Positions 1-64,000 of a stretch of 64,000 nt of DNA are shown piece after piece; position 1 is the first letter of the stretch, and each line of letters begins with the position of its first letter. The position numbers and the translations under genes are program-made. Where the stretch lies: IMG/VR virus record IMGVR_UViG_3300030109_006161, positions 45,250-109,249 of that record; one strand, 5' to 3'. Below the pieces are notes generated by a model, which saw nothing but the letters and a program-made list of their open reading frames with translations, had not been told where the DNA came from and ran no database searches. The stretch comes from a virus.

Positions 1-136
1 GTGGGAACAAAAACCAGTACCAATTATACACTACTGTAAAAGTAAATGCAATTGTAAACAACTGACCTAGGAAATGTAATAGTTTACACTTTGGGTGCTG
101 ATGTAATGTTAAATAAAATTCGTAGTATTCTTTCAT
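1..136 (-). CDS. Partial Mpo1-like (DUF962) membrane protein, N-terminus
   Basis: The reading frame runs off the left edge; 45 residues are visible. The N-terminal pattern FYLTLHQHPKCKLLHFLG followed by a hydrophobic stretch resembles the start of the Mpo1/YGL010w-like (DUF962) family, small membrane proteins of which yeast Mpo1 is a fatty-acid alpha-dioxygenase. The start ATG at 136 is preceded by AAGGAA at a normal distance, so this is a real gene start. It lies 16 bases downstream of the epimerase gene on the same strand. The family call rests on a short segment. Confidence 0.6.
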   Translation of the reverse strand, partial: MKEYYEFYLTLHQHPKCKLLHFLGQLFTIAFTFTVVYNWYWFLFP

Positions 137-152
137 GTGTTATTTCCTTAGA

Positions 153-1082
153 TTAGTTTTGATATTTATTATCTATCTTAACTAATGGGAAAACTTTCAA
201 AAGCTCATCAATACCATTCTCAACTGTAATAGTAGTTTCAAATCCTAACGAATTAATCTTATCATAAGAAACAACATAGTTCCTTTTATCAACATCGCCA
301 TCGAAATCAGCATAATGTACATAACACTCTGTTTTAGACTGAATTAGATCGCAAACGTCTCTCTTGGAATAATTCATGGAATTTGACCCGACGTTATAAA
401 CTTCACCACTCATCCTATCAGAATTATTTACAGCGAACTCAAACACTCTTGCAATATCTCTAACATGTATAAAAGTTCTCATAAAATGAGATTCATAAAT
501 AACTATGTATTTTTGAGTGTGTGCCAAATAAGATAAATCATTTACAAGCAAATCTAATCGTAATCTTGGACTTACACCAAAGGCTGTGGCAAAACGAAAG
601 GCGCTACTGTTTTCATATTTCATCACCTCTTGTTCGCCAAGAGTTTTACTTATACCATAAATACTCAGGGGATTCAGTGGTGTTTCTTCAGTACACACGT
701 CTTCAACTGCGCCATAGTTTGAACCTGTAGAACCATAGACTAAAAACTGCTTGCCATCCAGACAGGAAATAACATTTTTAGTACCCTGGTGATTTACTGC
801 GTGGGCTAATTCCTCATCTCTGCGACAGGCAGCATAGCCTACAATAGCTGCAAGGTGTATAACAATATCCTGTCCTTCTGTTGCTTTTTTTAGCTCGTCA
901 ACATCAAGTATATCACCCTTGATGAATCTAAAGTTGGGTTCACCAAAATTGTGAATAAGCCCACTACCATCAACAGTCAAGTTATCATACACTGTAACTT
1001 GATGACCGTTTTTCAATAACAAAGGAACTAATGTTGTACCGATATAGCCAGCACCACCAGTCACAAGTATCTTTTTACTCAT
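153..1082 (-). CDS. NAD-dependent sugar epimerase/dehydratase (extended SDR)
   Basis: This 309-residue extended short-chain dehydrogenase/reductase probably acts on a nucleotide sugar in the cytoplasm. The NAD-binding glycine motif TGGAGYIG is at residues 8-15, the catalytic Ser near 118, and an intact YxxxK (Tyr142, Lys146). Length fits UDP-glucose 4-epimerase or dehydratase relatives (about 310-340 aa). The start ATG at 1082 is chosen over an upstream ATG at 1094 because GGAG lies seven bases before it. It is the last complete gene of the glycan cassette, 48 bases after its upstream neighbour. Substrate cannot be read from sequence. Confidence 0.85.
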   Translation of the reverse strand: MSKKILVTGGAGYIGTTLVPLLLKNGHQVTVYDNLTVDGSGLIHNFGEPNFRFIKGDILDVDELKKATEGQDIVIHLAAIVGYAACRRDEELAHAVNHQGTKNVISCLDGKQFLVYGSTGSNYGAVEDVCTEETPLNPLSIYGISKTLGEQEVMKYENSSAFRFATAFGVSPRLRLDLLVNDLSYLAHTQKYIVIYESHFMRTFIHVRDIARVFEFAVNNSDRMSGEVYNVGSNSMNYSKRDVCDLIQSKTECYVHYADFDGDVDKRNYVVSYDKINSLGFETTITVENGIDELLKVFPLVKIDNKYQN

Positions 1083-1130
1083 TTTTTTCTCCATATCAAA
1101 TATAAATTATAATTTTTGTTTCGTAAAGAT

Positions 1131-2048
1131 CTAAAGATTTTCTTTATAAAAGTCAACCGTGTTCCTGATACCTTCTTTATGGTCGTAAAAAGAAAAGTCA
1201 GGAAACTTTTCCCGGAACAACTCTGTCGATAGAATTTTTACGGGATCGCCATCTGGATACTGAGTATCAAATACTAATTCTCCTTCAAAACCACAAGCCT
1301 CTTGAATAAGCAGTGCCGATTCCTTAATTGAGTATCCCTTAGCTTGACCTACGTTAACAGGGTATTCAAGATGATCTATATCCATAGCTCGAATTAACAC
1401 CTCTACAAAATCATCAACGTAAGCCCATTCTCTAACAGGATTACCAGTTCCCCAAACAACAAACTCTCTATCTCCAGCTTGTTGTGCTTTTAGCATTCTT
1501 ATAACCATGCCATTCAAGGCATGAGTCTTAGTTGGATCAAGGGAATCCCCAGGTCCGTATGTGTTAGGTAATAGCAAATTTACAGTTTTTACCCCATATT
1601 GATTGTAATAACATTGGGATAGGTAATAAATTGCTCTTTTAGAGTTACCAAAAGAAAAAACCGAATCGTGAACTCCTCCATCGAGCCAGTTTTCTTCTAA
1701 TTGAATTGAACTATCTCCAGGGTACGAGCAGTTAGAAAACGGTTGAATTATTTTTATCTTAGGGTTATAATCTAGCACTGCCCTGTAGACATTCAAGTTC
1801 ATCTGAAGGTTATCACCATATACGTCAGCAGCATATTTTCTAACATACATCATACTACCGCCATGTGATGCAAGGTTATAAATCAGGTCAGGGTTTTCTT
1901 TTTCCAGAAAATTTCTAAATGATTGATAATCTAAAAGATCAAGTCCTAGAGTCTTGGAAGTCCTAGAGACAGTGTGTCCTTCTTTCACAAGGCGTTCATA
2001 AACCTTTTCACCAATAAAACCAGTACCACCAAGCACTAAAATTTTCAT
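1131..2048 (-). CDS. GDP-fucose-synthase-like NAD-dependent epimerase
   Basis: This 305-residue extended SDR resembles GDP-L-fucose synthase: GGTGFIG at residues 7-13, SNCSYPG near 105-111, and the family block GTGNPVREWAYVDD. The catalytic YxxxK appears as FGNSK (Phe133, Lys137), so the usual Tyr seems replaced by Phe, which would impair classical SDR chemistry. AGGAG before the ATG at 2048 sets the start. It follows the formyltransferase by one base. It could be an epimerase of altered mechanism or a non-catalytic paralogue. Confidence 0.8.
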   Translation of the reverse strand: MKILVLGGTGFIGEKVYERLVKEGHTVSRTSKTLGLDLLDYQSFRNFLEKENPDLIYNLASHGGSMMYVRKYAADVYGDNLQMNLNVYRAVLDYNPKIKIIQPFSNCSYPGDSSIQLEENWLDGGVHDSVFSFGNSKRAIYYLSQCYYNQYGVKTVNLLLPNTYGPGDSLDPTKTHALNGMVIRMLKAQQAGDREFVVWGTGNPVREWAYVDDFVEVLIRAMDIDHLEYPVNVGQAKGYSIKESALLIQEACGFEGELVFDTQYPDGDPVKILSTELFREKFPDFSFYDHKEGIRNTVDFYKENL

Positions 2049-2049
2049 T

Positions 2050-2733
2050 CTATTCTCCTGAGTATCTAAAAGTATAGCCATGGATTTTTATCCTAGGTCC
2101 GTAGCCATTATAATAAGTTGATTTTATAATTTTGTTTAGGTCTTCCTTGGAAATGTTAATATCAATATTTTCTAGTTTGTCGATATCTCTTATTCGACCT
2201 GTTTTCTTACCCCACTCATCCGTATTTAGAGAAGATATCCTAGATAGTTCGTCAGGACCCTGCACTGATAGTATATGTATTATATTAGCAAAAGAATCAA
2301 ATTGACATCTATGAACCTTATCTAGTAAACTCCCTACGTCATCTTCATCTTCTATAATTACTTTGTAAACATTTATTATAACTCCATTGTCAACATTCTT
2401 ATTCATATAATGAACTGTTACCCCAGTTTCAGCATCTTCATTATATAAAGCCCAATTTATACCACCAGACCCTGGGTATCTAGGGTGTGATGGGTGAAAG
2501 TTTATAGCTGCGATACTAGCCTTATTTAAGAACTGTTCTGGTAAAATACAATAAGACTTATAATGAAATATATAATCTCCATTCCACTCTTGGATTTCTT
2601 TTGGTATTTTACTACCTCTTTTTTTAGATGCTTTCCAGAAGGTTGTTTCAAAACCTTTTGACACAAGAAGATCTACAGCGTTGTTACTATATCGACAATC
2701 CTCAAAACCTATAAAGAGTGCTTTATTACTCAT
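2050..2733 (-). CDS. Sugar N-formyltransferase-like protein
   Basis: This 227-residue formyltransferase-fold protein carries the Asn-His-Asp set of 10-formyl-THF enzymes: Asn78 and His80 in NFHPSHPRYPGSGG and Asp115 in NVDNG. It has only the catalytic domain, as in short sugar N-formyltransferases, and lacks the C-terminal domain of methionyl-tRNA formyltransferase. Next to aminotransferases and a Gfo/Idh enzyme, it most likely formylates an amino sugar. The start at 2733 overlaps the end of the upstream aminotransferase gene by eight bases. Confidence 0.75.
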   Translation of the reverse strand: MSNKALFIGFEDCRYSNNAVDLLVSKGFETTFWKASKKRGSKIPKEIQEWNGDYIFHYKSYCILPEQFLNKASIAAINFHPSHPRYPGSGGINWALYNEDAETGVTVHYMNKNVDNGVIINVYKVIIEDEDDVGSLLDKVHRCQFDSFANIIHILSVQGPDELSRISSLNTDEWGKKTGRIRDIDKLENIDINISKEDLNKIIKSTYYNGYGPRIKIHGYTFRYSGE

Positions 2734-3319
2734 TCTTAAACACATCCATTTGAGATAGATCAGGCCAGTCAGTGTAAACCCACTGTTTTGGTTTAGTGAC
2801 TATTGCGTCAGGAAGCTTCTTAAGTCCAAGCTCTGCCGTTTCTGGTGTCATATAATAATGATAACCTATGGACTTAATATTCTGTACTGACCAGGAAAGA
2901 TCTGGACTTCTTCCGTCATAAGACATTCTTTTCAAGGTGTCATACTCTTCCTTGTTGTCAAATAAAATAACCCCACCCCTACCGAGGCTTAAATGTTTTC
3001 TAAATTGAAAACTGATACACATGTATGTCCCTGGGATATAGCTATTTTCTTTCCAGTGAACGGCGGCGTCAATAATGTTTTCTGTTAGATAATAATAATC
3101 TTTCCACTTTTCATCGGTCCATTCTAGTTTTATGTTTAGTTTATCAGCCAACATAGGCACAGACAAATAAGTGTGTCTTGGCACCTTTATTTTATTTGTA
3201 CCCTTCATGCGTAAACAAAGTTCTAAACCATGAGTACAACAATCTACTGCCACTGCATATGGCGCTCCAAAAAACTTTGCTATTTCATTTTCAAAATCTG
3301 TTATGGATTGGAACGACAT
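2726..3319 (-). CDS. Short DegT/DnrJ-type aminotransferase-like protein
   Basis: At 197 residues this is about half the usual length of a sugar aminotransferase (about 370 aa). The centre resembles the DegT/DnrJ/EryC1 PLP site: SFQFRKHLSLGRGG contains the candidate PLP lysine and the glycine block, and the N-terminus resembles the cofactor domain (VAVDCCTHGLELCL). The small C-terminal domain is missing or reduced. It overlaps the upstream glycosyltransferase by 19 bases. It may work with the second DegT gene at 6204 or be a reduced enzyme. Confidence 0.6.
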   Translation of the reverse strand: MSFQSITDFENEIAKFFGAPYAVAVDCCTHGLELCLRMKGTNKIKVPRHTYLSVPMLADKLNIKLEWTDEKWKDYYYLTENIIDAAVHWKENSYIPGTYMCISFQFRKHLSLGRGGVILFDNKEEYDTLKRMSYDGRSPDLSWSVQNIKSIGYHYYMTPETAELGLKKLPDAIVTKPKQWVYTDWPDLSQMDVFKNE

Positions 3320-4290
3320 TTGATTTCCCTCGCTTTGTTTAGAATATTATCAGCCATATGTTTCCAAGTATAATTTTGGGAGACTAAGTTATAAGCGTTA
3401 TTTATAATTCTACTTCTTTCACTATCATTCGAAAGATAAAAATCTAGTTTTTCTTCGAAGTTGCTAAGATCATTTTCAAATGTAACACATGTTTCACCGT
3501 CTATGAAGAAGTCGCCATACTGTTCTGGCATATTATTACACAATATCAAAGTTTTTGAAAGTGCTGCCTCAAAATACCTAGGACCTATATCTAATAGCGG
3601 ACCAGTTGTTGAAAGCCATATTTTGCACTCATTTATTTTCGTTGCATAATCCTCAAGTGTATTGATACGATATTCTAAAGTGTTGCTAGAATTCCAGAAA
3701 ACATTATATTTTTCGTTATTATTGATAATGTTACCAACTCTTTCTCGGAGGTTGGAAGTTGGTCCTTCAATTTTATTACTACCATCAGCCTCAATACCAT
3801 GAAGGGCACCTGAAAAACCTATATCATAGATCTTCTCAACTTCACGAGGATGGAACAATTTTGGTGTGGCTGTAAAAAACGATCTCTGAGATGGTACGCC
3901 AGCTATTTCTCCATATCTTTTATAGTTATGCTCTTGTGATTCTAATAAAAGATCTACATTGTTTATTTTACAAAAGTTTAGTTTTTCTTCTAATAAATTC
4001 TGGGGTTTGTGGATCAAACAAAAAACAGGGATGTCAGTTTCTGCTAATCCTTCAATTTTTCCAAATGCCGCTGATACAGGGATAGCAAAATAACCAAGAC
4101 CAAATACGATTAAATCAATAGGAGCGTCGCCTGCTATATTAAGAAGATCATCTATATGTTTAGGTATGCCCTGTACTAACCAGATATTCACATTTTCATT
4201 TGTTGCAAGTTCTCGGAGAAGGTCTCCATAATATTGATACATATAATCATCAGATACTTTATTCTCGGCGTCAACATATATTATATTCAC
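3301..4290 (-). CDS. CgeB-like glycosyltransferase (GT-B)
   Basis: This 329-residue protein has the C-terminal pattern of CgeB/DUF3880-type glycosyltransferases (Glyco_trans_1_2): IGFSGALHG, then GPLLDIGPRYFEAALSKTL and a closing YTWKHMADNIL helix. No membrane segment is visible. It starts with GTG in a GTGA overlap with the stop of the GT15-like gene. It is one of six glycosyltransferases in the cassette; donor and acceptor are unknown. Confidence 0.7.
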   Translation of the reverse strand: MNIIYVDAENKVSDDYMYQYYGDLLRELATNENVNIWLVQGIPKHIDDLLNIAGDAPIDLIVFGLGYFAIPVSAAFGKIEGLAETDIPVFCLIHKPQNLLEEKLNFCKINNVDLLLESQEHNYKRYGEIAGVPSQRSFFTATPKLFHPREVEKIYDIGFSGALHGIEADGSNKIEGPTSNLRERVGNIINNNEKYNVFWNSSNTLEYRINTLEDYATKINECKIWLSTTGPLLDIGPRYFEAALSKTLILCNNMPEQYGDFFIDGETCVTFENDLSNFEEKLDFYLSNDSERSRIINNAYNLVSQNYTWKHMADNILNKAREIKCRSNP

Positions 4291-5195
4291 TTAGAGTTAT
4301 CCTTTACTCCTGGAGCGTAGTCACACAAATGACGTAGAGCGCCTTGACTGTGATATCCTTCGTCTACAGTTTTTAGATCATGTATGTTGTCCCCATGGTG
4401 TATGAGGTAAAACAAACTGTTTACGTCATTATCTCCCCATCTATACTTGTAAATGCCACCATATTGATTCACAGCGTTGATCCACTGTTTCCATTCAGGC
4501 GTTTCAAACATAGAAATCTTAACAACATATGAATCGGCACAAGGATAGAAATGAAAGTTTTTATCAGCCTCTGGATCTGATAATAAATTTTTCATAAACT
4601 CGGATTTTGGTTCGACATTATAATGCTTCAAATAGCCTTTTACAAACTTCCAAAGATTGATTCTGGTATCAAAGTTTCCCTGGTGAGGTATTTTCTTTGT
4701 TTGATCATATACCTTCAGAGCACCCATCGGTTCGGACTGATTCTTCATAACTTCGAATGGATCGTAAGTCATCGGCTTAACAAACATAGACTCATCGTCA
4801 ACACTCATTGTATAATCATATTTTTCAAATTCAGTATTAGGATAACCATAATAATTTGACATAAAGTGACACATGTGTAGATATCCCTTACGAGATATTG
4901 GAAATTGTGTCCTTACATACCAAACATCCTGTCGATTATAAAACAACTGATCTTCTGGGATGTGTGCTGGTGTTTCGTATGGAATAGATACAAAATTAAC
5001 ATTTTGTGGTGTCTCATTAGCAATCATCTGCCTGAATTCTTCTGAATCATAGATGTCATCAAAATAGAATACATAGACTGGGTAGTCATGCTTAATATTG
5101 TAGTTTTCCCACAAAGCTTTAAGGCTCTGTTGAATACAGGCTTTTCTAGAAGAAATGTATGTTATACAAGCTTTTAGTTTATTATCATTTTCCAT
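4287..5195 (-). CDS. GT15-like alpha-1,2-mannosyltransferase (KRE2/MNT1/KTR type)
   Basis: This 302-residue protein shows the sequence plan of GT15 mannosyltransferases, best known from fungi: GYLHMCHFMSNYY, then YDYTMSVDDESMF with an acidic metal-binding-like motif where the fungal family has a YYWRVEPDVKF-type segment, then YRWGDNDVNSL and DEGYHSQG near the end. In yeast these enzymes transfer mannose from GDP-mannose. No signal anchor is present, so it would act in the cytoplasm. A eukaryote-type phosphomannomutase at 31191 could supply the Man-1-P precursor. Alternative: a bacterial GT with the same fold. Confidence 0.7.
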   Translation of the reverse strand: MENDNKLKACITYISSRKACIQQSLKALWENYNIKHDYPVYVFYFDDIYDSEEFRQMIANETPQNVNFVSIPYETPAHIPEDQLFYNRQDVWYVRTQFPISRKGYLHMCHFMSNYYGYPNTEFEKYDYTMSVDDESMFVKPMTYDPFEVMKNQSEPMGALKVYDQTKKIPHQGNFDTRINLWKFVKGYLKHYNVEPKSEFMKNLLSDPEADKNFHFYPCADSYVVKISMFETPEWKQWINAVNQYGGIYKYRWGDNDVNSLFYLIHHGDNIHDLKTVDEGYHSQGALRHLCDYAPGVKDNSK

Positions 5196-6198
5196 ATCTA
5201 ACTCCTGCGCTTTTATATATATCTGTTATCAAGTCCAACGAATCAAAAGAGATAGAGACATCAAAATCATCAAGCTTGGCGTATAACTCTGGGTGGTTCG
5301 GACACGAGCCTTTGTACTTACCATAAGAATTTGATTCTTTCGCCTCTTTCAATTGTAATATTATTTTTTCGTATTGCTTTTTTAGGTCTTTATGTTCTTT
5401 TAGGAAGTGTACTTTGGTTATTTTATCTAAAGCCTTGCCGCCGAGTTCTATGAAGCCATACTCTGTCATAATTGCCATAGAACATTCTATGTTTTTTGGC
5501 TCGCAGGCTATGGTAATCTCAACTGTTCCGCCAAAATCTCCAAAGTTCATCAAAGAATAGACAGTATCTTCTATGGTGGTTGTCTTATGCTTTGTGTTAT
5601 ACAAAGAAGATGAGTCAACTTGAGGCTTTCCAAAAAGATAACATAAGATGTCTAGGTAATGTATGCCACACTCGTGAAGAGTTCCGCCTCCAAGAAGAGG
5701 ATTGCCACGCCAGTCGTCAAAATATTCCTGAGGTCTTTGCCATCGCTGAATCAGGCTGACTCCTCTAATCTTACCCAACAGACCTGAATCTATCATTTGC
5801 TTAACGGCAGAGACGACTGGATTTAATCTTACTTGCAGAACTGAATATGCCCTCTGGTTATTATCTTTTGCTATCTTCTCTATTCTTCTGGCTAGTTCTG
5901 AACTGATACACACGGGTTTTTCTATCAACACGTCGCATTTGTTTTCCAAACAGTATTTTGCTTGGTGGAAATGTAGTGAATTTGGAGTAGCAATAACCAC
6001 AAAATTTATATCTTCATTATCAACCATATCTTTGAAGTCTGTGTACGTGGCTACATCGTACTTCGATGATAGTTTATTGAGTAAACTTTCATCGATATCA
6101 CAAAGTGCTTTAAGTTCAAAGTCTTTATTCTTTTCAATCGATTCTAGATGGCGGACTAATATCTTACCACAGCCGATTATTCCTACTGTATACTTCAT
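5185..6198 (-). CDS. Gfo/Idh/MocA family sugar dehydrogenase
   Basis: This 337-residue protein has the N-terminal Rossmann motif VGIIGCGKI (residues 5-13) and the family signature EKPVC (near residue 95), followed by the alpha/beta C-terminal domain with GGGTLHECGIHYLD. Members oxidise or reduce nucleotide sugars with NAD(P). Beside a DegT aminotransferase this fits 3-keto sugar formation before transamination, as in Wlb-type pathways. It overlaps the downstream GT15-like gene by 11 bases and follows the DegT gene closely. Confidence 0.88.
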   Translation of the reverse strand: MKYTVGIIGCGKILVRHLESIEKNKDFELKALCDIDESLLNKLSSKYDVATYTDFKDMVDNEDINFVVIATPNSLHFHQAKYCLENKCDVLIEKPVCISSELARRIEKIAKDNNQRAYSVLQVRLNPVVSAVKQMIDSGLLGKIRGVSLIQRWQRPQEYFDDWRGNPLLGGGTLHECGIHYLDILCYLFGKPQVDSSSLYNTKHKTTTIEDTVYSLMNFGDFGGTVEITIACEPKNIECSMAIMTEYGFIELGGKALDKITKVHFLKEHKDLKKQYEKIILQLKEAKESNSYGKYKGSCPNHPELYAKLDDFDVSISFDSLDLITDIYKSAGVRYGK

Positions 6199-6203
6199 AT
6201 TTT

Positions 6204-7013
6204 CTACTTATAGTTTCCATCACGAATTTTTTTAGCCACGCTTTCTGCAATGGGACAATCTCCTGTTATCCCCTTCCTTTTGTATACAGGCTGATTATAA
6301 ACAACTTCTGGATAGTGTCCTGTTGACGGTCCTCTTAATCCCAATTCAGCACGAACTCCTGTCATGTGAATCTTCATTTGCTCTAGTGCCATTAAGCATA
6401 GTGGCTCAGCAAGACGGAAATTAAAACCAACATACTCATGGTTGTATTTTCCAACTTGACCTTGGTCGCATATTGATCGTATTTTTCTTGCATCCAACTT
6501 AGAGTTTTTAGGAATGCAGATCATACCGCCTTCAAATGTTGATATATTTTTTGTCTTGTAAAAAGAGAAAGTACCAACATCAGAAATCATACCAGCATTT
6601 CTATTTTTGGAATCAACAGCACCGAAAGACTGTGCTGTATCTTCAATAACAACTAGGTTATGTTTTTCTGCTATTTCCATAATTGCATCCATTTCACATA
6701 CTCTTCCATACAGATGAACTGGTATAATAGCTTTGGTATTAGGAGTTATGGCAGCTTCAATTTTTTCTGGGTCGATTAAGAGTGTCTTTGGATCTATGTC
6801 AACAAATACTGGTTTTGCTCCGGCAATAACTATAGCATTAGATGTTGCTATAAAAGTAAGAGGCGTAGTGATTACTTCATCTGTAGGTTCAAAATCCATA
6901 GACCACAAAGGGGCAATCAAAGCAGAAGTGCCGTTGTTTACTGCAATACAGTCCTCAAGATTATATGTATCTTTTACATATTCTTCGAAAATATTTCTAA
7001 CAATTGCTGGCAT
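6204..7013 (-). CDS. DegT/DnrJ/EryC1 sugar aminotransferase, shortened C-terminal domain
   Basis: This 269-residue PLP enzyme has NNGTSAL, the EDTAQSFGA block and the catalytic lysine in FSFYKTKNISTFEGG, then GFNFRLAEPLCLMALEQ. Family members are usually about 370 aa; here the region between the GFNFR helix and the terminal PIAESVAKKI segment is compressed, so the C-terminal domain is reduced rather than cut off. The start ATG at 7013 is preceded by GGAG and overlaps the previous gene by 17 bases. It probably aminates a keto sugar made by the neighbouring Gfo/Idh enzyme. Confidence 0.8.
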   Translation of the reverse strand: MPAIVRNIFEEYVKDTYNLEDCIAVNNGTSALIAPLWSMDFEPTDEVITTPLTFIATSNAIVIAGAKPVFVDIDPKTLLIDPEKIEAAITPNTKAIIPVHLYGRVCEMDAIMEIAEKHNLVVIEDTAQSFGAVDSKNRNAGMISDVGTFSFYKTKNISTFEGGMICIPKNSKLDARKIRSICDQGQVGKYNHEYVGFNFRLAEPLCLMALEQMKIHMTGVRAELGLRGPSTGHYPEVVYNQPVYKRKGITGDCPIAESVAKKIRDGNYK

Positions 7014-7899
7014 AGACTTTCTCCATGAAAGAATCATACAAAGCTGCTGTATCTTTTATATTATAACTGTAATCGGAATAATTTTTAACTTTATTAGAAA
7101 AATCCAAAATAGGTGGATTATACAGTTCGACAGGACTATAATCCCAATCGTTCTCTTTTATAACAATAGCATCGCTACCTGCTATTTCTTTTGTACCTCC
7201 AGCACTGGAACAAATGATCTGACATCCTGATGCCAAGGCATCAACTACCACATTAGGACAATGATCTAACCAAGCGAGATGAATGAAGTACTTTGAGGCT
7301 TTATAAAGGGAATACAATTGTACTTGAGTTAAGTTTCCGAAGTAAGTTATTTGAGGATGTTTTACTTTTTCTTCTGGTGGCACAGAACCTGCAACTATTA
7401 ATAGATCATTATCACCACAATGTTCTAAGAAGTATCTAATGTTTTCGTTCAATCTTTTATGAGGTCTCCAAGAGGAAGCGCAGCACCAAATATTATCGTA
7501 CTTGTTATTGTTCATCTCTTCTGTTTTCACAATTGTTTGTAAATCAGCACCGTTGTGAATGACTGTAGAGCAAGGATGTTCTCCAAAATATTTCTTTATA
7601 AGTGTTTCACAGAAACTTGACTGGTAAATTACACCCTCACACATCTGATATGTTCTCAAAATATTCTTGTTGAGTAAGTTGTAATCTTGTGCTGTATTAA
7701 AGTAAATGCCATCCAACCTTAGAACTTGAGGGATATTCAATTTTTGACGAGGTGATTCAATAAAGCATAGAGACATATCAGCCTCGGCTATTGTTGTAAA
7801 TTCGTGACCCATTTCTACTAACTTTGGTCCAAGTTTGTTTGCAAAAGAGTTTGGACCGCTCGTACTATTGAGATTTACGTTTTCTAGATGTAACTTCAT
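6997..7899 (-). CDS. GT4-family glycosyltransferase
   Basis: This 300-residue GT-B glycosyltransferase has an N-terminal half with SGPNSFANKLGPKL (acceptor-side glycine loop) and the C-terminal donor-site block HLAWLDHCPNVVVDALASGC. It sits two bases after the GT4-GT2 fusion gene and overlaps the DegT gene. It is short for the family (usually 350-400 aa) but keeps both domains. Donor and acceptor unknown. Confidence 0.8.
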   Translation of the reverse strand: MKLHLENVNLNSTSGPNSFANKLGPKLVEMGHEFTTIAEADMSLCFIESPRQKLNIPQVLRLDGIYFNTAQDYNLLNKNILRTYQMCEGVIYQSSFCETLIKKYFGEHPCSTVIHNGADLQTIVKTEEMNNNKYDNIWCCASSWRPHKRLNENIRYFLEHCGDNDLLIVAGSVPPEEKVKHPQITYFGNLTQVQLYSLYKASKYFIHLAWLDHCPNVVVDALASGCQIICSSAGGTKEIAGSDAIVIKENDWDYSPVELYNPPILDFSNKVKNYSDYSYNIKDTAALYDSFMEKVYASNC

Positions 7900-7901
7900 T
7901 T

Positions 7902-9515
7902 CTACAACCTGTCATATTTTTGCTTTTTTCTTATTTCAAGCATGTATTCATATTGTTTTTGTGCCTTTGTTTTATTGACAGCATTTGGATTAGTTACATT
8001 ATACACATAAGTAACCTCGGGAACAAATTTAGACCTAGAGCCTGCCATTTCTAACATAGGTAACATCATAACTTGATCGTATGATATTTCGTAAAAGTTT
8101 CCTTCTTTATTGATTAGATCTTCTTTTTTTACTTTATCCCACAAAGAAAATTTAAAGGTCTTAAGGTGTGATGCCCGCCACTTATCGGATCTAAAATTAT
8201 TGTTTTCGATTATTTCTTGGGGATATTCACTAGCCTCTTCTCCGATACCTCCGTCTGGGAATCTAGCAAAACTACCATAAGTCATCAAACAATCAGAGTT
8301 TTTGTAATAGTGGTTTAGTTGTGATAATACATTACAATTTGGAAACCAATCATCACCGTCTAAAACAACTATTACATCTTCTGGTGAGGGTTTTGACTCT
8401 AGGATTGTATCATATATGTTTTTTAATGCATATTTTTTATTAGAGCACTTCACAACACTAAACTTGTCGCCGGTTGTAAATCTTTCCGCAACTTGAAATG
8501 TATTGTCGGTAGACATATCGTCAGAAACATAACATTCATAATTTTCATACTTCTGATCTTGAACGCTTTCGATTGTTCTTGAGATCCAGTTTTCAGAATT
8601 ATAAACAGGAACAATAATCTTAAATCTTGTATCTTCTGGCTCTTGGTGTATTTGTGGGACTTTGCTTCCCATATGCTTATATGTTTCACTCCAGAAAATA
8701 TCCGCCCTGGTCTGGAGGTACTCTAATGCATGTTCTCTTGAGCCAGTAAACCAGTCTTCATTTTTGTGTTGTACATTATCATTGAGTATAAGCTCGCAAC
8801 CAAGTAATTTTGCCTCAATAACTGTTCTCGGACATGTGTCGGAACCCTCTGGTAGGAAAATAAATCCTTTTGCTTTTGCAAACTTTTTCAACATCGCAGA
8901 GTACTCTACCCCTGAGAAGGTTTCATATGGTATTTCTTTCTGTATAGCATATTCTACTGCCTTATTTGATCCTTTAACCCATGAGGGAGAGTCTTGAATC
9001 AGCCAAACATTATCTTTTTCATTTTGATCCAAAGAGTTTATATATTCAATAGTTTGATTATTAAATACAGAACTTAGAACACGAGTTGTTGGCTTTTCAA
9101 GAAAGGGGAACAAATCGTAATAGATTTGTCTTTGTGCTGCGGACATAAACCAAAGGTTGTTTGCTTTTGCGAAAAATATTGAAAATAGTTTTCCCCTTTG
9201 GCTGTTTTGACAATCACATTTACCCTCGCTAGCTATATGTTTTTCTGGCAATCTATAAGAGCAAAACTTATAATCATATTCTATGACTGTATAGTTTAGA
9301 TTTTTGCACGCATAAAGAATAATATCATTAGGTAACCCAGCACAGTTGCCAAATATCCAGTATTTATCCTGATGTTCGTCTATAATTTGCTTTGTTACTT
9401 TTTGAGAATGAACTGTCAATACAGGTATTTTTGTTGCATCAATAATTGCCTGAGTTGTTAGCTCACCTCCGCCCACGTAATCTTGGACGAAAAGGTCTTG
9501 GACAAAAACTATCAT
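7902..9515 (-). CDS. Two-domain glycosyltransferase: GT4-like plus GT2
   Basis: This 537-residue protein joins two catalytic modules. Residues 1-280 look like a GT-B enzyme (GGGELTTQAI at the start and EGSDTCPRTVIEAKLLGCEL as donor-site block). From about residue 300 a GT-A/GT2 domain begins (IIVPVYNSENWISRTIESVQDQ, then VVLDGDDWF as the metal-binding acidic motif). Such fusions usually add two successive sugars. A cysteine-rich stretch (KCDCQNSQ) lies near residue 100. Genes abut closely on both sides. Confidence 0.82.
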   Translation of the reverse strand: MIVFVQDLFVQDYVGGGELTTQAIIDATKIPVLTVHSQKVTKQIIDEHQDKYWIFGNCAGLPNDIILYACKNLNYTVIEYDYKFCSYRLPEKHIASEGKCDCQNSQRGKLFSIFFAKANNLWFMSAAQRQIYYDLFPFLEKPTTRVLSSVFNNQTIEYINSLDQNEKDNVWLIQDSPSWVKGSNKAVEYAIQKEIPYETFSGVEYSAMLKKFAKAKGFIFLPEGSDTCPRTVIEAKLLGCELILNDNVQHKNEDWFTGSREHALEYLQTRADIFWSETYKHMGSKVPQIHQEPEDTRFKIIVPVYNSENWISRTIESVQDQKYENYECYVSDDMSTDNTFQVAERFTTGDKFSVVKCSNKKYALKNIYDTILESKPSPEDVIVVLDGDDWFPNCNVLSQLNHYYKNSDCLMTYGSFARFPDGGIGEEASEYPQEIIENNNFRSDKWRASHLKTFKFSLWDKVKKEDLINKEGNFYEISYDQVMMLPMLEMAGSRSKFVPEVTYVYNVTNPNAVNKTKAQKQYEYMLEIRKKQKYDRL

Positions 9516-9517
9516 CC

Positions 9518-10789
9518 CTAGCCCTCTTGACTTAGGGATGCAAACATATTATTTATCTCTTCGTCGTCTTTTGATGTGTCAATATATGGATCGAAAACAT
9601 CCAAGTATTTATTACAGATTATATCTTCACTAAAATTATGTTTCAGGTGTTCCTTTAGACCTTCAGCACGAACATTGCGGTAATTTAGACCGTTATACAT
9701 TTCTCGGAGTCTTTTTTTGTAACTTTCTTCTTCAGGATAACACCATTGAGCTTCCTTAGATATGACCCCTTCCCAAACAACTTCGGGTTGAACTGGTCCA
9801 ATACCAAATTTGATCTTTTCAAATAAAGGTGTATCTTTTACTTTCCCTGATTTTTCATTTTTTACTGGCGCATAAAGGAAATCATTTTGTCCCGACCAAG
9901 CTGGGGCAATAACAGGAAGTCCAGAATAAGCAGCTTCAAAAATTGGTAAACCAAATCCTTCACCATGCGTTGTTGTTACATATGCCTTAATTTTAGGGTG
10001 CGTATACAGTCCGTGCATTTCTTCAGCAGTCATATCTCCGTGGATGAAATATACTTTACACTTTCTATCTGATCCATACGATGCTAAAGTTAGCTCAATA
10101 TGTCTTGCTAGTTTTTTTCTATCGATAAGCGACATATTCATCTGATGACTTTTAATTACCAAGCCAACGTCTTCATTGTGCTTGAACTCATCTACAAACC
10201 ACTTAATACTAGCTACAATATTTTTTCTTGGACCCCACTGAGCAACAGTAAGGAAATTAAAATTACTCGAAATATCAATTTTGTCTGACATATCCACTGG
10301 CTCTAAATTCTTCACAGGATAACCAATAACTTCTACTGGGGTCTGACATTTTAGCAAATGAGTAGCACCAGTATTCTGATCTTGTACATGGTATTCAGTT
10401 CCTTCAAAAACATTTTTACTATGATTAGAGATAACAACAATTTTATCCATAAGGTTTGCTTGTTGTAGCCAAACTGGATCGACTCTATCAACTTCAATCC
10501 CGGCAGTAACTCCAATATTCACTTGTGCTAATCTTTTCCATTCATTTGGAATAGTAACTTGAATAGATAAGTCAAAATGAGGTGGAGGCGAGGACATTTT
10601 ATCCATGTCTTCTTTGAGATAGGGTCCTATTTTTTCAGGCTGCATGATCCACGAACTTTGTCCCCACTCCAAAGGCTGTACACAAACATTAATGGATGAA
10701 TTTCTTTTAAGTGACTTATAAACAAGTCTTGCATGTTCCCCATATCCACTTCTGGATAAAATTGGTGCTGTTAGTAATACGTTTTTCAT
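9518..10789 (-). CDS. GT4-family glycosyltransferase
   Basis: This 423-residue GT-B glycosyltransferase has RSGYGEHARLVYKSL near the N-terminus, FLTVAQWGPRKN before the second domain, and the donor-binding block TTHGEGFGLPIFEAAYSGLPVIAP. The last segment is acidic. Its ATG overlaps the stop of the preceding GT4 gene by four bases, suggesting coupled translation. It resembles large cytoplasmic GT4 proteins of phage and bacterial glycan clusters. Confidence 0.85.
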   Translation of the reverse strand: MKNVLLTAPILSRSGYGEHARLVYKSLKRNSSINVCVQPLEWGQSSWIMQPEKIGPYLKEDMDKMSSPPPHFDLSIQVTIPNEWKRLAQVNIGVTAGIEVDRVDPVWLQQANLMDKIVVISNHSKNVFEGTEYHVQDQNTGATHLLKCQTPVEVIGYPVKNLEPVDMSDKIDISSNFNFLTVAQWGPRKNIVASIKWFVDEFKHNEDVGLVIKSHQMNMSLIDRKKLARHIELTLASYGSDRKCKVYFIHGDMTAEEMHGLYTHPKIKAYVTTTHGEGFGLPIFEAAYSGLPVIAPAWSGQNDFLYAPVKNEKSGKVKDTPLFEKIKFGIGPVQPEVVWEGVISKEAQWCYPEEESYKKRLREMYNGLNYRNVRAEGLKEHLKHNFSEDIICNKYLDVFDPYIDTSKDDEEINNMFASLSQEG

Positions 10790-12060
10790 TTTATTTCAAT
10801 TGTCTCCCAACGGGTATAATTTTTTCGGCTATCCCAAGACCCTAAGCGATGGTGTAAATCTTGTAGATAATCAACCCAAAACTTTTGATAACTTTCAAAT
10901 GCGTAGTTTTTCTCAACATGTTGTCGTCCGGCTTTACCTAAATTATCACGTTCTTCTGGTGTCATTTTGTAAATCTTCTCAAGGGCGTCAGCAACATCTT
11001 TTTCACAAGTCCTGTCTTCAAAAATATAAGGAACATGCTGCGAGCCAATAATAGCTTTAGAACAAGGCTCAATACCTACTCCAAACCAATTTTCTCCATC
11101 AGTTACTTGCTCTTGCAGTCCGCCAGTCATAGTATTGACTACAGGAGTTTCTGTCGATAAAGATTCCAAAGAACTTAATCCAAAGCCCTCGGCATCAGCA
11201 ATATTTATAGTGCAGTCTGCCAAATTATACAACAGAGCTAAATCAGGTGCAGCTAGTTTTTGTCTGGAGAATTTTATCTGCCCCTGGTCGCATCCAACTG
11301 TTGCTGCTAGATATTCTAATGGTTGTCCGTGAGGATCGTTTGTGTCTGTATGCATAATAAGACATGCTTTATCATGTCCTACTCGATCAAGAAATGCCTT
11401 AAACCAATATACTAATGATCCGCTTTGCTTTCGTCGTGCATTGCGATTATTCCAGAAGAAAATAAATTTATCCTCCAGGTTCATGTTCTTTTTCATTTCA
11501 GAAATTTTTGTGAGACTTTCTTTGTCAGTTACTTTCTTGAATATATCTGGGTCAACTGCGTGTGGTAAGTAAACTTCCTCAGTTGTTGGCGATGCTTTCT
11601 GAACGCATTGACTAGTAACTTTAGAAATTGTAACAATAGCATCTGTACTTAGATAATATGGTGCATTGAATTCTGGAGTGGGAAAGTTATCCCACACATG
11701 ATAATAAACCATTGGTACAACTTGTCTGATTTCAGATTCCATTTGCCATAACCAGTCATAAAATCTAGGATCGGTCATGAACCAGATTAGGTCAGGTTTT
11801 TCTGATAGTATGGCGCTTCTTATTTGATTTGGCGTACCATAAGCATCCACGGGAATAATCTTCCAAGAAGAGCCATATTTTTCTAGTCCATGCTCTATTA
11901 CACTGTAATCTTTATGTTTGATTGCTCCCGCAAAAGATACAACTTCAAATTTACCACTCTCTAGTAATGCTTCGATCATATATTTTGTCTGAGTAGCTAC
12001 ACCCGATGGTAATAAGGGGTGGTCGCTTAGTGTAAGGATTTTTATCTTCTTATCGGACAT
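10786..12060 (-). CDS. GT4-family glycosyltransferase
   Basis: This 424-residue GT-B glycosyltransferase has LLPSGVATQTKYMIEAL at the N-terminus, FFWNNRNARRKQSG (domain-2 start with basic phosphate-contacting residues) and ADAEGFGLSSLESLSTETPVV as the donor site. The ATG at 12060 follows AGGAAA, preferred over an in-frame upstream start at 12081. It is the first gene of the glycan cassette in the direction of transcription, 11 bases after the nuclease gene. Confidence 0.85.
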   Translation of the reverse strand: MSDKKIKILTLSDHPLLPSGVATQTKYMIEALLESGKFEVVSFAGAIKHKDYSVIEHGLEKYGSSWKIIPVDAYGTPNQIRSAILSEKPDLIWFMTDPRFYDWLWQMESEIRQVVPMVYYHVWDNFPTPEFNAPYYLSTDAIVTISKVTSQCVQKASPTTEEVYLPHAVDPDIFKKVTDKESLTKISEMKKNMNLEDKFIFFWNNRNARRKQSGSLVYWFKAFLDRVGHDKACLIMHTDTNDPHGQPLEYLAATVGCDQGQIKFSRQKLAAPDLALLYNLADCTINIADAEGFGLSSLESLSTETPVVNTMTGGLQEQVTDGENWFGVGIEPCSKAIIGSQHVPYIFEDRTCEKDVADALEKIYKMTPEERDNLGKAGRQHVEKNYAFESYQKFWVDYLQDLHHRLGSWDSRKNYTRWETIEIK

Positions 12061-12071
12061 GTTTGTTTTTC

Positions 12072-12911
12072 CTAATTGCAATATTCTGACCTATAAAATT
12101 CACATACACCTGGGCGGTGTTTGCAACTAGTACAGGAGTTTCTATTCTTAATATAACGTTCATTTGTGATATTGTATAGAGCAGTTGTCAAAGATTTTAG
12201 TGCGTCGGTTGTTCTTTTTTTCGCTGCTGTAACTCTTACAAATTCAACTTTTTTACCTGGTTTTGCAGTTCTTTTCAAAAGAACAAAATGGCAGTCAAGA
12301 TCATCTGGGCTTACGTCGTACTTTTGAGAATAAAAATGTTTATACATCACAAGTTGATAAGCCATTGTTTTATCACTTTTCTTTTCTCGTCGCCAACCCC
12401 AAGAACAAGTTTTCCAATCAATCAAGTGAACCTTTTCATCTTTATTTGAATGAACTACAAGATCAATAAAGCCCTTAAAGTTTTTCTTTGCATCCTTGAA
12501 TTCAGTAATAGGCTCATAAAGAAATTCTTCAGCAGCCAATACGTGCCAGTCCTCGCCAAGCTTTCCAAATTTTTCTACTAGAGAGCGATAAAGGTCGGGA
12601 ATAATTTCAATACCGTGTGCTAGCCACTCTTGCAAATCAAAATCGTTAGCTGCTCGTTGTTGTTCTAGTTCTGGCAGTGCTTTTAGTTCTTTTACAAACT
12701 GTTGCTTCAGCAGATTGATTATTTTTTCTTGAGACCTATATTGTTCAGTCTTTGTGAGAGTTTCCTCACATAAGGTATGTAAAGCTTTACCAAAGGCAGT
12801 ATAAATATTTCCTTCAAACTTATTGATCTTATCGATATAGGTAAGTTTATGATAGTGCGGGCAAATAAGCCAATTCTTCCACTCTGAATAAGAGATATGT
12901 TTTCCAGCCAA
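12072..12911 (-). CDS. Cas4/RecB-like PD-(D/E)XK nuclease with Fe-S cysteines
   Basis: This 279-residue protein starts with SYSEWKNWLICPHYHKL, a RecB/Cas4-family opening with Cys17, has the catalytic block GFIDLVVH...HLIDWKT (PD-(D/E)xK), and ends with three or four cysteines (CTSCKHRPGVCEFYRSEYC) that with Cys17 would hold a 4Fe-4S cluster. Such phage nucleases act in recombination or host DNA processing. The frame opens after TAA and the only plausible start is TTG at 12911, with a poor ribosome binding site. No Cas1/Cas2 or CRISPR array is nearby. Confidence 0.8.
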   Translation of the reverse strand: MAGKHISYSEWKNWLICPHYHKLTYIDKINKFEGNIYTAFGKALHTLCEETLTKTEQYRSQEKIINLLKQQFVKELKALPELEQQRAANDFDLQEWLAHGIEIIPDLYRSLVEKFGKLGEDWHVLAAEEFLYEPITEFKDAKKNFKGFIDLVVHSNKDEKVHLIDWKTCSWGWRREKKSDKTMAYQLVMYKHFYSQKYDVSPDDLDCHFVLLKRTAKPGKKVEFVRVTAAKKRTTDALKSLTTALYNITNERYIKNRNSCTSCKHRPGVCEFYRSEYCN

Positions 12912-12926
12912 AGTTTCGTCGCTTTC

Positions 12927-13586
12927 TTAGTTGTTGACGAGTTCATCAATCTTGTTATATAGTTCGGGACTAATTTTCTTTAGTTTTTGCTTGCTTCCTA
13001 AAAAATACTCTTCGAATCCAGTTCCAAAATATTCACGGAGAGAAACAGATGCATAAGGTCTTATATACATACCAGATGTAATCATTTTAAGCAAGTTTCC
13101 TCCAACCCTTTTGTATAAAAAGACATCAAAATTACGGTCATACTCAAGATTCATGAAATTATATTCTTTAGTCCAGTATCCTTCAGATCTTAATTCAAAT
13201 TCTAGCTCCGCTCGTTTTTTGAGGAACTCCTTTTTGATTTTCTCATCTGCGTATATCTCTTCAGGGTACAGCATTTCTACATGATGTGCGAACTCATGAA
13301 TTATATCATCGATAATATCAGCGGCATTATCTTGTTTGTTGGTAATATAAAAGATACCATTATCGTATAATGCATTAGCATCTTTCTTATCAAATATAGG
13401 AATATGTTCTATTCGAATTTGATTTAGAGATCTAAAGAACTTTGATGGTAATAATTTTTCTACAGAAGATAAAACACTTTGGAGATCTATATTATCCGGA
13501 CAGGGGTCAACCTCAACAACATCTACCCCAGCAAAATTAAAATACTTGGGCGTATTGTTTACTCTTTCAAATATATAATCTCTCAT
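12927..13586 (-). CDS. Putative HExxH zinc metallopeptidase
   Basis: This 219-residue protein carries HEFAH at residues 97-101 after IIDDII, the helix pattern of gluzincin metallopeptidases; downstream SLREYFGTGFEEYF offers a glutamate third ligand. No signal peptide is seen, so it would act inside the cell or the virion. It overlaps phoH by four bases (ATGA), indicating an operon. Target unknown. Confidence 0.65.
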   Translation of the reverse strand: MRDYIFERVNNTPKYFNFAGVDVVEVDPCPDNIDLQSVLSSVEKLLPSKFFRSLNQIRIEHIPIFDKKDANALYDNGIFYITNKQDNAADIIDDIIHEFAHHVEMLYPEEIYADEKIKKEFLKKRAELEFELRSEGYWTKEYNFMNLEYDRNFDVFLYKRVGGNLLKMITSGMYIRPYASVSLREYFGTGFEEYFLGSKQKLKKISPELYNKIDELVNN

Positions 13587-14887
13587 AGAATTTCCGAAGC
13601 TAAGGTTGCTAATTTAGATCTTTCGCCTTTAACTAGTGTCACATGACCCGCAATATCATATTGTTTGAATTTTTCAACAGCATGAGTAAGACCGTTTGAA
13701 ACTGAATCAACATAAGAGTTATCAATTTGTTGGATATCTCCAGTAAGCACTAATTTAGTTCCATGACCTACCCTTGTTATTATAGTCTTTAATTCGTGGG
13801 CTGTTAAGTTCTGAGCTTCGTCTACAATCAAGAAAGCATTGGAAATTGAGCGACCTCTAATGTATGTCATAGCTTCTATTTCAATGGTTCCTTGTTCTAT
13901 TTGCATATCTAAAGCACCACGGTCGCCAAACAGTTGTTCTAAGTTGTCTCTAATAGGGGCAATCCACGGCATCATTTTTTCTTCTAAAGTTCCCGGCAAA
14001 AATCCGATATCTCTACCCATGGGTTGAACTGGACGAGTTATAATCAATTTATCATATCCACCTTTTGCACTAGTGGTATTCATAACTTGCTCCAAGGCGC
14101 AAGCTGTGGCTAATAATGTTTTACCAGTTCCTGCTGGTCCTGTCAAGGAAAGAACATGTATATCTTTATCGAATAAGAGATCCATTGCATATTGCTGTTC
14201 TTTGTTGTTCGCTGATAAACCCCATATGTTTTTGTATTTGTTTATCTTTCGAAGAGGTTTATCATAGTCCATAAAACGACAGATTGCTGACTTACTTGTA
14301 CCTTCATTTTTTAATATAAGGTATTGGTTTGGGTAAAGTTTTGTTCCTTGTTGTGGTAATAATGTTTCTTTACCGGTATAAAATTGATCTATAAGGCTAA
14401 ACTCTACCTCTACTTCTTGAGTTCCGTCAAATAAATTCTCTATAGAGTTAATTACTTTCTCAGGTTGGTAGTCGTAACATTCTATACCGTGGGCGTCGCA
14501 CTTTACTCTCATATTGAGATCACGAGACACAACAATAACTTCTTTGCCTTCATCAATTAATCGGAGAGCAACAGCTATAATTTTATTATCAGCATCATTG
14601 TTATCTACCCCAGGAGGCATGTATTTTTCATCAAAATGTGCCGCTATTACTCTGCCTTTGCCTCTTCCTAAAGGAGCACCGGTAAGTAAACTACCTTTAG
14701 AACGAAGTGAGTCTAAAACTCTATTCATAGTTCTAGCGTTTAAGCCAGCAGTATCCTGCCTGTGTTTATGACGATCAATCTCATCTAAAACTATAGTTGG
14801 TATTGCGATATCGTTTTTACCAAAAGCTAATATGGAACCTGCCTCCGTGAGGTATACATTCGTATCTAAAATGATGGTTTTTTTCAT
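13583..14887 (-). CDS. phoH: PIN-PhoH protein (PhoH2 type)
   Basis: This 434-residue protein fuses an N-terminal PIN nuclease domain (Asp8 in LDTNVYL, DEIDRHK near 35, acidic DNNDADNK near 95-102) to a PhoH ATPase domain with Walker A GPAGTGKT at 250-257 and Walker B FLIVDEAQ. This is the PhoH2 layout reported to couple ATP-driven RNA unwinding to ribonuclease activity. PhoH genes are common in marine phages. The start is preceded by AGGGA. The gene lies directly downstream of the tmRNA terminator, so it needs its own promoter in 14888-14945; TATATAA there is a possible -10. Confidence 0.9.
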   Translation of the reverse strand: MKKTIILDTNVYLTEAGSILAFGKNDIAIPTIVLDEIDRHKHRQDTAGLNARTMNRVLDSLRSKGSLLTGAPLGRGKGRVIAAHFDEKYMPPGVDNNDADNKIIAVALRLIDEGKEVIVVSRDLNMRVKCDAHGIECYDYQPEKVINSIENLFDGTQEVEVEFSLIDQFYTGKETLLPQQGTKLYPNQYLILKNEGTSKSAICRFMDYDKPLRKINKYKNIWGLSANNKEQQYAMDLLFDKDIHVLSLTGPAGTGKTLLATACALEQVMNTTSAKGGYDKLIITRPVQPMGRDIGFLPGTLEEKMMPWIAPIRDNLEQLFGDRGALDMQIEQGTIEIEAMTYIRGRSISNAFLIVDEAQNLTAHELKTIITRVGHGTKLVLTGDIQQIDNSYVDSVSNGLTHAVEKFKQYDIAGHVTLVKGERSKLATLASEIL

Positions 14888-14943
14888 ATTTTCCCTGAAA
14901 TAAGTGGGTTTATATAATTAGTTTGGTCGGTATACTTAAAGGT

Positions 14944-14969
14944 AATAAAAAAGCCGCCCGGAGGCGGCT
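14944..14969 (-). terminator. Rho-independent terminator of the tmRNA
   Basis: On the minus strand a seven-base-pair stem (AGCCGCC/GGCGGCT) with a four-base loop is followed by a run of T residues. The stem begins at the last base of the encoded CCA end of the tmRNA, so it ends the ssrA transcript. Confidence 0.85.
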
Positions 14970-15291
14970 GGTGGAGGTAGGGAGAATCGAACTCCCGTCT
15001 TGTCTAGTTCCATAGAAGGGTCATTCACAAGGTTAGGTCTGTTTTTTTCGTCAGACAGCCCGCTTGACTAGATCATCTTATTATGGCTGAGATAATCAAA
15101 AGCACTTAGAAGACAAAATACGGCTTTCTGTTTTTTGGCTGCCGTCGCCTCAAGTCAAGTCAGGTTATTAAGCTGCTTGTGCTAGTTGAAAATCGTCGTT
15201 TGCGATTAAAAGTTAAGCGTTTTTAGTGAGCCACGCTTCCCTCACCCTTGCACCTTTTCTACTTCCCCATCAGTCGATACCGGTTACCCCC
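14969..15291 (-). ncRNA. ssrA: Transfer-messenger RNA (tmRNA), one-piece
   Basis: This 323-nt RNA has a 5' end beginning GGGGGTA that pairs with TACCTCC at the 3' end, followed by an encoded ACCA. The T-arm GGGAGTTCGATTCTCCC is canonical. The internal reading frame gives the tag (A)ANDDFQLAQAA followed by two stops TAA TAA, with resume codon GCA. tmRNA with SmpB rescues stalled ribosomes and tags products for proteolysis. A sigma70-like promoter and terminator flank it, so it is a complete independent unit. No smpB is visible in the window. Confidence 0.95.
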
Positions 15292-15301
15292 TTGTATAAT
15301 A

Positions 15302-15330
15302 GTTATACACTATAACGAATTACTTGTCAA
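15302..15330 (-). promoter_or_regulatory. Sigma70-like promoter of the tmRNA
   Basis: On the minus strand TTGACA (-35, 15325-15330) and TATAAC (-10, 15302-15307) are separated by 17 bases. The mature tmRNA 5' end lies 10 bases downstream, consistent with a short leader removed by RNase P. Confidence 0.75.
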
Positions 15331-15354
15331 TTTATTCTTACATAAGTATTATAG

Positions 15355-15476
15355 CCGGCTGTTAACAGCTTAGCTGTAAAGGCTGTTAAGAATTAAAAAA
15401 TAGTTAAAAGTAGTTAAAACAGTTAAGGCTGTTAAAGCTTGCAAGCTATTATAACCAACTCTGACAAACCGTTAAG
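15355..15476. repeat. GTTAA-repeat region with two perfect palindromes
   Basis: Seven copies of GTTAA start at 15361, 15385, 15403, 15413, 15422, 15431 and 15471; the middle four are spaced 9-10 bases. Perfect 12-base palindromes GCTGTTAACAGC (15358-15369) and AGCTTGCAAGCT (about 15435-15446) flank them. The region lies between a gene end and the tmRNA promoter and encodes nothing visible. Helical-turn spacing suggests a protein-binding array, either an operator or origin-like iterons. Confidence 0.55.
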
Positions 15477-15481
15477 GGTAT

Positions 15482-16300
15482 TTATGAAAATAAATCTAAT
15501 TCTTCTGAATCTGATTCCTGATTATCATCCGAAGGTTCTGGTTCTCCTACGTTTCCTAGGTCTTCTTCTCCAGACTGCTCTTCTTCGTACTCATCGGTAG
15601 TAACGTCTGGTAAGTCTGATTGAAGTTCATCTTCGAACTTGTCAAAATAAAGAAGCATGTTTGTAATTAGGTAATCATAAAAGACATCTTTATCTTCTTC
15701 ATCTGCCAACATATCATAAGCATCAACAATTTGTTTCTCTACAGCCTTAAAGGTAACTGAGGCAAAGTTTCTACCGGTTTCATTTTGGTCTTCAATTTTT
15801 ACAAAAGGTTCGTCACCATCCTCTGCGCCTTCAATGTCAATAAATTCACCCTCTACAGATTGTTCTTCTTTTCCATCTGATTGTGGATCTAAATCAATTG
15901 ATATCTTTTCTAATAAAGTGTCAGAATCTACTGTATATTCAATATCTTCAGTTGCGACTGCTTGTTCGCCCTGGTTTTGTGATTCAATAGGTCTCAATGT
16001 GTTTTCTATGGCATGAACTATATGATTACGAAATGATGTACGTTGCTCTTTAGAGGTAGTAAGCATTTTATAATCATCTTCTACGATAGGAATTATTTTC
16101 TCCAACAAATCAGCAAGAACATTAATGCCAGTGCTTCGACTAGCTTCATCAGTACCTGTCTCAGCTTCGATTAATTGACGAACTACTTTTCGAATCTTTT
16201 CTTCGGCAAGTCTTTGTTGTTCTAGCTTTACAGCTATTCTTTTACGAACGTGTTCTCTGATAAGTTCTTCAGCAATTAGTTGGTTTCGATCAATAGTCAT
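15482..16300 (-). CDS. Acidic helical protein, unknown function
   Basis: This 272-residue protein has a basic, strongly helical N-terminus with repeated RKR/KIRKVVRQL segments and a very acidic C-terminal half rich in Glu, Asp and Ser. No membrane segment or known motif is recognised. Basic-head, acidic-tail helical proteins of this size occur among phage scaffold or prohead-core proteins; that is only an analogy. It lies 10 bases downstream of the 1081-residue gene. The start ATG has GGAGATAATTATAATACC in front. Confidence 0.5.
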   Translation of the reverse strand: MTIDRNQLIAEELIREHVRKRIAVKLEQQRLAEEKIRKVVRQLIEAETGTDEASRSTGINVLADLLEKIIPIVEDDYKMLTTSKEQRTSFRNHIVHAIENTLRPIESQNQGEQAVATEDIEYTVDSDTLLEKISIDLDPQSDGKEEQSVEGEFIDIEGAEDGDEPFVKIEDQNETGRNFASVTFKAVEKQIVDAYDMLADEEDKDVFYDYLITNMLLYFDKFEDELQSDLPDVTTDEYEEEQSGEEDLGNVGEPEPSDDNQESDSEELDLFS

Positions 16301-16310
16301 GGTATTATAA

Positions 16311-19300
16311 TTATCTCCGTCTTTGACGTTTTGCTTTTCTAACTTTTGGTTTCTCTCTTTTAGGTTTATTTCTTACCTTAACTGTGCCACCAAAAGGACC
16401 AGCATATCCAGCCACCGCACCAGCACTCATAGCAGACATTTCATCTAATGTGTTATCAATCAATGAGTTTAGTCTTTCGGTTTGTGGAATTACAGAATTC
16501 CAAATAGCATTTCCATCTACACCCGGCGGCATATATGCTAAAAATGTTTCTTTATCTCTCTCAGCAATTGCTTTTCTAAGATCACGAGCACTGTAAACAA
16601 GACCTTCTTTAGATTGCACTGGATCCTCAACGATGTCCTCTACATTTACACCGGGGTTATGACGCTCAGCATACGATTGCGCTCGGTCAAAGCGGGTATC
16701 ACCTACATCCTTACTGCTCTTCACTAAAAGAACTGTATCTCCGTCAGTAGCAGACTCAGGATCAGCAACAAACTCGTAGACTGCCTGGACTGGACTGCGA
16801 TAGTCTGCAATTTTTGCAGTAATGTTTGGTTCACCATTTTCAAGGTACTCTTCCCAGATACGCAACGACTGTTCATTACTTACTTCTGGGTAATCAACGG
16901 GAGAAATTAAAACAATCACCTCATCCACATCAGGGCGCTTAGCAATCTTATTCACATAATCAAAGTGACCACGATGTGGTGGTTTAAACTTACCAGGGAA
17001 TAGAGCTATGCGCTTACCTTCTTTTTCAGTAATGACCTGAGTATCATTATTTAGTGATTCGTTTCTTTGCCCTGGGGATTGGTTTACTGCCTTGGTTAAT
17101 TCATTTGCGATGACCGTGGTATTTCGGAGGGCTTTTTCACCAGCATTTATAGCTTTACTGCGATTTTCGTATGTGAAGTAATTACTAATATCCTCAGACA
17201 ATTGTTGGGTTGCTTCAAAAACATTGTCGATAGATGTCGATAAATTGTCCATGTATGTTTCGGCAATTTTAACAATACTGTCAGTATTCACGGGCAGTGT
17301 AGCCAAGACTTTATAATCGGCTTGTGCTCCACCAATTTTACCCAGAGTCGATACAGTTATAGACCATTGGGCTCCGCCGTCGCCTTTATTCTTGGATTCA
17401 GTCAATAAAGAGTTGAATCTATTCCAAATTTTTCTATTTCGCTCAACTGTCAGATACTTCAAACCCTCTTCTGCTACTTGTGGATCTTCTTGGTCTACTT
17501 CGGCAGCAACTTGAGCCAATTTATCTCTTCGAACCGCATCATAGCCATTTGTATTTCTTAGGATCGTATATTGTTCTTCCCAATTAGCAGCTTTTCTGTA
17601 TAGGTCGTAAGTATTCTTTGTTCCTTTTCTGTCAATACCAAAGACTCGCTTTGACACCTTGGCATCTGTACCCTGGGTAAGAAGATCAAAAATATTATCC
17701 CTTGTGATAACAAATTGTTCAATTTTTATTTCTTCGCCCAGTTTCCAGCCTACAATATAAACAACCTCACCATATTCATTTAAAGCGTCAACCAAGTTTG
17801 TAAAACTACCATGAATTACGCCCGCCTTACCGGCCTTACCGTCTTTGGTCTTTTGCTTTCGTTTATCGCTAAGTAGCTTTAGACTAATTGGAACTCCTGT
17901 ATGTCCTTCTAAGGTACTAAAAGCCATCATATCTTCGATAGGTAAATTACCTTTGTCAGTTATTTCTTTAGCTTGTTGTCCGGACAACATGGCAGACAGA
18001 AAACCCTCAAATACAAACCCAGCAGAGGATGATGTAAAGTTTTCGATAACCGCAGTTAAAGATTCAAGAATAATCAGGGTGCTAATCATTCTCTGAGGGG
18101 AGGTCATCTTATTATCAAGCTTAATTCTGTTTCTTAGATCTTCAAACCTTTTTTCAACACTAGCCCCTCCTGAAATTGTTGCAAAGATCTTCTCAACCTG
18201 AGACCTTTCCATAGATCCAGGATCCCCCCAAGCTTCTGATGGTGCAAACTTTGGCAAAGATAGAACAAACTTTCTAGCTCGATCAGACTTAATATTACTT
18301 TCTTTCTCTGTTATGATTGGTCTATCAACAACTAGAGATTCTTTTGTACTTCTTTTTAGATTCCCGTAACGGAACATCCCAAGTATCTGATTCATTGGGG
18401 CATAGTTCCCTGCAAATTTATAGGTATGTCCATCATAATCAAAGACCACCGCCTCGACTGGGGTAGTGATATTTGTAAAGTCTTTTATCTTATTAAGGTG
18501 CTGTTGCATAATTGCCATTGCCTCAGGATTTTCAGCACCTACTGAAGTTATGTCTTTTACAGCTTCTGCTAATTCAGCTTTTAGACGTGCGACCTCTTTG
18601 TCATTGTCCGCAATGAAAATACTCTTCAATCCTTTTAGCAGTTCTACAGTAAAATCATGAACTATTGTCTCAAGTGGTTCAATTGCTTGTTTTAACAACA
18701 TTTTTTGAGCTTTGATAATCTGCGTAAGGTCTTGTAAATCCTGATTGTTTAAGCCCTTTTTCAAGGCTTTTAGTCCAATATTCTTTGGCAATTTCAGGAT
18801 ATAAAAAATAATCTCATCTTTTAGATTTTTAGGTAAATCAGTATCAATACCATTTGACAACCTTCTGACCATATAATCTAAGATGGTTGAGTTATCTTTC
18901 AATCCTTCTGATTTCATTTCACTATCAATACCACCAATTGCTTTTTCTAAAGCGGTATCATCTTCTAGTTTCTGTAATTCTATTTTAGCTTGTCTGGCTA
19001 GATTGAAATCATCACCATGAAGTCTTTTTTTCATCCGATCGAAAGCATTATCTAGAGTTTCCAGGGTTCCTTCTGGTATGGGTTGCTTCTCCCCAGTTTC
19101 TCTGTCGAAGACAAAATGACCTACATCATGAATTTTTAAAGTCTTATCATCATATAGGATAACATTCTTAGACCCTGGGTCCATTACTTCTGCGTTATAC
19201 CAAATATTGGCATTTGGTCCAAATATTCTTTCCTTTTCTTGATCTGATAATGCTTCAACAGCTTTTTCAAAAGTAGAGAAACCACCAGTAAAAGCTTCAG

Positions 19301-19556
19301 TCAAGCCACCTCGTCCAGCAAATTTCTGAGCTAGTCCTGCACCATCTAATCCGCCGGATCTTAGATTACCTTTATTCCTGGCTCCTTTGGCTTTCCCTTC
19401 GGGAATAGAATAAGATAGAAAAAGGTTCTGTCCGTCTACTTTTTCTTCTGCGGTAAGTTCGCCGCTTGAAGCAGCATTTAGGATCTCTTTTATTTTACCA
19501 AAGGTTAATTCTCTATTCTCATAGAGATGATCCATATGACCTGCAACACCACCCAT
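16311..19556 (-). CDS. Large protein with ligase-like N-terminus and NMN-adenylyltransferase-like C-terminus
   Basis: This 1081-residue protein appears to fuse two nucleotidyltransferase modules. The N-terminal region has EKVDGQN (Lys39, KxDG of ATP-dependent ligases), NIWYNAEVMDP resembling ligase motif III, and near residue 370 VEAVVFDYDGHTYKFAG resembling motifs IV-V. The C-terminal region (about 835-1030) has LFPGKFKPPHRGHFDYV with the HxGH signature of NMNAT/cytidylyltransferases and YSARDLRKAI near the expected second motif. A basic tail (KRxKxRKAKRQRRR type) ends the protein. It sits among candidate virion genes and overlaps its upstream neighbour by one base. Activity is inferred from motifs only. 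Confidence 0.7.
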   Translation of the reverse strand: MGGVAGHMDHLYENRELTFGKIKEILNAASSGELTAEEKVDGQNLFLSYSIPEGKAKGARNKGNLRSGGLDGAGLAQKFAGRGGLTEAFTGGFSTFEKAVEALSDQEKERIFGPNANIWYNAEVMDPGSKNVILYDDKTLKIHDVGHFVFDRETGEKQPIPEGTLETLDNAFDRMKKRLHGDDFNLARQAKIELQKLEDDTALEKAIGGIDSEMKSEGLKDNSTILDYMVRRLSNGIDTDLPKNLKDEIIFYILKLPKNIGLKALKKGLNNQDLQDLTQIIKAQKMLLKQAIEPLETIVHDFTVELLKGLKSIFIADNDKEVARLKAELAEAVKDITSVGAENPEAMAIMQQHLNKIKDFTNITTPVEAVVFDYDGHTYKFAGNYAPMNQILGMFRYGNLKRSTKESLVVDRPIITEKESNIKSDRARKFVLSLPKFAPSEAWGDPGSMERSQVEKIFATISGGASVEKRFEDLRNRIKLDNKMTSPQRMISTLIILESLTAVIENFTSSSAGFVFEGFLSAMLSGQQAKEITDKGNLPIEDMMAFSTLEGHTGVPISLKLLSDKRKQKTKDGKAGKAGVIHGSFTNLVDALNEYGEVVYIVGWKLGEEIKIEQFVITRDNIFDLLTQGTDAKVSKRVFGIDRKGTKNTYDLYRKAANWEEQYTILRNTNGYDAVRRDKLAQVAAEVDQEDPQVAEEGLKYLTVERNRKIWNRFNSLLTESKNKGDGGAQWSITVSTLGKIGGAQADYKVLATLPVNTDSIVKIAETYMDNLSTSIDNVFEATQQLSEDISNYFTYENRSKAINAGEKALRNTTVIANELTKAVNQSPGQRNESLNNDTQVITEKEGKRIALFPGKFKPPHRGHFDYVNKIAKRPDVDEVIVLISPVDYPEVSNEQSLRIWEEYLENGEPNITAKIADYRSPVQAVYEFVADPESATDGDTVLLVKSSKDVGDTRFDRAQSYAERHNPGVNVEDIVEDPVQSKEGLVYSARDLRKAIAERDKETFLAYMPPGVDGNAIWNSVIPQTERLNSLIDNTLDEMSAMSAGAVAGYAGPFGGTVKVRNKPKREKPKVRKAKRQRRR

Positions 19557-19795
19557 TACTTATCCTCGGTGATTACTTTTAACTCTTCTTCTAAAGCATT
19601 TACACGCTCGTTTAGAGATCTCATTTGACGCTTGATTGATCTAATGTGCTCCTTTGCAATTTGGAGCCGACCGGTGTCTCTTTTGTTCGTAACTCTAATA
19701 TTAGATACGATATCATACAGGGCTTGGATAGAAGCTCCTGCATCAACTCTAATATCTTCATTTAGAAGTAATTTTTTAGTTATCTTTTTTAGCAC
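19556..19795 (-). CDS. Small coiled-coil protein, start uncertain
   Basis: The C-terminal part (IAKEHIRSIKRQMRSLNERVNALEEELKV) is a clear short coiled coil. The frame has no ATG with a ribosome binding site. GTG at 19795 overlaps the end of the upstream Lys/Ala/Pro-rich gene by 20 bases; an in-frame TTG at 19855 lies deeper inside it. A frameshift from the upstream gene is another option. Its stop overlaps the start of the 1081-residue gene. Function unknown. Confidence 0.5.
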   Translation of the reverse strand: MLKKITKKLLLNEDIRVDAGASIQALYDIVSNIRVTNKRDTGRLQIAKEHIRSIKRQMRSLNERVNALEEELKVITEDK

Positions 19796-19952
19796 TTGGT
19801 TTCTTAGCTTTCGGTGCGGCTTTTGCAGCAGGTTTCTTAGCTGGCTTTGCTTCAACTACTTTTTCTTCTTGCACTTCTACTTGTGGGGCTGCTTGTTTTC
19901 TTTTTGCTATAGCAGCTAATTTGCGTGCTCTTCTTAATCTTGGGCTTGCCAT
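19776..19952 (-). CDS. Lys/Ala/Pro-rich basic protein (58 aa), histone-H1-tail-like
   Basis: The 58-residue product begins MASPRLRRARKLAAIAKRKQ and continues as a KPAKKPAAKAAPKAKKP repeat, very like bacterial AlgP/H1-like tails. GGAGG sits at normal distance before the ATG. It would bind nucleic acid by charge; a role in DNA condensation or packaging is inference. An AAACTATTTATTAT element lies about 40 bases upstream. Too short for ordinary ORF cut-offs. Confidence 0.7.
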   Translation of the reverse strand: MASPRLRRARKLAAIAKRKQAAPQVEVQEEKVVEAKPAKKPAAKAAPKAKKPSAKKDN

Positions 19953-20014
19953 GATATATCCTCCATATAGTTCAAAAGAACATAATAAATAGTTTGTATC
20001 TGAGTGTTTGACCT

Positions 20015-20311
20015 CTAAATAGGATCTAATCTTAGAACACTTCCCGTAATACTTAGAACAAATGCTTTCGAGGCCCCTGTGGTATCAGTGCCCTGAAGTT
20101 TGAATTGGTTTGCTGTACCAGACAGATGAAGACCATTTGGTTTCATTATAGAACCATCAAATGTTAGGTTACCAACCTGAGTTAAAGTATTAGTAGGTAT
20201 ATCGCCAAGGACATCTATTTTTGCAAGTTTAGAATCATCAATCCTTGTCTTTACTTTTTCGGTAGCATGAATATGCGGATCAATGTGACCCAAAAATCTT
20301 CTTCTAGCCAT
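20015..20311 (-). CDS. Small structural-like protein
   Basis: This 98-residue protein has a basic N-terminus (MARRRFLGHIDPH) then a beta-rich region (VGNLTFDGSIMKPNGLHLSG) reminiscent of the short repeat units of the fibre gene in this window. Its ATG overlaps the stop of the upstream gene (TAATG). Inferred to be a virion or fibre-associated protein; no family recognised. Confidence 0.55.
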   Translation of the reverse strand: MARRRFLGHIDPHIHATEKVKTRIDDSKLAKIDVLGDIPTNTLTQVGNLTFDGSIMKPNGLHLSGTANQFKLQGTDTTGASKAFVLSITGSVLRLDPI

Positions 20312-20781
20312 TATCCTTCAGATCCGTCATAGCCAAACGATGTATTACTTGGATCGTTTAGATAGTGCCTCATTACAAAACCAGAAGCATGTAAACCATC
20401 TCCTTCACCCGCTACCTCTTCCCTATCAGACCATGCACTCAATATCATTCCATTATTGTGAGGTATACCAGGGTAAACCTGTATCAAGCCTGTTCCATGA
20501 GATATTGCTACTTTGATAGTTTTTGTTTCTAAAACACTTCCTATTCCTAGATATAAATTTATTGATGCAGAATGATAATTGTTGCAATATAAATAAATCT
20601 CATCTAAGGCACCAAGATCACACGTATGTATTGTTACTGCATTTGCAGACCCAGATGGTATTGAAATAGGATCGTTCGTAGAACCTGCCCCAGATAATTT
20701 ATATCTTGCATGACTTACAGGAGATCCAGTCCAAGATAGTCCTAGTGTAGGTGGTTCACTTGTTTTGTTGGAAAATCCCAT
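20311..20781 (-). CDS. Beta-rich structural-like protein
   Basis: This 156-residue protein is rich in Gly, Ser and Thr with alternating hydrophobic residues and no signal peptide, typical of small virion decoration or fibre-associated proteins. It is coupled to the next gene by a TAATG overlap. No specific motif was recognised. Confidence 0.5.
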   Translation of the reverse strand: MGFSNKTSEPPTLGLSWTGSPVSHARYKLSGAGSTNDPISIPSGSANAVTIHTCDLGALDEIYLYCNNYHSASINLYLGIGSVLETKTIKVAISHGTGLIQVYPGIPHNNGMILSAWSDREEVAGEGDGLHASGFVMRHYLNDPSNTSFGYDGSEG

Positions 20782-20819
20782 TTTTTATACCCTCACAATA
20801 GTATAAATATTCAACAAAT

Positions 20820-20999
20820 TTAGATTTTGTCATCACCAAACATGTTAGTTACTAAAATACCACGTTTTTTTTCTTCATTGTTGTTTTGTGAAACCACAAT
20901 CTCAGGCATTACCGGCAACTCTAATTCCAATTGGTATTGAGGTGTTATTTTTTCTCTTTTCACAATGACAACAAATTTAGTTTTGCTAATCGAGGACAT
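20820..20999 (-). CDS. Small protein (59 aa), unknown
   Basis: This 59-codon frame has GGAG seven bases before its ATG and phage-like codon usage. The product (MSSISKTKFVVIVKREKITP..., ending MFGDDKI) is soluble and charged with no known motif. It lies between the protease gene and the beta-rich structural-like gene. Confidence 0.6.
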   Translation of the reverse strand: MSSISKTKFVVIVKREKITPQYQLELELPVMPEIVVSQNNNEEKKRGILVTNMFGDDKI

Positions 21000-21022
21000 C
21001 TTATCTCCTAAGGTATAATGTA

Positions 21023-21943
21023 TTATTTACCTAAAGACTTAACGGTTGGAATATGAAAATATTCGTCTAATTTGTGATTTAATCTGTCTAGTTTTTCAGT
21101 CGTTGTAGTTGAGGTGGCATCACCACCTTTATTTAGTGACCCCCAGACTTCCATCTCTGCTTTAGCAATTGATTTCTTTAAGAAAATCTTTATAGCTACC
21201 AAGGGTGAAGCAACTCCAATATTCTCCATTGATCTGTATCCTGCAAAAATAATACCGACCAGTTCGTTGTTTATATTTATTATTGGAGACCCACTGCTTC
21301 CAGGTTTTGTTGGTATAGTATACATCGCATACCCTTCTGGGGAATATCCAGAAAAGTAACCATCAAAAGTAAGAACCATTTGAGGAGATACAATACCGTG
21401 TGGTGCTGCCATATTGTAACAAAGTTCTCCACGCTTTGGCTCACTAGCAGAAACTCTAAGTACCGGGGGTTTTATAAAAACATTATCTACTGAGAGTAGA
21501 CATGTATCAAACCTCTTATCGATAGAAACAACCTTTGCCCTGTGCTTCAAGCCACTATAATCAACGACTGTAAATCTCTGACCTAAGTGAGTTATCTTAA
21601 CTCCGGACACCACGGCTTGTGGTTTGAATGTGCTCTTGCACGAGTGTCCGGCTGTTAGAACATAACTAATGCTACTGTCAACTTCACTATGAGCCACATA
21701 AGAACCAGAAGATACTGCTCTCATAACAGCTTTTTTACACTTTTCTTTCTTTGTCTTTTCATCAAGTTCACAACCTTCCCATAAGGTTTCGGTTCTAATC
21801 TGGACAAAAGATTTGACAGGAAAATTGTGCCTTACCGGCTTAATCTTGGGAGATGAAGCACACGCTCCAGCACAACTAGCAACCGTAATATACAACAGGG
21901 TGATTATACACACTCGGGGTAGGTCGGTAAATATACGCATCAT
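21023..21943 (-). CDS. Secreted trypsin-like serine protease, probable lipoprotein
   Basis: This 306-residue protein has an N-terminal hydrophobic signal ending VASCAGACAS, with lipobox-like cysteines, then a chymotrypsin-fold protease: His100 in TAGHSC, Asp146 in FDTCLL and Ser217 in GSSGSP. It should act in the periplasm or at the cell surface. Extra cysteines (CELDE...KCKK) suggest disulfides. It is divergent from the plus-strand secreted cassette, sharing a 98-base intergenic region. In a phage it could modify host surface proteins or protect against other phages; that is inference. Confidence 0.85.
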   Translation of the reverse strand: MMRIFTDLPRVCIITLLYITVASCAGACASSPKIKPVRHNFPVKSFVQIRTETLWEGCELDEKTKKEKCKKAVMRAVSSGSYVAHSEVDSSISYVLTAGHSCKSTFKPQAVVSGVKITHLGQRFTVVDYSGLKHRAKVVSIDKRFDTCLLSVDNVFIKPPVLRVSASEPKRGELCYNMAAPHGIVSPQMVLTFDGYFSGYSPEGYAMYTIPTKPGSSGSPIININNELVGIIFAGYRSMENIGVASPLVAIKIFLKKSIAKAEMEVWGSLNKGGDATSTTTTEKLDRLNHKLDEYFHIPTVKSLGK

Positions 21944-22041
21944 AAAATAACTATCTTAGAATAAGAACTTAAAGAAAATTTTCTGCCTATGTAGTGTGTA
22001 GGAAAGCCACAGTTTGTACCTACAAAGGAAGGAAAAAGAAC

Positions 22042-22338
22042 ATGTTATCAGCCCCAAGAAGTTTACTATCTCTAACTACACTATTTGTATTATTCCTCAG
22101 TTCTGTCTCAAGTGCTACAGAGAACGAGAGTAGAATAATACCTCTTGAACCTGTCTGGGAAATGGTTGATGGAGAGTGGAAGTTTAAGGAATCTAAGACA
22201 ATTGAAAAAGAGATTCTCATACACATAACATCCTCTAGAAAAAATATTCAAAATAAAAACCTACTTATTAAAGAACTTGTAAAACTTCCTTTTGTGGTTA
22301 TTGTAGAAAAGAGTGACCTGGAGGTTGTGACAAAATAA
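22042..22338 (+). CDS. Small secreted protein with signal peptide
   Basis: This 98-residue protein starts with a classic signal peptide (SLLSLTTLFVLFLSSVSSA, cleavage near residue 25) followed by a charged domain. The ATG at 22042 is chosen because AAGGAAGG precedes it; an in-frame upstream ATG at 21994 lacks such a site. It is first of a three-gene plus-strand cassette, the only plus-strand transcription unit found here. Confidence 0.75.
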   Translation: MLSAPRSLLSLTTLFVLFLSSVSSATENESRIIPLEPVWEMVDGEWKFKESKTIEKEILIHITSSRKNIQNKNLLIKELVKLPFVVIVEKSDLEVVTK

Positions 22339-22348
22339 AAGGAGCAAT

Positions 22349-22819
22349 ATGAAATTATATACAAAGTCTAGAGCGCTCCTTGTATTTGTTTTATTTTTGG
22401 TGATAGGGTTATCTTCTTACCTTATTTATAAAAACACCCAGCCACAAATTCTACTAGCTAAGAATAACACCTATTATCTCCCAGGGCAAAAAAACAATTG
22501 CCTATGGATAATGCAAATCAATAGTAACGTTAGAGATTCTCTAGGTTCAAGTTCAGAAATAAAGATAGGTATCCCCCAAGCACAAAAAATGGGATATCTC
22601 GCTGGTAGGATTGAAGTCAGCAAAGATAAGACTCTTATACTAGCGTTTAATGCACCACAGTCTAATGGAAGTCAGCCGCCAATAGTTATGACTGCTGATT
22701 ATTATCACAAAAAGTTACCCATAGAAAACATAAGGTTCAGATGGACTCAAAGTAGTTTAGTTACAGTCGTTCTTTATAAGAATAGAAACAAATGCTTAGC
22801 ATCAATGGTGCCGAAATGA
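22349..22819 (+). CDS. Signal-anchored periplasmic protein, unknown
   Basis: This 156-residue protein has one N-terminal membrane helix (about residues 9-27) and a predicted extracytoplasmic remainder with two cysteines. AAGGAG lies before the ATG. Its stop overlaps the next start (ATGA). No family recognised; its place between two exported proteins suggests a shared envelope role. Confidence 0.7.
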   Translation: MKLYTKSRALLVFVLFLVIGLSSYLIYKNTQPQILLAKNNTYYLPGQKNNCLWIMQINSNVRDSLGSSSEIKIGIPQAQKMGYLAGRIEVSKDKTLILAFNAPQSNGSQPPIVMTADYYHKKLPIENIRFRWTQSSLVTVVLYKNRNKCLASMVPK

Positions 22820-24096
22820 AAGATAAGTACGTTCGTTTTATTGTTTTTGTTTCTTATATTTTATTAGTTTGGCTTGTTCTTGGGTGCGAAGAAGATAGAC
22901 TCGTTAAACTTGAGTGCATCCCTGGTGAAAAACTTGTGTGCGACGAGAACGGGCAGGATTTTCCTGCGGCTGATCCTATTGATATCGCACAACGAGCAGG
23001 TCAGTGTTCTTACGGTTTAAAAACCTGTACAACAAGTGGTTGGTCTGAATGTTTAGGAGCACGGGGACCAGCCGAGGAAATTTGTGATGGCATAGATAAT
23101 GATTGTGATGCAGCTATAGATGAAACGTACCCAGAAATGCATCAGCTTTGCGGGTTTGAAGAAGATGCTGATTATGGGGTTGGTATCTGTACGCCTGGTG
23201 TTATGAAATGCGACAATGGAGGTCTGTATTGTGATGGGCATATTGGACCGACCGAAGAAATATGTGATGGGGTTGACAACAATTGCAATGGAACTGTTGA
23301 TGAAAATATTCCTAATTCAACAGCAGTTGTTTGTTATGAAGGACCAGATGGAACTTTAGGTATTGGAGAATGTCGAGCAGGAGTCAGATATTGCACTGAC
23401 GGTAACTTTGGTGGACCTTGTGATAATCAAACTTTACCAATTTTAGAAAGATGTGACGACCTAGACAACGATTGTGATGGTGAAGTGGATGAAGGTTTTG
23501 ATAATCGTGGTGTAGATTTAGTTTTTGTTCTCGATATATCCGGATCCTTTAGGGATGAGATAGACTCAATGATTCAAGGCATAGCTCCCCTTTTAGACGA
23601 CCCGATAACGAGCACATTTCGCTTTGGACTTGTTGTTGTAGGTGCTAGGGGCGGTGACGATCTAAGACCACCATATTACCTCGCAAGAATGGTTTCTGAT
23701 TTTGTATATGCTGATGAATTTCTTGCCGTGATAGAAGCCGGTAGAATGATTGATAGTGCAGGACAAGAACCAACAATAGATACAATGTTTTGGTCAATGA
23801 ATACATATCCGTTCTCATGGCGACCAGAAGCACAAAAAGTTATTATAACAATGACTGATGAAGAAGCTCAGACAATGAACGAGCGCCCTATGTCTTGCGT
23901 CGAGGTGGGTGAAATATCAAATACTTTAGGTTTTGAACTATTCGTGTTTGCCCTCGAACAACATCATAATACATTTATAAATTGTGTAAGAGGTGAAAGA
24001 GATAGACTTTACACTCCGACTGCAAATTCTGAAACTGTATTCTTACAAATTAGAGCTATTTTTGAAGATCTTTGTATTGGTCAGGGCGCTCCATAG
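22816..24096 (+). CDS. MopE-repeat / VWA-domain lipoprotein
   Basis: This 426-residue protein has a lipoprotein signal with lipobox LVLGC (Cys24), then three MopE-type metal-binding-like repeats (EICDGIDNDCD, EICDGVDNNCN, ERCDDLDNDCD, each ending in DE), then a von Willebrand A domain from about residue 235 with MIDAS DISGS and a later TDEE. Such proteins are typical of Myxococcota and relatives and are displayed on the outer membrane. The ATG overlaps the previous stop. Its 3' end overlaps antisense by 41 bases with the predicted frameshift product on the other strand. Confidence 0.82.
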   Translation: MKDKYVRFIVFVSYILLVWLVLGCEEDRLVKLECIPGEKLVCDENGQDFPAADPIDIAQRAGQCSYGLKTCTTSGWSECLGARGPAEEICDGIDNDCDAAIDETYPEMHQLCGFEEDADYGVGICTPGVMKCDNGGLYCDGHIGPTEEICDGVDNNCNGTVDENIPNSTAVVCYEGPDGTLGIGECRAGVRYCTDGNFGGPCDNQTLPILERCDDLDNDCDGEVDEGFDNRGVDLVFVLDISGSFRDEIDSMIQGIAPLLDDPITSTFRFGLVVVGARGGDDLRPPYYLARMVSDFVYADEFLAVIEAGRMIDSAGQEPTIDTMFWSMNTYPFSWRPEAQKVIITMTDEEAQTMNERPMSCVEVGEISNTLGFELFVFALEQHHNTFINCVRGERDRLYTPTANSETVFLQIRAIFEDLCIGQGAP

Positions 24097-24198
24097 AGTG
24101 CCAAACACCATCAGGCGTCATATAAGCACCATATTTCCCTACTTCTGCTAGTATTATATCCTCGTCTTGAGCCTGACGAGGACCTTCTACTTTTTTTC
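24056..24198 (-). promoter_or_regulatory. Programmed -1 frameshift signal and -1 frame extension
   Basis: On the minus strand the zero-frame gene ends GAA AAA AAG TAG, so A AAA AAG is in the correct phase for tandem -1 slippage and is immediately followed by the stop (24187-24189). Seven to eight bases later an 8-bp stem (TCCTCGTC/GACGAGGA) closes an 8-base loop. The -1 frame stays open for 44 codons and ends at TAG (24056-24058) with protein-like composition (ILAEVGKYGAYMTPDGVWHS...). This matches the E. coli dnaX frameshift signal in layout, giving a predicted 135-residue product. Confidence 0.75.
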
Positions 24199-24462
24199 AG
24201 GCTCATCCTCAAGTTCTGGTATTTGATTCACAACACTGTGTATTTGCTTGAGTTCTTTGACTGAATCATGCATGTGATTGATCAACCTGTTTATGGAGGT
24301 AAGTATTTCTTTATTATCACCAGTAGCTAAAGACTCTTGAAGTTTTTGGTTACATGTTCCAAACTTGTTAGTAAATCGACCAATAGATCGAGAGGTAAGA
24401 ATTGTAGCTACTGAGCGGATATCCTCTTCAGGTAGTGTAAAAGATACTTTCTTGTTTTTCAT
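24187..24462 (-). CDS. Small protein (91 aa) with -1 frameshift extension
   Basis: The zero-frame product is 91 residues, soluble and helical, with no recognised family. AGGAG precedes the ATG, which overlaps the stop of the J-domain gene. The last codons form a dnaX-like slippery site, so a longer 135-residue form is predicted. Two-form proteins made this way are common as tail assembly chaperones, and the gene lies just beyond the fibre and J-domain genes; identity as such a chaperone is not shown by sequence. Confidence 0.75.
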   Translation of the reverse strand: MKNKKVSFTLPEEDIRSVATILTSRSIGRFTNKFGTCNQKLQESLATGDNKEILTSINRLINHMHDSVKELKQIHSVVNQIPELEDEPEKK

Positions 24463-25037
24463 TGTAAACTCCTGACATGATTTAGAATAACTTGGACTAC
24501 TTGATCTTTCTCTTCATCATTTTCAGCTAGATAAAAAGCCCAAGCTGTAGTTGTTTTCTTATTAACTATTTCGCTTTCAATAGAATTGATATTATTTTCT
24601 AATAATAATATGGACTCTAGCGATAGTTCTATTAACTCTATATTGAGAGTCCCTGCTAAGTTCAGCAAAGTAGCTATATCATCTTCTTCATAGGCTAGCG
24701 AAGCTTCGGAAAATAAGCCTGAGTATGAGTTATCCCCTGTTTTATCAGGATGTGTTTTTTCGGCTATCTTTCTGTATAATAATCTTATGTCTTTGTTTTT
24801 TTTAGTTTTTTGTTTTATTTCCCTTTCTTCGCTTAGATCCTCTTCTATAATCTTAGGTGGTGGGGAATCCACTATCTCTACTTTGGGAAACATATGTTTG
24901 TAATCATCTGGATAGTGTTTTTCGATATATGCTCTTATTTCTTTTTCTTGTATTAGACAAATTTCGTCAACTTCTTCTTTTTCAAGCAGAAGATAAGAAT
25001 ATTGTAAAGTTAGTTTCTTTATTTTGATGGAAGACAT
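24459..25037 (-). CDS. J-domain (DnaJ-like) protein
   Basis: This 192-residue protein has a J-domain core: LLYRKIAEKTHPDKTG with the HPD tripeptide at 96-98, followed by the FSEASLAYEE helix. No Gly/Phe or zinc-finger region is present, so it is a J-only co-chaperone that could recruit Hsp70. The start at 25037 is chosen because a longer frame would run through the terminator at 25054-25083. It is coupled to the frameshift gene. Confidence 0.75.
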   Translation of the reverse strand: MSSIKIKKLTLQYSYLLLEKEEVDEICLIQEKEIRAYIEKHYPDDYKHMFPKVEIVDSPPPKIIEEDLSEEREIKQKTKKNKDIRLLYRKIAEKTHPDKTGDNSYSGLFSEASLAYEEDDIATLLNLAGTLNIELIELSLESILLLENNINSIESEIVNKKTTTAWAFYLAENDEEKDQVVQVILNHVRSLQ

Positions 25038-25053
25038 AATAATATAGATAGGT

Positions 25054-25083
25054 AAAAGGACGGGGGACCGAAGCCCCCCGCCC
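25054..25083 (-). terminator. Strong rho-independent terminator after the fibre gene
   Basis: On the minus strand an 11-bp GC-rich stem (two G-T wobbles) capped by a C(TTCG)G tetraloop is followed by TTTT. It lies 25 bases downstream of the fibre stop codon and separates it from the J-domain gene. Confidence 0.85.
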
Positions 25084-25107
25084 ATAAAACCTACTTAGAA
25101 CTAAACT

Positions 25108-27876
25108 CTACTCAGCGTGAGCCGTCAGCACCAAGATGCCGCCTTCAACCTTGAAGGAGAAGTATGCATTAGCACCGGCAGCGGTAGAGCCCGATACACG
25201 AAGTTTATCGAGACCAAACTGCTGAACACCAGAGAAGGTGTGTGCCGAAGAGAATACATCAGCATTAAGCTTAGCATCTGTTACTGCACCAGCAACAATA
25301 TGAGAAGCACTAATAGCAAGATCAGCAATCTTCGGAGCAGTCACTGCATCAGCAGCAAGCTTGGCAGTTGTAACATTGAGATCGATCAGGGCAGCCGTGT
25401 CAACAGACCCAGTACCAAGAGCTTCGATATCAACAGCAGCCGATCCAAGTTTTGCACTTGTCACTGCATCATCATTGATCTTAGCAGTTGTTACTGCACT
25501 AGCAACAATGTTAGAAGCGCTAACAGACAAGGTGGCAAGCTCACTGTTTGTCACTGCATTAGCAACGATGTGAGAAGAACTAATTGCAAGAGCTTGAATG
25601 TTGTCACCAACAACAGCACCGTCAGCAAGTTTAGCTTCAGTTACTGCATCAGCAGCAATCTTAGCAGTTGTTACTGCACTAGCAACAATGTTAGAAGCAC
25701 TAACAGCCAAAGTAGCAAGCTCACTGTTTGTCACTGCATTAGCAATGATGTGAGAAGAGCTAATTGCAAGAGCTTGAATGTTATCGCCAACAACAGCGTT
25801 GTCAGCAAGTTTAGCTTCAGTTACTGCATCAGCAGCAATCTGACCTGTGTCAACAGCCAAGCCGGCAAGCTTAGCATTTGTTACTGCTTCATCATTGATC
25901 TTAGCAGTTGTTACTGCACCATCATTGATCTTAGCAGTTATCACTGCATCAGCAACAATGTTAGAAGCACTAACAGCCAATGGAGCAAGCTCACTGTTAG
26001 TAATTGCATTAGCAACAATATGAGAAGAACTAACTGCAAGAGCTTGAATATTGTCACCAACAACAGCGTTGTCAGCAAGTTTAATTTCAGTTACTGCATC
26101 AGCAGCAAGCTTGGCAGTTGTTACAGCCAGATCATTGATCTTAGCAGTTTCAACAGCGCTAGCAACAATGTTAGAAGCACTAACAGCCAAAGTAGCAAGT
26201 TCACTGTTAGTAATTGCATTAGCAACAATGTGAGAAGAACTAACTGCAAGAGCCTGGATATTGTCACCAACAACAGCACCATCAGCAAGTTTAGCTTCAG
26301 TTACTGCATCAGCATCAAGCTTAGCAGTTGTAACACCACCATCCTTCAATCGAAGAGCATCACTGTTAATTTCGATACCGGTATCATCAACGTTGACACT
26401 AAGAGCACCACCGCCGTTTACTCCATTTGGAGCAGCCATACCGAGACCATCACCAGCTACGTCTTGATGAAGCTCTAAACGGAAACCGTTCGATTGAGAT
26501 CCAAAAGTAAAGACATTTGCCGAAGCAGACAATCTAAGAGTGTCAGCACCAGAGAAGGTTGCTGCATCAATACCTTGACCAACATCAAAACTACCTACGT
26601 TGTAGGCTGCATTAAGGGCAGCAACGAGAGAGCCTGTGGCACCAGCGAAGCCGCTAACAAGGGCATGTCCTGCTGTGACATGTGCTGCATCAGCGCCCAT
26701 TACGCCCGACATTGCAAGGTGATCGAACTCACCGTTAGAACCGGTGACAAAACCACCTAAAAAACCACCATGTAACTGATAAGGAATAGCAAACGCCCCT
26801 GATGGGTGTGCATAAGCCATACTATTTCCTCCATTTGAAGTTATTTCGACCGAACTAAAGGAAGACGAAGCATAAGTGTTCGCACCTCTAATTTTATATG
26901 TAACTGATTCGGTAACTGTAACAGATTTGGAACTTCCTGTAACCGTTTCTGTACTATTAAGTACTCCGCCAATATGCTTTTGGAGTTGTAAACTTTCAGA
27001 ATAATAATCTTCCCAACTTAAAGTTACAGAATCTCCACTTTCAACAGTTGTAGCCGAGCTAGAAAAAGAGTTTATAACAGGTGTGATAGGCTCACCGCTG
27101 ATATAAACAGGTCTGGTTAAATCTAAACTATCATATGATAAAGACTGACTTTGGACAAGTACAATATCATCATAATAACCAATATTACTTGTTCCTGAAC
27201 CTCCTCCGCCTACACGGAAAAAAGGAGTTTGGTTGGTAACATTGTTTATGTTGTATCTTTTTGATGCTTGACCGGTATAACTCCATTCACAATCATTTCC
27301 ACTATTATCAACAAAAACATCACCATTGATATCAGTGAGAACAAATCGAAGAGTTTCACCAATTCTGGATGCATATATATGAATCCAGGGTAACCCAGTT
27401 AAATTTATTTGATAAGTTTTTGCTATATACTGATCGACATCAGGCGTATCATCACCGTATGGAGCATACCATCTGATATCATAATTTGTTAGAGAATGAC
27501 CATGGAGTGCATAACTTGACATAAGACCAAGATGAGAAGATATTATTGTTTTGTGATTGCCACCCTCGGAATAAAAGGATTCACTAGTGGGTTTCCACCA
27601 AAAAGCAAGAGCAAAATCACCTTGCCCTACAGTATCGATGGTTCCCGAGGCATTTAGATATGTTCTCCGACGATAGTAAGTCGGAGGGTTTACACTATTA
27701 TCCGCTGCATCAACATAACCAACGTGAAAAGAGCTTGAACCGAACCGCTGGATGTCGGTGGCTATTTCAATTCTTTCGTTTCCACTATATCCTGTTTCTA
27801 CAAATACTACACTATTTGCAGAAGAAGTGTGTATATTTGGGTTTTCACCCGTCCAGTGATATATTCTAGCGGTCAT
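25108..27876 (-). CDS. Repetitive fibre-like protein with lectin-like and Ig-like N-terminus
   Basis: This 922-residue protein resembles a tail fibre. Residues 1-245 look like a LamG/concanavalin-type lectin sandwich (FALAFWWKP, PFFRVGGGGSG). Residues 265-345 look like an Ig/PKD-like domain. From about 510 to 850 there are many copies of 10-11-residue units of type AVTTAKLADDAV / AVGDNIQALAVSSSHIVANA, the beta-helical repeat style of fibre shafts. The last 40 residues differ and may be a tip. GGAGG seven bases before an in-frame ATG at 26820 suggests an internal start giving a 570-residue short form. Confidence 0.8.
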   Translation of the reverse strand: MTARIYHWTGENPNIHTSSANSVVFVETGYSGNERIEIATDIQRFGSSSFHVGYVDAADNSVNPPTYYRRRTYLNASGTIDTVGQGDFALAFWWKPTSESFYSEGGNHKTIISSHLGLMSSYALHGHSLTNYDIRWYAPYGDDTPDVDQYIAKTYQINLTGLPWIHIYASRIGETLRFVLTDINGDVFVDNSGNDCEWSYTGQASKRYNINNVTNQTPFFRVGGGGSGTSNIGYYDDIVLVQSQSLSYDSLDLTRPVYISGEPITPVINSFSSSATTVESGDSVTLSWEDYYSESLQLQKHIGGVLNSTETVTGSSKSVTVTESVTYKIRGANTYASSSFSSVEITSNGGNSMAYAHPSGAFAIPYQLHGGFLGGFVTGSNGEFDHLAMSGVMGADAAHVTAGHALVSGFAGATGSLVAALNAAYNVGSFDVGQGIDAATFSGADTLRLSASANVFTFGSQSNGFRLELHQDVAGDGLGMAAPNGVNGGGALSVNVDDTGIEINSDALRLKDGGVTTAKLDADAVTEAKLADGAVVGDNIQALAVSSSHIVANAITNSELATLAVSASNIVASAVETAKINDLAVTTAKLAADAVTEIKLADNAVVGDNIQALAVSSSHIVANAITNSELAPLAVSASNIVADAVITAKINDGAVTTAKINDEAVTNAKLAGLAVDTGQIAADAVTEAKLADNAVVGDNIQALAISSSHIIANAVTNSELATLAVSASNIVASAVTTAKIAADAVTEAKLADGAVVGDNIQALAISSSHIVANAVTNSELATLSVSASNIVASAVTTAKINDDAVTSAKLGSAAVDIEALGTGSVDTAALIDLNVTTAKLAADAVTAPKIADLAISASHIVAGAVTDAKLNADVFSSAHTFSGVQQFGLDKLRVSGSTAAGANAYFSFKVEGGILVLTAHAE
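26820..26832 (-). promoter_or_regulatory. Strong internal ribosome binding site in the fibre gene
   Basis: GGAGG (minus strand, 26828-26832) precedes an in-frame ATG (26818-26820) by seven bases, exactly at the boundary between the Ig-like region and the fibre shaft. It would allow synthesis of residues 353-922 alone. Confidence 0.55.
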
Positions 27877-27920
27877 AGGTGACCCCCGTTTATTAGAGTT
27901 AATAAACTTATTAATAACTT

Positions 27921-27960
27921 ATAAGAAAACCTGTTAGTAAAACAGAAACGGTAACAGGTT
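27921..27960 (-). terminator. Rho-independent terminator upstream of the fibre gene
   Basis: On the minus strand a perfect 9-bp stem AACCTGTTA/TAACAGGTT with a 15-base loop is followed by TTCTTAT. It should end transcripts coming from the tRNA cluster. A second small hairpin (AGTGTC TCG GACACT, 27986-28000) lies upstream of it. Confidence 0.65.
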
Positions 27961-28028
27961 ATAAAACGTGGTCTGGGCTATTAGTAGTGTCCGAGACACT
28001 TTATAAACGATAGTGGTTCATTTTTATT

Positions 28029-28057
28029 CAAAAAAAAAGCCCTGCGTTAGCAGGGCT
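28029..28057 (-). terminator. Terminator of the tRNA cluster
   Basis: On the minus strand an 8-bp stem AGCCCTGC/GCAGGGCT with a four-base loop is followed by eight or more T residues, immediately after the tRNA-Ser CCA end. Confidence 0.85.
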
Positions 28058-28144
28058 GGAGGAAGAGGTGGGATTCGAACCCACGGTACATCGCTGCACA
28101 AGGCATTTCTAGTGCCTCACCATCGACCACTCGGACACTCTTCC
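28057..28144 (-). tRNA. tRNA-Ser(AGA)
   Basis: This 88-nt tRNA has acceptor GGAAGAG/CTCTTCC, encoded CCA, a long variable arm (class II) and the anticodon loop CTAGAAA, giving AGA, which reads UCU. Unmodified A34 in a serine tRNA is unusual in bacteria, where GGA usually reads UCU/UCC. Confidence 0.88.
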
Positions 28145-28194
28145 ATAAACAGTTTTGTGACTTGTTTAGGTCACGGTACTAGAACCGCACTTTT

Positions 28195-28270
28195 TGGAGC
28201 CGCTTATCCGACTTGAACGGATGACCGTCGGTTTACAAAACCGAAGCTCTACCAACTGAGCTAAAGCGGC
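28195..28270 (-). tRNA. tRNA-Thr(TGT)
   Basis: This 76-nt cloverleaf has acceptor GCCGCTT/AAGCGGC, encoded CCA and anticodon loop TTTGTAA, giving TGT for ACA codons. Confidence 0.92.
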
Positions 28271-28272
28271 AA

Positions 28273-28349
28273 TGGCACTCCCTAGAGGATTCGAACCTCT
28301 GACCTACGGCTTAGAAGGCCGTTGCTCTATCCGGCTGAGCTAAGGAAGC
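28273..28349 (-). tRNA. tRNA-Arg(TCT)
   Basis: This 77-nt cloverleaf has an acceptor starting GCTTCCT with two G-T pairs, encoded CCA, T-arm GAGGTTCGAATCCTC and anticodon loop CTTCTAA, giving TCT for AGA codons, a codon common in AT-rich phage genes. Confidence 0.9.
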
Positions 28350-28352
28350 TTA

Positions 28353-28429
28353 TGGTAGACCCGCAGGGACTCGAACCCCGATAGGATCGCTTATGAGGCG
28401 ACTGCATTAACCAATTATACTACAGGTCC
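28353..28429 (-). tRNA. CAT-anticodon tRNA, probably tRNA-Ile2 (lysidine substrate)
   Basis: This 77-nt cloverleaf has acceptor GGACCTG/CGGGTCT, encoded CCA and anticodon loop CTCATAA. CAT fits either elongator Met or Ile2. The acceptor carries C4-G69 and C5-G68, as in E. coli tRNA-Ile2 (GGCCCCU) and unlike elongator tRNA-Met (GGCUACG). A tilS gene 1 kb away supports Ile2, which reads AUA after lysidine modification. Confidence 0.85.
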
Positions 28430-28518
28430 ATAAAGATAATATTCAATTTTCACAAAACTTTAACCAGAGAGGGCAGCCCAAGCTGGTAAACCCATTTTAC
28501 GGGCAACAAAACAAAGTG

Positions 28519-28992
28519 TTAAGAAACTAGTTCTAAATCACGCTCAGAATAGAAAGGATTATATTGGTTGGCACTACCATCGTACTGAACCTTATAATTA
28601 CCACCAGACTCAGCTTGCATAACTAAAGCAACCTTACCAGCAAGTTTCCAACGGTTGTTGCGCTTGTTATCTTTGAATCGCACCAGCGAACCAACAGAGT
28701 ACTTAGGAGGCAGAGGAACAATAGTATTTAACGCTTGCGTCAGGTTGTTCCAAAACGTACCAGGGAAATAGTCCGTGTGAGGATCAGATTTTAGACCGTC
28801 ACGAACTGTGTGAGGAGAACTAATGGTTCCGTCACTGTTAGTCCAAAACGAGAGTAATTGATTAGAGTCCTCAAACCGAGCGTAGACTTTTATCTGACCA
28901 TTGTTATGATAGTCATTTTGTGTGATATCGACTTTACGGTCTACAACTTTAGCACGATTTTCAATTTTCTTGATAGCAGCTTCAAGCTTCAT
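28519..28992 (-). CDS. Protein with C-terminal SH3/KOW-like domain
   Basis: This 157-residue protein has a C-terminal 60-residue domain (YSVGSLVRFKDN...GKVALVMQAESGGNYKVQY...LELVS) matching the small SH3/KOW-like family spread over this genome. The N-terminal 95 residues are unrecognised. It has a promoter of the repeated TTGAC-TAATAT class and a GTAAGGGAG leader, and lies upstream of the tRNA cluster on the same strand. Confidence 0.6.
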   Translation of the reverse strand: MKLEAAIKKIENRAKVVDRKVDITQNDYHNNGQIKVYARFEDSNQLLSFWTNSDGTISSPHTVRDGLKSDPHTDYFPGTFWNNLTQALNTIVPLPPKYSVGSLVRFKDNKRNNRWKLAGKVALVMQAESGGNYKVQYDGSANQYNPFYSERDLELVS

Positions 28993-29013
28993 ATCTTTCT
29001 CCCTTACAACCTT

Positions 29014-29041
29014 ATATTACTACAGATCTAATGAAAGTCAA
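29014..29041 (-). promoter_or_regulatory. Repeated-class promoter for the gene at 28992
   Basis: TTGACT (29036-29041), 16-base spacer ending GTAG, TAATAT (29014-29019), followed by the conserved leader TGTAAGGGAGA. One of seven matching sites in the window. Confidence 0.75.
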
Positions 29042-29044
29042 GTT

Positions 29045-29194
29045 TTATTTTGGAGAATAAATAGCGTCGTCGATGCCTTCTAAATATCCGCAAGCAACAA
29101 AAATGCCAACCATCAAAACACCAGCAACCCACAGCCGCAGACCACCAGCACCTTCATGACTCTCAGGGTAGAAAATAATATTTCTGATATCCAT
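29045..29194 (-). CDS. Small membrane protein (49 aa)
   Basis: GGAGG precedes the ATG. The product has one membrane helix (LWVAGVLMVGIFVAC) between a short N-terminus and an acidic tail. It follows the 59-residue gene in the same transcription unit by two bases. Function unknown. Confidence 0.7.
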   Translation of the reverse strand: MDIRNIIFYPESHEGAGGLRLWVAGVLMVGIFVACGYLEGIDDAIYSPK

Positions 29195-29196
29195 TG

Positions 29197-29376
29197 TTAA
29201 AATCCTCCACATTCAGCAGGGAACAGGGGACCGTTTTGTTCTGCTTGATAAGCAGCCAACTCAGAAGGAACCTCAAAAACATCCATATCAATCATGAATG
29301 TTTCCACAGCATCCTGGACTGTAGGAGCCCAAATTTTAAAGCTAGCACCACGGACTTGAATCTCAAAGCAGTTCAT
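29197..29376 (-). CDS. Small protein (59 aa), unknown
   Basis: AAGGAGG lies before the ATG, with a repeated-class promoter further upstream. The product (MNCFEIQVRGASFKIWAPTV...) is soluble and beta-like at its N-terminus, with two cysteines. No family recognised. Confidence 0.7.
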   Translation of the reverse strand: MNCFEIQVRGASFKIWAPTVQDAVETFMIDMDVFEVPSELAAYQAEQNGPLFPAECGGF

Positions 29377-29396
29377 ACCTGCCTCCTTACAACACT

Positions 29397-29424
29397 ATAT
29401 TATCACTGATAAAGAAGAAGTCAA
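29397..29424 (-). promoter_or_regulatory. Repeated-class promoter for the gene at 29376
   Basis: TTGACT (29419-29424), 16-base spacer, TAATAT (29397-29402), then AGTGTTGTAAGGAGG. Same architecture as the other repeated-class promoters. Confidence 0.75.
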
Positions 29425-29429
29425 GCTTT

Positions 29430-30035
29430 TTATGCTAATTCTTCGTAACTTTTTTCTACAAGTTTTTTGATTGTTTTTTCGATGCCCGGATTTACGAGTC
29501 GAGCATTGGGAAGAATATCGTGACGGATAATGCTTCTCATAAACTGTTTGTCTTCATTCGCTGGATCTACCAAGAAGGGAACTTCCTTCCTGTTACACCA
29601 ATCTTCTAGCGAGCGTTTAGGGGTGAGGATAAACGGTCTAATAACGTTTTGATTGCGGTACGGGATGATCTTTGCGAGTCCGTGAATAGAAGAGAATAAA
29701 TACCACTCTATCACGTCGTCTAAGTTATGACCTGTAATGACCGGCTCATCAAAGCTGTGAAGGAACTTATAACGCTCGTTCCGCCAATGCTCCTCAAGCG
29801 ACTCACCTGGCGGGCAACTATTAAAATTAACACCAACCACAAGATCAATATCACGATTTTCACAGAACTCCTTTACAAAACTTTTACACTTAGTTCCGAA
29901 AGAAGTACCGTGATCAAAGTAAGCTGCTGTTACGTTATGGTTATTCGAAAGAAAGTCTAAAATAGCCATAGAATCTGGACCGCCTGAAACGGCGACTGTA
30001 AGATCCCTTGGCAACTTTCCCAAAACCTTAAGCAT
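29430..30035 (-). CDS. tilS: tRNA(Ile)-lysidine synthase TilS, short form
   Basis: This 201-residue N-type ATP pyrophosphatase has the PP-loop SGGPDS at 17-22, then ITGHNLDDVIEWYLF matching the TilS HNxDD-type block, and a C-terminal RSIIRHDILP. TilS converts C34 of tRNA-Ile(CAU) to lysidine, changing decoding from AUG to AUA. It lacks the C-terminal domains of E. coli TilS, like short bacterial forms. The ATG at 30035 follows AAAGGAG; the longer open frame reaches into tRNA-Val. The putative substrate tRNA is encoded 1 kb downstream. Confidence 0.85.
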   Translation of the reverse strand: MLKVLGKLPRDLTVAVSGGPDSMAILDFLSNNHNVTAAYFDHGTSFGTKCKSFVKEFCENRDIDLVVGVNFNSCPPGESLEEHWRNERYKFLHSFDEPVITGHNLDDVIEWYLFSSIHGLAKIIPYRNQNVIRPFILTPKRSLEDWCNRKEVPFLVDPANEDKQFMRSIIRHDILPNARLVNPGIEKTIKKLVEKSYEELA

Positions 30036-30046
30036 AACAACTCCTT

Positions 30047-30121
30047 TGGTGCGCTCGGTAGGGTTTGAACCTACGACCCCTGCCGTGTAAAGGCAACGCT
30101 CTACCACTGAGCTACAAGCGC
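30047..30121 (-). tRNA. tRNA-Val(TAC)
   Basis: This 75-nt cloverleaf has acceptor GCGCTTG/CGAGCGC, encoded CCA and anticodon loop TTTACAC, giving TAC for GUA. It lies 11 bases upstream of tilS and directly after the structured region at 30122-30300, suggesting co-transcription. Confidence 0.92.
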
Positions 30122-30300
30122 ATCTCTGAAGAGTTTTCGCCCAAGTACATCTGGGCTCCTATCCCATTTTGTATCTAACCCTACAATCCGTCTTCCACAC
30201 GCAACTCTTCAAAGGTATGTGGGTACTGAAGGTAGGGACGCTGGCTCTTTGTGCTTCCTGCCAGATCGGTTCGGGTTTACCCCTAGCACTTATCTTCGTT
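30122..30300 (-). ncRNA. Candidate structured RNA upstream of tRNA-Val
   Basis: This stretch is more GC-rich than its neighbours and has no convincing gene. On the minus strand a 9-bp long-range stem TGAAGAGTT/AACTCTTCA closes about 65 bases containing a GCCCA/TGGGC hairpin; an upstream CTGGC/GCCAG hairpin is also present. It ends at the tRNA-Val 5' end, so RNase P could create its 3' end. An unstarted 48-codon open frame crosses it, so coding is not fully excluded. No known RNA family was recognised. Confidence 0.4.
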
Positions 30301-30329
30301 TTGTGTTTTTCTTTTTCATTTTAGTTTCC

Positions 30330-30578
30330 TTAACCAAGCCTATCTAAAGTCCTTTTAAGATCACAAAGCACATAAACTGTCGTATCACCTGAAGTTTTAA
30401 TCTTTGTGATAGGCGGCTGGATGTAATTAATTGGACCGTAAAGGGCATTGTCGTTGATTTTTTCATTATCAATGACAGCTTCTTGTATGACCTCTACAGT
30501 ACATACATTGTCCGAACTAATCCAGATTGACCCTTCTGGTGTGGCTCTCATATTAGTTTTTTCAAACTCTACAAACAT
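30330..30578 (-). CDS. Small protein (82 aa), unknown
   Basis: The start at ATG 30578 is set by AAGGAG; a longer frame overlaps the upstream gene. The product is beta-rich (MFVEFEKTNMRATPEGSIWISSDNV) with no recognised family. It is the last gene before the candidate structured RNA. Confidence 0.65.
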   Translation of the reverse strand: MFVEFEKTNMRATPEGSIWISSDNVCTVEVIQEAVIDNEKINDNALYGPINYIQPPITKIKTSGDTTVYVLCDLKRTLDRLG

Positions 30579-30603
30579 ATCTTTCTCCTTAGTTAGTTTG
30601 TAT

Positions 30604-30918
30604 TTATAGTCCATAGACGCCGATGACGTCTTTCGCTTTGTCTTCAAGAATATTTCCACGAGGGAAGTTGCGAGCAGGTGCTTTCCAAGAAGCAGCCTTC
30701 CAAATCAAGCCGTCCTCTTTGCTGACGAAGAACCAAACACTTCGGTGGTACTTACCGCCATCTTGGTAAACCTTGTAGTATTTACCACCCGCTCTGACTT
30801 TGACCTCTGGGCGAGGCAACGTCGGGAACTTAGAATCGTAGTGATTATTAAGAAGCTCCGCACACTGGTCAAGGAAACCGTTCATGTGGAACTCAACTTC
30901 AGGATTAGCAATAGCCAT
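30604..30918 (-). CDS. Phage protein, unknown (104 aa)
   Basis: GGGAGAGAGATAA precedes the ATG and a repeated-class promoter lies upstream. The product is basic and aromatic-rich (GGKYYKVYQDGGKYHRSVWFFV) and soluble. No motif identified. Confidence 0.65.
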   Translation of the reverse strand: MAIANPEVEFHMNGFLDQCAELLNNHYDSKFPTLPRPEVKVRAGGKYYKVYQDGGKYHRSVWFFVSKEDGLIWKAASWKAPARNFPRGNILEDKAKDVIGVYGL

Positions 30919-30941
30919 TTATCTCTCTCCCTTACAACACT

Positions 30942-30969
30942 ATAATACTATGGATTAGAGATAGGTCAA
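30942..30969 (-). promoter_or_regulatory. Repeated-class promoter for the gene at 30918
   Basis: TTGACC (30964-30969), 16-base spacer ending ATAG, TATTAT (30942-30947), then AGTGTTGTAAGGGAGAGAG. Confidence 0.75.
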
Positions 30970-30999
30970 GTTTTTTATTTACTTTTTTTGTTTTTTTTG

Positions 31000-31194
31000 C
31001 TACGCATATACAGAAATTGTTCCTTCTGTAATTTTGCTTTTGTCTTCAATAGCTTTTCTTTGCTCTTTATCAGTAATTCTCGTTGCTTCTCTGCGTGCTT
31101 TGATCGCAGCCACACGATGAGCATCAAAGTTCCACCAGGCAAAAGCAGGGCTAATAGAATACCAACCAGTAGTGTAAATGCCGTTACCACTCAT
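31000..31194 (-). CDS. Small protein (64 aa); alternative frame also open
   Basis: The frame starting at ATG 31194 overlaps the stop of the phosphomannomutase gene (ATGA), has AGAGGA upstream and uses phage-typical codons (GGT, ACT, GCT, GAT). A competing frame (GTG 31190 to 30975, 71 aa) would give a membrane helix with a lysine-rich tail. Start context and codon use favour the 64-residue product, but the choice is not certain. Confidence 0.5.
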   Translation of the reverse strand: MSGNGIYTTGWYSISPAFAWWNFDAHRVAAIKARREATRITDKEQRKAIEDKSKITEGTISVYA

Positions 31195-31958
31195 GATTTC
31201 CTCTGATATTGTTGTAAAGCGATGATAGTATCCTCAGGACTTTCTACGTCATAATATTTATTACACATTCTAGCAATGGTGTAATCATTACCTCCCGGTG
31301 TAATTTTATCTCCAAAGAAAATACAGTCTTGCGGGTTCTCTGTGATATTTTTGAAAGCGTAAGTTTTATCCCATTCTTTACGAGTGATATCAATAGAAAT
31401 TTGACCGCCTAAATTGAATACTAACCCCCACCCTTTAAATTCGTTACGAAGTTTTTCAGCAATCCTTTTTCTTTCAGAACTTTTCTTATCCCATCTGACA
31501 TAATTCTCTCTTTGATCTAGGCTACAGTTTCGACCAACTACTGAGAAATTTATTTGGCTTTCACGCCACTCGATAAAAGTACCTGTCTTAAACTGAGTGT
31601 GTGACTCACTAGCTAATTTCAATAAGTAAGAGACAATGTGATTTATATCTGCTTGCGAATAATGATCTAACAGGCTAATCTTGTGAACTAATTCAGGTTC
31701 TACCGGATGTGTTTCATCATCCATATCAAGTTTACAATTCCAAACCCTGGTACCATTACAAGAAAAAACTTTATCAAAATTAGAAAGTAAAAAATCTACA
31801 GGGATTTGCCTTTCTATTTTCTCCATATCAGATCCTGATACTAGGTATTTTTTGTATGCTGGTCTTATTTTAGATAATTCTACCATCATATCAGGTGAAA
31901 TATCTTGAGTGGCAGGTGTTAGCGTGCCATCCATGTCAAAAATCAATGCTTTACTCAT
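31191..31958 (-). CDS. Eukaryote-type phosphomannomutase (HAD fold)
   Basis: This 255-residue protein matches PMM1/PMM2-type phosphomannomutases: catalytic DMDGT at residues 8-12, FIEWRESQINFSVVGRNCSLDQRE (sugar-phosphate cap), LGGQISIDITRKEWDKTYAF and IFFGDKITPGGNDYTIA with ESPEDT at the end. It converts Man-6-P to Man-1-P for GDP-mannose. Length matches the family (about 250 aa). Most bacteria use the unrelated ManB/AlgC fold. It overlaps both neighbours by four bases. Confidence 0.88.
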   Translation of the reverse strand: MSKALIFDMDGTLTPATQDISPDMMVELSKIRPAYKKYLVSGSDMEKIERQIPVDFLLSNFDKVFSCNGTRVWNCKLDMDDETHPVEPELVHKISLLDHYSQADINHIVSYLLKLASESHTQFKTGTFIEWRESQINFSVVGRNCSLDQRENYVRWDKKSSERKRIAEKLRNEFKGWGLVFNLGGQISIDITRKEWDKTYAFKNITENPQDCIFFGDKITPGGNDYTIARMCNKYYDVESPEDTIIALQQYQRKS

Positions 31959-32344
31959 AGTAAATCTCCGAAACTCCCTTGAGTTGAGTATATTGTCATA
32001 TCTTCTATATCAGCCGGCGGTACCATTAAGAAAAAAGTTAAGTCAAATTCAATTTCATTATCAATAAACATAGTGCTTTTCATATGAGAGTTTTGATCCA
32101 ATATATTCTTATAATACGATCCAGGTTTTGTATTTGGAAGATATAATACAGTATATATTATAACTTGTTGGTTGTCTACCTCATTATAGAAGCCATCCGT
32201 AATAATACCTAGAAGATCCCATTTAGAACTGCGAACGTAGGTTCCTTTTGGTACAGCATTTTCAGGATAGGGTGAAGTATCCGACTCAAAAACGTCTCGG
32301 ATAACATCACTAACACTATCAAGTATATCTTTTTTTAGAGACAT
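31955..32344 (-). CDS. Unknown protein (129 aa)
   Basis: This soluble protein has a central segment (VPKGTYVRSSKWDLLGIITDGFYN) resembling the SH3/KOW-like pattern of the expanded family, but weakly. It starts in a TGATG overlap with the upstream gene. No known family. Confidence 0.55.
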   Translation of the reverse strand: MSLKKDILDSVSDVIRDVFESDTSPYPENAVPKGTYVRSSKWDLLGIITDGFYNEVDNQQVIIYTVLYLPNTKPGSYYKNILDQNSHMKSTMFIDNEIEFDLTFFLMVPPADIEDMTIYSTQGSFGDLL

Positions 32345-32580
32345 CAGTGTGTTGTTGAATTTACTTTAGTTACATCTTCAAGTGTTAGTTCAACAGTTGC
32401 TGCTGCTTTCATTAACACTGCTCTTTCTTCTTTGTTCAAAATCTCTAAAGAGTCTAAGGCAGCAAAGAACTCATAAGGTGTTACTGGAGGGTCATTGGAG
32501 ATGCCCTCTAATATATGAGCGGCTTTTTGCACCAACTGAAGTCCTTGGTTCAACATATCTTTATCCATTTGTCTATCCAT
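32344..32580 (-). CDS. Small helical protein (78 aa), unknown
   Basis: Helical, acidic product (MDRQMDKDMLNQGLQLVQKAAHILEG...). Upstream there is TTGACA-17 bases-TAAAAT very close to the ATG, possibly a promoter, and GAAGG as a weak ribosome binding site. It is coupled to the next gene by TGATG. Confidence 0.6.
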   Translation of the reverse strand: MDRQMDKDMLNQGLQLVQKAAHILEGISNDPPVTPYEFFAALDSLEILNKEERAVLMKAAATVELTLEDVTKVNSTTH

Positions 32581-32608
32581 ACTATTTTATTACCTTCTGG
32601 TATAAATG

Positions 32609-33613
32609 TCAAGTTATAAACTCATAATCTAAAAGTTTTATTCTCTTACTTTGGTTTTCGGTCGATTCAGAACAAAGATCAGTTGATAAATACTTTTTGT
32701 TATCATCTGCAAAGACTGTCGCTACTGTTTTATCGCTACCAATCTTATGTGCTTTGAGAATAGCGGCAAAGAGGTTAGCACCTGAGGAAATACCCACCGA
32801 AAGACCCATCTTGTTCATTTGTCTAGCCATAATGATTGCATCTGAGTCCTTTACTCTTATGATTTTACCCAATTCATCTAAACTAAGTATTTCGGGAACA
32901 AAACTATCTCCAATTCCTTCAATTCTATGAGACCCATCAGTATTATTGTCCGGAAACACCGGAAATGCTTGAAAATGCTTATTTTTTTCACTAAAATAGC
33001 GAAAAACACCCATAATGGTGCCTCCAGTGCCGGCACCAGCCACAAAAGCAGACAAAGGACTAAACCCATTATTTTTTAGTGTTTTTTCAAGTTCTGGGGC
33101 GGTCGTTGCTAGGTGTGAAGCCGGATTATGAGAGTTTTTGAACTGTTGAGGACAAAAGAACCCTTTTTTTTGACTTTTCTCGTTAGCAATATCAATACAC
33201 CTTAGAAAACCGCCGTCTTCAACACTAATTTCATGTAATTTTGCTCCATAAAAGCGCAATAGACGCTTTCTTTCTTCAGAAAGCCAATTTGGCATGTATA
33301 TTTCTACTTTATGTCCCAAAAAAGCACCCATGGCAGCAAAAGCAATACCAGTATTGCCACTAGTAGCTTCAATTATCGTATCTGAGGGACTTAGAACCCC
33401 TAGTTGGTGTGAATTCTTAATAATTTGTAGAGCCATTCTGTCTTTTATACTGCCAGAATAGTTCCAAGCTTCATATTTTGCAAATATTTCAACAGTTTCT
33501 TCGTTTATTTCACAAAAAACCCGTATAACCGGTGTGTTACCTACAAAATTAGATAGAGTTTCTATAGATTTCAGGTACTTATCCAAGATATCCCTTTCTA
33601 ACTGTCTCTCCAC
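32609..33613 (-). CDS. Cysteine-synthase-like PLP enzyme (fold II)
   Basis: This 334-residue protein has SGSIKDRMA with the PLP lysine, the substrate loop ATSGNTGIAF, the phosphate cup GAGTGGTIMG and GISSGAN, all typical of O-acetylserine sulfhydrylase / cystathionine beta-synthase-type enzymes. It overlaps prkA by 16 bases with a GTG start lacking a clear binding site; TTG at 33586 with AAGGG upstream is an alternative. It may alter host sulfur amino-acid flux; substrate unproven. Confidence 0.85.
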   Translation of the reverse strand: MERQLERDILDKYLKSIETLSNFVGNTPVIRVFCEINEETVEIFAKYEAWNYSGSIKDRMALQIIKNSHQLGVLSPSDTIIEATSGNTGIAFAAMGAFLGHKVEIYMPNWLSEERKRLLRFYGAKLHEISVEDGGFLRCIDIANEKSQKKGFFCPQQFKNSHNPASHLATTAPELEKTLKNNGFSPLSAFVAGAGTGGTIMGVFRYFSEKNKHFQAFPVFPDNNTDGSHRIEGIGDSFVPEILSLDELGKIIRVKDSDAIIMARQMNKMGLSVGISSGANLFAAILKAHKIGSDKTVATVFADDNKKYLSTDLCSESTENQSKRIKLLDYEFIT

Positions 33614-35541
33614 AGGTTATTAGATGCAAACTTAATGACTTCTTCTGCTGATTCTTCATTGTATCCATATTCTTCTATTAGAGTTTGTACCATTTCATTG
33701 TATTTACCTTGTTGCTTCTTATCTCTGCTTTTTGATTTGGTTACAATTCGTGATATATCTCTAACTGAGGCTGTTAATTTATTTTCAATAGCTTCCTTTA
33801 GCGGTGCATAACTTTGCCACGCAACTTTCTCGCCCCTTCTAAGCCGAGAAAACATATATGAAGTGATATCTACTCTGAAATTATCTCTTGCAGTACCAAC
33901 AATGCCAATTTGTTCTTCAATTGAAGCCATGAATCCTTCATCTGGCTGTATCTCTTCGTTTGTTACACCATCTTTTACAGTAGTCATATTAACATATGCC
34001 TCAGCATGATCCAAGTAATTATTAAACAAGGATTCTGCCTGTTCATCATAAGCTGAAACAAATGCTTTTGTAATTTCTTTTTCCAGTATATTAAGATATT
34101 CGTCATGTAGTGTTTTACCTAAGAAGTTCAGGTATCTATTTCTATCGTCCTCTACTACAATTTGATCTTTTACTTGTTTTATGAGCGCATCTCTAATCGA
34201 TATTGGGGTTACCATATTCTTATCACTATCAGACATCGCTGCATCAATAGCTTTCATAATAAATCTTGTAGATATACCTGTCATACCTTCGTCTCGTGCT
34301 TCATCCCGTAAGTCATTTATATCAATCTTCTTTACATGACCTTTTTCTATGACGTCTTTACCATTATAGATTTTCATCTTTGTCATAGGGTCCACTTTAT
34401 TTGATGGGTGTAATCTACTTAGAACTGCAAACATGGATGCTACCTCTAATGTATGAGGTGCAATGTGTCCATCAAAATCCGATAAACCCAAAAGCTTCTC
34501 GTAGATCTTTTGTTCTTCTGTGTATTCAAGACTGTATGGAACATTAACCCTAACAATACGGTCTAAAATAGCTTCATTAGTATTTTCTGATTTAAACTTG
34601 TTCCACTCTGCTTCATTGCAGTGTGCTAAAATAACACCATCAAAATAAATCATTGGTCCCTTACCTGGGGAGGGTACGGCTTTTTCCTGAGTTGCTGTAA
34701 TCATGGTGTGAAGAAACTCAATCTCGTTTTTAAACACCTCGACAAACTCAACGATACCACGGTTACCGACATTAAAGGCACCATTCAAGGATAAAACCCT
34801 AGGGTCATCCTCTGAGTATAAATCTAGTTTGGAAATATCTTCACTGCCAATAAGGATTGTAACGTCTTGACTATTAGCATCCATTGGAGGCACGACACCA
34901 ACACCCCTTCGCCCTCTAACTGAGAAAGATGATTGTGTTATTGGTACAGACATATAATCATTATTGTATTTTTCTTTTAAATTGTGCCGGCACACCGGAC
35001 ATAAATCACCTTCAATCTTTATTCCATATATCTCTTGAAATTTATCTCGCAAAGAACGAGGGATCAGGTGAAGTGGTTCCTCTCTTATGGGGCAGCCTTC
35101 AATATGATGCATTGGTTCACAATCTTCTAGAGCCCCTTTTATTCTTTCTAATAGAGCAGATTTACCTGCCCCGACAGGTCCCAGGAGTAGAAGTACCTGA
35201 CGGCTTTCCTCTCCTTTAAGAGACGCTGAACGGAGAAACCTCATGATCTTAGCTAGAGAACGCTCCATGCCAAAGAAATTGCTTTGAAAATAATTGTAGG
35301 TTCTAATTTCTTCCCCACCAAAAAGCTTATGACAACGATCATCCGACTTGGACATTCGTGTTATGCCATGTGATGTGATCGTATCATACAAACGTTTGTG
35401 AGATAGTTTAGTAATTGTAGAGTCTGCCTCTAACAATTCAATATATTCTTTTAGCGTTCCTTCAAACTTTTTAGGTTTTTTACTTTCTTTGTGTTTACCA
35501 ACCAGTTTAAGAAATTTATCAGACTTGTTTTCTTTTGGCAT
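33598..35541 (-). CDS. prkA: PrkA-type serine protein kinase / AAA protein
   Basis: This 647-residue protein matches PrkA/YeaG: N-terminal LKEYIELLEADSTI, FFGMERSLAKIMRFLR, Walker A GPVGAGKS at 121-128, a middle domain with SEDISKLDLYSEDDPRVLSLNGA, and a C-terminal part with RDNFRVDITSYMFSRLRRGE. Cysteines CPVCRHN match the family zinc-like site. PrkA acts with YeaH and SpoVR in stress and sporulation signalling. The ATG at 35541 follows GGGAG. It is third in the yeaH-spoVR-prkA run. Confidence 0.92.
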   Translation of the reverse strand: MPKENKSDKFLKLVGKHKESKKPKKFEGTLKEYIELLEADSTITKLSHKRLYDTITSHGITRMSKSDDRCHKLFGGEEIRTYNYFQSNFFGMERSLAKIMRFLRSASLKGEESRQVLLLLGPVGAGKSALLERIKGALEDCEPMHHIEGCPIREEPLHLIPRSLRDKFQEIYGIKIEGDLCPVCRHNLKEKYNNDYMSVPITQSSFSVRGRRGVGVVPPMDANSQDVTILIGSEDISKLDLYSEDDPRVLSLNGAFNVGNRGIVEFVEVFKNEIEFLHTMITATQEKAVPSPGKGPMIYFDGVILAHCNEAEWNKFKSENTNEAILDRIVRVNVPYSLEYTEEQKIYEKLLGLSDFDGHIAPHTLEVASMFAVLSRLHPSNKVDPMTKMKIYNGKDVIEKGHVKKIDINDLRDEARDEGMTGISTRFIMKAIDAAMSDSDKNMVTPISIRDALIKQVKDQIVVEDDRNRYLNFLGKTLHDEYLNILEKEITKAFVSAYDEQAESLFNNYLDHAEAYVNMTTVKDGVTNEEIQPDEGFMASIEEQIGIVGTARDNFRVDITSYMFSRLRRGEKVAWQSYAPLKEAIENKLTASVRDISRIVTKSKSRDKKQQGKYNEMVQTLIEEYGYNEESAEEVIKFASNNLWRDS

Positions 35542-35546
35542 GTTTT

Positions 35547-36863
35547 TTAAAACTCCCATATTTCATCTTCAATTATGGTAGTGAATTTTACCCCACCAGT
35601 CCACAGTTCGTTAATCTGTCCGAAAACTTTATTAGCTTCAGACAATTCTAAATCTCGACCATCGTGTTCATGATGTAGGACCAATGTGCCATCTTGTAAC
35701 ATTTCCTCAACATACACCACTGGTGATGAATTAAGACCTATATTTTTAATTAGGTCGTCACGAATAGTTCTCCACCGTTCTCCGCCAGAAACATCGGTTA
35801 CTCGATGCACTCCATCTTTTTTATCAAACGCAAAACTGAATAAATTCAATTCATTACACAATTCTTCATCCAAATATTTTTTAATGAACGTTTCATCGGA
35901 ATGTGATTCTCTAGCTATAAGACATGCATCAAAACCTATCTTATCTTCAATATGTCTAAATATCTTGTACCCTAAGTGATAAGGGTTCACTCTTCCCAAG
36001 TGCGGTCTTATTACTTGGTTGTGTAATCTTATGAAAGCTAAATTATATTCTGTTGGTAAATCTAGCATATTCATTATTTTCTCGTGTATTAAAACAGCCC
36101 AACCCTCGTTCATAATTTTAGTTTTTGCTTGAGGTATAAAATACAAAGAGTTTTGTTCTACAATGTGAATAACATCTTTTTGCCAATCCGCTAAATATTT
36201 GTTGTTATTTCTTATAAATCCAAGTAAATTATAATCTGGCTCCAAAGGAATTTTATTTAGATTAAAATTATCATATTTGCCAGTTTTATCATTGGAGATT
36301 AGTTTTCTATAATACTCTTTCAAACTTTTTGGATCTCTTCTTTTCAACCCTGGACTTCTGGGTACTTGATATCTAATTGTGTGACAAGCATCAAGAATCC
36401 GCTCGACTGCATCGATTCCAATATGTGGATCTTCCATATATTTCTTGATACGCTTACCAGCAGACTTAAACCGGTCAATAACATTGTCTGCATCAGTATC
36501 AACGAACATCCTATTGTTCTTGAAAAAATCACTATGACCTACACAATGTGACATTGTAAGTAGATGAGTTGACATTGGGTTCTCTGTCATAAGGTAAGCA
36601 ATACTGGGGTTAGAATTTATAATCATTTCGTAAGGAAGACCCTGCATTCCTAAATTATATTCTGTCTGGATCCGATCAAATGATTTACCAAAAGACCAGT
36701 GCCGGTAATGAGTTGGCATTCCAGTATAAGCCATATGACCCATCATTTCTTTATAGTCGCAGATTTCATAATCAATGGGGTACCATTCTAAGCCAAGTTC
36801 TTCACCTAGCTTACAGATTTTATTATCCCACATTTGTAATTCACTCATACTCCACTCAGCCAC
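35547..36863 (-). CDS. spoVR: SpoVR/YcgB family protein
   Basis: This 438-residue protein shows the SpoVR plan: GLEWYPIDYEICDYKEMMGHMAYTGMP near the N-terminus, HWSFGKSF, NEGWAVLIHEKIM and LGYKIFRHIED. Function of SpoVR proteins is not established, but they are genetically tied to PrkA and YeaH. GTG at 36863, eight bases after GGAGG, is the start and overlaps the yeaH stop by eight bases. Confidence 0.92.
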   Translation of the reverse strand: MAEWSMSELQMWDNKICKLGEELGLEWYPIDYEICDYKEMMGHMAYTGMPTHYRHWSFGKSFDRIQTEYNLGMQGLPYEMIINSNPSIAYLMTENPMSTHLLTMSHCVGHSDFFKNNRMFVDTDADNVIDRFKSAGKRIKKYMEDPHIGIDAVERILDACHTIRYQVPRSPGLKRRDPKSLKEYYRKLISNDKTGKYDNFNLNKIPLEPDYNLLGFIRNNNKYLADWQKDVIHIVEQNSLYFIPQAKTKIMNEGWAVLIHEKIMNMLDLPTEYNLAFIRLHNQVIRPHLGRVNPYHLGYKIFRHIEDKIGFDACLIARESHSDETFIKKYLDEELCNELNLFSFAFDKKDGVHRVTDVSGGERWRTIRDDLIKNIGLNSSPVVYVEEMLQDGTLVLHHEHDGRDLELSEANKVFGQINELWTGGVKFTTIIEDEIWEF

Positions 36864-38049
36864 TTAATATACCTCCGAACAATTTCCTAAAAGATTTCCA
36901 AATGTCCTTGTGAGTAACAAGTCTCACTTTCTTGAAGTGTTTATCTTCTAGAGGTTTTATCTTGTCCCACAATCCTTCACCTGTAAAGGAAGCAAAAAAA
37001 GATAAAGAATCTCTATGGGACCTTTCTTCACCTATCTCTGTGTAACAAATCAACTGATTAATTTCTTTCAATTTCCGAAACAAAGATATACTCTCTTCAT
37101 TGTCAGAGGGCCAGTTCTCTCCATCACCACAATAAAATGTATATATATTCCAATTGTTTGGGTGATATCTTTTCTCAGTTATTTCTAATACTTTTCCTAA
37201 ACCGGAAGACGCCATAGTGCCACCGCCTGTAGCCCGAGTAAAAAACTGTTCTTCGTTTACTTCGTGAGCATCAGTTGTATGAGAGACAAAAACAACATCT
37301 ACAGAAGAATACCTATGATTTATAAATTGATACAGAAGAAAGAAAAAACTTCTAGCTAGGTATTTTTTCGATTTGTTCATTGATCCTGAAACATCCATTA
37401 CAAAAAATATAACTGCGGTAGTATTGTCTTTTTGAACTGGTGCTATGTGTTTGTATCTTAGGTCACTGTCATGAAATGGAAACCTGTCGTCTGAGTCAGG
37501 ATCATGTGTGCCAGCCTTTATTGCTGCTTTCTTTCTTTTTATTTTTTGCTTTATGGTTTCTTTTTTAGATAACCGAGGACGAATACCATAAGGGCGTTTT
37601 CCTTTTCGCTTCATCCTTTCTTCGGCTATGAACTTAAATCTTTTCTTTTCTAACTCTGGCAACTCAAGATCGGCAAAAAGATATTCTGCCAATTCTTCCA
37701 AAGACATCTCTATCTCATACATCTCCTCCCCAGGTTTATCACCTGGTTTGTTCCCTTGACTACCGTCCTGTCTTTGACGCTTACCAATCCTTTGTCCTTG
37801 TTGTACTTTTTTACCCTGCGCTGAACCTACACGTTTATTTTTTTCGTTGTTGCCATAAACGAACTGGTGCTCTTTGATACCTCTTACTGGTATCCTGACT
37901 TTCTTTTTTCCGTTTTGCCCGATAATGCTTTCTTCGGCTACAACATCTTTGATGCTGTCTTTTATGGCTCTCTCTATTTTTTCTCGATGCCTGGTTCGAT
38001 CACCAGCCGCACGGTCAGCAATTGTTTTATGTTCTCTGAAAGTACTCAT
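36856..38049 (-). CDS. yeaH: YeaH/YhbH (DUF444) VWA protein
   Basis: This 397-residue protein has the DUF444 layout: basic N-terminus (DRAAGDRTRHREKIERAIK), a Gly/Lys/Gln-rich linker and a VWA domain with MIDAS DVSGSM and ATGGGTMASSGL. It is the first gene of the yeaH-spoVR-prkA module, in the order typical of bacteria. An ACTACTTACTAT element lies just upstream of the start. Confidence 0.92.
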   Translation of the reverse strand: MSTFREHKTIADRAAGDRTRHREKIERAIKDSIKDVVAEESIIGQNGKKKVRIPVRGIKEHQFVYGNNEKNKRVGSAQGKKVQQGQRIGKRQRQDGSQGNKPGDKPGEEMYEIEMSLEELAEYLFADLELPELEKKRFKFIAEERMKRKGKRPYGIRPRLSKKETIKQKIKRKKAAIKAGTHDPDSDDRFPFHDSDLRYKHIAPVQKDNTTAVIFFVMDVSGSMNKSKKYLARSFFFLLYQFINHRYSSVDVVFVSHTTDAHEVNEEQFFTRATGGGTMASSGLGKVLEITEKRYHPNNWNIYTFYCGDGENWPSDNEESISLFRKLKEINQLICYTEIGEERSHRDSLSFFASFTGEGLWDKIKPLEDKHFKKVRLVTHKDIWKSFRKLFGGILSG

Positions 38050-38074
38050 ATAGTAAGTAGTTTCGGAACGAAGG

Positions 38075-39244
38075 TTATTTTACAGTTACTGTTATTGTAT
38101 CGTCTTTGGCAGGCGTAAGTTCTGTAATTGCTATTGTATGAGAATTGCCGTCCAAATCTTTTATGATCACCAGTCCAGGTTCGGCTGATCCTGGCTTTGC
38201 TCTATAGGTGGTATCATCCATAATATATCCCTTATTGGATACTCTTTCATAATCAACTTTTTCACGACCGCTCGCTGTCTTCTTGACTACTTTTTCCAAA
38301 GTATTCCAAGTTACGGGCATACCTTTTTTAAAGTCTTTTTCCATGCGGAAAGATTCTTGGATACGTCCTGTTCTTCTGAGACTCTCAGTAACGACCTTAC
38401 GAATCAAACTCTCTGTGATTTCTAACCCTTCCTTTCGGTTGGCTGCTGCTTCTTCGGGAGCATTCCAATCAACTGTTCCGCCAGCAAGTGCTTTTGAGCT
38501 AGCTGCTACCTGTCCCTTGTCCGCATCAATTATAGGCATATCTGGTCTTTCTGGAGCCCAGTTAGGGAGTTTGAAACTTACTTTTCCTAAATTGGTTACC
38601 ATTTTAGCAACGGCTGCATCTACTGCTTCTTGTCCTTCTTTCCCTGTGAATTTTTTCAAGACGTCCATAACATCATCGGGGCTCAAAGACCAGACACCAG
38701 CTTTGACGTAAGCCATCAATTGGCTCTTTATTTTCTCAGGTACAAATTGATCAAAGCCACCTGTAGCAGGGTTTCCTTGATCAACACCAAACAGACCTTT
38801 AGACATAGTATTCAGTATGGCTACTAATTCTTTCCCTGGGTAGTCTACCAAGAGACCACCTACTTTTAGATTCGGATCGATCATTGCAGATGCAACCCAT
38901 CGATGGTGACCGTCCATAATAAACCCATCTTTACTAATCAATGCATTCAAGTTTCCGCCAGGTTGTAGATCTTTGTTTTTAGGGCTCAACATATTTATTA
39001 CAAAAGCCATAGCCTTTTTGATATTCATACTTGATTGAGATGGTTTTAGTTTTTGAACAGAGGTGATGCCCTCGGGTTTGTTTTTTACTCCGATGACGTC
39101 ATCTTTTGGGTCACCGTCTTTCAAACCTGATGTAGCAATCTTCTTGGCTATCTCTGGATTAACATCTGATAGCTTGAGTGGTGTTCTTTTTGCGTCGATC
39201 TTCTCAAGCACAAGTTTTCGAATTTGGTCTTTTGTAATTTTCAT
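38075..39244 (-). CDS. ParB/Srx-like domain protein, candidate internal virion protein
   Basis: This 389-residue protein starts MKITKDQIRKLVLEKID, an amphipathic helix similar in style to other proteins here. Around residue 110-150 it has GFIMDGHHRWVASA, the GHHR signature of ParB/sulfiredoxin-like domains. A second helix (TESLIRKVVTESLRR) lies further on. ParB-like domains can have nuclease or nucleotide-hydrolysing activity; activity here is unproven. CTATTTATAATAC lies 25-40 bases upstream. Confidence 0.55.
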   Translation of the reverse strand: MKITKDQIRKLVLEKIDAKRTPLKLSDVNPEIAKKIATSGLKDGDPKDDVIGVKNKPEGITSVQKLKPSQSSMNIKKAMAFVINMLSPKNKDLQPGGNLNALISKDGFIMDGHHRWVASAMIDPNLKVGGLLVDYPGKELVAILNTMSKGLFGVDQGNPATGGFDQFVPEKIKSQLMAYVKAGVWSLSPDDVMDVLKKFTGKEGQEAVDAAVAKMVTNLGKVSFKLPNWAPERPDMPIIDADKGQVAASSKALAGGTVDWNAPEEAAANRKEGLEITESLIRKVVTESLRRTGRIQESFRMEKDFKKGMPVTWNTLEKVVKKTASGREKVDYERVSNKGYIMDDTTYRAKPGSAEPGLVIIKDLDGNSHTIAITELTPAKDDTITVTVK

Positions 39245-39289
39245 TTGTTATGAGTTCCTTGAGGGATATAAAAATGTATTATAAATAGT

Positions 39290-40099
39290 TTACGCTGGTG
39301 ATATATCCACTATTTTAATTGGTGTAGCGATAAACTCATTCCACAAGGATGTTTTCAATTCACCGTTACAATCGTTCTCTAGGTCAACACAAAGGTTTTC
39401 TTTTTCCCCAGGGTAGCCAAGCCTATAAAGATTGACGCACTTACGACCATTACTTACTGAATAAGATTTTACATCGCTGCGGAAGCCTGCTCGGACATTG
39501 CCTTCGAACTCCATAATCAAATTAGATTCTTTTCTGAAGAAGGGTCGTTCGGCTACCGTGTAAGAAGAAATGTCAAAAGGTTCCCCCTTATCAATTGCTC
39601 TTTGAATTCTTTCAACACCATTTTCAGATGTATAATGAAGCAGTGTTTTGGGGTTGTTAGTTGAGCCGTAGATTTGCTCGGTAAACTCGTCATCTATGAG
39701 AATGTATGGCTCAAGGTCTCCACGGGAATAAAAGTACGCCAATCTTAGCTTGTTAATGTCGGGGAAGTACTCTCCAAACTCTTTGCGAAGTCCCCATACA
39801 CGATGGTTTGCAAAATCCTCAATATGATCCATTACATTTTTGTGAGTAAGGAGATCGTAGCGATCAACTTCCACGTTTAGCTGGAAGTCATAAAAAGAAT
39901 AAACTAACTGCCTTAATTCATCTGGACCATCGATATCGCCACCCCTTATGGAATGACCATCTTTCTGAAGTTTCAATATTTGATTGGCGAAAGTTTCCCA
40001 CTCAGCGATAGTATGGAAAGATGTCTCTGGTTTTATATACCCATGCACGTAAACCTTGACGGCTTCGTTAACAAACTTCTTCCACCTAGTTGAATTCAT
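39290..40099 (-). CDS. Unknown protein (269 aa) with possible targeting helix
   Basis: N-terminus MNSTRWKKFVNEAVKV resembles a T4-like capsid-targeting helix (FxxEA style). The later block LLHYTSENGVERIQRAIDKG resembles the opening of some ADP-ribosyltransferase-fold proteins, but catalytic residues cannot be assigned. Its start overlaps the stop of the upstream gene by one base. Function unknown. Confidence 0.5.
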   Translation of the reverse strand: MNSTRWKKFVNEAVKVYVHGYIKPETSFHTIAEWETFANQILKLQKDGHSIRGGDIDGPDELRQLVYSFYDFQLNVEVDRYDLLTHKNVMDHIEDFANHRVWGLRKEFGEYFPDINKLRLAYFYSRGDLEPYILIDDEFTEQIYGSTNNPKTLLHYTSENGVERIQRAIDKGEPFDISSYTVAERPFFRKESNLIMEFEGNVRAGFRSDVKSYSVSNGRKCVNLYRLGYPGEKENLCVDLENDCNGELKTSLWNEFIATPIKIVDISPA

Positions 40100-40299
40100 T
40101 AGAAAGGACCTAATCCAGACTTACCAGACTTTGCAGCTTTTTTTGTGAATGGAGGTGTGTTCTTGTTACCACCTGTTGCCGCAGTTGCGATCCTTTTGTT
40201 CATCCGCCTTTTATAAATTGCTTGCATCTTGCCTTCGGCGGCTGCCTCATTGACTACATTCCGAACAATTTCTTCGAGTCTCTTGAATGATATCTTCAT
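40099..40299 (-). CDS. Small basic protein (66 aa) with VVNEA motif
   Basis: N-terminus MKISFKRLEEIVRNVVNEAAAEG is an amphipathic helix ending in VVNEA; the rest is basic and glycine-rich (KAAKSGKSGLGPF end). It resembles small internal virion proteins that are targeted to and processed in proheads; this is inference. Confidence 0.6.
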   Translation of the reverse strand: MKISFKRLEEIVRNVVNEAAAEGKMQAIYKRRMNKRIATAATGGNKNTPPFTKKAAKSGKSGLGPF

Positions 40300-40346
40300 A
40301 ATTTTACATGTAATAGAGAGAGCTATTGAGCCACCACCACCATCCT

Positions 40347-40481
40347 TTATTTGCTTTCTTTTTTGACATTCTTATCTAACTCCTTGATTTTACTCATAAC
40401 AGATTTGGAAATGTTTTGGATCACATGCATTGTCTTCATTTCGTTAACGATGAAGTTCCATGTCTTATCTTTAGTAATCAT
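40347..40481 (-). CDS. Small helical protein (44 aa)
   Basis: GGGAAAACA precedes the ATG. Product MITKDKTWNFIVNEMKTMHV... is helical and lysine-rich and shares the F-[IV]-VNE element of its neighbours. Too short for normal ORF cut-offs. Confidence 0.55.
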   Translation of the reverse strand: MITKDKTWNFIVNEMKTMHVIQNISKSVMSKIKELDKNVKKESK

Positions 40482-40509
40482 TGTTTTCCCAAAATTAGTT
40501 GCCTTATAA

Positions 40510-40938
40510 TTAGTCTATTGTCTTGAATAAGGAACGACTAACATGAGTTGAAATAACACGATCCGCTTTTTTATAATAACCTGTGCTGATAACCATAAAC
40601 TCCCGGTCACCTAATTCGCAACATAAATCAACTTCAACTTTATAAAATGTTTTATCGCCCAAAGTTGTTTCTGGAATGACCTCAATTCGTTCGCTTCGGT
40701 TACCGCTGGCTTGGTTTTGGATTTGTTCGTAGAATATATTCATAGCTTGAAAATGGTTCATGCCAGATATTGAAGCTGTTTTAGCTTGCATGATACGTCT
40801 TGTATTCGTAGCTATCTGTGTTTCTAGTGAGACCGAACTATGCAAGTACATGGCACTAGCAGCAATGATGGCAGCCATGACCAGGGTAACAACAAGAGCG
40901 ATTCCTCTTCGACGTTTATTCCACATTGATAATGACAT
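40510..40938 (-). CDS. PilX-like prepilin
   Basis: This 142-residue protein has RRRGIALVVTLVMAAIIAASAMYLHSSVSLETQIATNTRRIMQA, the N-terminal class III-like pilin pattern of PilX/GspK minor pilins: short basic leader, Gly at the cleavage site, hydrophobic helix and a conserved region rich in Thr, Arg and Ala. ATG 40926 is an alternative start with AGGA upstream. It overlaps a secreted Cys-rich protein. It may interact with host type IV pili. Confidence 0.65.
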   Translation of the reverse strand: MSLSMWNKRRRGIALVVTLVMAAIIAASAMYLHSSVSLETQIATNTRRIMQAKTASISGMNHFQAMNIFYEQIQNQASGNRSERIEVIPETTLGDKTFYKVEVDLCCELGDREFMVISTGYYKKADRVISTHVSRSLFKTID

Positions 40939-41257
40939 TCCTAGTAGGTAGATTTACCAGCCCGTCCGGTAAATTTTTATTTTTCAAAGAAAGGTTGTTA
41001 GTAACCCAATCCCTTGTTCTTTGCAAACAAATATTACTTGGGACATTGTTATCCAGACATTCACGCTCTTTTACTTTTACAACCTGACAATAGCATCGCA
41101 TTTTGTTATGCAGATCCATAGCGGGAGATAATGTCATTTGTTCCGGCATAATCTCGTTTGTCCCAGGAACCCAATTAGGGCATTGAATTTGTTGCAAATT
41201 ATAGTACCCATTGTATGGACTAAAAAATGTTAGTAAAAACAGTAACTTATAAATCAT
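40916..41257 (-). CDS. Secreted Cys-containing protein (113 aa)
   Basis: N-terminal signal (MIYKLLFLLTFFSPYNGYY) followed by a periplasmic domain with five cysteines (CYCQ, ECLD, NICL and one near the start). It overlaps the PilX-like gene by 23 bases, suggesting joint function. No family recognised. Confidence 0.6.
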   Translation of the reverse strand: MIYKLLFLLTFFSPYNGYYNLQQIQCPNWVPGTNEIMPEQMTLSPAMDLHNKMRCYCQVVKVKERECLDNNVPSNICLQRTRDWVTNNLSLKNKNLPDGLVNLPTRNVIINVE

Positions 41258-41266
41258 TGAAAAACC

Positions 41267-41386
41267 TCAACTTTCTTCATCATCTACATAGCCACCGAAA
41301 AAGCCGTTGGCAATAATAAAAGTTATAGCAACACTAAGCGTAAGAAAACCGACCACACACATACCGATACTAATGTACATCATCAT
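41267..41386 (-). CDS. Small membrane protein (39 aa)
   Basis: Starts at three consecutive ATGs overlapping the end of the Smr gene. One membrane helix (CVVGFLTLSVAITFIIANGFFGG) and an acidic tail (DDEES). Function unknown. Confidence 0.6.
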   Translation of the reverse strand: MMMYISIGMCVVGFLTLSVAITFIIANGFFGGYVDDEES

Positions 41387-41609
41387 AAGTTGTCACCAGA
41401 ATCCTTCCTATGTTATTGGGATATCCCGTATGATATTGTAACCCATATTGTTGAATTATTTTAACACTTTCTTGCAACATGATCTCACTATTGCCCGTAA
41501 TAATCTCTACAAACAAACCAGAGTGTAAGTGTTGCTCTAAAAACCTTACAACCTCGTTTTGGACCTCATGGTGTCGAAGCCCATGTAGATCAAGTTTGGG
41601 AACGGGCAT
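41370..41609 (-). CDS. Stand-alone Smr-domain protein
   Basis: This 79-residue protein has the Smr signature LDLHGLRHHEV (DLHG) and ITGNS in place of TGxG. Smr domains nick DNA or cleave RNA; bacterial members rescue collided ribosomes (SmrB). Only the Smr domain is present. ATG at 41609 is the start. Confidence 0.75.
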   Translation of the reverse strand: MPVPKLDLHGLRHHEVQNEVVRFLEQHLHSGLFVEIITGNSEIMLQESVKIIQQYGLQYHTGYPNNIGRILVTTYDDVH

Positions 41610-41745
41610 CAATCGCTTTTACCTTGCCGGCAGACCAGGCACCAAGTCTAGCCGACCAGTACCACCAGCCTTTGCCCCGCCGGGCGGTAGTATTTTTTTG
41701 CACCCAAAAGCATAGCAACAGAACTCCGACATAAATTTTTCTCAT
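41590..41745 (-). CDS. Small membrane-anchored protein (51 aa)
   Basis: GGAG precedes the ATG. Short hydrophobic N-terminus (VGVLLLCFWV) then a Trp/Arg-rich segment (RRGKGWWYWSARLGAW). It overlaps the Smr gene start. Function unknown. Confidence 0.55.
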   Translation of the reverse strand: MRKIYVGVLLLCFWVQKNTTARRGKGWWYWSARLGAWSAGKVKAIDARSQT

Positions 41746-41806
41746 CACTTAAAATCTCCGATTTTTTTTCTAAAATTTTTTCAAGCAGGCAGGGCAGGCA
41801 AGGCAG

Positions 41807-42025
41807 TTAGCCACTGTCAAAATCGTCAACTCCGTGATAATTCTCTAAACTCAGTAAGCTCTCTTCGCCGGTAGCGCAGTCAACACCATAGAAATATCGG
41901 GAGTGACCGGACTCCCTAGTAATCAAGACAAGAGTACCCGGCTTATGTGGGGAGTAATTGTCAACTGCTGGTAAAGCTCGCACAAGATCCCCAACCTTAT
42001 AAGACCTGCTAGCAATATTAACCAT
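41807..42025 (-). CDS. SH3/KOW-like small protein, family copy 1 of the array
   Basis: 72 residues; core YKVGDLVRALP ... GTLVLITRES ... YFYGVD. ATG 42025 is chosen because the domain starts there. It matches the G-[DS]-L-V opening and the central G-x-[LV]-V turn of the family. Role unknown. Confidence 0.6.
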   Translation of the reverse strand: MVNIASRSYKVGDLVRALPAVDNYSPHKPGTLVLITRESGHSRYFYGVDCATGEESLLSLENYHGVDDFDSG

Positions 42026-42143
42026 ATGAAGAACCCCCGTGCGGGCGTGCGGACACGGAGCCGCTGGCAATTGCTGAATCTAATATTGAGTACTCTCGCA
42101 AAGTCATGTCTGCTTCTAACTGCTGTTTCTGTTTATAAATCAT
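42018..42143 (-). CDS. Tiny protein (41 aa) between array genes
   Basis: ATG overlaps the stop of the upstream array gene (ATGA), and the stop lies after the start of the next gene, so coupling is possible. Product MIYKQKQQLEADMTLREYSILD... is helical. No ribosome binding site is clear, so it is tentative. Confidence 0.4.
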   Translation of the reverse strand: MIYKQKQQLEADMTLREYSILDSAIASGSVSARPHGGSSYG

Positions 42144-42358
42144 TTAGAAGCTGCTTTCGTAACTTTAGATAGCAATGTCATTCTTGGTCTAGCTATCCAA
42201 TAGTATTTATCTTGTGATTGAATTTTATACATATTATCTCTTGTCATCCTATAACTTCTTTCTATTACTATTCCTGTTCTAGTTACGGACGCTCCTAAGT
42301 GCCCGTGTATAAACTCTACTAGATCTCCTATTTCATAGTGCCAACCTGTGTCATTCAT
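42140..42358 (-). CDS. SH3/KOW-like small protein, array copy 2
   Basis: 72 residues; YEIGDLVEFIHGHLGASVTRTGIVIERS ... YKIQSQDKYYWIARPRMTLLSK. Closely similar to array copy 4 (FVHNHLN..RTGLVVE, W before the last strand, ending LLSK), showing duplication. Confidence 0.65.
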   Translation of the reverse strand: MNDTGWHYEIGDLVEFIHGHLGASVTRTGIVIERSYRMTRDNMYKIQSQDKYYWIARPRMTLLSKVTKAASK

Positions 42359-42599
42359 TTTTTATTTCTACCTTTGATAACAACTCTAGATCTTCTCTGT
42401 GGAATATGTGTGTATCATCTTTGTCTGCTAGTTTGATGTGGTAGTAATCTCCCGGACGCTCATAGCCTACCTTTTGTATCTTGTTTTGTTCCGGCACAGA
42501 GTATACTAGCTCTATCACAATCGCTAGCCTACCAGTAAAGTATTTCAATGCTGTCGATGTTATCTTTACTAGATCACCTACATGTAAGATCTTGTCCAT
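42351..42599 (-). CDS. SH3/KOW-like small protein, array copy 3
   Basis: 82 residues; LHVGDLVKITS ... GRLAIVIELV ... YYHIKLADKDDTHIFHREDLELLSK. Longer central loop than its neighbours, same opening and closing strands. It overlaps copy 2 by eight bases. Confidence 0.65.
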   Translation of the reverse strand: MDKILHVGDLVKITSTALKYFTGRLAIVIELVYSVPEQNKIQKVGYERPGDYYHIKLADKDDTHIFHREDLELLSKVEIKNE

Positions 42600-42601
42600 T
42601 G

Positions 42602-42802
42602 TTATTGTTCGCTAGCCTTAGATAAAAGCTTGAGCTTGTCTGTTGTCACCCAAAAGTCTCTAGTACTAGTTTTGATCCGGAAGCGATCTTTGTCTGAGTT
42701 GTACTCTACTACTAGTCCTGTTCGAAGGTTAGTAACGTTTAGGTGGTTGTGTACGAACTGAACTAAATCTCCAACTGCATAGTGTTGTTCTTTTTCACTC
42801 AT
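42602..42802 (-). CDS. SH3/KOW-like small protein, array copy 4
   Basis: 66 residues; YAVGDLVQFVHNHLNVTNLRTGLVVE ... FRIKTSTRDFWVTTDKLKLLSK. Nearest relative of copy 2. Confidence 0.65.
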   Translation of the reverse strand: MSEKEQHYAVGDLVQFVHNHLNVTNLRTGLVVEYNSDKDRFRIKTSTRDFWVTTDKLKLLSKASEQ

Positions 42803-42808
42803 TGTTTT

Positions 42809-43030
42809 TTACTTCCTTTGCAATTGAAGTTCGTGCAGCAGTACACGCTGTAAGCCTAGCGGCTCTCCAAACAGCACAGCAGCTTCGACCAGAACATCGC
42901 TGGCATCATACTGGGAATCTAACTCCTCTCCTGTATCATAGTCATAGAAGCCGATCATGATGCCTAGTTTGCCGGGAGGTTGCTGCCATGGCTCCCAAAC
43001 TACTAAATCACCTTTCTTGAAATCTGGCAT
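42809..43030 (-). CDS. SH3/KOW-like small protein, array copy 5
   Basis: 73 residues; FKKGDLVVWEPWQQPPGKLGIMIGFYDYD followed by an acidic loop and LGLQRVLLHELQLQRK. More divergent than copies 2-4. ATG 43030 follows the stop of copy 6. Confidence 0.6.
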   Translation of the reverse strand: MPDFKKGDLVVWEPWQQPPGKLGIMIGFYDYDTGEELDSQYDASDVLVEAAVLFGEPLGLQRVLLHELQLQRK

Positions 43031-43032
43031 CA

Positions 43033-43218
43033 CTATGGTTCATCCTGTATTTTATATAGATAGTTTTCTTCCCACCACGAAGGCTGGCTGTTTGAGAACT
43101 GGACCCTGTATTGATTCCGAGAGCGGGGTATGACTTCCTTGTCCAATACTAAACCTATCTTGGCATAGTTTACTATACCTGATTCTATTAGGAAAACAAT
43201 ATCTCCTACTTTAAACAT
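43033..43218 (-). CDS. SH3/KOW-like small protein, array copy 6 (first transcribed)
   Basis: 61 residues; FKVGDIVFLIESG ... AKIGLVLDKE ... YRVQFSNSQPSWWEENYLYKI. GAAAGGAAAAG lies upstream of the ATG. First gene of the array in transcription order. Confidence 0.65.
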   Translation of the reverse strand: MFKVGDIVFLIESGIVNYAKIGLVLDKEVIPRSRNQYRVQFSNSQPSWWEENYLYKIQDEP

Positions 43219-43489
43219 TATACTCTTTTCCTTTCGAAACGTAAAATCTCAGAAAATTAGCTACGTGTTGTGAATGCCCTTAGCACACCCCCCAGGGGGA
43301 GTCAACCCCTAGGGACTAACATTAGGGGCAGAGAGGGCTGGCAAGGCTGGCACACTACAGCAAGCAGTTGCAGTTATGCAAACAAAGCTGGTTATAGCTG
43401 TTACTATACTCTATTATATCTTCATTACTTTTATTTTGTTCCCTCAAAATTTCACATAAAATTCTCTAACTATCGAACATTCTCGGTGA
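43219..43489. other. Non-coding gap before the SH3/KOW-like array
   Basis: No convincing gene. On the minus strand there are GC-rich self-complementary tracts (CCCTAGGGG, CCCCCTGGGGGG) near 43286-43320 and imperfect GCTGGC and GCAGTT repeats near 43340-43376. It may hold an array promoter or regulatory RNA structure, but no standard promoter was found. Confidence 0.3.
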
Positions 43490-44659
43490 TTAGCTGATAG
43501 CAATCACACGCTCATTGGTTTGGAAGTAGGGGCGGCTGGCACCCCGCTCATCAGTCAGCCACATACGCTGGGCTTTGCAGTTCTTAGGCTTAGGTGCTTC
43601 CATATCCGTCAAGATAATAACACCGTCAAAATCTCCACGCTTGTTGACATACTCGGTAGGAGCATCAAAGCAGGTACCGCCGCACATCACTCGCTCGGCT
43701 GAATGACTCTTGCCTTGCTTCCATTCGTAGACAAGCTTATTATCTACCTGGGTATCAAAGGGGATGACCGTGAAGCTGGCAAGCTTAGCAAGCTTATTCA
43801 GTTCGCCGAAGAAGTTCTCAAGCATCTCAGTACTGACACTACCGGACTGGTCGATGGCAATAGCGATCTTAGCTTGGCGCTTTACCTTCTTACCTGGGTG
43901 GATGTAAGCATAGCGCTTGTTGATCCTGCGGACAGTGCTGGATTTGTTAGCACGCTGTGAGGTCTTGATGAAGTACCTTAGTACCTTCTTCCAGTCTACC
44001 TTAGTTTCTAATCGCTTTATGATTTCTTTTTTTAGATCCCCTGAAACTGAACCCCAACCGTTGGGAGACTTGCTGGCTTCCTTAGCAGCTTCCTTCATCC
44101 CCTGTTTGAGTCGCTCCTTAGCCATCTGGTTGGCAGCAGCGGCAGCCTCATCACCTTCTTCATCCCAGCCTGAATGGTCATCAAGCTGTCCCGTGCCTGG
44201 CTCTCCTTCACCCTCACCACCACACTGATCGACCTGATCGTCCGTGATGTTCTTCAAGTACCACTCGGCACTCTTGAGCTTAGGCAGATCCTCAAAGGGA
44301 CCAACACCTGGCATACATGCTAGCTCTGGCAGTTCGCCAACTAAGTGGCTGTTGATAGCCAGGTCAGCAGCAATGTTCCACGTCTTGTGTGGTACACCTT
44401 CAGGCTTACGGCTGGTAACATGCTCGAAGATCAGGTGGTAGAACTCATGCTTGAGTACACCCTTGATGTGATCCTCTGGCAAGCTGGCAAAGAACTCAGG
44501 GTTGTAGATCATTTCGAACTGAGCGGTATCAGGGCATACCCGAACACCAGCAGTTGCGATGCTGCGATCCTCACGCTTTTCTAACTTACGGCTGAGAGCA
44601 GCAAAGAACGGCTCGTCCATCAGCAGTCTGTAAGCATGTAGTTTTAGATCAAAACTCAT
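43490..44659 (-). CDS. DUF2201-like metallopeptidase/VWA protein, partner of MoxR ATPase
   Basis: This 389-residue protein has HEFYH at 71-75 in a helix (VLKHEFYHLIFEH), an acidic linker (GGEGEGEPGTGQLDDHSGWDEEGDE), and a C-terminal VWA-like domain with IAIDQSGSVS and ILTDME. This is the DUF2201 layout, normally paired with a MoxR-type AAA ATPase, as here. It has its own repeated-class promoter. Probably works as a chaperone or remodeller with the ATPase. Confidence 0.82.
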   Translation of the reverse strand: MSFDLKLHAYRLLMDEPFFAALSRKLEKREDRSIATAGVRVCPDTAQFEMIYNPEFFASLPEDHIKGVLKHEFYHLIFEHVTSRKPEGVPHKTWNIAADLAINSHLVGELPELACMPGVGPFEDLPKLKSAEWYLKNITDDQVDQCGGEGEGEPGTGQLDDHSGWDEEGDEAAAAANQMAKERLKQGMKEAAKEASKSPNGWGSVSGDLKKEIIKRLETKVDWKKVLRYFIKTSQRANKSSTVRRINKRYAYIHPGKKVKRQAKIAIAIDQSGSVSTEMLENFFGELNKLAKLASFTVIPFDTQVDNKLVYEWKQGKSHSAERVMCGGTCFDAPTEYVNKRGDFDGVIILTDMEAPKPKNCKAQRMWLTDERGASRPYFQTNERVIAIS

Positions 44660-44681
44660 TACTTCTCTCCCTTACATATGT

Positions 44682-44709
44682 ATACTACCACGGTATAGTA
44701 TTCTGTCAA
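44682..44709 (-). promoter_or_regulatory. Repeated-class promoter for the VWA/peptidase gene
   Basis: TTGACA (44704-44709), 16-base spacer ending GTGG, TAGTAT (44682-44687), leader ending TGTAAGGGAGAG. Confidence 0.75.
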
Positions 44710-44724
44710 CTTTTTATTTATCCC

Positions 44725-44756
44725 CACAAAAACAAAAGCCCAGCCGAAGCTGAGCC
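44725..44756 (-). terminator. Rho-independent terminator after the MoxR-like gene
   Basis: On the minus strand an 8-bp stem with TTCG loop (GGCTCAGC/GCTGGGCT) is followed by TTTTGTTTTTG. It separates the ATPase gene from the promoter of the VWA gene. Confidence 0.75.
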
Positions 44757-44790
44757 CTTGCCGATCTCAAAGGAACCGGTGTAAGAGAGA

Positions 44791-45834
44791 TTAGGCTCCC
44801 AAGATCTTACTCAAGTGGCTGCCGACAATGCCATCATTAGCAGAGTGGAATTTGATGACGTTTTCTTGTACGCCGCCAGTTGAGAGTACCGACCAAAGCT
44901 TCATAGCAGCTTCGGAGGGCAGGCTAACGAAGTAGCTAGCAAGGTTATTGATGTGATCGTCGCTGATCTCTGCTTTGCAGACGTCTTCTGCTTCGAGCTT
45001 CTCGATCATGGCACAGTGCTCGTTGAGCGACATGGCAGCCAGAGCGTCAACACGCTCGCCATTGAGAAGCTGATCGACCGTGACAACTCGCTCGTAGTTC
45101 TTAGCGAAGTCGTTGAGAGCGACAGCAGCTTCGAAGCCGACGAAGGACTGAGCCAGGGAGAACATCATGGGGCTAGCTTCTTCCAAGTAGCCAGCACCGT
45201 CAAGCACATCGTTCAGCCGCTTCCAGCTACGACGGCTGGGATAGCGCTTGTTAGGCTCGATGTCACCGTTGTGCTCTAAGTGGCTGCGGTTCTGGTTGAT
45301 GAAGTCCCACACAAGGCTATCAACATTATCTTTACCCCAGGCTAACCAATCTTCAACCGTGGGTTCGATGTCCCAAACACTCCAGCGATCCAGTTCAGCA
45401 GGATCCATTTCATTGACTTGGTATTGTTCCCCATGCTCTCCGCCGTTGATGGCAGCGAACACTACGGTATCTTCATGGAGATGATGACCATTGAGCTTAC
45501 GGCTGTCCGTGAGTTCGAAAATGCCTTGTCGTACTTCTAGCGTAGCACGATCAACCTCATCCAAGAAGAGTACCGAGGGCTCCTCACAAGCTTCCTTGAA
45601 CCAATCGGGAGGATTGAAGCTCGTGCGGTTGCCGTCAATGCTGGGAAGACCGACAAGATCGCCTTCCGTCATTTGGCTGGCACGCCGTTCGATAACGGGC
45701 AGTCCCATTGCAGCAGCAAGCTGATAAACAACTTGGCTCTTGCCAATACCGTGACGACCACGGAGAAGAACTGGAAGCTTGGCAGCGCTGACGGCTGGTG
45801 CAAGCTTGACAAAGGTTTTGAAGTCCACACTCAT
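44791..45834 (-). CDS. MoxR-like AAA ATPase
   Basis: This 347-residue AAA+ protein has Walker A GRHGIGKS at 26-33, Walker B VLFLDEVD, a pre-sensor-like VVFAAINGG and a sensor/arginine region (MDPAELDRWSVWDIEPT). It is of the MoxR class that works with VWA proteins; its partner lies immediately downstream. It has its own repeated-class promoter. Confidence 0.85.
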   Translation of the reverse strand: MSVDFKTFVKLAPAVSAAKLPVLLRGRHGIGKSQVVYQLAAAMGLPVIERRASQMTEGDLVGLPSIDGNRTSFNPPDWFKEACEEPSVLFLDEVDRATLEVRQGIFELTDSRKLNGHHLHEDTVVFAAINGGEHGEQYQVNEMDPAELDRWSVWDIEPTVEDWLAWGKDNVDSLVWDFINQNRSHLEHNGDIEPNKRYPSRRSWKRLNDVLDGAGYLEEASPMMFSLAQSFVGFEAAVALNDFAKNYERVVTVDQLLNGERVDALAAMSLNEHCAMIEKLEAEDVCKAEISDDHINNLASYFVSLPSEAAMKLWSVLSTGGVQENVIKFHSANDGIVGSHLSKILGA

Positions 45835-45858
45835 GTTATCTCTCTCCCTTACACTAGT

Positions 45859-45886
45859 ATATTACCACCGATACACTACCTGTCAA
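45859..45886 (-). promoter_or_regulatory. Repeated-class promoter for the MoxR-like gene
   Basis: TTGACA (45881-45886), 16-base spacer ending GTGG, TAATAT (45859-45864), then TGTAAGGGAGAGAG. Confidence 0.78.
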
Positions 45887-46193
45887 CTTTTAAATGCACT
45901 TTATTTAGTTTTATTTGCCCTATAAACTCTGCCTGCCTCATGATATAATGGTAGGATGCCTGCTTATATTAGTCCTTTACAATATGTATATTACTATGTA
46001 TTTGACACTCAGAGACAATCACTTCCAAATGCAGCCAAAGGCTGGCAATGCTGTAAAACGTTGTAATAACTCACATTCTCTTTTATTCTAACTATAATTT
46101 ACAGTCACTTCAATGGGTTGTGTGTACCGTGCAATAATTGCAGTGTATTATGCAGTTTATGCAGCAGCAATCTGCAACAGGCTGAAAAGGCTA
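45887..46193. other. Non-coding gap with a degenerate promoter
   Basis: No gene is supported. On the minus strand TAGTAATATACATATTGTAAAGGA (about 45973-45996) copies the -10 and leader of the repeated promoter class, but no -35 sits at the right distance and no start codon follows; it looks like a decayed promoter plus ribosome binding site whose gene is gone. A 21-codon frame starting at ATG near 45943 lacks a binding site. Confidence 0.4.
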
Positions 46194-46667
46194 TCAGAAC
46201 TTGATCTTCTTATCATCGGCAGACTCAATATAATCCTCAATAGAACCACTGAACTGGCTGGCACCCTCAAGCAGATCGTAGATAGATAAAGTGTCTTCTG
46301 TGCTCTCTGGGTCTACATGTATCTTACCTGAGAATATTCTTGATATTGTACTAGGGCTGATCTTCATATTGAAGAACCTTTTACTAAATGATTTAGCTAT
46401 TTCTCTTGTGCTAAACTTACCTTGTTGTTCTCTTATCCAGTCTACATGTAGTTTCGTTAGTTTGTGTGATTTTTGTCTTCTTTTTTTGGCTCGCCTTGCA
46501 TTTTGATCTCGTAGATTAGACAGAGTACAGGTTCGGCATCTCGGCTTGTAGCCATCCTTGGTGACACCAGCAGTGTGCTTATAATATTCCGAGACGGGTT
46601 GGACTCGCTCACACTTGGTACACTGTTTGACCCAATCGCCGTTCTCGTTGAAAAAAGCAGCAGGCAT
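46194..46667 (-). CDS. Zinc-ribbon plus helix-turn-helix protein
   Basis: This 157-residue protein has an N-terminal CTKC...CRTC zinc ribbon (residues 16-47) of the phage HNH/recombinase style, then FSTREIAKSFSKRF...ISPSTISRIFSGK, a resolvase-like helix-turn-helix, and an acidic tail. Probably DNA-binding, perhaps a regulator of this region. No nuclease HNH residues are visible. Confidence 0.6.
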   Translation of the reverse strand: MPAAFFNENGDWVKQCTKCERVQPVSEYYKHTAGVTKDGYKPRCRTCTLSNLRDQNARRAKKRRQKSHKLTKLHVDWIREQQGKFSTREIAKSFSKRFFNMKISPSTISRIFSGKIHVDPESTEDTLSIYDLLEGASQFSGSIEDYIESADDKKIKF

Positions 46668-46670
46668 GAC

Positions 46671-46754
46671 TCAAACCTCTTCCCGCAAAGCATCAAAGGC
46701 AGAGTACAATGCTATCGGAATACACATCACTAAAAGCTTGAATAAGTTCTTCAT
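46671..46754 (-). CDS. Tiny membrane peptide (27 aa)
   Basis: ATG overlaps the upstream stop (TGATG). Product MKNLFKLLVMCIPIALYSAFDALREEV is a single hydrophobic helix with a charged end. Tentative because of size. Confidence 0.4.
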   Translation of the reverse strand: MKNLFKLLVMCIPIALYSAFDALREEV

Positions 46755-46879
46755 CAGTCTCGGTGTTCATTGTTATCTTCTTTGAGCTTCTCAATAAGCA
46801 GATCAAGGAATTCCATGGTAAGCTTAGCTGTAAAGAATCCACCCACAGCAACAGCAATAAGTAAAAGTACTATCTGCAT
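46754..46879 (-). CDS. Small membrane protein (41 aa)
   Basis: GAGGAG precedes the ATG. Product begins with a membrane helix (MQIVLLLIAVAVGGFFTAKL) and ends charged. It lies between the lipoprotein gene and the tiny peptide gene. Confidence 0.6.
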   Translation of the reverse strand: MQIVLLLIAVAVGGFFTAKLTMEFLDLLIEKLKEDNNEHRD

Positions 46880-47299
46880 CTAAAACTCCTCGCAGTGAAT
46901 CTCGTCAGGATTACAACTCACGGGAGGATTCCAGAAGTCATGGTATACTTGTCGCCATGCAGAATGTGGTTTTACCTCCATGGTTTGTAAGTGTGACATC
47001 AAATCATGATCTCGTGGTACACCGAAGACGAACTTACATAAATTAAGCCGGCGCTTGATGTCTTCCTTCACTTTAGGATTTTCTTCTTTACGATCCGCAA
47101 AGACCATCATCATACAATAGCGGTTAAACTCTTCCATCTCTTTTAATCGCACATCGAGACGCTCACAACAAGCTTCCTGATTTGTATAAACTTTGGCACG
47201 GACAGCACAACCGGAGGAGGCTAGCAACAACACGAGTAGACTTGCTACTATACCTCCCAATGTTACCCACTCAACCATGGTAAAGTTTTTATAATTCAT
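46880..47299 (-). CDS. Predicted lipoprotein/membrane protein, paralogue of 51123 gene
   Basis: This 139-residue protein starts at ATG 47299 (GGAG upstream), has a hydrophobic segment ending LLLASSGCAVRA, lipobox-like, and a C-terminal pattern RYCMMMVFADR...LNLCKFVFG. The same C-x(n)-C-x-[YF]-V-[YF]-G pattern occurs in the lipoprotein at 51123, indicating paralogues. Function unknown. Confidence 0.6.
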   Translation of the reverse strand: MNYKNFTMVEWVTLGGIVASLLVLLLASSGCAVRAKVYTNQEACCERLDVRLKEMEEFNRYCMMMVFADRKEENPKVKEDIKRRLNLCKFVFGVPRDHDLMSHLQTMEVKPHSAWRQVYHDFWNPPVSCNPDEIHCEEF

Positions 47300-47300
47300 C

Positions 47301-47807
47301 TTAGTCTCCTTCACTATCTGGGACAATATATAGTTCTTTACAGGATTCACCGAATCTACCGATTGGATCCCAGATCATCTCATCAACCTCGTCCACCTCA
47401 TCTCGTTCATACATCTCGCTGATGACGCTTGCATCGACATCTAGCAACACTTCATCGTGAAGCAGATCTTTATTCATTACTGCGTAGCCGTGGACGTAGC
47501 TTTCGTATGAGTTAACCATGGCGGCGAGGATTAGCTTGTCTTCAAAATATTGAGTTGTGCTACAACCTCGCAACCAATCAACAGGAGCCTCCCACTTGGT
47601 TCGACATATGAATGACAGTTCGTCAGTTCGTCGGTCGTGTTCTAAATCCTCCAGTTCAATATAAGCGGTCGAGCCCCACTCTCTCTTGAAAGGAACCACG
47701 TCTTCAAAAAACTGTTCGCTGTCGATTGCAACATTTTCACTTAGCTCCTGAAACTCGGCGCTGGTAAAGTTGTGTACTGTTACATACGTTAGGGTACCCT
47801 TAGACAT
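47301..47807 (-). CDS. Unknown acidic protein (168 aa)
   Basis: Soluble, acidic protein with no recognised motif. It overlaps the methyltransferase gene by eight bases. Confidence 0.5.
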   Translation of the reverse strand: MSKGTLTYVTVHNFTSAEFQELSENVAIDSEQFFEDVVPFKREWGSTAYIELEDLEHDRRTDELSFICRTKWEAPVDWLRGCSTTQYFEDKLILAAMVNSYESYVHGYAVMNKDLLHDEVLLDVDASVISEMYERDEVDEVDEMIWDPIGRFGESCKELYIVPDSEGD

Positions 47808-48564
47808 ATAAAATTTCTCCTTGATCCTTTGAAAGTTTCTTTAGTCTTTCCAATGATTTATCTACATATTCTTTATTGAACTCACAGCCAACAAAGTTCC
47901 TATTCAAGTTATCGCAAGCGATCATGGTCGAGCCGGCACCGCTGAAACAATCCAACACAACATCACCAGGTTGAGTATGAGCTTTGATGATCCGCTCCAA
48001 AAGAGCAATCGGTTTCTGGGTCGAGTGCCAGCCGGCATACTCTTTGCTCGTCGTGTGATTATTCTTAGTCCACACATCGGTTGGGATCTTGCCTAAAGGA
48101 TTGTTCTGAGCGGTTGTTCGAATATTCTTCTTCATTTTATAAGGCACCCTTACATCATCAGCATTGAACATAAAGTCTTTGCCCTTAGAGTACATCAAGA
48201 TGTCCTCATGCTTGCGGGGGAACTTCTTTTTAGTTCTTCCGCCCCAATCATAAGCCCAGATGATCCAGTTTTGATATCGAGCACCGGGAATATTATTTAG
48301 AACATTCAGTTTATATTTTAGGAAAGTGTCAGACTTTGTAGTGCCCCAAACATAAAAACAGGAGTCATCTTTCATCACCCGAAAACACTCTTCGGTCCAC
48401 TCTTTACACCAGCTAAGATATTCTTGTTCTGAAGCCCACTGATTATCCCAGTCGTCTCGAACAATCTCAAAATATGGAGGATCGACCACAACGAGGTCAA
48501 CAGAGTTATCATCCAGTGTTTTTAAATACTTCAAGCAGTCAGCGTGCTTTAGCTCAAGCGTCAT
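47800..48564 (-). CDS. DNA methyltransferase, beta-class (YhdJ-like)
   Basis: This 254-residue protein has DPPY at 28-31 preceding the AdoMet motif DCFSGAGSTMIAC, the order of beta-class N6-adenine or N4-cytosine methyltransferases. No restriction partner is seen. Phages use such enzymes to evade host restriction or mark DNA. Confidence 0.88.
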   Translation of the reverse strand: MTLELKHADCLKYLKTLDDNSVDLVVVDPPYFEIVRDDWDNQWASEQEYLSWCKEWTEECFRVMKDDSCFYVWGTTKSDTFLKYKLNVLNNIPGARYQNWIIWAYDWGGRTKKKFPRKHEDILMYSKGKDFMFNADDVRVPYKMKKNIRTTAQNNPLGKIPTDVWTKNNHTTSKEYAGWHSTQKPIALLERIIKAHTQPGDVVLDCFSGAGSTMIACDNLNRNFVGCEFNKEYVDKSLERLKKLSKDQGEILYV

Positions 48565-48814
48565 CTTCCCTCACAATCAGTTCAACATCAGTAGTTTCGG
48601 TATCCATCTCAATCCATACTCTGGCTCCACAACTCAGTGGTTTGTGGGGGCTATAGATGACCCTACCTAATTCTACACCATCTTTTGTTTTGATTATAGC
48701 CTCATGAGCGTAGTTATTTTCTTTATATGTTTTTACCGTCAAGACAGGTTCATCAGTACCCTGCTTGGTATTACGTTTGATGACGTGCTGGTTGACGTGG
48801 ATGATTTTCTTCAT
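48554..48814 (-). CDS. Small beta-rich protein (86 aa), unknown
   Basis: AGGAG precedes ATG 48814, which overlaps the upstream stop (TAATG). Product is soluble and beta-rich (IIHVNQHVIKRNTKQ...) with no recognised family. Confidence 0.55.
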   Translation of the reverse strand: MKKIIHVNQHVIKRNTKQGTDEPVLTVKTYKENNYAHEAIIKTKDGVELGRVIYSPHKPLSCGARVWIEMDTETTDVELIVREDDA

Positions 48815-48990
48815 TACGCATCTCCTATCTCTTGCCAGAATATTGGTCGGCTCCACTGAACTCCAGAGCCAGGATCCCAAAAGGCTTCTTCTTTAAGTAG
48901 TAGGTCGTAAGCCGATACACTCAACGGAGACAGCGCTGCCCAAGCCTCCGTGATGCGATCGATACGTGCGATTAGCTCTTGATTTTCCAT
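48814..48990 (-). CDS. Small protein (58 aa), unknown
   Basis: AAGGAG precedes the ATG. Helical, Trp-rich C-terminus (WDPGSGVQWSRPIFW). It follows the zinc-knuckle gene by 11 bases. Confidence 0.55.
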   Translation of the reverse strand: MENQELIARIDRITEAWAALSPLSVSAYDLLLKEEAFWDPGSGVQWSRPIFWQEIGDA

Positions 48991-49001
48991 AGCTTTTCTC
49001 C

Positions 49002-49910
49002 TTACGCTACGATGAGTTCGCTACCAACTTCTTTGATAGCTTTGATGACTTTGTTGCCGAATCGCTTGCTCATCCACTTGCTACCCCACATGTAGACCGG
49101 CATACTGACGGGGAACTTGCTGTCACCCTCGTAGCCGTCAAGGTTCACACTGGAGCCATGAACAGGACAGAGCAGCTTGAACGAGTCGTGAGTGCCAGCA
49201 AAATAATTACTCTGCTGTTTAATGTTTCGTGGCGTTGCCACGCTGCGAGTGCGACCTTCGTGGTCTTTGATGATAATGGCCTTGCCGCCACGGAAGAGCC
49301 AATACTCAAGCACATTGCCTAAGCCGCTGCTCTCTTTAGGATCCTGATGACCGACCTGCGACCAATCAATGCCCTGAACCAGTCCGACCATATCAGTATA
49401 TTCTCTGGTGTTATAGTCAAAATCACGATACTGGATTAGAGCGCCGGGAACAACACCAGCAGCTTCAAAGCTCATCCGAGCAACCCGGTGAGCCAGAGCT
49501 TTCATCGCTCGGCACTCACGCTCGTGAGCTTCCTTAGCGGGGCAGTTGCGGCGGTTGTGACCATACTCGCCGCAGAAGCTACATTGGCGTTTTGCGCCAC
49601 GCTCTTTACGTCGGGCACGAGCAGCAAGACGCTCGCCGTGCTCTTGAAAGCGGCTGCCGTCCCAGTTGCTGATGTACTCGCCATCATCAATGTGGTGAAC
49701 TTCGTAGTAGTCGCTGACACCGTGGGCTGCCTTCTGCTTTTCTTGAAGGGGCTCAAGCCAGCTACTGCGCCAAGCTTCGGGATCAGGCTCAATGCCATAC
49801 TTAGCACAGACCTTGAGGACCTTCTCATAAGAAGCTTTGATGGCAGGACAGCCACGACGATTGTGACCGTATTGACCGCAAGCAGAACATTGATTAGTGC
49901 GATAACCCAT
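49002..49910 (-). CDS. Protein with two CCHC zinc knuckles
   Basis: This 302-residue protein has two C-x2-C-x4-H-x4-C zinc knuckles (CSACGQYGHNRRGC near residue 8 and CSFCGEYGHNRRNC near 109), the nucleic-acid-binding motif best known from retroviral nucleocapsids and eukaryotic RNA-binding proteins, followed by a domain with no known family. It has a strong repeated-class promoter. Likely binds single-stranded nucleic acid. Confidence 0.75.
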   Translation of the reverse strand: MGYRTNQCSACGQYGHNRRGCPAIKASYEKVLKVCAKYGIEPDPEAWRSSWLEPLQEKQKAAHGVSDYYEVHHIDDGEYISNWDGSRFQEHGERLAARARRKERGAKRQCSFCGEYGHNRRNCPAKEAHERECRAMKALAHRVARMSFEAAGVVPGALIQYRDFDYNTREYTDMVGLVQGIDWSQVGHQDPKESSGLGNVLEYWLFRGGKAIIIKDHEGRTRSVATPRNIKQQSNYFAGTHDSFKLLCPVHGSSVNLDGYEGDSKFPVSMPVYMWGSKWMSKRFGNKVIKAIKEVGSELIVA

Positions 49911-49932
49911 AACAGTATCTCCCTTACATCTT

Positions 49933-49960
49933 ATATTACTACGGATTGGGAGTACGTCAA
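49933..49960 (-). promoter_or_regulatory. Repeated-class promoter for the zinc-knuckle gene
   Basis: TTGACG (49955-49960), 16-base spacer ending GTAG, TAATAT (49933-49938), then TGTAAGGGAGATAC. Confidence 0.78.
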
Positions 49961-49980
49961 GTTTTAATTCGGTTTTATTT

Positions 49981-50268
49981 TTATAATCCGCCGAAATCTC
50001 GCATTAAATCGATGTACCATTCGTCAAAAGTGTTTTTGGTTTGCTGCTTTTTGCGGCGTTCTTTTTTGTAGTTAAACTTTGGAACCCAGCCCATTCGGTA
50101 CATCACTGAGCGAAGAACTCGTGGGTCCTCTTTCTTAAGTTGTTGTACGATTCTATGGGCTCGGCGACTAACCTGATTGTTGGATAGTCCACGCTTAGCA
50201 AATGCAGTAGGGGCTGCCAACTCTAATCCTAAAAGCACCACAAACAGTACAAAAAGTAACCTAGTCAT
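49981..50268 (-). CDS. Secreted basic protein (95 aa)
   Basis: Signal peptide (LLFVLFVVLLGLELAAPTAFA, cleavage near residue 24) then a basic helical domain. It overlaps the MscS-like gene by four bases. Unknown function. Confidence 0.6.
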   Translation of the reverse strand: MTRLLFVLFVVLLGLELAAPTAFAKRGLSNNQVSRRAHRIVQQLKKEDPRVLRSVMYRMGWVPKFNYKKERRKKQQTKNTFDEWYIDLMRDFGGL

Positions 50269-50606
50269 AGGTCTCTCCCTTCATTAGCGCCAGGCAATGC
50301 TTTTTCAATCTTCAAGCCGTAGAGAGCAGTATTTGGCACCACTAGTTTTCGATCAGTTTCGAGCATATGAAAAACCGTTTTAGTAGGAGTTTGGCGAATG
50401 ATTCGAGCCTTCTTGTTTCCACTGATCCATACAATATCATCAACATCAAAATCAGAACCAAACATAAACCTTAAACCGGCGGCATAGTTAGTTACAAAGT
50501 CTCTAAACAAAAACGTAACAAAAGCGATCAGGAACAGGATGCCGTAACCACCCACAAGATGCTCTGCTAGTTTAACTAATTCTTCAGCCAACCCTTCGTG
50601 ATTCAT
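50265..50606 (-). CDS. Minimal MscS-like channel protein
   Basis: This 113-residue protein keeps only one membrane helix (ILFLIAFVTFLF) and the MscS beta-domain (FMFGSDFDVDDIVWISGNKKARIIRQTPTKTVFHMLETDRKLVVPNTALY), far shorter than bacterial MscS (about 280 aa). It may gate the membrane or interfere with host channels. It overlaps the secreted basic protein gene by four bases. Confidence 0.65.
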   Translation of the reverse strand: MNHEGLAEELVKLAEHLVGGYGILFLIAFVTFLFRDFVTNYAAGLRFMFGSDFDVDDIVWISGNKKARIIRQTPTKTVFHMLETDRKLVVPNTALYGLKIEKALPGANEGRDL

Positions 50607-50627
50607 TAGATGCTCCTTCGGTCGGCA

Positions 50628-50852
50628 TTATTTATGCATACCCTTTTTCTTTTCTTCCTCTAAACCTTTCCTCAACAATTCACCAACGCTGGGTCCTCTG
50701 TCCTCCGGGACAAGCTCAGCGGCACATGTTGGACAGTGAAAAAGTTTGCCCTCCGGAAGCTCTAGTCGAATATCACACTTATCCACAAAGCCATTGTTTT
50801 TTTTGATTTTGTTTTCTAAATCTGCCGAACACACATAGTATTGTAAACTCAT
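50628..50852 (-). CDS. Small zinc-ribbon-like protein (74 aa)
   Basis: Contains FHCPTCAAEL, one CxxC pair, and a helical basic tail. It overlaps the SemiSWEET-like gene by four bases. No family recognised. Confidence 0.5.
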   Translation of the reverse strand: MSLQYYVCSADLENKIKKNNGFVDKCDIRLELPEGKLFHCPTCAAELVPEDRGPSVGELLRKGLEEEKKKGMHK

Positions 50853-51145
50853 TTTTTCTCACCTTTTCTCTGTTTATAAAGAGCCATGAGGGCTGTTGTT
50901 AGGTTGCCAACCGTGATGTGTCCGCAGATCACCATGGTTGCTAAAGTGTCCCCATTGACTACTATCATATATAGGGCGGCTATCGACCCAATGATAAAGA
51001 AAGCAAACTGCGATGGTACATTGATAGCATCGGCTGTCTCGGACCTCCACACGGTGAGGAGATGAGGGATATACACAAAGAAGGTAAGTAGCTGTGATAT
51101 GCCATAAGCGTAGGTAAGATACTCAGCCATGGTTGCGGTTACCAT
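50849..51145 (-). CDS. SemiSWEET/PQ-loop-like small transporter
   Basis: This 98-residue protein (93 if it starts at ATG 51130) has three predicted membrane helices and a PQ-loop-like segment FVYIPHLLTVWRS, the size of bacterial SemiSWEET sugar transporters, which work as dimers. Phage-borne transporters of this class are unusual. Confidence 0.6.
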   Translation of the reverse strand: MVTATMAEYLTYAYGISQLLTFFVYIPHLLTVWRSETADAINVPSQFAFFIIGSIAALYMIVVNGDTLATMVICGHITVGNLTTALMALYKQRKGEKK

Positions 51146-51377
51146 AAACGTAGTCGCAAACCATCACTCCTTCCTCTACCTCACGCTGGATATTGGGATC
51201 ATCATAATGTCGTGCTTTCACATAACTTAAAGCAATACATAGACGCTCAAATTTCTTCATGCTCTTATTGCGAAGGTCTAGTGCAGCCTGGCATACATCC
51301 TGGCACTCTTTTGGTACGTCTTTGATCGGAGTCGCAGCGCAGCCGACAGCGAACAAAAACATCAATGATCTAATCAT
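51123..51377 (-). CDS. Small lipoprotein (84 aa)
   Basis: Lipoprotein signal MIRSLMFLFAVGC with lipobox AVGC, then a domain sharing C-x(n)-C-x-[YF]-V-[YF]-G with the 46880 protein. GGAG upstream of the ATG. Envelope-located; role unknown. Confidence 0.65.
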   Translation of the reverse strand: MIRSLMFLFAVGCAATPIKDVPKECQDVCQAALDLRNKSMKKFERLCIALSYVKARHYDDPNIQREVEEGVMVCDYVYGNRNHG

Positions 51378-51379
51378 GC

Positions 51380-51550
51380 TTAGTCTCCTAAATAATCTCT
51401 GATAAGCCGTTGCGGAGCATAGTACAGATCCCCACTCACTAACACCTCAGCAACTCTCAAAAACCTATCAAATTTAACTACTAAACCTATCTTCCAGTCT
51501 TTATCTAGTTCGGATGTTTTGAACCTCACCAGTTGTCCTGCTTGCCACAT
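51380..51550 (-). CDS. SH3/KOW-like small protein
   Basis: 56 residues from ATG 51550 (GGGAG upstream): QAGQLVRFK ... IGLVVKFDR ... APQRLIRDY. Matches the expanded family. It overlaps the longer family member upstream by about 50 bases. Confidence 0.55.
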   Translation of the reverse strand: MWQAGQLVRFKTSELDKDWKIGLVVKFDRFLRVAEVLVSGDLYYAPQRLIRDYLGD

Positions 51551-51875
51551 TGCTTTGGTCTCCCACGAGTTCAAAATACTTATCGGCTATAACAGATTTA
51601 CAAAACCAAATCTCATTACCGACCTGAACTCGATAGCCCATGGGCTGGTCGAGACGATTATTGACAACATTGACGATCAACGCAACTTTTCCTTCGTACA
51701 ACTTATAAAACTTTTCAAAACTATGATGGTAGTGTTCTGCCGCTGGCGTAGGACACTCTCTTAGCCAAGTATCCTTGGCGGCACCAACCTGTGTGCCCCG
51801 GCTGCCTAAAGTCCAGTCGTTGACACTCTTGACATGTACTATCATGCCGGCTCTATAATTAGTCTTCAGCGTCAT
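51501..51875 (-). CDS. Protein with SH3/KOW-like fold (124 aa)
   Basis: Opens YRAGMIVHVK, then a longer insert, then EGKVALIVNVVN ... YRVQVGNEIWFCKSVIADKYFELVGD, the family closing pattern. Longer than most family members. Confidence 0.5.
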   Translation of the reverse strand: MTLKTNYRAGMIVHVKSVNDWTLGSRGTQVGAAKDTWLRECPTPAAEHYHHSFEKFYKLYEGKVALIVNVVNNRLDQPMGYRVQVGNEIWFCKSVIADKYFELVGDQSNVASRTTGEVQNIRTR

Positions 51876-52143
51876 TATTTTTCGTTTTTAAGAATGACTG
51901 GAGCATGTTCGAGAAATTATAAAGTTGTGTCCCCATCTCGCCTGATAGTTCTACTGTCTCTGCTAAAACCTCAGGATCCAGAGCATCTTCCATGGCTCGG
52001 CGATAGCCCAGGTCAACTAATTCCTCAACAAACCTTTGAGTTTCCTGCGGAAGGTCTCCGTATTGCGTGGAAAGATTCATCAAGTCCTTTGTTACACTGT
52101 CCACTTCATCTTCGAAAATTTGTTGATAATTGATTATAGTCAT
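51859..52143 (-). CDS. Acidic helical protein (94 aa), unknown
   Basis: Helical, acidic, no recognised motif (FEDEVDSVTKDLMNLSTQYGDLPQ...). It overlaps the following gene by 17 bases. Confidence 0.5.
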   Translation of the reverse strand: MTIINYQQIFEDEVDSVTKDLMNLSTQYGDLPQETQRFVEELVDLGYRRAMEDALDPEVLAETVELSGEMGTQLYNFSNMLQSFLKTKNNDAED

Positions 52144-52167
52144 AGTTTTCTCCTCATCTTGACTTTC

Positions 52168-52659
52168 TTAAGTATATAGGACTGTACGCCCTTCGTTTAG
52201 TTCTTTTAGCACGGAGTTTCTTTTTGTCACAGCTTCCTCAAGCGTGGCATAACCTCCAAACCATCTCTGTTTTCCATCGAGTTTAATATATGGATAATAT
52301 CTGTTTCGTATTTTTCTTACGCCTACAGCACCAGTCGTGTTGTTCTTATTTAGTTTAACCCGGTTGAGTCCATTTTCTGACTGGGAGACAAACCTTAGAT
52401 TTTCTTTTCTGTTGTCTAGTGTATCGCCGTTCTTGTGATCGACAATCTCACCCTTCTTTGCGTTCATGATCAGTCGATGAAAATAATACTCAAAGTCCTT
52501 GGCTGCATTTCGCTTAGTACGGCGGACATAGAATATACCTCGCCCATGGTCATTCCACACATGCCAGCTTTGTCTCTCAAGAAGATGTAGATCTTCTTTG
52601 TCAACTAAGATCTCTTTCTCACCGAATGTTGGTGACACTATAATATGTCTTTCAAACAT
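52168..52659 (-). CDS. HNH endonuclease with AP2-like DNA-binding domain
   Basis: This 163-residue protein has an HNH core (FHRLIMNAKKGEIVDHKNGDTLDNRKENLR) and a C-terminal AP2-like segment (GVRKIRNRYYPYIKLDGKQRWFGGYATLEEAV). ATG 52659 has GGAG upstream. Typical phage homing-type endonuclease; insertion-target evidence is not visible. Confidence 0.8.
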   Translation of the reverse strand: MFERHIIVSPTFGEKEILVDKEDLHLLERQSWHVWNDHGRGIFYVRRTKRNAAKDFEYYFHRLIMNAKKGEIVDHKNGDTLDNRKENLRFVSQSENGLNRVKLNKNNTTGAVGVRKIRNRYYPYIKLDGKQRWFGGYATLEEAVTKRNSVLKELNEGRTVLYT

Positions 52660-52933
52660 TTTTTTCTCCACGATACGGCTCAATCTCATGACCGTACATC
52701 CAATATCTTTTGTTGCCTACAAATTCAACCAGAAACTGCCTTGGTCTGTCAGTCTTTGGTCGCTCGATAATAATTCCCACGGTGCCCGCTTCGACTATAG
52801 TCTTGTGAGATAAGTCCGGCACTGGGTGGACCCCAGGTGCTCTGATTTGTACCGGCACAGAATGAACCTTCATAGGAGTAATGACTAGTGTACCCACAGC
52901 CAATACTAGTGATTCACGTATTTCGATCGGCAT
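52652..52933 (-). CDS. SH3/KOW-like small protein (93 aa)
   Basis: Extended N-terminal half, then AGTVGIIIERPKTDRPRQFLVEFVGNKRYWMYGHEIEPY, matching the family central G-x-V-G and closing aromatic strand. It overlaps the HNH gene by eight bases and the YiiX-like gene by 20. Confidence 0.5.
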   Translation of the reverse strand: MPIEIRESLVLAVGTLVITPMKVHSVPVQIRAPGVHPVPDLSHKTIVEAGTVGIIIERPKTDRPRQFLVEFVGNKRYWMYGHEIEPYRGEKNV

Positions 52934-53273
52934 ATTTTTGCAAGACTTCGTAGAGTCTTTGTGGCGTCAGGTCGTTGTAGTGGTAAAGGTTGTCAATTGC
53001 TCCTGCCAGCCTCAAGGCATATGCTATCCACTCAGAACAATACCAGCGACCTGTGCGCTTTATAAAGAATGGCGTAAACTTAGACAGGATCATTCCAGGC
53101 CAATCATAGCCATCACCCTTCGTATCATCAAAGAATTTTTCTATGGTTTCCAGTTGCTCGTCGGAGACAGGTACGCAAATCATGTCGTAGTCTTCTTCAG
53201 GTTCATCAAAAGGTTTCCTGCGTATGCCTGCCGTACCAAAAGGAGTAATACTGATACAAGTTTGATCGGGCAT
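52914..53273 (-). CDS. YiiX/YebB-like papain-fold amidase, N-terminus lost from ATG frame
   Basis: This 119-residue ATG-initiated product ends with the YCSEWIAYAL segment holding the catalytic Cys of permuted NlpC/YiiX-type enzymes. In-frame sequence upstream continues the homology back to 53369 (QLCVAFYKGEG...KSNYSHAELI), including the catalytic His, but no ATG/GTG/TTG precedes it. An ATG (53396-53398) followed by GGGG is one base out of frame; one extra G would restore a full-length gene. So the gene is either broken, switchable or mis-sequenced here. Confidence 0.65.
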   Translation of the reverse strand: MPDQTCISITPFGTAGIRRKPFDEPEEDYDMICVPVSDEQLETIEKFFDDTKGDGYDWPGMILSKFTPFFIKRTGRWYCSEWIAYALRLAGAIDNLYHYNDLTPQRLYEVLQKYADRNT

Positions 53274-53424
53274 AATAAGTTCTGCATGGGAGTAGTTGCT
53301 TTTAGTGGTCCAGCGGACAATCTGATTGTGCCAATGTCCCTCACCTTTGTAAAAGGCTACACAAAGTTGCTGTGGTTTTGCTCTTTCAGTTACCCCATAG
53401 TATAATAATTATGCTTCCAATATC

Positions 53425-53448
53425 TTATTACGGAAAAAAATTTGGCGA
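53425..53448 (-). terminator. Possible weak terminator
   Basis: On the minus strand GGCG-(7)-CGCC is followed by AAATTTTTTT, 30-50 bases downstream of the 53480 gene. Stem is short, so the call is weak. Confidence 0.35.
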
Positions 53449-53479
53449 CGGCTGCGCCTTCTTGCGCCCTGAGATATAT

Positions 53480-53728
53480 CTATGAGGTGCCCTCGGGTCC
53501 AAAGACCTCCATCGCCAACTCGGTGGACGCTCGGTCCAACTCTCTCCCTGCTTTTTCTAATACCTCTTCCAAAAGGTGAAGTGTGACCTCCGCCTTGCAG
53601 CCGGGCTCGAACTCGTGTGCGAGGTCTTTTGCCTTGACTACCCATCCGATTGTGTCTTCGAGGCGTCCGCTCGCTTCCGTGAAGGAGGTGAATGTTTTAT
53701 CGATAAGTCTTCCGGGTCTAGTAGCCAT
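53480..53728 (-). CDS. Helical acidic protein (82 aa), unknown
   Basis: AAGGAG precedes the ATG and a TATAAT promoter lies upstream. Helical product (LLEEVLEKAGRELDRASTELAMEVF) with no known family. Confidence 0.55.
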   Translation of the reverse strand: MATRPGRLIDKTFTSFTEASGRLEDTIGWVVKAKDLAHEFEPGCKAEVTLHLLEEVLEKAGRELDRASTELAMEVFGPEGTS

Positions 53729-53753
53729 GGGAGGCTCCTTTCTTTATGTCATT

Positions 53754-53781
53754 ATTATATTACGAAAGAAGAAAATAGCAA
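53754..53781 (-). promoter_or_regulatory. Sigma70-like promoter for the 53728 gene
   Basis: TTGCTA (53776-53781), 16-base spacer, TATAAT (53754-53759). Related in spacing but not in leader to the repeated promoter class. Confidence 0.55.
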
Positions 53782-53966
53782 GTTATAAATCCACCTAGAA
53801 AGAACAAAGGATAAAGATACCGACTTATCAGCGCCCGGCGGTACCAAAACCCCGTCGCCATTGTCAACTCAATAACAATGAGTCTCAAAGCTGCCGGATC
53901 CTCTTCGGACAATAAGCCTTCAAGCACAGCCTGTGCTTCGGCTTCGTTAATTTCGGGTGGGATCAT
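53760..53966 (-). CDS. Small membrane protein (68 aa)
   Basis: Acidic N-terminus then a C-terminal membrane helix (LYPLFFLGGFITCYFLLS). It ends within the promoter of the next gene. Unknown function. Confidence 0.5.
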   Translation of the reverse strand: MIPPEINEAEAQAVLEGLLSEEDPAALRLIVIELTMATGFWYRRALISRYLYPLFFLGGFITCYFLLS

Positions 53967-53967
53967 C

Positions 53968-54330
53968 CTACTTTTCCTTCAGCCACTTTGGGTCTTTTAC
54001 TTTAGCAGCGCCTTTTTTAATCTTTAGAAGTTTAGCTACGGGTGGGATATGCATCCAATCAACCCGATACGTTCCTTCAAAGTCTCCTATTTGGTGTGGT
54101 TGGCAGCCAAGCTTTTGAAGCTTTCTATTGAGGTATGTAAACTGTCTTTGTGTTTCCCTAGTTACATACAGTCCAATGGATCCCGTTTCAAAGTTACAAT
54201 AAAATTGATCCTCTTTAAATTTACCGATCGCTCGGGCAATAGGTAAGCCGTCTCCCGCTTCCCTAAGTCTAAGTCGGTTGTTGCGGCAAAAGACTTTAAA
54301 GTCATCAATATATTTTTGTGCCTTACTCAT
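53968..54330 (-). CDS. Unknown phage protein (120 aa)
   Basis: Soluble protein with RLREAGDGLPIARAIGKFKEDQFYCNFETGSIGLYVTRETQRQFTYLNRKLQKLG, beta-rich, no assigned family. Starts one base after its upstream neighbour. Confidence 0.5.
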   Translation of the reverse strand: MSKAQKYIDDFKVFCRNNRLRLREAGDGLPIARAIGKFKEDQFYCNFETGSIGLYVTRETQRQFTYLNRKLQKLGCQPHQIGDFEGTYRVDWMHIPPVAKLLKIKKGAAKVKDPKWLKEK

Positions 54331-54342
54331 TGTTTTATCCTT

Positions 54343-54603
54343 TCACGATAAACAGGCTTTAGTATTTCTTTCGGACATTCTCCGAATCAACCATGATAAA
54401 GTTCTATTATTATTGATAATTTCATTCTTGAAATATGGATTGTTACGGGTCAGCGGATAATAATAATTTACCCACAATAACCAATCTTCAAACACAACAG
54501 GTTCCAAAAAAGATCTCTCAAGCTCGGTGCAGGTTTCTCCGTATGTAAAACCATTCTCGGCACACATATATAGGCAGCGCCTTCTTTGAACCATATTCTT
54601 CAT
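54343..54603 (-). CDS. Unknown Cys-containing protein (86 aa)
   Basis: Soluble, with several cysteines (CLYMCAENGFTYGETC) near the N-terminus that may bind metal or form disulfides. No family recognised. It follows the RNase-H-like gene by one base. Confidence 0.45.
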   Translation of the reverse strand: MKNMVQRRRCLYMCAENGFTYGETCTELERSFLEPVVFEDWLLWVNYYYPLTRNNPYFKNEIINNNRTLSWLIRRMSERNTKACLS

Positions 54604-54604
54604 A

Positions 54605-55066
54605 TTACCTCGTATACATGTCAGCTATGTCAGCAGCCCAAGCGTCAGGTTTTACCAGTACGGGATAGCCCATCCCCTTTATCATACCCATTATAACATC
54701 GATAGTTACATTACTTAAGGCGTCTTTCTTTGGGTTGACGTCAGAATGTATTGTCGGACGCTTGCCAGTTATCTCCACAAGAATATTAGCCACCTCCAGA
54801 GACACAAAGGTTTCATGAAAAAGTCGGTCTCTCATTGATGGGAACACACTAGTTCTACATTTCTGATAAGCCACAACAGCACCTTTACCCTTTTCTCTAA
54901 AACAAATGGTAGTGATCACTGTGACGTAATCAGAGTTAGGTTTTGTATCGGTACCTACATGCATCGAGTACCTATCAGATTTGCTGTAGCGATTGATATA
55001 TTCCCTGATATTAGCGATGGGTTCGCCATTCAAATCTTGCCAGGGATGTTCGTCTAGTATATTCAC
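54605..55066 (-). CDS. RNase-H-like DUF458/YkuK protein
   Basis: This 153-residue protein has the YkuK layout: MHVGTDTKPN, then LEVANILVE, HSDVNPKKD and IKGMGYPVLVKPDAWAADIADMYT. These belong to an RNase-H-like superfamily of unproven function; the acidic residues match catalytic positions. It starts with GTG in a TAGTG overlap. Confidence 0.7.
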   Translation of the reverse strand: MNILDEHPWQDLNGEPIANIREYINRYSKSDRYSMHVGTDTKPNSDYVTVITTICFREKGKGAVVAYQKCRTSVFPSMRDRLFHETFVSLEVANILVEITGKRPTIHSDVNPKKDALSNVTIDVIMGMIKGMGYPVLVKPDAWAADIADMYTR

Positions 55067-55170
55067 TAGTCCTCAATCAATGCTTTAGCTGCCATTGTTA
55101 CTGCAATGACACCTAAAAAAACTAAACCAACGGTAGTGTTCCAAACAATTTGTGCGCCCTTATCAAGCAT
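55066..55170 (-). CDS. Small membrane protein (34 aa)
   Basis: GGGGG lies upstream of the ATG, which overlaps the previous stop (TGATG). Product has one membrane helix (VWNTTVGLVFLGVIAVTMAA). Function unknown. Confidence 0.55.
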   Translation of the reverse strand: MLDKGAQIVWNTTVGLVFLGVIAVTMAAKALIED

Positions 55171-55400
55171 CACCAAGATCCCCCATAGGGACCTGTCCTT
55201 TTTCTTGGTGTATTGAGATCGATCGATCTTTCGAGCAACTCAATTACCTGAGTCGTAAGCTCTTCGACTGTGTTAGCATCCTTAATACAAGTAGTTCTGA
55301 TCTGCGCAATTGCTTCCTCGTCCAAGACCAGAGTTAGTTTTAGACTTTTAGTAAGAGCGTTGTACTCAGGCTCAAAGGCTTCGATGACTCTAGTCTTCAT
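55170..55400 (-). CDS. Small protein (76 aa), unknown
   Basis: GGAGG precedes ATG 55400; the longer frame reaches into the upstream membrane gene. Product is helical with a basic C-terminus. Unknown. Confidence 0.55.
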   Translation of the reverse strand: MKTRVIEAFEPEYNALTKSLKLTLVLDEEAIAQIRTTCIKDANTVEELTTQVIELLERSIDLNTPRKRTGPYGGSW

Positions 55401-55590
55401 AATAATCCTCCAGTTGCTGTTCCACAGCGTGAAGGCGGATAAGCATGTAAATAAAAGCAGCCACATACCCAAAAGTAAATCCGGTGACAGTATCCATGTA
55501 AAAATCGAACCCGGTACATGCTGCCAAGAAAATCAATGAAAAATAATAAAAACTTAAGTACTTTAGTTTTGTTCTAGCGAGATCCCGCAT
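55390..55590 (-). CDS. Small membrane protein (66 aa)
   Basis: Two predicted membrane helices (YYFSLIFLAACTGF and GYVAAFIYMLIRL). Overlaps both neighbours by a few bases. Function unknown. Confidence 0.55.
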   Translation of the reverse strand: MRDLARTKLKYLSFYYFSLIFLAACTGFDFYMDTVTGFTFGYVAAFIYMLIRLHAVEQQLEDYYED

Positions 55591-55895
55591 TGTCTCAACC
55601 TCCTTAATGCATCCTCAACATTATCTGATAAATTTGTCAACTTAGTTAGTTGCTTCTTTGTCAACAAAACAAGATTTGTCTCTTCATCTACTTCATTAGT
55701 GGACAACTCTATTGTCATATATTCAAGTTGGCGAGACAGGGCGACGACGGCAAACGAGTATTCCACTGCATCTGGTATCCGATATTCTTGATCCGGTAAC
55801 TCTACCAGGCTACACAAAAAATCTAAGTCTCTTTCTGTTTTATCAATGCCGAACAATAGCGTATCTAAGTTCATGCCATAAGTTTTAGCGCTCAT
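55563..55895 (-). CDS. Helical protein (110 aa), unknown
   Basis: Soluble helical product with no recognised motif. It overlaps the transglycosylase gene by four bases. Confidence 0.5.
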   Translation of the reverse strand: MSAKTYGMNLDTLLFGIDKTERDLDFLCSLVELPDQEYRIPDAVEYSFAVVALSRQLEYMTIELSTNEVDEETNLVLLTKKQLTKLTNLSDNVEDALRRLRQCGISLEQN

Positions 55896-56398
55896 TTTAC
55901 TCTCCGCTCAGACCAACTGGGGTATTTCCTTTTGTATCTTTTCCGTCGCTGCTCGACCCGGCGGGCATATGACACTATCTTATCTATGTTTTTAGATTTC
56001 ATCCACGCAGGTCCACCGTTGTAGCAAGCGAATAAATTAACACCCACACACGTCTTGTAAAGGCGCATTTCTTTTAGAACAACCACCGCAGCGACTGTAG
56101 CGTGAACGGGATCATTCATATCTTTCTCAAACTGTTTATAGGATTCATAACGCCAGATTCTTTTCCCCCAGAATCGCCAGTTGATCTGAAAGATGCCGAC
56201 ATCACCAGTGTGAGATCTCTGACCTTTGCGAATACCTGACTCCTGAAAAGCTATTGACATGAGAACATAGGGGTCCTCACCAAGACGGGCTGCTTCTTTT
56301 ATTATTACCGAAGAAATTTCTTTTTGCTCCGCATTAAAATTAGCAGGATATCCCGTAGACACCAACGTGGAGACAAGTATGATAAACTTCTCGATCAT
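55892..56398 (-). CDS. Secreted SLT-type lytic transglycosylase
   Basis: This 168-residue protein has an N-terminal signal (MIEKFIILVSTLVS) and the SLT fold: catalytic Glu53 in FQESG, GIFQINWRFWG and CYNGG. It should cut peptidoglycan glycan strands, as an entry or lysis enzyme or a virion component. It overlaps clpP by four bases. Confidence 0.85.
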   Translation of the reverse strand: MIEKFIILVSTLVSTGYPANFNAEQKEISSVIIKEAARLGEDPYVLMSIAFQESGIRKGQRSHTGDVGIFQINWRFWGKRIWRYESYKQFEKDMNDPVHATVAAVVVLKEMRLYKTCVGVNLFACYNGGPAWMKSKNIDKIVSYARRVEQRRKRYKRKYPSWSERRVK

Positions 56399-56997
56399 TC
56401 GAAATCAATATCCACGTCTACTTTCACTGTCATCCTGGGAACCCTGATATGATTTACTAGACCATGGCGTTTAGCCTCGGAGGCGTCCATAAACCAATCA
56501 GCGTGCTTCTTGTTAAACACTTTCTTTTTAAAGTAATCATCTTTTTTGCCGCAATTGCGAGCCATCATCGTAAAGATCTTTTCATCAAGGCGATCTGCCT
56601 CGGCAACATCAGCTTTAAGCTCTTCGATCTTCCCACGTCCGCCGCTGCTTACATCATGAATCATAATGGTAGCGTCTTCGTCAGCAAAGCGCATACCTTG
56701 TTCGCCAAAAGAAAGAAGAACAGCGCCGCATGACATAGCCTTACCCTCTACGATCGTAGCGACTGGGATCTCCGATGATTTGATAGCTGAAATCATAGAC
56801 ATCAGCGAATATACTTGTCCGCCATAAGAGTCAATGACTACCGGTACAACTTTCTGTCCTGTGCTCTGAGCGGCTGCCATCTTGGAATTAAAATCTTGGG
56901 CTGCCTTTTCGTCAAACTTGTTTACACGAATAATAACAGGCTGGTGTTTTAACTCAAAATCTTTTAGCAGCGGTGAAAACTCTGTCTTCCATAGCAT
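56395..56997 (-). CDS. clpP: ClpP-type serine protease
   Basis: This 200-residue protein has the ClpP/crotonase-like fold with catalytic Ser89 in GKAMSCGAV and His114 in IMIHD, plus HGLVN near the end. No signal peptide. In phages, ClpP-like proteins serve as head maturation proteases or act with host AAA unfoldases; no Clp ATPase is seen here. Confidence 0.85.
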   Translation of the reverse strand: MLWKTEFSPLLKDFELKHQPVIIRVNKFDEKAAQDFNSKMAAAQSTGQKVVPVVIDSYGGQVYSLMSMISAIKSSEIPVATIVEGKAMSCGAVLLSFGEQGMRFADEDATIMIHDVSSGGRGKIEELKADVAEADRLDEKIFTMMARNCGKKDDYFKKKVFNKKHADWFMDASEAKRHGLVNHIRVPRMTVKVDVDIDFE

Positions 56998-57003
56998 ATT
57001 ATC

Positions 57004-57261
57004 TTACCCTCTCAGTAATTGCTTGCCCTTTTTTAAATACTCTTGGAGGTCCGTAAAGCCTCCAATAAACTTTTCTCGCCCCTCAGTGATCTCAACCACT
57101 ACTGGGACTGTTTGCCAATTGTATGTATTTTTTATTTCTGTTAGTAGTTCTGGTTGGTTGTCTAATCCATAACACTCAAAGTCATGCTGATTCTCAGACA
57201 ATAACTTAATAGCTGCATGGCAAAAAGGACAACTCGTCTTCGTATACAATCTAAACTTCAC
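57004..57261 (-). CDS. Glutaredoxin
   Basis: This 85-residue protein has the CPFC active site at 11-14 and the TVPVVVE and GGFTDL motifs. It reduces disulfides with glutathione, often to support ribonucleotide reductase. GTG start with GGAGG upstream. Confidence 0.88.
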   Translation of the reverse strand: MKFRLYTKTSCPFCHAAIKLLSENQHDFECYGLDNQPELLTEIKNTYNWQTVPVVVEITEGREKFIGGFTDLQEYLKKGKQLLRG

Positions 57262-58126
57262 TTATAACCTCCATTTGTACGGGATGTACTCGTTCATAAA
57301 TAGTTCCGCCAAAGTTAACTCGGTACAATTCTTTGCCGGCATATGATGAAGTATTACGGGATCTACCAAGTATAATACCATATGGATGGGTAGCAGCGGC
57401 ATGGGTCTCACACCACTGAAAGAAACTAGCGATAAGTTCAGTGTTATTACCTTTATAAAGAAACTTGTCTCGATGTGATAATATATCTGTTAGCTCGTAT
57501 CGCTTGTCATGACAGTTGTTCTCCGAACAGTAAGATAACACCAGACTCTCCATCACAGTTGATAACTTATCCCTATTAGGCATAAAGTAACCCATCCTAG
57601 CAGAGACTAAAGATCCCGTCTTGTAAGGAGACTTTTCAAGAATGTGATTCTCAAACTCCTCAAAGGACGACCACTCTTTCTTGTCACTTTTCATCATTAA
57701 TTTCAAAGCTTTGTCATAACAAAAGACCGAGGAAAAAGCTGTGAATATTTTGTCGTAATTTCTCATAAAAGCATTGTTATTAACATAGACGCTGCTCGGC
57801 AAACAAAGGACATTATTTTCGCCAACCATAAACCTTTTTTTACCTTTAGATATTGTAAAAGACACAATCCTTGTGCCATCACTGGAGTTGCCTTCGTAGC
57901 GCAAACCTTTACACCATATAAAACGACCACCACGAACTAAGGTTTTATTTACCTTTTCTTTACCGACTCCGCTAAGAAAAACAAGACGTAAAGATTTTCT
58001 ATCTACTGATTTGGCGTAGTTATAACGCCGGGTCGCAAAATTCTCATAATAAGGATTGGTTACCTTCCCAAGAGAGGTTCTACGAGCACAGAAATTATCA
58101 GCTAAGTCATACCAATTTGAAGACAT
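57251..58126 (-). CDS. Unknown protein (291 aa)
   Basis: Soluble protein with several basic patches and no recognised motif; the C-terminal YRVNFGGTIYERVHPVQMEVISEV resembles the closing strands of the SH3/KOW-like family weakly. Start overlaps glutaredoxin by 11 bases. Confidence 0.5.
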   Translation of the reverse strand: MSSNWYDLADNFCARRTSLGKVTNPYYENFATRRYNYAKSVDRKSLRLVFLSGVGKEKVNKTLVRGGRFIWCKGLRYEGNSSDGTRIVSFTISKGKKRFMVGENNVLCLPSSVYVNNNAFMRNYDKIFTAFSSVFCYDKALKLMMKSDKKEWSSFEEFENHILEKSPYKTGSLVSARMGYFMPNRDKLSTVMESLVLSYCSENNCHDKRYELTDILSHRDKFLYKGNNTELIASFFQWCETHAAATHPYGIILGRSRNTSSYAGKELYRVNFGGTIYERVHPVQMEVISEV

Positions 58127-58129
58127 ATA

Positions 58130-58426
58130 TTATTTCAACATCTGTTCTAACTTATGAAAAGACATGGCGATGACAAGCTCTGATGAACGGAAACTATTAC
58201 CATCCACTACAACACGGCAAAACTCAGAGTTCTTCGGAAAGTTAGTGAGCATTGAAATATCACTAGAAGAAGTGAACTCATGATCGTAAACTGCTACAAC
58301 ATATTCTGGGTTTAACAAACACTCTCTGGTCCAATATTCCTTACGGGTATTTATTTTCTTTGATCCGTCAGGTTCCTCTTCGTATTCTTTCACAGTCCTA
58401 AGATATACTTCATTAAGTTTAAGCAC
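58130..58426 (-). CDS. Unknown protein (98 aa)
   Basis: GTG start at 58426, ten bases after GGAGG; a longer ATG frame would reach into the upstream gene. Soluble, charged, no recognised family. Confidence 0.5.
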   Translation of the reverse strand: MLKLNEVYLRTVKEYEEEPDGSKKINTRKEYWTRECLLNPEYVVAVYDHEFTSSSDISMLTNFPKNSEFCRVVVDGNSFRSSELVIAMSFHKLEQMLK

Positions 58427-58643
58427 GGGATACAACCTCCATAGTATCAATTGTTCTCACAAGCCATTCGTTTCCTTTAACGTGGACCTTGTGATAAATA
58501 TCTTCTTTGTTTACTTGTGGCTCGACCATAACTGCTAACGCTGGCTCTTCAAGTTTAATCCATTTCTTGACAGTATAATTATCAATCAACATAATGTCAG
58601 AGGGTAAATAAACTAGGTCACCCTTCTTCAGGTTCGCTTTCAT
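58419..58643 (-). CDS. SH3/KOW-like small protein (74 aa)
   Basis: LKKGDLVYLPS ... LEEPALAVMVEP ... YHKVHVKGNEWLVRTIDTMEVVSR, matching the expanded family opening and closing strands. ATG 58643 overlaps the upstream gene. Confidence 0.55.
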   Translation of the reverse strand: MKANLKKGDLVYLPSDIMLIDNYTVKKWIKLEEPALAVMVEPQVNKEDIYHKVHVKGNEWLVRTIDTMEVVSRA

Positions 58644-59058
58644 CGGGGTCGATGTCCTCTCTATCTGAGATTTTTTCAATGAATTTATCAAAGTCGCCCA
58701 TGCTCTTTACTGCACTCTGGACATCTCTCATGTTGCGTACCAACTCCCCCAGTTGAGGATGATTTTCAGTGTCTTCATTAGGCTCGACAGGCAGTGGCAA
58801 CGAGGCGTCCTGAGGCTGGAGAGTCTCAAAACGAGCCCGCTCAAAACCAACTAACATTTGCTGATACTGCTTGAGTTGTGCCGTTGCTTGCTGCACGAGA
58901 TCAAGAGCCTCAGCAACTTCCTCTAGCAGAGTCGCCCTGTCCGCATTAGATAAAATGTTTGCTGCCACTCGCAAAGTGTGTGACTCCTGGATCACCAAAG
59001 AACCCATTGTCTCTTCTACTTTGTCAAGGTCGATATCAAAACTAATTGTTGCTCGCAT
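58618..59058 (-). CDS. Helical protein (146 aa), unknown
   Basis: AAAGGAGGG upstream of the ATG and a TATAAT promoter before it. Long helical, Gln/Glu-rich product (coiled-coil-like LVQQATAQLKQYQQML) with an acidic C-terminus. Function unknown. Confidence 0.5.
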   Translation of the reverse strand: MRATISFDIDLDKVEETMGSLVIQESHTLRVAANILSNADRATLLEEVAEALDLVQQATAQLKQYQQMLVGFERARFETLQPQDASLPLPVEPNEDTENHPQLGELVRNMRDVQSAVKSMGDFDKFIEKISDREDIDPDESEPEEG

Positions 59059-59080
59059 ATACGAACCCTCCTTTAATAGG

Positions 59081-59109
59081 ATTATACCCTATTGTTATTT
59101 GTTCTTTAA
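59081..59109 (-). promoter_or_regulatory. Possible sigma70 promoter for the 59058 gene
   Basis: TTAAAG (59104-59109), 17-base spacer, TATAAT (59081-59086), followed by AAAGGAGGG before the start. Confidence 0.45.
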
Positions 59110-59110
59110 G

Positions 59111-59746
59111 TTATTTCTTTTTCTTTGCCGCCGCTTTCAAGCAGCGGTCTTGAAGCTTGACTTGCTCGCCATTTACAAGAATGGTTGACGAAGCGTAGAG
59201 ACCCTTGGCGTGGTTAGCCACAACTAGACCCATCTGGTCGTGAAGCTTGGGATTACTGACCAGGTTGAAGTTGGCTCGCACCTTACACAGAGAGCCCACA
59301 GGGAAGGCTGGCGGCTCGGTCGCAGCCTTAATAGCTTTCTGAGCGTACTTGTTTTTAGTAAGGGCATTGAACTGCTTTTCAGTGGGAACAAAGTCCTCAT
59401 CCGTACCAATCTTAAGAGACAAGTCACGGAAGTAAGTCGTCGTAACGTAGTAGTTAGCACAAATAAGAGCGGTGGGGCGGTGCTCTTTCTTGTAGGATTG
59501 AGCCCAGCGTTCTCGTTTGAGTTGTGACTCTGGAGAATAGCGTCGTTCCATACTGTCAATACACTCAATCTGCTTGGGAGACAGCTTACCGCCATCCTCA
59601 AACTGTGCCTTGAGAGATTCCGCAAAGCTGCGATCTTTATCAGAAAGCTTCTTAGCCATCAGTGCTTCAAAACGAACAGTGCCGTTAGGAACCTCAAGAC
59701 GTTCTGTGCGCTGTCGTTTAGGATACATTTGGTGCCAGTAGCTCAT
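59111..59746 (-). CDS. Protein with C-terminal SH3/KOW-like domain (211 aa)
   Basis: N-terminal 140 residues basic and helical, no family; C-terminal FPVGSLCKVRAN ... DQMGLVVANH ... ILVNGEQVKLQDRCLK matches the SH3/KOW-like family and is followed by a lysine-rich tail. Repeated-class promoter upstream. Its size recalls phage proteins that bind host RNA polymerase or ribosomes, but nothing proves this. Confidence 0.55.
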   Translation of the reverse strand: MSYWHQMYPKRQRTERLEVPNGTVRFEALMAKKLSDKDRSFAESLKAQFEDGGKLSPKQIECIDSMERRYSPESQLKRERWAQSYKKEHRPTALICANYYVTTTYFRDLSLKIGTDEDFVPTEKQFNALTKNKYAQKAIKAATEPPAFPVGSLCKVRANFNLVSNPKLHDQMGLVVANHAKGLYASSTILVNGEQVKLQDRCLKAAAKKKK

Positions 59747-59767
59747 ATCTAATCTCCCTGCATATGT

Positions 59768-59795
59768 ATATTACCATAGGTCAGCAGGTCGTCAA
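59768..59795 (-). promoter_or_regulatory. Repeated-class promoter for the 59746 gene
   Basis: TTGACG (59790-59795), 16-base spacer ending ATGG, TAATAT (59768-59773), then CATATGCAGGGAGAT, a slightly changed leader. Confidence 0.75.
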
Positions 59796-59803
59796 GCTTT
59801 TAT

Positions 59804-60163
59804 TTAAACTTTATATTCCCAAATCCATCGCCAGCGTTTACGGCGTTGGGTATAAAACTCTGTGGCTGCCTTATGATAAGCTTCTTGTTCTGCTCGGATG
59901 CTATGATAGGCTATCTTTCCGTGTCTGTATTTTATATATCCCTTTAGGTAATCCCAATAATAAAGGATTATGAATCCAATCAATAAAGTCTCTAGCATCT
60001 GTTGAAAGTGGATGGTCTCGTGACGCTTAGTCTCTTCGCTCATTATCCCTCTACTGAAAACCAAGAAGAAAAGGGTAATGGCTCCAATGTTTATTGGAGC
60101 TAAATAAGAAAGCCACACAGGTATACGACTGTTCTCTATAAAAATAGGCTTCCAATCTCTCAT
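59804..60163 (-). CDS. Membrane HExxH metalloprotease-like protein
   Basis: This 119-residue protein has two hydrophobic segments and HETIH (residues about 48-52) followed by AEQEAY as possible third ligand, typical of small membrane metalloproteases found in phages. Target unknown. Confidence 0.6.
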   Translation of the reverse strand: MRDWKPIFIENSRIPVWLSYLAPINIGAITLFFLVFSRGIMSEETKRHETIHFQQMLETLLIGFIILYYWDYLKGYIKYRHGKIAYHSIRAEQEAYHKAATEFYTQRRKRWRWIWEYKV

Positions 60164-60164
60164 C

Positions 60165-60299
60165 TTATTCTCCCCAGTCTTCCCACATCCAGCGGGTCTC
60201 GATGTGTCTATTTAGTTTTCTCTCAGTCTCTTTGAGCTTGATGCGATAGTAAACTGTGGGTATAGAAAAAACAATTGCAGTTATTACACAGGCAATCAT
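60165..60299 (-). CDS. Small membrane protein (44 aa)
   Basis: Starts at ATG 60299 in an ATGA overlap with the upstream stop. Membrane helix MIACVITAIVFSIPTVYY then a basic tail. A longer frame to 60362 is less likely. Could be a holin-like protein. Confidence 0.5.
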   Translation of the reverse strand: MIACVITAIVFSIPTVYYRIKLKETERKLNRHIETRWMWEDWGE

Positions 60300-60754
60300 T
60301 TCATTATCAAGTCCATAAAGTGTTTCAACCACATACCACCAGCAGCCGTAGCGATGAGCCACATCACTCGCTGTATGTTGACTTTCCAGTCCTTGAGTTG
60401 GGCAAATTCAATCTGCATCTTTTCAAACTGTTCTAGGTCTTTGTCGGCTTTCTTTTTCCACACTTGCAATTCTTTTGCAAAATCTAACGCTGGTTTTGAT
60501 TCTTTGACAAACTCAAAACGACGCTGAGACTCTGACTCTAGCTCCTTGACACGACTGAATAGTCCCGAATCAGGCTCATAAAGATTTTGTTTTACTCCCC
60601 GAACTCCATCAAGGATATCATTTTGAGTTTCTTTGATATGCTCTACTTCCAACATTAACTTGTCAAACCCACCGTTCATTGACTGAGCGTTAGATATTTT
60701 ATTTTCAACTTTTTCGACTTTTTCTAAAACAATTTTTAAAATTTCATCGCTCAT
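60296..60754 (-). CDS. Coiled-coil protein with C-terminal membrane helix (152 aa)
   Basis: ATG 60754 has GGAGC upstream. Long coiled coil (EKVEKVENKISNAQ ... ELESESQRRFEF ... WKKKADKDLEQFEKMQ) and a C-terminal hydrophobic segment (VMWLIATAAGGMWL). Layout recalls phage spanin or membrane-anchored tethers; no homology assigned. Confidence 0.55.
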   Translation of the reverse strand: MSDEILKIVLEKVEKVENKISNAQSMNGGFDKLMLEVEHIKETQNDILDGVRGVKQNLYEPDSGLFSRVKELESESQRRFEFVKESKPALDFAKELQVWKKKADKDLEQFEKMQIEFAQLKDWKVNIQRVMWLIATAAGGMWLKHFMDLIMK

Positions 60755-60770
60755 TAATATTGCTCCAAAC

Positions 60771-60806
60771 AAAAAAAGACCAGGCAATAGATACTCTGGT
60801 CTTTTT
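60771..60806 (-). terminator. Rho-independent terminator after groEL
   Basis: On the minus strand AAAAAGACCAG/CTGGTCTTTTT forms an 11-bp stem with a 12-base loop and ends in a T tract. It also lies near the start of the downstream coiled-coil gene, so that gene needs its own promoter or read-through. Confidence 0.75.
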
Positions 60807-60849
60807 AGGATGTAACCGGCTATTCTAATTAGTCGCTAGACTTGTGTTT

Positions 60850-62586
<1,737 letters not shown>

Positions 62587-62597
<11 letters not shown>

Positions 62598-63030
62598 TGT
62601 CCTCAACTCCAAGAACTTCAACTTCAAACGTTAAATCTTGTCCTGCAAGTGGATGATTGAGATCGGCAGTGATGGTTGTCTCTTGCATCTCCACAAGACG
62701 AGCGATGACTTGGCGACCATCTGGACCTTGAAGTGGGATTGGCATTCCAGCCTCAAAGGGGAAATCATCTGGGAACATACTTTTCTCTAAAGTTGTCATT
62801 GCTTCTGGGATTGGATCTCCATAAGCGTCTGCCGACTCAATAGTAAAAGTCTTACTATCACCAGCACCCATGCCGGTCAAAGCACTTTCAAAACCTACAA
62901 TGAGATTTCCCTGGCCGGTTGTAACGGTCATTGGTTCGTTGCGCTCAAAGGAACTGTCAAAGGTAGTTCCATCATTTAGTGTCCCCTTGTAATGCAAGGT
63001 CACCGTGCTTCCGTTTTGTACTGTTGTCAT
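62587..63030 (-). CDS. FKBP/SlyD-like peptidyl-prolyl isomerase
   Basis: This 147-residue protein has VTLHYKGTLNDGTTFDSS, a GQGNLIVGFESALTGMGAGD segment and an inserted IF-domain-like region (PEAMTTLEKSMFPDDFPFEAG), followed by NHPLAGQDLTFEVEVLGV, the SlyD-type plan. It assists protein folding and lies next to groEL. Confidence 0.88.
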
Positions 63031-63821
63031 CTTTTTGTCTCCTTAGTGTTTAAGATGAGTATTTCTTTGGACTTTTTGTCCTTAGACATTCCGTAACTCC
63101 ATTCAGGATATACGATTTCATAATCTTTGTATAGTTCTAAAATAAATGGACTCGGGTTATAGGATAAAATCCAGTTATTCTTTTTCTTCATTACCTCCGC
63201 CAGACCCAGATGGTCGAAGCCTTTATGGGCTGAGCCATTCTTGCCATAGAGAACTGGGTTGTCAATAGCGTAGGGCGGATCAGCATAGATGAAGGCATTG
63301 TCGTGATGACGAGCAAGGCTTTCTTTAAAATCTGCTAGCTCAACACTTAGAGCAGGACATAGGAAATTTCTAAGCCGTTCAATACTGCTTTCGGTAAACC
63401 GCTTGTCCGCTGCTTGTTGCGAGTATCCACCACTCAGAGTTGCCCCGCTAAATGATGAGCGGTTTAAAGCATAATACATACAGGCTCGCATCTCTCGCCA
63501 AAGGTAATGAGTGTTGTCCATGTGAGTCCAAGACTGCTTGGTCTGGTATTCTCTGAATTTTTGCTTATCACAAGGATGGAAAAGAGATTCCAACATATTA
63601 GCTGTGCCGTGCGGGTCGCTTAGTGTTTGTTTCCAAAAGTTGACTAGGGGCTCAAAGATTTCATAACCAAAAACTCTCACACCCTGCGAGGCGTAGTGGA
63701 TCTCAATGGACCCACCACCAAAAAAGGGACTGACAATTTCTGTCAGGTCTTTTGGGAAATAAGGTGTGATATGTTTGAGGGCTCTAGTTTTACCACCGGG
63801 GTATCTTAAGAGTGATTTCAA
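63027..63821 (-). CDS. Dam-type (D12 class) DNA adenine methyltransferase
   Basis: This 264-residue protein has YPGGK at the start, SPFFGGGS, and DPPY in FIYADPPYAID, the D12-class N6-adenine methyltransferase signature. TTG start at 63821 overlaps the previous stop, with GAGG upstream. It may protect phage DNA or methylate GATC-like sites. Confidence 0.88.
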   Translation of the reverse strand: MKSLLRYPGGKTRALKHITPYFPKDLTEIVSPFFGGGSIEIHYASQGVRVFGYEIFEPLVNFWKQTLSDPHGTANMLESLFHPCDKQKFREYQTKQSWTHMDNTHYLWREMRACMYYALNRSSFSGATLSGGYSQQAADKRFTESSIERLRNFLCPALSVELADFKESLARHHDNAFIYADPPYAIDNPVLYGKNGSAHKGFDHLGLAEVMKKKNNWILSYNPSPFILELYKDYEIVYPEWSYGMSKDKKSKEILILNTKETKR

Positions 63822-64000
63822 GTTTCCTCACTTTCTTCGGGCTCTACTTCCAGTCCTTCAGGTTCGGCTGGATCGTCTTGTGATTGATTTAATCTTTTTG
63901 CTCTTTCTTCCATCATTGCCAGAATGGACTCGGGATCATCTAGCGTATACGGAGACTGCGCCAATCCAGCGCCGTCCAAACGAGCAGAGGTTCTGAACGG
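63818..64000 (-). CDS. Partial acidic protein, C-terminus
   Basis: The last 60 residues of a minus-strand gene that continues beyond the right edge. Acidic, helical tail (DPESILAMMEERAKRLNQSQDDPAEPEGLEVEPEESEET). Stop overlaps the Dam start. No family can be assigned. Confidence 0.6.
   Translation of the reverse strand, partial: PFRTSARLDGAGLAQSPYTLDDPESILAMMEERAKRLNQSQDDPAEPEGLEVEPEESEET

Follow-up and report, generated by a model that had tools for sequence, protein, structure and literature searches.

A probable conserved −1 ribosomal frameshift in a small gene beside the tail fibre and J-domain genes of uncultured phages

In this study, we analyzed a 64,000-nucleotide stretch of a 109,249-base virus record (hereafter, the window) and found a small minus-strand gene that probably uses a conserved programmed −1 ribosomal frameshift to make two products of 91 and 135 residues. 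Most ribosomes would stop at a TAG codon and release a 91-residue two-helix protein. A fraction of them would pause at an SD-like GAGG and a downstream hairpin, move back by one base at the A AAA AAG heptamer, and continue into a domain of 44 residues, for a total of 135. That the slippage takes place on the ribosome we infer, together with its efficiency. The gene belongs to an undescribed phage gene family and carries a conserved recoding event with a signal of a known kind. To our knowledge, most of what is known about conserved frameshifting in tailed phages comes from lambda-type tail assembly chaperone genes. If our reading is correct, the family described here is a second conserved phage gene family with a domain hidden behind a frameshift, adjoining fibre and J-domain genes, and it widens this picture. 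The site also points annotators to a domain that is invisible to standard gene callers.

The slip site and its local signals

The 0-frame gene (24187–24462, minus strand) encodes 91 amino acids (MKNKKVSF...ELEDEPEKK*), has homologues at the equivalent position in numerous phage contigs, and ends in GAG GAT GAG CCT GAA AAA AAG TAG. The slippery heptamer A AAA AAG occupies positions 24190–24196 of the minus strand, in phase and directly 5' of the 0-frame stop codon TAG (24187–24189, minus strand), which abuts it. An abutting stop is also present in two related loci, L018 (TAG) and L063 (TAA). Upstream lies an SD-like GAGG (24207–24210, minus strand) with a 10-nt spacer to the heptamer, and a hairpin (24158–24183, minus strand) is located 6–7 nt past the heptamer. 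The hairpin arms (24182–24175 and 24166–24159) form 8 bp around an 8-nt loop, or 9 bp when one G-U pair is counted. Its stability is −15.2 kcal/mol (z about −4.9), which none of 200 shuffled sequences equalled. In the −1 frame, 44 codons (VEGPRQAQDEDIILAEVGKYGAYMTPDGVWHSMERPDQYKDLQK; 24059–24190, minus strand) are open up to a stop at 24058–24056, and this extension overlaps antisense with a plus-strand lipoprotein gene by 41 bases (24056–24096). The sequence-only reading had described the in-phase heptamer with its abutting stop, an 8-bp stem-loop, the 44 open codons, the two product sizes, and the 41-base overlap, and all of these, coordinates included, are borne out at the base level. The segment GAGCCTGA (24198–24205), just 5' of the heptamer, is complementary to TCAGGCTC (24170–24177) in the stem and loop of the hairpin, and this alternative pairing would compete with the downstream hairpin.

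The openness of the −1 frame, taken alone, is weak evidence (P = 0.042 for 44 codons under a first-order model), and the chance of the heptamer given the residues E-K-K is 0.16 in the window. In a scan of the 109-kb contig, no other in-phase A AAA AAG close to the 3' end of a gene had an extension longer than 11 codons. The remaining long cases were A AAA AAA sites, including one at the GroEL start, where the A-run before a long frame at 62436 was rejected as an ordinary overlapping start. The window sequence alone makes the site only moderately more than chance, and its conservation among relatives, described below, places it well beyond chance.

The hairpin could instead terminate transcription of the plus-strand lipoprotein operon and be unrelated to decoding, an alternative that concerns the hairpin alone and leaves the frameshift untouched; we consider it fairly unlikely. 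A terminator scan flags 24159–24182 on the plus strand with a run of seven T eight bases beyond, where 0.4 such hits are expected by chance in the region. However, the bases CCTTCTAC lie between the stem and the T-run, and a position 6–7 nt past the heptamer is typical of −1 stimulators. The hairpin may serve both termination and decoding.

The combination of signals resembles several known systems. Escherichia coli dnaX (tau/gamma) likewise has A AAA AAG, an SD-like element approximately 10 nt upstream, and a downstream hairpin, so that the "dnaX layout" claimed from the sequence alone holds for the signals. It does not hold for the outcome, because the −1 shift in E. coli dnaX shortens the product to gamma, whereas the shifted product of the window gene is the longer one, and the 91-aa protein is unrelated to DnaX. 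Some bacterial dnaX genes have the reversed arrangement, with the 0-frame stop directly past the site (PMC5009743), and they match the layout of the window gene more closely than E. coli dnaX does. In dnaX, both the hairpin and the slippery sequence have been studied in detail (PMC7282821). Few motifs in E. coli are as shift-prone and efficient as A_AAA_AAG (PMC4066793; PMC5009743), and the number of lysine tRNAs in the host, one or two, makes a difference for this motif (PMC5009743). Transposases of IS911 and the IS3 family share A AAA AAG, an upstream SD-like element, a downstream structure, and a shift that leads to a longer fusion, but the window gene is not a transposable element and the proteins are unrelated.

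Lambda gpG/gpGT, which are assembly factors for the tail tube (PMC5009743), and their relatives in many tailed phages are similar in that a small phage protein with tail-related neighbours is extended at its C-terminus, in a minor form, by a 3' −1 shift. In contrast, the window gene follows tail fibre and J-domain genes in a contractile-tailed phage rather than lying beside the tape-measure gene, and it uses A AAA AAG with an SD-like element and a hairpin. The gene does not appear to belong to the lambda-type G/GT family: no homology to known tail assembly chaperones was detected in Pfam, PHROG, or phage records, and in the window and its relatives the gene is not directly upstream of a tape measure gene, its neighbours being fibre, J-domain, and lipoprotein genes.

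Relatives of the gene and conservation of the extension

Single-sequence searches of viral contigs returned no match for the 91-aa protein and none for the extension alone. Phage records contained no match to the gene family, neither Pfam nor PHROG returned a family with a meaningful E-value, a search of bacterial genomes with the J-domain gave no hit, and our literature search found no report on this frameshift gene family. Relatives were sampled through the neighbouring genes instead. A search with the lipoprotein yielded 27 loci and profiles of the J-domain protein yielded 46, partly from the same contigs again; in each locus, the gene downstream of the J-domain gene was read for a slip site and an extension.

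The split arrangement, in which A AAA AAG lies in phase close to the 0-frame stop and a homologous −1 extension follows, is present in four divergent uncultured phages, L018, L020, L043, and L063 (the in-phase heptamer of L020 is also seen in L046). L018 reads A AAA AAG TAG with the extension VENPPEENENIVFGGNMGEYGGRVDFKNKFLHPFNMKPSKIDID, and L063 reads A AAA AAG TAA with VKMSVKESLEKTGKLSFGKMGKYGGRFDLKTQKLTPHNIKPMKIDIKD; the extensions of L020 and L043 are AKEVTLGKVDDDGSVTLGKLGSKGGQLDMRTGEWKQYN and ETTIGEMNEDGSFTIGKVGKKGGQLNFKTGKWEELN. A sixth extension, GFPRVRDDGTTELCAMGPAGAYMTPDGKWTPMDYPDQHRDLQKSDVSEEKLSRS in L055, was found with a profile of the other five and is nearest to that of the window (GAYMTPDGVWHSMERPDQYKDLQK). 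It sits in the +1/−2 frame at a run of eight A (CCA AAA AAA AGG). In this locus (L055:2662-2865), the A8 run is followed by AGG C and the 0-frame tail is K/R-rich. In L055, recoding may work in a different mode (−2, +1, or transcriptional slippage), or the run length may be in error; in the former case, this variant could show an evolutionary change of mode at a recoding site.

Profile searches and substitution patterns indicate that the extension is coding. With leave-one-out profiles, each of the six extensions was the top six-frame peptide in its own locus (E-values from 9e-12 to 5e-10), and that of the window ranked first of 1781 six-frame peptides (E 2.4e-10). The part of the window extension outside the lipoprotein overlap still gave an E-value of 9.7e-7; antisense constraint is therefore not the explanation. 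When L055 was left out, the window extension remained at rank 1 but with an E-value of 0.8; the strength of the case for the window itself thus comes from L055. The third codon position of the −1 frame is the most variable, with differences at the three positions of 15, 4, and 19 between L043 and L020, 14, 9, and 28 between L018 and L063, and 8, 8, and 14 between the window and L055 outside the lipoprotein overlap, which points to a coding pattern. The 0-frame product also looks real, because its K-rich tail is common to several loci.

The slip signals were compared across the five divergent loci with the −1 arrangement. The frame-overlap windows that hold the in-phase A AAA AAG are 10, 16, 34, 67, and 73 nt long. 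Under synonymous recoding with the lysines given, the chance of the heptamer in the five loci is 0.156, 0.105, 0.142, 0.403, and 0.178 (product about 1.7e-4). An SD-like 4-mer at a spacer of 8–13 nt is present in four of the five loci, compared with 6.5% of positions (about 1e-4, binomial estimate), L043 being the locus with no such element at this spacing. The hairpin is strong in the window and L018, moderate in L020, and not clear or convincing in L043 and L063.

The gene also exists without the extension. L002 and L003, the closest relatives by the J-domain gene (approximately 57% identical), carry a version of 89 aa with an in-frame end and with neither slip site nor extension. This first seemed a refutation of the frameshift, a reading reversed by the wider sampling through the lipoprotein and with J-domain profiles. 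The short gene without extension was also found in L007, L009, L019, L024–L026, L040, L041, and L054, which means that some phages can do without the long form. In a tree of the J-domain gene, the carriers are located on several deep branches (L018/L063, L020/L043, the window, and L055), and the state is therefore either old and lost more than once or gained more than once. Longer single-frame proteins in L008, L010, L027, L057, L058, L061, and L064 were considered as fused homologues and rejected: homology to the frameshift gene is confined to their N-terminal part (hhalign 88.8%), and the extension has no match in their C-terminal part. These seven proteins share a different conserved C-terminal motif (ITPDG/IDTDG). 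In L035, L037, L038, and L039, the gene is internally deleted, with only the first approximately 11 and the last approximately 13 residues kept in one frame (MKSKKIDFKVLSMDHPDQYKD...).

A plain frameshift mutation, or a sequencing or assembly error in a homopolymer, would mean that the gene is really single-frame or decaying. A run length off by one would fuse the two frames of the window, homopolymers are error-prone, and L055 illustrates that the frame relation at such an A-run can differ. Nevertheless, the extension is out of frame in six divergent phages from different assemblies, and no intact relative among the loci read downstream of the J-domain gene has both parts in one frame. Furthermore, K-rich 0-frame tails recur in several loci as if selected, and all five −1 cases use the same heptamer. 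We consider mutation or error very unlikely. A search for homologues whose single frame covers both parts had been suggested as a check on the frameshift, and the absence of fused homologues had been named as a refutation. The search returned no intact fused homologue, but its outcome differs from the one foreseen and supports the frameshift more strongly: the split arrangement is kept in four divergent phages, and a fifth keeps the extension in the remaining frame at its A8 run.

Expression of the extension as a separate small gene by termination-reinitiation is still less probable, and we regard it as extremely unlikely. L063 has an ATG a few bases past the 0-frame stop. However, the first start-like codon of the extension is at codon 24 in the window, 17 in L018, 15 in L020, 7 in L043, and 3 in L063, so that its position is not conserved, and in the window and L018 it falls within the conserved core.

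Slippage on the ribosome or on the polymerase

The main and serious rival is transcriptional slippage, in which transcripts gain or lose an A as RNA polymerase crosses a run of 7–9 A and some mRNAs then encode the long protein by ordinary translation; we judge it unlikely. A run of at least seven A, where RNA polymerase could slip, is found near the site in every locus, with lengths of 7 in the window, 7+6 in L018 and L063, 8 in L020 and L055, and 9 in L043. Bacterial transcriptional slippage is established on runs of nine A or T (PMC5009743). It would also cover L055, where the extension in the third frame is out of reach of a −1 shift and counts against it. On the other hand, transcriptional slippage is indifferent to phase, and A AAA AAG is in phase in five of the six loci (about 0.02, binomial estimate). 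The ribosome rather than the polymerase is favoured by the correctly spaced SD-like elements and, in two loci, by the hairpin; runs of six or seven A are short for slippage by the polymerase.

The programmed −1 ribosomal frameshift is thus the reading that we prefer, and it agrees with the proposal made from the sequence alone, which four relatives now back with the heptamer in phase and a homologous −1 extension. A broader scheme seems rather improbable to us: recoding at the A-run may drift between lineages, with −1 slippage on A AAA AAG in most and −2, +1, or transcriptional slippage in L055, the extension being conserved throughout, and a J-domain co-chaperone and a two-form helical protein taking part in phage fibre assembly.

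Gene neighbourhood and predicted proteins

The phage is contractile-tailed, as judged from a baseplate wedge gene in the 109,249-base record outside the window. Directly upstream of the frameshift gene, with an ATGA overlap, lies a gene (24459–25037, minus strand) for a predicted J-domain (DnaJ-like) protein. The Pfam DnaJ match (E 2.2e-5) is slightly under the curated cut-off, and the HPD motif within the DnaJ-like domain is invariant in 11 relatives. Upstream of the J-domain gene is a tail fibre gene (25108–27876, minus strand; PHROG 892 tail fiber protein, E 3.8e-60). The convergent lipoprotein gene (22792–24096, plus strand) has MopE-repeat and vWA domains (Pfam Cu-binding_MopE 4.3e-14 and VWA 2.2e-4), and relatives have it at the same position. 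The module of tail fibre, J-domain, and frameshift genes facing the MopE/vWA lipoprotein gene is kept across divergent phages. The bacterial relatives of the lipoprotein are mostly from Myxococcota and other deltaproteobacterial MAGs, which may hint at the host group.

The AlphaFold model of the 91-aa protein is a two-helix hairpin (helices 12–47 and 50–78, pLDDT 90.8), and that of the extension is a small beta hairpin (pLDDT 82). Fold searches retrieved only generic helical hairpins for the former and nothing for the latter. The position of the frameshift gene suggests a role in fibre or tail assembly, and the neighbouring J-domain gene suggests a link between recoding, chaperones, and fibre assembly. 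From this position and by analogy with lambda gpG/gpGT, we tentatively propose, as the weakest step of our interpretation, that the two forms and the J-domain protein might act in a set ratio as tail fibre assembly factors.

The phage also encodes a GroEL-like chaperonin and an FKBP-type isomerase (60850–63030), which together with the J-domain gene make several chaperone genes in one phage. A tmRNA gene (14969–15291) was found by Rfam (88.6 bits) and missed by ARAGORN. In addition, a PrkA–SpoVR–DUF444 (YeaH) gene set is present at 33598–38049.
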